Of a DNA stretch of 6,693 bases, positions 1-6,693 are shown piece after piece. Origin of the DNA: Deltaproteobacteria bacterium (GTDB lineage Bacteria > JAUYMQ01). Where the stretch lies: the NCBI GenBank assembly GCA_030698575.1, contig JAUYMQ010000485.1:1-6693 (forward strand), given 5' to 3'. The stretch's first letter is position 1, and each line of letters begins with the position of its first letter. The translations under genes and the position numbers were made by a program. The notes beneath the pieces were generated by a model. That model saw nothing but the letters and a program-made list of their open reading frames with translations. It was not told the origin of the DNA and searched no databases.

Positions 1-334
1 CCACTGGCGGCTCGAGCTCGAAGCCGGCCGGCAGCCGCGCGAACCAGAAGTCGAGTCGCGATCCCTCGACCGAGACCTGCACGACCAGGCCCCGCCGCAC
101 CAGTGCCGCGCGCACCTCTTCGAAATGGCTCTGCGACATGCCGAGCTGCGCGGCCGCCTCTGCGGGCTTGAGGAACGCCCCATCGCCGTTGTCGAGCTCA
201 CGCAGGAGCTGGAGCACGAGCTTCGCGGACTGGGGTAGCTGATACGAGGCCCGGAACACCGCGATCGCCCAGTGCGTGAGTCGCGGGCAGGGCCGCCGCT
301 CCGGTCGGACATGGCGCCGGCGCCGCTGGGTCAC
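1..334 (-). CDS. Winged-helix/HTH DNA-binding protein, C-terminus beyond window (partial)
   Basis: The reading frame stays open from a GTG at 334-332 to the window edge, giving 111 residues without a stop. The first ~25 residues are Arg-rich. Residues ~30-85 look like a winged-helix fold: a helix (AKLVLQLLREL), then a helix-turn-helix (LKPAEAAAQLGMSQSHFEEVRAALVRRGLV), then a strand-like VVQVSVEGSRLDFWF wing. Third codon positions are strongly G/C, as expected for a real gene here. The GTG overlaps the stop of the upstream SWIM gene as GTGA, so the two are probably translationally coupled, and it is last in a four-gene leftward operon. Such helices occur in phage replication-initiation proteins and in transcription factors; the visible part does not decide between them. 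The DNA-binding role is inferred from the fold pattern. Confidence 0.7.
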   Translation of the reverse strand, partial: MTQRRRRHVRPERRPCPRLTHWAIAVFRASYQLPQSAKLVLQLLRELDNGDGAFLKPAEAAAQLGMSQSHFEEVRAALVRRGLVVQVSVEGSRLDFWFARLPAGFELEPPV

Positions 335-609
335 GCGGAATCCTCGGAGGGTGGGACGTCGCGATCGGTCAGGCCCGGGCCCGCGGCGATCGCTCTCTCG
401 AGCGGGGCGAGCTGTAGATAGGCGGTCACCGCCTCGACGTGCCGGCACGGCCGATGGAATCCGCCAGCCGGGCAATCGCAGCGCACCGCGTCAGCGCTGA
501 TCGTGACGACGTGATGCCGCGCGCTGCCGCGGCAGATCCCGCCGCACGGGACCTCGTAGCGGCCGGCGCCGAGCGGCGTGACGTGCAGGACCGCGCCGGT
601 GGCGGTCAC
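331..609 (-). CDS. Small SWIM zinc-finger protein
   Basis: A 92-aa protein starting at GTG 609-607, which overlaps the preceding gene's TGA as GTGA. The central part contains C44-x-C46-x8-C55-x-H57 (RCDCPAGG..RPCRH), which is the SWIM zinc-finger signature CxCx(n)CxH. It is preceded by two strand-like stretches (LHVTPLGAGRYEV and HHVVTISADAV), the usual layout of SWIM domains. SWIM domains bind zinc and are found fused to SWI2/SNF2 ATPases, transposases and recombination factors; stand-alone small versions are known in phages and mobile elements, usually without a function. The C-terminal ~30 residues are acidic and Pro-rich and probably disordered. Its place between two DNA-binding genes suggests a role in DNA or protein binding, but that is inference. 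Confidence 0.8.
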   Translation of the reverse strand: MTATGAVLHVTPLGAGRYEVPCGGICRGSARHHVVTISADAVRCDCPAGGFHRPCRHVEAVTAYLQLAPLERAIAAGPGLTDRDVPPSEDSA

Positions 610-779
610 GTCTCCACCTCGCGGAGCGCGTTGACCAGGTCGAGCTCACGCCGGACCACGGCGAAGCGCGTGAGGGCCGGATGCACAGTAGGTGGCAGCT
701 CGACAGGCGCCGGGCCTAGTAGCCGGAGGACTCGCGCTCCCCGTCCCGCGCGATTAAGTTTCTGATGCGGCGCGTCCAC
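606..779 (-). CDS. Small hypothetical protein in the RHH-SWIM operon
   Basis: Unrecognised small protein whose TGA overlaps the GTG of the SWIM gene (GTGA). Three in-frame GTG starts are possible, at 800, 794 and 779. I chose 779 (57 aa) because AAAGAG lies 6 nt upstream and it gives the shortest overlap (26 bp) with the upstream RHH gene; starting at 800 gives 64 aa. The N-terminal half is basic with a Leu/Pro-rich stretch (ARVLRLLGPAPVELPP), and the C-terminal half looks helical (RFAVVRRELDLVNALREVE). No cysteine cluster, signal peptide or membrane segment is visible. Support comes mainly from its position in a tightly coupled operon and G/C-rich third positions. Confidence 0.55.
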   Translation of the reverse strand: MDAPHQKLNRAGRGARVLRLLGPAPVELPPTVHPALTRFAVVRRELDLVNALREVET

Positions 780-1044
780 GCCGTGCTCTTTCACTTCCAC
801 GCCGGCCGCCTGCTCGGGCGGCCGTCGCGTTTTCAGGGATGGTGGCCGGCGCGGCCTCCGCTAACACCTGCCGCAGGATCGCGCGCGCCAACCGCCCTGC
901 TGGCACGCCCAGTCGCGCGGCCGTCCGCTCGAGCTGCTCGCGGTCCGTGGTGCTCACCCTTACCACGATCTGCTCGTCGAGCGGCTCGCTACGGCGGAGG
1001 CCCGGCAGATCCTCCAGCTTCGTCGGTGGCATGATCGCGTGCAT
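754..1044 (-). CDS. Ribbon-helix-helix DNA-binding protein
   Basis: A 96-aa protein from ATG 1044 (a second in-frame ATG at 1032 is also possible). Residues ~25-62 fit a ribbon-helix-helix fold: a strand with alternating hydrophobics (QIVVRVS), helix A (TTDREQLERTAARLG), a short turn (VPAG) and helix B (RLARAILRQVLAE). RHH proteins bind DNA as dimers through the paired strands and usually repress their own promoters. The tail (~70-96) is Arg/Ala-rich and probably disordered. It is first in a leftward operon, and its start codon lies inside a 19-bp inverted repeat at 1034-1052, which would suit autoregulation. It is divergent from the HTH/AT-hook gene at 1076. It could be an antitoxin-type regulator, but no toxin is recognisable next to it. 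Confidence 0.8.
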   Translation of the reverse strand: MHAIMPPTKLEDLPGLRRSEPLDEQIVVRVSTTDREQLERTAARLGVPAGRLARAILRQVLAEAAPATIPENATAARAGGRRGSERARRGRAASET

Positions 1045-1052
1045 GACGCGAT
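1034..1052. promoter_or_regulatory. 19-bp inverted repeat over the RHH gene start, putative operator
   Basis: ATCGCGT-GCATG-ACGCGAT: perfect 7-bp arms around a 5-bp spacer. It covers the ATG at 1044-1042 of the RHH gene and ends within the likely -10 box (1051-1056), so a bound protein would block transcription start. The probable ligand is the RHH protein itself or the divergent HTH regulator at 1076; this is inferred from position only. Confidence 0.55.
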
Positions 1053-1056
1053 GATA
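1051..1056 (-). promoter_or_regulatory. Putative -10 box (TATCAT) of the RHH operon, leaderless geometry
   Basis: Read leftward, the sequence is TATCAT (5 of 6 matches to TATAAT), ending 6 nt before the ATG at 1044. That spacing would put the transcription start at or near the A of the ATG, a leaderless message, and no Shine-Dalgarno is visible upstream. There is no good -35 hexamer 17 bp further up, so the call rests on the -10 box and its spacing. Confidence 0.35.
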
Positions 1057-1075
1057 TGCCGTAGCTTTCGAAGTA

Positions 1076-1873
1076 GTGGAAATCCCGAAAATCCCCGATA
1101 AGTCGGACAGGCGACGCGCCAGTTCGGTGCCCCTCGACGGGCGAGCGGTCTACGGGCGGTTGGTGCAGGCCGTCACCGAGCGCGCCGCGAGAGACGGACG
1201 GGTGCCCAGAGACCCATCGAGGCCCTCGGCGCGGTGGACTGGCGCCCGGCGGGCGCTGGCGTGCGCCATTCGACGGGCGGGCCTCACGTGGGACACGGTC
1301 TCGAAAAAGCTGAGGGGGGAGCGCCGCCTAACCCACACCGATCTTCGCGAGATCGCCACAATCTTCGGGGAAAACGCCCAGTGGCTGGCGACCGGTCAGG
1401 GGCCCCACGGCGATGTGTGGATCCGACAGCACTTTGAGGCCCTGGCCCGCGGTCGCGGACTGTCGTTGCCACCTCATCGATCCGTCCCCATCGTCCAGCG
1501 AGGCACGAAGAGGGGCCGAGGCCGGCCAAGAAAACTTATCCGCGGGCGGCGCCGACACCCGTACACGTCATTTCCGCAGGATCCGGCCGCGCTCAAAGCA
1601 TGTCTCGCGTGGCTCGCCCGCAACCCGGACATCATCGACGAGTGGGTCGGAAGAGAGCTTGACCAGGGGCCGCAGAGGCCAGCCTTGGAGCTGCTACTCG
1701 AGGCCGCGCGCCGAGCGGAGGCTGCGGTCGACCGGGCCGCCGCGATCAACCGCCGTGCGCTGGTGACAGAGGTCCGAAGCATTCTCGACCACCTCGGGGA
1801 TCACAGCGAGCAGATGCGAGAAGATGAGCAGCTCCGTCGCACGGCAAAGCGGACCCGCCGCCAGTCGCGTTAG
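1076..1873 (+). CDS. XRE/CI-like HTH regulator with AT-hook
   Basis: A 265-aa basic protein from GTG 1076. Residues ~58-108 fit an XRE/phage-repressor helix-turn-helix: ACAIRRAGLTWDTVSKKLRG, then RRLTHTDLREIATIFG, ending ENAQWLATGQGP, which closely resembles the end of phage repressor HTH domains. Residues 146-153 (RGRGRPRK) form an AT-hook core flanked by basic residues, a minor-groove DNA-binding motif. The C-terminal ~95 residues are predicted helical (LKACLAWLARNPDIIDEWVG, then a long Ala/Arg-rich helix) and may dimerise. It is divergent from the RHH operon across a 31-bp gap and converges on operon B with only 4 bp between stops. The start is uncertain: there is no good Shine-Dalgarno, and a GTG at 1127 is also in frame. 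A regulator of the element is the likely role; target genes are unknown. Confidence 0.75.
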   Translation: MEIPKIPDKSDRRRASSVPLDGRAVYGRLVQAVTERAARDGRVPRDPSRPSARWTGARRALACAIRRAGLTWDTVSKKLRGERRLTHTDLREIATIFGENAQWLATGQGPHGDVWIRQHFEALARGRGLSLPPHRSVPIVQRGTKRGRGRPRKLIRGRRRHPYTSFPQDPAALKACLAWLARNPDIIDEWVGRELDQGPQRPALELLLEAARRAEAAVDRAAAINRRALVTEVRSILDHLGDHSEQMREDEQLRRTAKRTRRQSR

Positions 1874-1877
1874 GCGG

Positions 1878-2084
1878 CTACTCGACCAGTTTCAGCGGCC
1901 GGAGATGGTGAAGGTGCTTCGCCCACCCCGGCAACTTCTTCCGCGGACCCGGATCGTAGGGCGGGGCTGCCCCCACGAGCCCGATGAACGACGGGCCCCG
2001 TTTGCAGGCCGCCAGCATGTCGTCGAGTCTGGGCGGCGACGGCGGCGTGCGCGGCAGCAGCCGAAGCGGAGCCGGACGCGTCAC
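1878..2084 (-). CDS. Small hypothetical protein, last gene of operon B
   Basis: A 68-aa unrecognised protein. The frame is open further upstream (to 2132), but I chose GTG 2084 because it overlaps the TGA of the previous gene as GTGA, matching the other junctions of this operon. The N-terminus is Pro/Arg-rich and contains APLRLLPR, which also occurs in the 33-aa protein two genes upstream (2299-2400). The remainder (DDMLAACKRGPSFIGLVG, then PGPRKKLPGWAKHLHHLRPL) looks like a small folded, basic domain with one Cys and two adjacent His. No family was recognised. It ends 4 bp from the stop of the convergent regulator gene. Confidence 0.6.
   Translation of the reverse strand: MTRPAPLRLLPRTPPSPPRLDDMLAACKRGPSFIGLVGAAPPYDPGPRKKLPGWAKHLHHLRPLKLVE
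2049..2069 (-). repeat. Copy 1 of a 21-bp repeat encoding APLRLLPR
   Basis: This stretch near the start of the 68-aa gene matches 2350-2370 in the 33-aa gene at 19 of 21 positions, with weaker similarity on both sides. Both copies are read in the same frame and give the peptide APLRLLPR. The match may reflect duplication of a short coding segment or constraint on the peptide. Confidence 0.55.
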
Positions 2085-2302
2085 GCCTCCACCTTCAGCA
2101 GATAGCCCGCCTTGACCGCGCGGCGGTGGCACATGGAGCAGTCGTCCGGGCCCTTCGCCTCGAGACGTCCCTGCGTATCACAGCGCGCGCCCGTAAACAG
2201 CCAAGCGCGGCACAGGCTCTGCGCCCCGCGCACCGGGAACAGGTGTGCTTTGCGCGAGAGCGGGGGCCAGCGGTACTCGACGATGATCGCCTCACCGCTC
2301 AC
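2081..2302 (-). CDS. Small zinc-binding-type protein (H/C/CxxC)
   Basis: A 73-aa protein from GTG 2302, which overlaps the 33-aa gene's TGA as GTGA. The same frame is open up to 2521, but that upstream part is low-complexity and lies over two other genes, so I do not use it. The protein has the spaced ligands H20, C31, C55 and C58 (KAHLFPVRGAQSLCRAW, then DDCSMCHRR), plus C41. This arrangement of His, Cys and a late CxxC is common in small uncharacterised actinobacterial and actinophage proteins believed to bind zinc; that comparison is from memory. The C-terminus ends AVKAGYLLKVEA. Function is unknown; its company of regulators suggests a nucleic-acid or protein-binding role. Confidence 0.65.
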   Translation of the reverse strand: MSGEAIIVEYRWPPLSRKAHLFPVRGAQSLCRAWLFTGARCDTQGRLEAKGPDDCSMCHRRAVKAGYLLKVEA

Positions 2303-2400
2303 GGAACGCCTCCGTCGCCCCGCTCGCCGGCGTCGGGTGGCGAGGCCGCGCGCGGCAGCAGCCTGAGCGGCGCCGCCCGCTCGTCTCGGTGGCCGGTCAC
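2299..2400 (-). CDS. 33-aa micro-protein coupled on both sides
   Basis: A very short gene that links the XRE regulator and the 73-aa gene. It starts at GTG 2400, overlapping the regulator's TGA as GTGA, and its own TGA overlaps the next GTG in the same way. The protein is charged and Pro-rich, beginning MTGHRDERAAPLRLLPR and ending GDGGVP. It shares APLRLLPR with the last protein of the operon. Two precise overlaps plus the shared peptide argue that it is translated, whether for its product or for coupling. No family was recognised, and chance cannot be excluded for an ORF of this length. Confidence 0.5.
   Translation of the reverse strand: MTGHRDERAAPLRLLPRAASPPDAGERGDGGVP
2350..2370 (-). 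repeat. Copy 2 of the 21-bp repeat encoding APLRLLPR
   Basis: Partner of 2049-2069 (19 of 21 identical), lying in the 33-aa gene at nearly the same distance from its GTG start. Confidence 0.55.
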
Positions 2401-2600
2401 CGCTTCCGTCGCGCCGTCGGGCGCGCCGGCACACCGTCGCGGCGCCAGCAGTCGAGGAGCAGGGCGACAGCCTCGGGGACATCGCGCCGTCCGGTAGCCC
2501 AGCGGTTGACCGTGCCGACATCGAGCTTGAGCCGGAACGCGAACTGGCGCTGCGAGAGCCCCAGGCGCTTCAGGGTATGGCGGAGCTGGATCGCCGTCAT
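2397..2600 (-). CDS. Small XRE-type HTH regulator
   Basis: A 67-aa protein from ATG 2600; the frame also contains a TTG at 2609, which lies inside the operator palindrome and is less likely. Residues ~8-50 form a helix-turn-helix of the XRE type: LRHTLKRLGLSQRQFAFRLK, then LDVGTVNRWATGRRDVPEAV. The recognition-helix region GTVNRWATGRR is typical, and the tail is basic (PTARRKR). This size is common for phage and plasmid regulators that bind as dimers. It leads operon B, and a perfect 19-bp palindrome lies 4 bp upstream of its ATG, strongly suggesting autoregulation and possibly control of the divergent recombinase operon. No Shine-Dalgarno is visible at the usual distance. Confidence 0.8.
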   Translation of the reverse strand: MTAIQLRHTLKRLGLSQRQFAFRLKLDVGTVNRWATGRRDVPEAVALLLDCWRRDGVPARPTARRKR

Positions 2601-2604
2601 GGAG

Positions 2605-2623
2605 GTCAACCTAATAGGTTGAC
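2605..2623. promoter_or_regulatory. Perfect 19-bp palindrome, putative operator of the XRE regulator
   Basis: GTCAACCTA-A-TAGGTTGAC: perfect 9-bp arms around one central base. It lies directly before the ATG at 2600 and in the divergent gap before the gene at 2691. Its right arm also forms part of a TTGACA hexamer (2619-2624). Size and symmetry fit a dimeric HTH repressor site. The likely ligand is the product of 2397-2600, by position. Confidence 0.75.
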
Positions 2624-2624
2624 A

Positions 2625-2646
2625 TGGCCTTGCGCCATATAGGCCA
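2625..2646. repeat. Second inverted repeat in the divergent control region
   Basis: Arms TGGCCT and AGGCCA (6 bp each) flank a 10-bp centre. It directly follows the 19-bp palindrome and covers the -35 area of the rightward promoter. It may be a second operator or a chance GC-rich pairing. Confidence 0.3.
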
Positions 2647-2658
2647 AAGACTTATATC
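2630..2658 (+). promoter_or_regulatory. Putative promoter of the rightward recombinase operon
   Basis: TTGCGC (2630-2635) and TATATC (2653-2658) are separated by 17 bp, in an AT-rich island that stands out in this GC-rich region. Transcription would start about 25 bp before the ATG at 2691, which has GGAGAG at 2679-2684 as its ribosome binding site. The overlap with both inverted repeats suggests repressor control. Confidence 0.4.
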
Positions 2659-2690
2659 ATAGTGTAGACAACCCAACCGGAGAGGGACCC

Positions 2691-3185
2691 ATGCTGCACT
2701 ACTGGGAAGAGCTCGACGACGAACAGGACGACGAGGGCGAGGAGTGGAAACACGGCGCGCGAGAGGCTGCTGCGTCAGACGGCGAGACGGTCGAGCGCTT
2801 TCTCGCGGAGATCGACGTCGCACTCTACGACCGCAACGGGAACGCCGTCTCGTGCCCCGAGGAGCCCGCCGCATGGCAGCTCGCGCTCTGCTCTGGCGCC
2901 GACTCGGCCGGGGTGTCTGCAACAGGCTCTACGGTCGGCACGCTCGCATCCTCGCACGGTGGCCGCGCATCTGTGCGTGCGGGCGCGAGTTCCGGGGCCC
3001 GCAGCGCACGACGACGCGGTGCCCGACGTGCCGGCGACCGGGCCGCGTGGCGAAGGGAGGCCGTCGATGACCGCCGCCCTCACCATCCGTTCCGGCATCG
3101 CCGCGCCGCTGGCCTCGATCGTCGAGAGCTTCCTTGCTGGCCGCAGCGCGCACACCCTACGCGCCTACCGGCGGGACCTTCATGA
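2691..3185 (+). CDS. Small acidic protein; true 3' end doubtful
   Basis: It starts at ATG 2691 with a good ribosome binding site (GGAGAG, 2679-2684). The first ~60 residues look like a real protein: a very acidic N-terminus (EELDDEQDDEGEEW), then a helical part (DGETVERFLAEIDVALYDRNGN). After about residue 60 the frame becomes Ala/Ser/Arg-rich filler and runs through the zinc-ribbon gene and into the recombinase gene, ending at 3185. That overlap is implausible, so either the real C-terminus is lost by a frameshift near 2873 or the long tail is tolerated. An acidic small protein between regulators and recombinase could be a DNA mimic or an excisionase-type partner, but nothing specific supports this. 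Only the N-terminal part is confident. Confidence 0.5.
   Translation: MLHYWEELDDEQDDEGEEWKHGAREAAASDGETVERFLAEIDVALYDRNGNAVSCPEEPAAWQLALCSGADSAGVSATGSTVGTLASSHGGRASVRAGASSGARSARRRGARRAGDRAAWRREAVDDRRPHHPFRHRRAAGLDRRELPCWPQRAHPTRLPAGPS
2873..3070 (+). CDS. Small zinc-ribbon protein upstream of the recombinase
   Basis: A 65-aa basic protein from ATG 2873, which has GAGGAG at 2859-2864, 8 nt upstream: a strong ribosome binding site inside the preceding frame. The protein contains C34-x-C36 (ICACGREF) and C50-x2-C53 (RCPTCRRP), a compact zinc-ribbon pattern, preceded by an Arg-rich helix-like N-terminus. Its TGA overlaps the recombinase ATG as ATGA, so the two are coupled. Small basic zinc ribbons in this position may bind DNA and assist recombination, but this is inference. 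The frame also extends upstream to 2744, so it could originally have been the C-terminus of the acidic protein, joined by a -1 shift. Confidence 0.65.
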   Translation: MAARALLWRRLGRGVCNRLYGRHARILARWPRICACGREFRGPQRTTTRCPTCRRPGRVAKGGRR

Positions 3186-3994
3186 CTTCGCCCGCTACCT
3201 AGGCGCCCCTGTTCTCGACGCGGCGGCCGCGCAGCTCCTTGGAGCCGCGCCTGGTGGCGCGAACGCGCTGGCGCTCGCCTACCGCGCCAACCTCACGGAC
3301 CGCCAGCTCGCCGCCGCGACCGTCAACCGGCGGCTCGCGGCGCTCCGGTCGCTGGTGAAACTCGCCCGCACCCTCGGCCTTGTGACGTGGACGCTCGAGG
3401 TCTCCGGGCTCGCGGCCGAGCCCTACCGCGACACCCGCGGGCCTGGACTCGCCGGCGTGCGCCAGCTCCTCCGCCGCGTCACCCGCCGGTACGACACCAA
3501 GGGACGGCGCGACCATGCGATTCTCCGGCTCCCTGTTCGATCTCGGCCTCCGCCGCAGCGAGACCGTCGCGCTCGACCGCGCCGACCTGGACCTCGATGC
3601 CGCCACGCTCGCTGTCCTGGGCAAGGGGCGGACGGGGAAGGTTCCGCTCACGCTGCCCGAGCCCACCAGGGACGCACTCCGGGCGTGGCTGGAGGCGCGC
3701 GGGGATGATCGCGGCCCGTTGTTCGTGGACCTCGCCCGGGATCGGCGAGGCGGACGGCTGTCGAGCACCAGCGTCTACCGGATGGTGCGGGCACTCGGCA
3801 CGGCGGTCGGGCTCACGGTGCGACCTCACGGCCTCCGTCACACCGCCATCACCGCGGCGCTCGACCTCATGGGAGACCTGCGCGCCGTGCAGCGGTTCAG
3901 CCGACACCGGGACGTGCGCACGCTCACCCGCTACGACGACAACCGAGCCGACCTCGGGGGAGACGTGGCCCGGCGGGTCGCCGCTACGGCCTAA
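3067..3994 (+). pseudogene. Tyrosine recombinase/integrase with a +1 frameshift
   Basis: ATG 3067 overlaps the preceding TGA (ATGA). Frame one gives the N-terminal core-binding domain (residues ~12-50, SFLAGRSAHTLRAYRRDL; then AATVNRRLAALRSLVKLA) and runs to about 3531. The homology then continues one base later, from CTG 3533 (LFDLGLRRSETVALD), to TAA 3994. Skipping one C of the CCC run at 3531-3533 gives a 308-aa protein, a normal XerC/D-like size. The catalytic residues are all present in the joined product: R162 (GLRRSE), K186 (GKGR), H254 and R257 (PHGLRH), H280 (SRHRD) and Y289 (RYDD). The enzyme class cuts and rejoins DNA through the tyrosine for site-specific integration or excision. 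The break could be a sequencing error, a real inactivation or programmed shifting; the intact active site favours a recent event or an artefact. Confidence 0.9.
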
Positions 3995-4037
3995 GGAGCG
4001 CATCGGCGCGCACGGGACCGACTTCACCGTGCTGATA

Positions 4038-4071
4038 CCACGTGTCATGCGGTCAAGGCTAGATCACGTGG
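4038..4071. repeat. Paired CACGTG inverted repeat downstream of the recombinase
   Basis: CCACGTG (4038-4044) and CACGTGG (4065-4071) form perfect 7-bp inverted arms 20 bp apart. Each contains the 6-bp palindrome CACGTG, with centres 26 bp apart. The pair lies between the recombinase stop and the start at 4102, so it could be an operator for that gene or arm sites of an attachment site. No matching copy was seen elsewhere in the window. Confidence 0.4.
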
Positions 4072-4089
4072 CGAGTTCAGCCTATCCGC

Positions 4090-4095
4090 TATTGT
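4090..4095 (+). promoter_or_regulatory. Putative -10 box (TATTGT) before the 4102 gene
   Basis: TATTGT ends 6 nt before ATG 4102, the same geometry as at the RHH gene, and no Shine-Dalgarno precedes that ATG. This suggests leaderless transcription from the start codon. The right CACGTGG arm falls where a -35 element would lie. Several further ATGs follow within 45 nt, so the start is not certain. Confidence 0.3.
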
Positions 4096-4101
4096 TTAAC
4101 C

Positions 4102-4692
4102 ATGCCCATGCACGATATGACGATGGGAATGGCGCATGACCATGGCTACCTCTACCAACTCGCGCGCGCGTCGCGGTTCTTTGAGCGGGTCCTTAACCGG
4201 ACGGGCCCGCTAAAGGGCTTGGATCCGTGGATGGTCCGATACGAGGACGACCTGTGGTCCTTTTTCATTCATTGCTGGCACGTTCGAGACTGGATCCGGG
4301 AGGACGACTCGCTCTCGCTGGGTGTTCGGCAGGGGATTCTCGCGGCGGCCAACGCCTCACACCCACTCTGCGTCTGCGCGGATATCGCGAACGGCCGCAA
4401 GCATGCCCGGCTGACCCGGCACCGCGCGGGCGTGGAGCTCGATGAGATGCGCCTGACCCCGACCACCCCCAACGTTGAAGAGCTCGTATTCGAGTGCTTT
4501 CTCTCTTGGGGCCCAGGCGAGGGCGAGTCCATCTCCTCGCTGGATGCGGCGATACAGGCGCTCCGCGCGTGGAAGGAAATCCTTGAGGCAAACGGGCTGC
4601 CGCTACCTGTCGGTTTCCCGAATGACCTTACGCCGCGAGGACAGTGGTTTCCAGACGGGTGGCCGCCGCCACCGCCCCGCGCGAGTCCGTAG
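4102..4692 (+). CDS. Conserved-looking hypothetical protein with WHVRDWI and DIANGRKH motifs
   Basis: A 196-aa soluble protein from ATG 4102; in-frame ATGs also occur at 4111, 4120, 4126 and 4132. The N-terminal part is rich in Met/His (MPMHDMTMGMAHDHG). Residues 16-31 (YLYQLARASRFFERVL) look helical. Two strong motifs follow: DLWSFFIHCWHVRDWI (50-65) and CADIANGRKHARLTRH (92-107). I recall helical WHxxDW plus D-I-A-N-x-x-KH patterns from uncharacterised proteins of accessory regions, but I cannot name a family. The rest has a strand-like LVFECFLSW (128-136), a helix (LDAAIQALRAWKEILEANG) and a Pro-rich end. The paired polar residues (H60, D63, D94, N97, K100, H101) resemble a conserved site in a helical bundle, possibly HEPN-like. 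It precedes the HEPN gene in the same direction, 188 bp away, in DNA less GC-rich than the left region. Confidence 0.75.
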   Translation: MPMHDMTMGMAHDHGYLYQLARASRFFERVLNRTGPLKGLDPWMVRYEDDLWSFFIHCWHVRDWIREDDSLSLGVRQGILAAANASHPLCVCADIANGRKHARLTRHRAGVELDEMRLTPTTPNVEELVFECFLSWGPGEGESISSLDAAIQALRAWKEILEANGLPLPVGFPNDLTPRGQWFPDGWPPPPPRASP

Positions 4693-4694
4693 AA

Positions 4695-4740
4695 CACCAG
4701 CGGGACAGCCGGCGGGTCAGGGCGCGGTACGGTCCTGGTG
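4695..4740. repeat. Inverted repeat after the 4102 gene; possible weak terminator
   Basis: CACCAG (4695-4700) can pair with CTGGTG (4735-4740) around a GC-rich 34-nt loop that can form a small internal stem. No T-run follows, so a classical terminator is not supported. The rest of the 4693-4880 gap holds no gene that I can support; a small CCCTC-GTT-GAGGG hairpin lies at 4818-4830. Confidence 0.2.
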
Positions 4741-4868
4741 CTAATCCGTAGCGACCCGTGGCCGGCTAGAGGTTTCACGAAGGGTACGGAAACACGCATT
4801 ATCGTACTCTTCACAAGCCCTCGTTGAGGGGCGGTCTGCGCGTTGGCTGGGAGGGTGCGGGCACCCTT

Positions 4869-4874
4869 AGGAGG
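4869..4874 (+). promoter_or_regulatory. Strong ribosome binding site (AGGAGG) deciding the HEPN gene start
   Basis: AGGAGG ends 6 nt before TTG 4881. The frame is open from an earlier TTG at 4824, but that has no comparable site, so 4881 is preferred. Confidence 0.7.
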
Positions 4875-4880
4875 AGTGAG

Positions 4881-6146
4881 TTGGACTTTCTTTCTGACCA
4901 TGAGTTTGCCGTTTCCCGCCTTCGCTTGTTCACCGCTCATGGCGTGTACCATGGCCAGGGCTTCGTTCGATGGATTCCGAAAGAGGGGGCCCGCATTTCT
5001 GCTCTTTTCGATAGGGCAGGGCCCGAGCTTCCGTCCAAGATCGACATTCCTGCCGTCCGAACCGGGAGGTTCTGGTCGCTGCGATTCGACCAGATGGAGG
5101 GATACGAATGGGGAATCACTCGCATCGCGGAGCCGCACTTCGACCTGGGTATGCTACTGACGCACACGCTCCGCACGAGAGTCCCGCTGATCCTGCTTAG
5201 TGGCAGAACTCCCGTGACACGAACCCCAAACCCGTCCTGGGTCGGAAGCGCAAGGTACCGAGTGCAGCGTAACACACTGCTCCCCGATGCGGTCGAGGAG
5301 GAAACCACGGTCGCTGGGGAGCGCCTTGGCCGGTCGCTTAGCCGAACTGGGCTGAGACATGAGGAATCGGGGGGACTCCGTCTCGCGGCAAGAATGGAGA
5401 GGCCCGGCATCCTCAGTGCCTCTTGGCGTCTTCCGAAGGCTGCGTGGGAGAAGGGATCCGATTGGCGTTTTGCAGATGCACTCAGGTACGCACTATCGAT
5501 TGTCACGGGGCAGAGCGCGGTCCTACTCGAGCAGCGCGTGATACGCGGAGGGCGAGAGTACCTACAGGTCCTCGCCGATTCGGCCGAGCCCCACTCTCTG
5601 GGCATTCAGGCGCCATTGGCCGAGAGAGGCTTGCCAGATCGCAAGCTCATAATCTCCCTCGCGACATCGCTGGCTCAACAAAGCAATGAAGCGCGCATCT
5701 GTCGGCGGATTTTTGACCAACTTGCGGAGGCTACTCGGCAACACACCTGGGCCGCCCGCGAACTACTCACTGCAACGATTCTTGAAGCGACGCTACGTAG
5801 CCTTGAGAACGTGCCGTTCCGGCCCCGCCGGAAGTGGCCGATCCAAGGTCCACTTGAGCGATTCCGAAAGACCTATCTCGGCGAACCGTGGCGGCACGTG
5901 TGTCAGCGTGTGCTTGCCACGCAGAAGCGCGTCCGCGACCGGAATGCGCATCCAGACTGGTTGGTCGAACCTGGAGGTCACACGGCTCCAGCCGGGCAAG
6001 ATCCTTTGGATGACCTGATCTTCTTGTCCTGGTTCTACGGGTACGTTATCCGAGCATTATCTGGCGAGCGGACGTTGAACCCCCGATTTCCGCGCCCTCA
6101 CTCCGAATGGCGGCCCATGGGCACGGTGCGTTTCGACGCTGGATGA
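4881..6146 (+). CDS. HEPN-domain protein, Apea-like, probable abortive-infection RNase
   Basis: A 421-aa protein from TTG 4881, chosen for the AGGAGG 6 nt upstream (a TTG at 4824 would add 19 residues). The N-terminal ~240 residues are beta-rich and were not recognised with confidence. The C-terminal ~170 residues look helical: RICRRIFDQLAEATRQH, then a helix with E302 (LTATILEATLRSLEN), then HVCQRVLATQKRVRDRNAHPDW. The last holds R352-x4-H357 with R354-N355, the RX4-6H signature of HEPN ribonucleases; a helical segment follows (DDLIFLSWFYGYVIRALSG). In the Apea/Abi class a variable N-terminus senses infection and the HEPN domain cleaves RNA, arresting growth. The layout and length fit, but the subfamily is my inference. 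Codon use is less GC-biased than in genes to the left, consistent with separate acquisition. It converges on another HEPN-type gene. Confidence 0.75.
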   Translation: MDFLSDHEFAVSRLRLFTAHGVYHGQGFVRWIPKEGARISALFDRAGPELPSKIDIPAVRTGRFWSLRFDQMEGYEWGITRIAEPHFDLGMLLTHTLRTRVPLILLSGRTPVTRTPNPSWVGSARYRVQRNTLLPDAVEEETTVAGERLGRSLSRTGLRHEESGGLRLAARMERPGILSASWRLPKAAWEKGSDWRFADALRYALSIVTGQSAVLLEQRVIRGGREYLQVLADSAEPHSLGIQAPLAERGLPDRKLIISLATSLAQQSNEARICRRIFDQLAEATRQHTWAARELLTATILEATLRSLENVPFRPRRKWPIQGPLERFRKTYLGEPWRHVCQRVLATQKRVRDRNAHPDWLVEPGGHTAPAGQDPLDDLIFLSWFYGYVIRALSGERTLNPRFPRPHSEWRPMGTVRFDAG

Positions 6147-6360
6147 CTCCGTTCAGTGTGGACCTGCGATGGGCAACTCGCGATTACTGCGAAGGACGGG
6201 TTCGATGAACGAAGGTTTCTACGGCCAAAGCTGGAAGTCAGTACCACGGACTGCATCACCCTTCGAGTTCCACCGCACCCCTTTGCGGAGTGGCGGCACC
6301 GGGCGCCCGGTCGAGCACAACTTCTGGCGGGTAATTCCCAATCGCCGCGATTCGCGTCAG
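6147..6360. other. Convergent intergenic region with a 14-bp palindrome
   Basis: This 214-bp gap between the two convergent HEPN-type genes holds no gene that I can support. ACCGGGCGCCCGGT at 6298-6311 is a perfect 14-bp palindrome that could form a short hairpin (5-bp stem, GCGC loop) shared by both transcripts. No T-run flanks it on either strand, so it is not a canonical terminator. A weak CCAC...GTGG hairpin lies just before it (about 6271-6293). Confidence 0.35.
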
Positions 6361-6693
6361 CTACGCCGCATCCACCGACAGCAACAGCAACAGCGCAGCC
6401 TCGGCCACTTTGACGGCGTACTCCGCTTCGACGGGGGCGATCCCGCCGGCGGCGCTGCCGCCGTGTCGGACGCCGGGCTCCTGATTCGCCCAAATCCAGA
6501 GCTCCTCGATCCCCTGTAGCAGGGGACTTTGGACCTTCTTTGAATCACGCAGCGCTTTGATGCACTTGCCAAGGGTAGCCGCCGGTTGACCCGTCAGGAT
6601 GCGAGCTAGCTGCTCGACGGCACTCACCGCTTCCTTCGCGCATTTATCGAGGTCAGGCGGAGTCTGCCTCAACGTGTCCAGCGCCTTGAGCCA
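6361..6693 (-). CDS. AbiJ-like HEPN-type protein, C-terminal part (partial)
   Basis: The frame is open from the right window edge (first codon TGG at 6693-6691) to TAG at 6363-6361, giving the last 110 residues. The pattern matches, from memory, the C-terminal domain of AbiJ/abortive-infection-type HEPN proteins: WLKALDTL, then a PD..KCAKEAVSAVEQLARILTG helix, TLGKCIKAL, SPLLQGIEELWIWANQEPGVRHGG (the family's typical G-[IV]-R-H), then VEAEYAVKVAEAALLLLLSV. These domains are all-helical and are thought to act as RNases triggered by phage infection through a variable N-terminal domain, here outside the window. A TTG at 6672 could be a start, but the upstream codons also fit the family, so the protein most likely continues. 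The LLLLL tract comes from a CAA/CAG-like repeat at 6378-6394. Confidence 0.75.
   Translation of the reverse strand, partial: WLKALDTLRQTPPDLDKCAKEAVSAVEQLARILTGQPAATLGKCIKALRDSKKVQSPLLQGIEELWIWANQEPGVRHGGSAAGGIAPVEAEYAVKVAEAALLLLLSVDAA

Follow-up and report, generated by a model that had tools for sequence, protein, structure and literature searches.

The window, that is, the whole stretch of DNA analysed here, is a complete contig of 6693 bp from a genome of 4.13 Mb in 653 contigs. Its GC content of 67% is like that of other sampled contigs of the same genome (0.61–0.68); the first 4 kb have 71% GC and the sequence from 4 kb onward 62%. A search against Rfam gave no match anywhere in the window, and a scan of it for promoters and terminators returned results at chance level. 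Positions 1–3000 contain accessory-looking small regulators, namely a SWIM zinc finger protein (331–609, − strand), a phage-repressor-like HTH protein (1076–1873, + strand) and an XRE HTH protein (2397–2609, − strand). The features that follow them are listed in Table 1.

Table 1. Genes, domains and motifs in the 6693 bp window.
Feature	Positions	Strand	Basis
Tyrosine recombinase, frame broken near 3510–3530	3067–3994	+	PF00589; in-frame stop when read from 3067
Protein of 196 aa; its small plasmid/phage family is unnamed and conserves HxxDW and ADxANxxKH	4102–4692	+	Sequence relatives
AGGAGG, Shine-Dalgarno-like	4869–4874	+	6 nt upstream of TTG start; read from sequence
421-aa protein, predicted beta-rich N-terminal part and C-terminal HEPN domain	4881–6146	+	ORF, homologues, AlphaFold model
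N-terminal beta-rich region, residues 1–231, putative sensor/regulatory	4881–5573	+	Model secondary structure; without Pfam match
Predicted HEPN domain, residues 268–395	5682–6065	+	VIA-align to human sacsin HEPN (3o10)
E302-x3-R306, HEPN Ex3[KR] signature	5784–5798	+	Invariant in 9/9 full-length homologues
R352-D-R-N-A-H357 (RDRNAH), predicted HEPN Rx4H catalytic signature	5934–5951	+	R352 and H357 invariant in 9/9 full-length homologues
AbiJ-NTD4-type HEPN protein (PADLOC PDC-S32), C-terminal 110 aa	6361–6693	−	PADLOC profile; cut by contig end

A first-pass annotation of this DNA had proposed that three ORFs, those of the 196-aa, 421-aa and AbiJ-type proteins, form a defence locus carried as cargo by the element to which the recombinase belongs. 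The recombinase itself is recognizable, since its catalytic C-terminal half (ORF 3515–3994, frame 2) matches PF00589 with an E value of 3.5e-18, but the gene is split, its first part running from 3067 in frame 1; the break may stem from a genuine mutation or from misassembly. The cargo proposal found no support: the recombinase gene lacks an intact frame, neither ends nor boundaries of an element were found in the window, and the contig stops at 6693. Overall, the window has the appearance of mobile or accessory DNA.

The partial ORF at the contig end belongs to the AbiJ-NTD4/PDC-S32 type (E 2.2e-19 over residues 4–94 against the PADLOC profile), and the N-terminus of the window copy lies past the end of the contig. 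Related AbiJ-NTD4 proteins (PF18863) are encoded on plasmids, with the AbiJ_NTD4 N-terminal domain present in two of them (L015 and L016). The G-V-R-H pattern by which this converging protein had been noticed is indeed there and corresponds to the C-terminal signature of AbiJ-NTD4/PDC-S32. Its designation as HEPN-type holds at the level of the profile, but alanine occupies the position of the canonical Rx4-6H arginine (ANQEPGVRHG, compared with RNRTPGVGHG in an Achromobacter relative), and the activity of the window copy is therefore uncertain. The same arginine is missing in most aligned relatives as well, which leaves membership in the type unaffected. Genes of this type occur on plasmids of four genera (L015, L069, L070 and L071), each near a recombinase or integrase gene.

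The 196-aa protein was unmatched in Pfam, NCBIfam, PADLOC and PHROG. Its relatives are encoded on plasmids of Paraburkholderia, Pseudarthrobacter and Streptomyces and at positions 1198–1725 of an IMG/VR phage contig (L072) that carries lysis and tail genes (identified by eye). On that contig the gene stands alone on the strand opposite to the lysis and tail genes, like a moron gene.

The 421-aa ORF that had been singled out for an R352/H357 pair near its C-terminus is present, opening with a TTG codon at 4881 and closing with a stop that ends at 6146. Profile searches found no model for its family in Pfam, NCBIfam, PADLOC or PHROGs, and the remark that its N-terminal part resembles no named family was likewise borne out against these four collections. 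The Rx4H motif was a poorer guide than had been assumed. In this arginine-rich protein it occurs five times, shuffled versions average 1.5, and 80% of the shuffles have at least one, so that the motif alone is at chance level and was rejected as evidence for a HEPN domain. What lends meaning to the copy at R352/H357 is its invariance in homologues; the other four copies are unconserved.

These homologues were collected in two ways. A pattern scan of the genomes of 84,980 species yielded four near-full-length relatives, from the cyanobacteria Oculatella, Nodosilinea and Planktothrix and from one Gemmatimonadota MAG, and searching one cyanobacterial order with a profile brought in another four full-length genes and several remnants. 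The resulting set of nine full-length sequences comprises the window protein, seven cyanobacterial sequences and one from Gemmatimonadota, the eight homologues being 27–33% identical to the window protein. Thirty-six columns are invariant in this set, eight of them within residues 352–361, and Arg352, His357, Glu302 and Arg306 are all among the thirty-six. The residue after Arg352 is Asp, His or Thr, giving the family motif R[DHT]RNAHPD. HEPN RNases are characterized by two signatures, Ex3[KR] and an Rx4-6H whose arginine is followed by a polar residue, the former signature occurring in many, not all, HEPN families (Anantharaman et al., 2013; PMC3710099). When the invariant residues were shuffled among the 36 positions, both signatures arose in 0.125% of trials.

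An AlphaFold model of the 421-aa protein reached a pLDDT of 61 from five sequences and a pLDDT of 79.9 with a pTM of 0.81 from nine. In the model, residues 1–185 are nearly all strands, followed by a helix and a hairpin, and a helical domain begins at residue 254. The N-terminal region (residues 1–231) comprises about 12 strands, one helix at 193–209 and the hairpin at 214–231; the ∼235 N-terminal residues are thus predicted to be beta-rich and not helical. Foldseek found no significant match for the full model in the PDB or among viral structures. VIA-align matches for the N-terminal part (flavin monooxygenase sheets, reovirus sigma1 heads and PilZ-like proteins) are scattered, with all Z scores below 6, and were not taken as homology.

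Structural comparison of residues 268–395 with VIA-align gave as top match the HEPN domain of human sacsin (3o10; Z 8.6, rmsd 3.7, 121/136 residues), well ahead of the next helical match, the vinculin tail (Z 5.6); the Escherichia coli HEPN RNase RnlA scored Z 5.0. The weaker first model had already placed two HEPN RNases, RnlA and LsoA, among the top matches of this domain. A Z score of 8.6 is under the level at which helical bundles can safely be assigned by fold alone; the assignment is made because the fold match agrees with two independent sequence signatures. The loop that follows His357 (residues 357–372) is modelled with low confidence. No curated HEPN profile in Pfam, NCBIfam or PADLOC matched the protein. 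Such profiles describe known subfamilies, and the miss therefore favours a new subfamily over absence of the fold. Taking the predicted fold together with the fully conserved Arg/His pair, we regard the C-terminal domain as very probably HEPN in spite of the profile result, and “new sensor-HEPN combination”, as the protein had been called, is a fair description of an N-terminal part without a named family joined to a predicted HEPN fold in which both signatures are invariant.

Sacsin informs the fold and not the function, as the two domains share 8% identity and that of sacsin is part of a very large human protein. RnlA and LsoA (RNase LS) resemble the window protein in having a C-terminal HEPN RNase domain, to which the structural match is moderate, but their N-terminal domains are unlike that of the 421-aa protein; no RnlB-like antitoxin was seen beside the homologues in gene listings or in Pfam searches of the neighbours.

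The closest parallel in architecture is ApeA, likewise a single protein of similar size with a beta-rich N-terminus, a C-terminal HEPN domain, and an acidic residue upstream of Rx4H. ApeA-NTD1 consists mostly of beta strands (PMC3710099), and the model of the window protein has this ApeA-type layout of a mostly beta N-terminal domain followed by a C-terminal HEPN domain. Inspection of both families found short strands around an N-terminal G-x-G-x-x-x-W-x-P and an acid-bearing helix before Rx4H. The motif itself differs, reading RNYLTH in ApeA and R[DHT]RNAHPD in the 421-aa family. One explanation for the resemblance is that the family is a true ApeA whose ApeA_NTD1 and HEPN_Apea domains have drifted past profile recognition, in which case its mechanism would be exactly that of ApeA. 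The identical domain order and similar length (413–478 aa for the family, 462–538 aa for ApeA) agree with this, and weak profile alignments place ILEATLR in register with the ApeA ESYHRR helix and DALRYALSIVTGQ in register with the matching ApeA segment. Searches with ApeA_NTD1 (PF18862) and HEPN_Apea (PF18739) nevertheless gave no match to the 421-aa protein at E ≤ 1. In a profile–profile comparison against 9–12 ApeA sequences, cyanobacterial proteins with these domains, shuffled profiles serving as decoys reached the full-length score in 10 of 100 cases and the C-terminal score in 17 of 100; the N-terminal score was matched by only 2 of 100 decoys, but with a hit that covers just 14 columns at the wrong position. 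Moreover, the PF18739 match in the Oculatella genome is another gene, so that this organism carries a genuine HEPN_Apea gene separate from its member of the 421-aa family. A sequence search of the PDB found no ApeA structure, and ApeA therefore could not have shown up in the fold search. Divergence from ApeA is unlikely in our estimation; with no profile match and profile–profile scores within the decoy range, membership is rejected on present evidence, and we describe the protein as ApeA-like in layout but not a member of ApeA.

The 421-aa family is rare and patchily distributed, with remnants. Among 386 cyanobacterial genomes drawn initially there was one complete gene and a single remnant; within one cyanobacterial order, 388 genomes contained five full genes and three remnants, and the phylum of the Gemmatimonadota hit contained one family gene in 395 genomes. 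Searches of viral contigs, phages and plasmids found no relatives. The Oculatella gene shares 74% identity with that of Planktothrix, yet the two hosts belong to different families and the neighbourhoods differ, which points to lateral transfer and spread of the family.

The genomic settings of the homologues only partly resemble the mobile defence islands that had been anticipated. In a 21 kb stretch of Planktothrix (L006), the family gene directly adjoins the tniQ, tnsC and fused tnsA-tnsB genes of a Tn7-like element, and a CRISPR array (1012–1794, 11 repeats) and Csx3-AAA lie within 9 kb of it. In Nodosilinea (L005), its surroundings are rich in insertion sequences and include a reverse transcriptase of the group II intron type (identified by eye), and in Oculatella it belongs to an RNA-repair cluster. 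The other cyanobacterial homologues (L024–L027), by contrast, are solitary insertions among ordinary chromosomal genes, outside defence islands. No neighbour of the family gene is constant across the homologue loci, and the gene is therefore read as a one-gene module.

The Oculatella locus (L004, 3134–15365) bears on a different function, in which the HEPN ribonuclease would act in stress and RNA repair, cleaving tRNA that is then repaired, and not in phage defence. There the family gene is flanked by a VWA gene on one side and KptA/Tpt1 (RNA 2′-phosphotransferase) on the other, with NADAR and ThiF nearby and about 25 tRNA genes at 3.1–7.1 kb, 2.9–7 kb upstream, a neighbourhood of RNA-repair/ADP-ribose-like character. 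This setting is confined to one of the nine homologues, however, and is absent from the 74% identical relative in Planktothrix, and we judge the repair function rather improbable. Cleavage followed by repair is an idea that the position of the Oculatella gene next to KptA would make directly testable.

The window neighbours of the 421-aa gene are probably only co-passengers. Neither 196-aa nor AbiJ-type homologues were found near other family genes, and with partners that do not co-occur, the notion of a single three-gene locus was given up. A two-gene system in which the 196-aa protein serves the HEPN gene as antitoxin or partner is very improbable: the gene of the 196-aa protein lies immediately upstream on the same strand with a gap of 188 nt, but its family was not found near the other homologues and occurs on plasmids and a phage contig without a 421-aa-type HEPN gene, and the family gene has no constant neighbour.

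The interpretation that we favour, with a probability of roughly 0.6, is that the 421-aa protein is a solitary, self-contained HEPN endoribonuclease with a beta-rich regulatory N-terminus, a one-gene abortive-infection RNase from a rare and unlisted family. By binding a phage-derived signal, the N-terminal part would release a HEPN dimer that it otherwise keeps inactive; the freed HEPN site, formed by Arg352 and His357 and aided by Glu302 and Arg306, would then cut RNA and so arrest the infected cell, the mode of action assumed for ApeA. Deoxydinucleotides, reported for ApeA in the title of a work cited as reference 19 in PMC13405049, are among the candidate ligands. The parts of this proposal differ in strength. 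The predicted HEPN fold and its active-site residues are well supported by the model and by conservation, RNase activity and dimerization are suggested by analogy with the HEPN superfamily, and N-terminal sensing and phage defence are inferred from the layout, the patchy spread and some of the contexts. The abortive-infection reading thus draws on the HEPN fold, the invariant signatures and the ApeA-like layout, as well as on the sparse distribution, lateral spread and mobile or defence contexts (L004, L005 and L006). Against it stand the lack of a HEPN profile match, the middling Z score, the solitary homologues and the absence of phage and plasmid copies from the searches; a role in RNA processing or in a toxin–antitoxin pair could explain the conserved residues as well.

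We propose more tentatively that the proteins constitute an undescribed anti-phage family of ApeA-independent origin, in which a new beta-rich sensor might switch the HEPN RNase in response to a phage-derived small ligand, with pairing to KptA repair in some hosts and RNA cutting that is perhaps reversible. HEPN RNases gain a family that defence catalogues have missed, there being no Pfam, NCBIfam or PADLOC model for it; its predicted active-site residues and the limit of its putative sensor domain can be given. If the family does defend its hosts, ApeA-like sensor-HEPN proteins would be more diverse than profiles show.

Two further observations concern individual loci. In Planktothrix, the CRISPR array, Csx3-AAA, the HEPN-family gene and the Tn7-like set all fall within 16 kb (1012–17012), and a tRNA-like remnant lies at 9723–9795. 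In another pair of cyanobacteria, a C-terminal remnant (L029, 9217–9618) and a full copy (L027, 8881–10200) have the same flanks, a glycosyltransferase gene upstream and a diflavin flavoprotein gene downstream, which suggests that the HEPN-family gene has decayed at one site.
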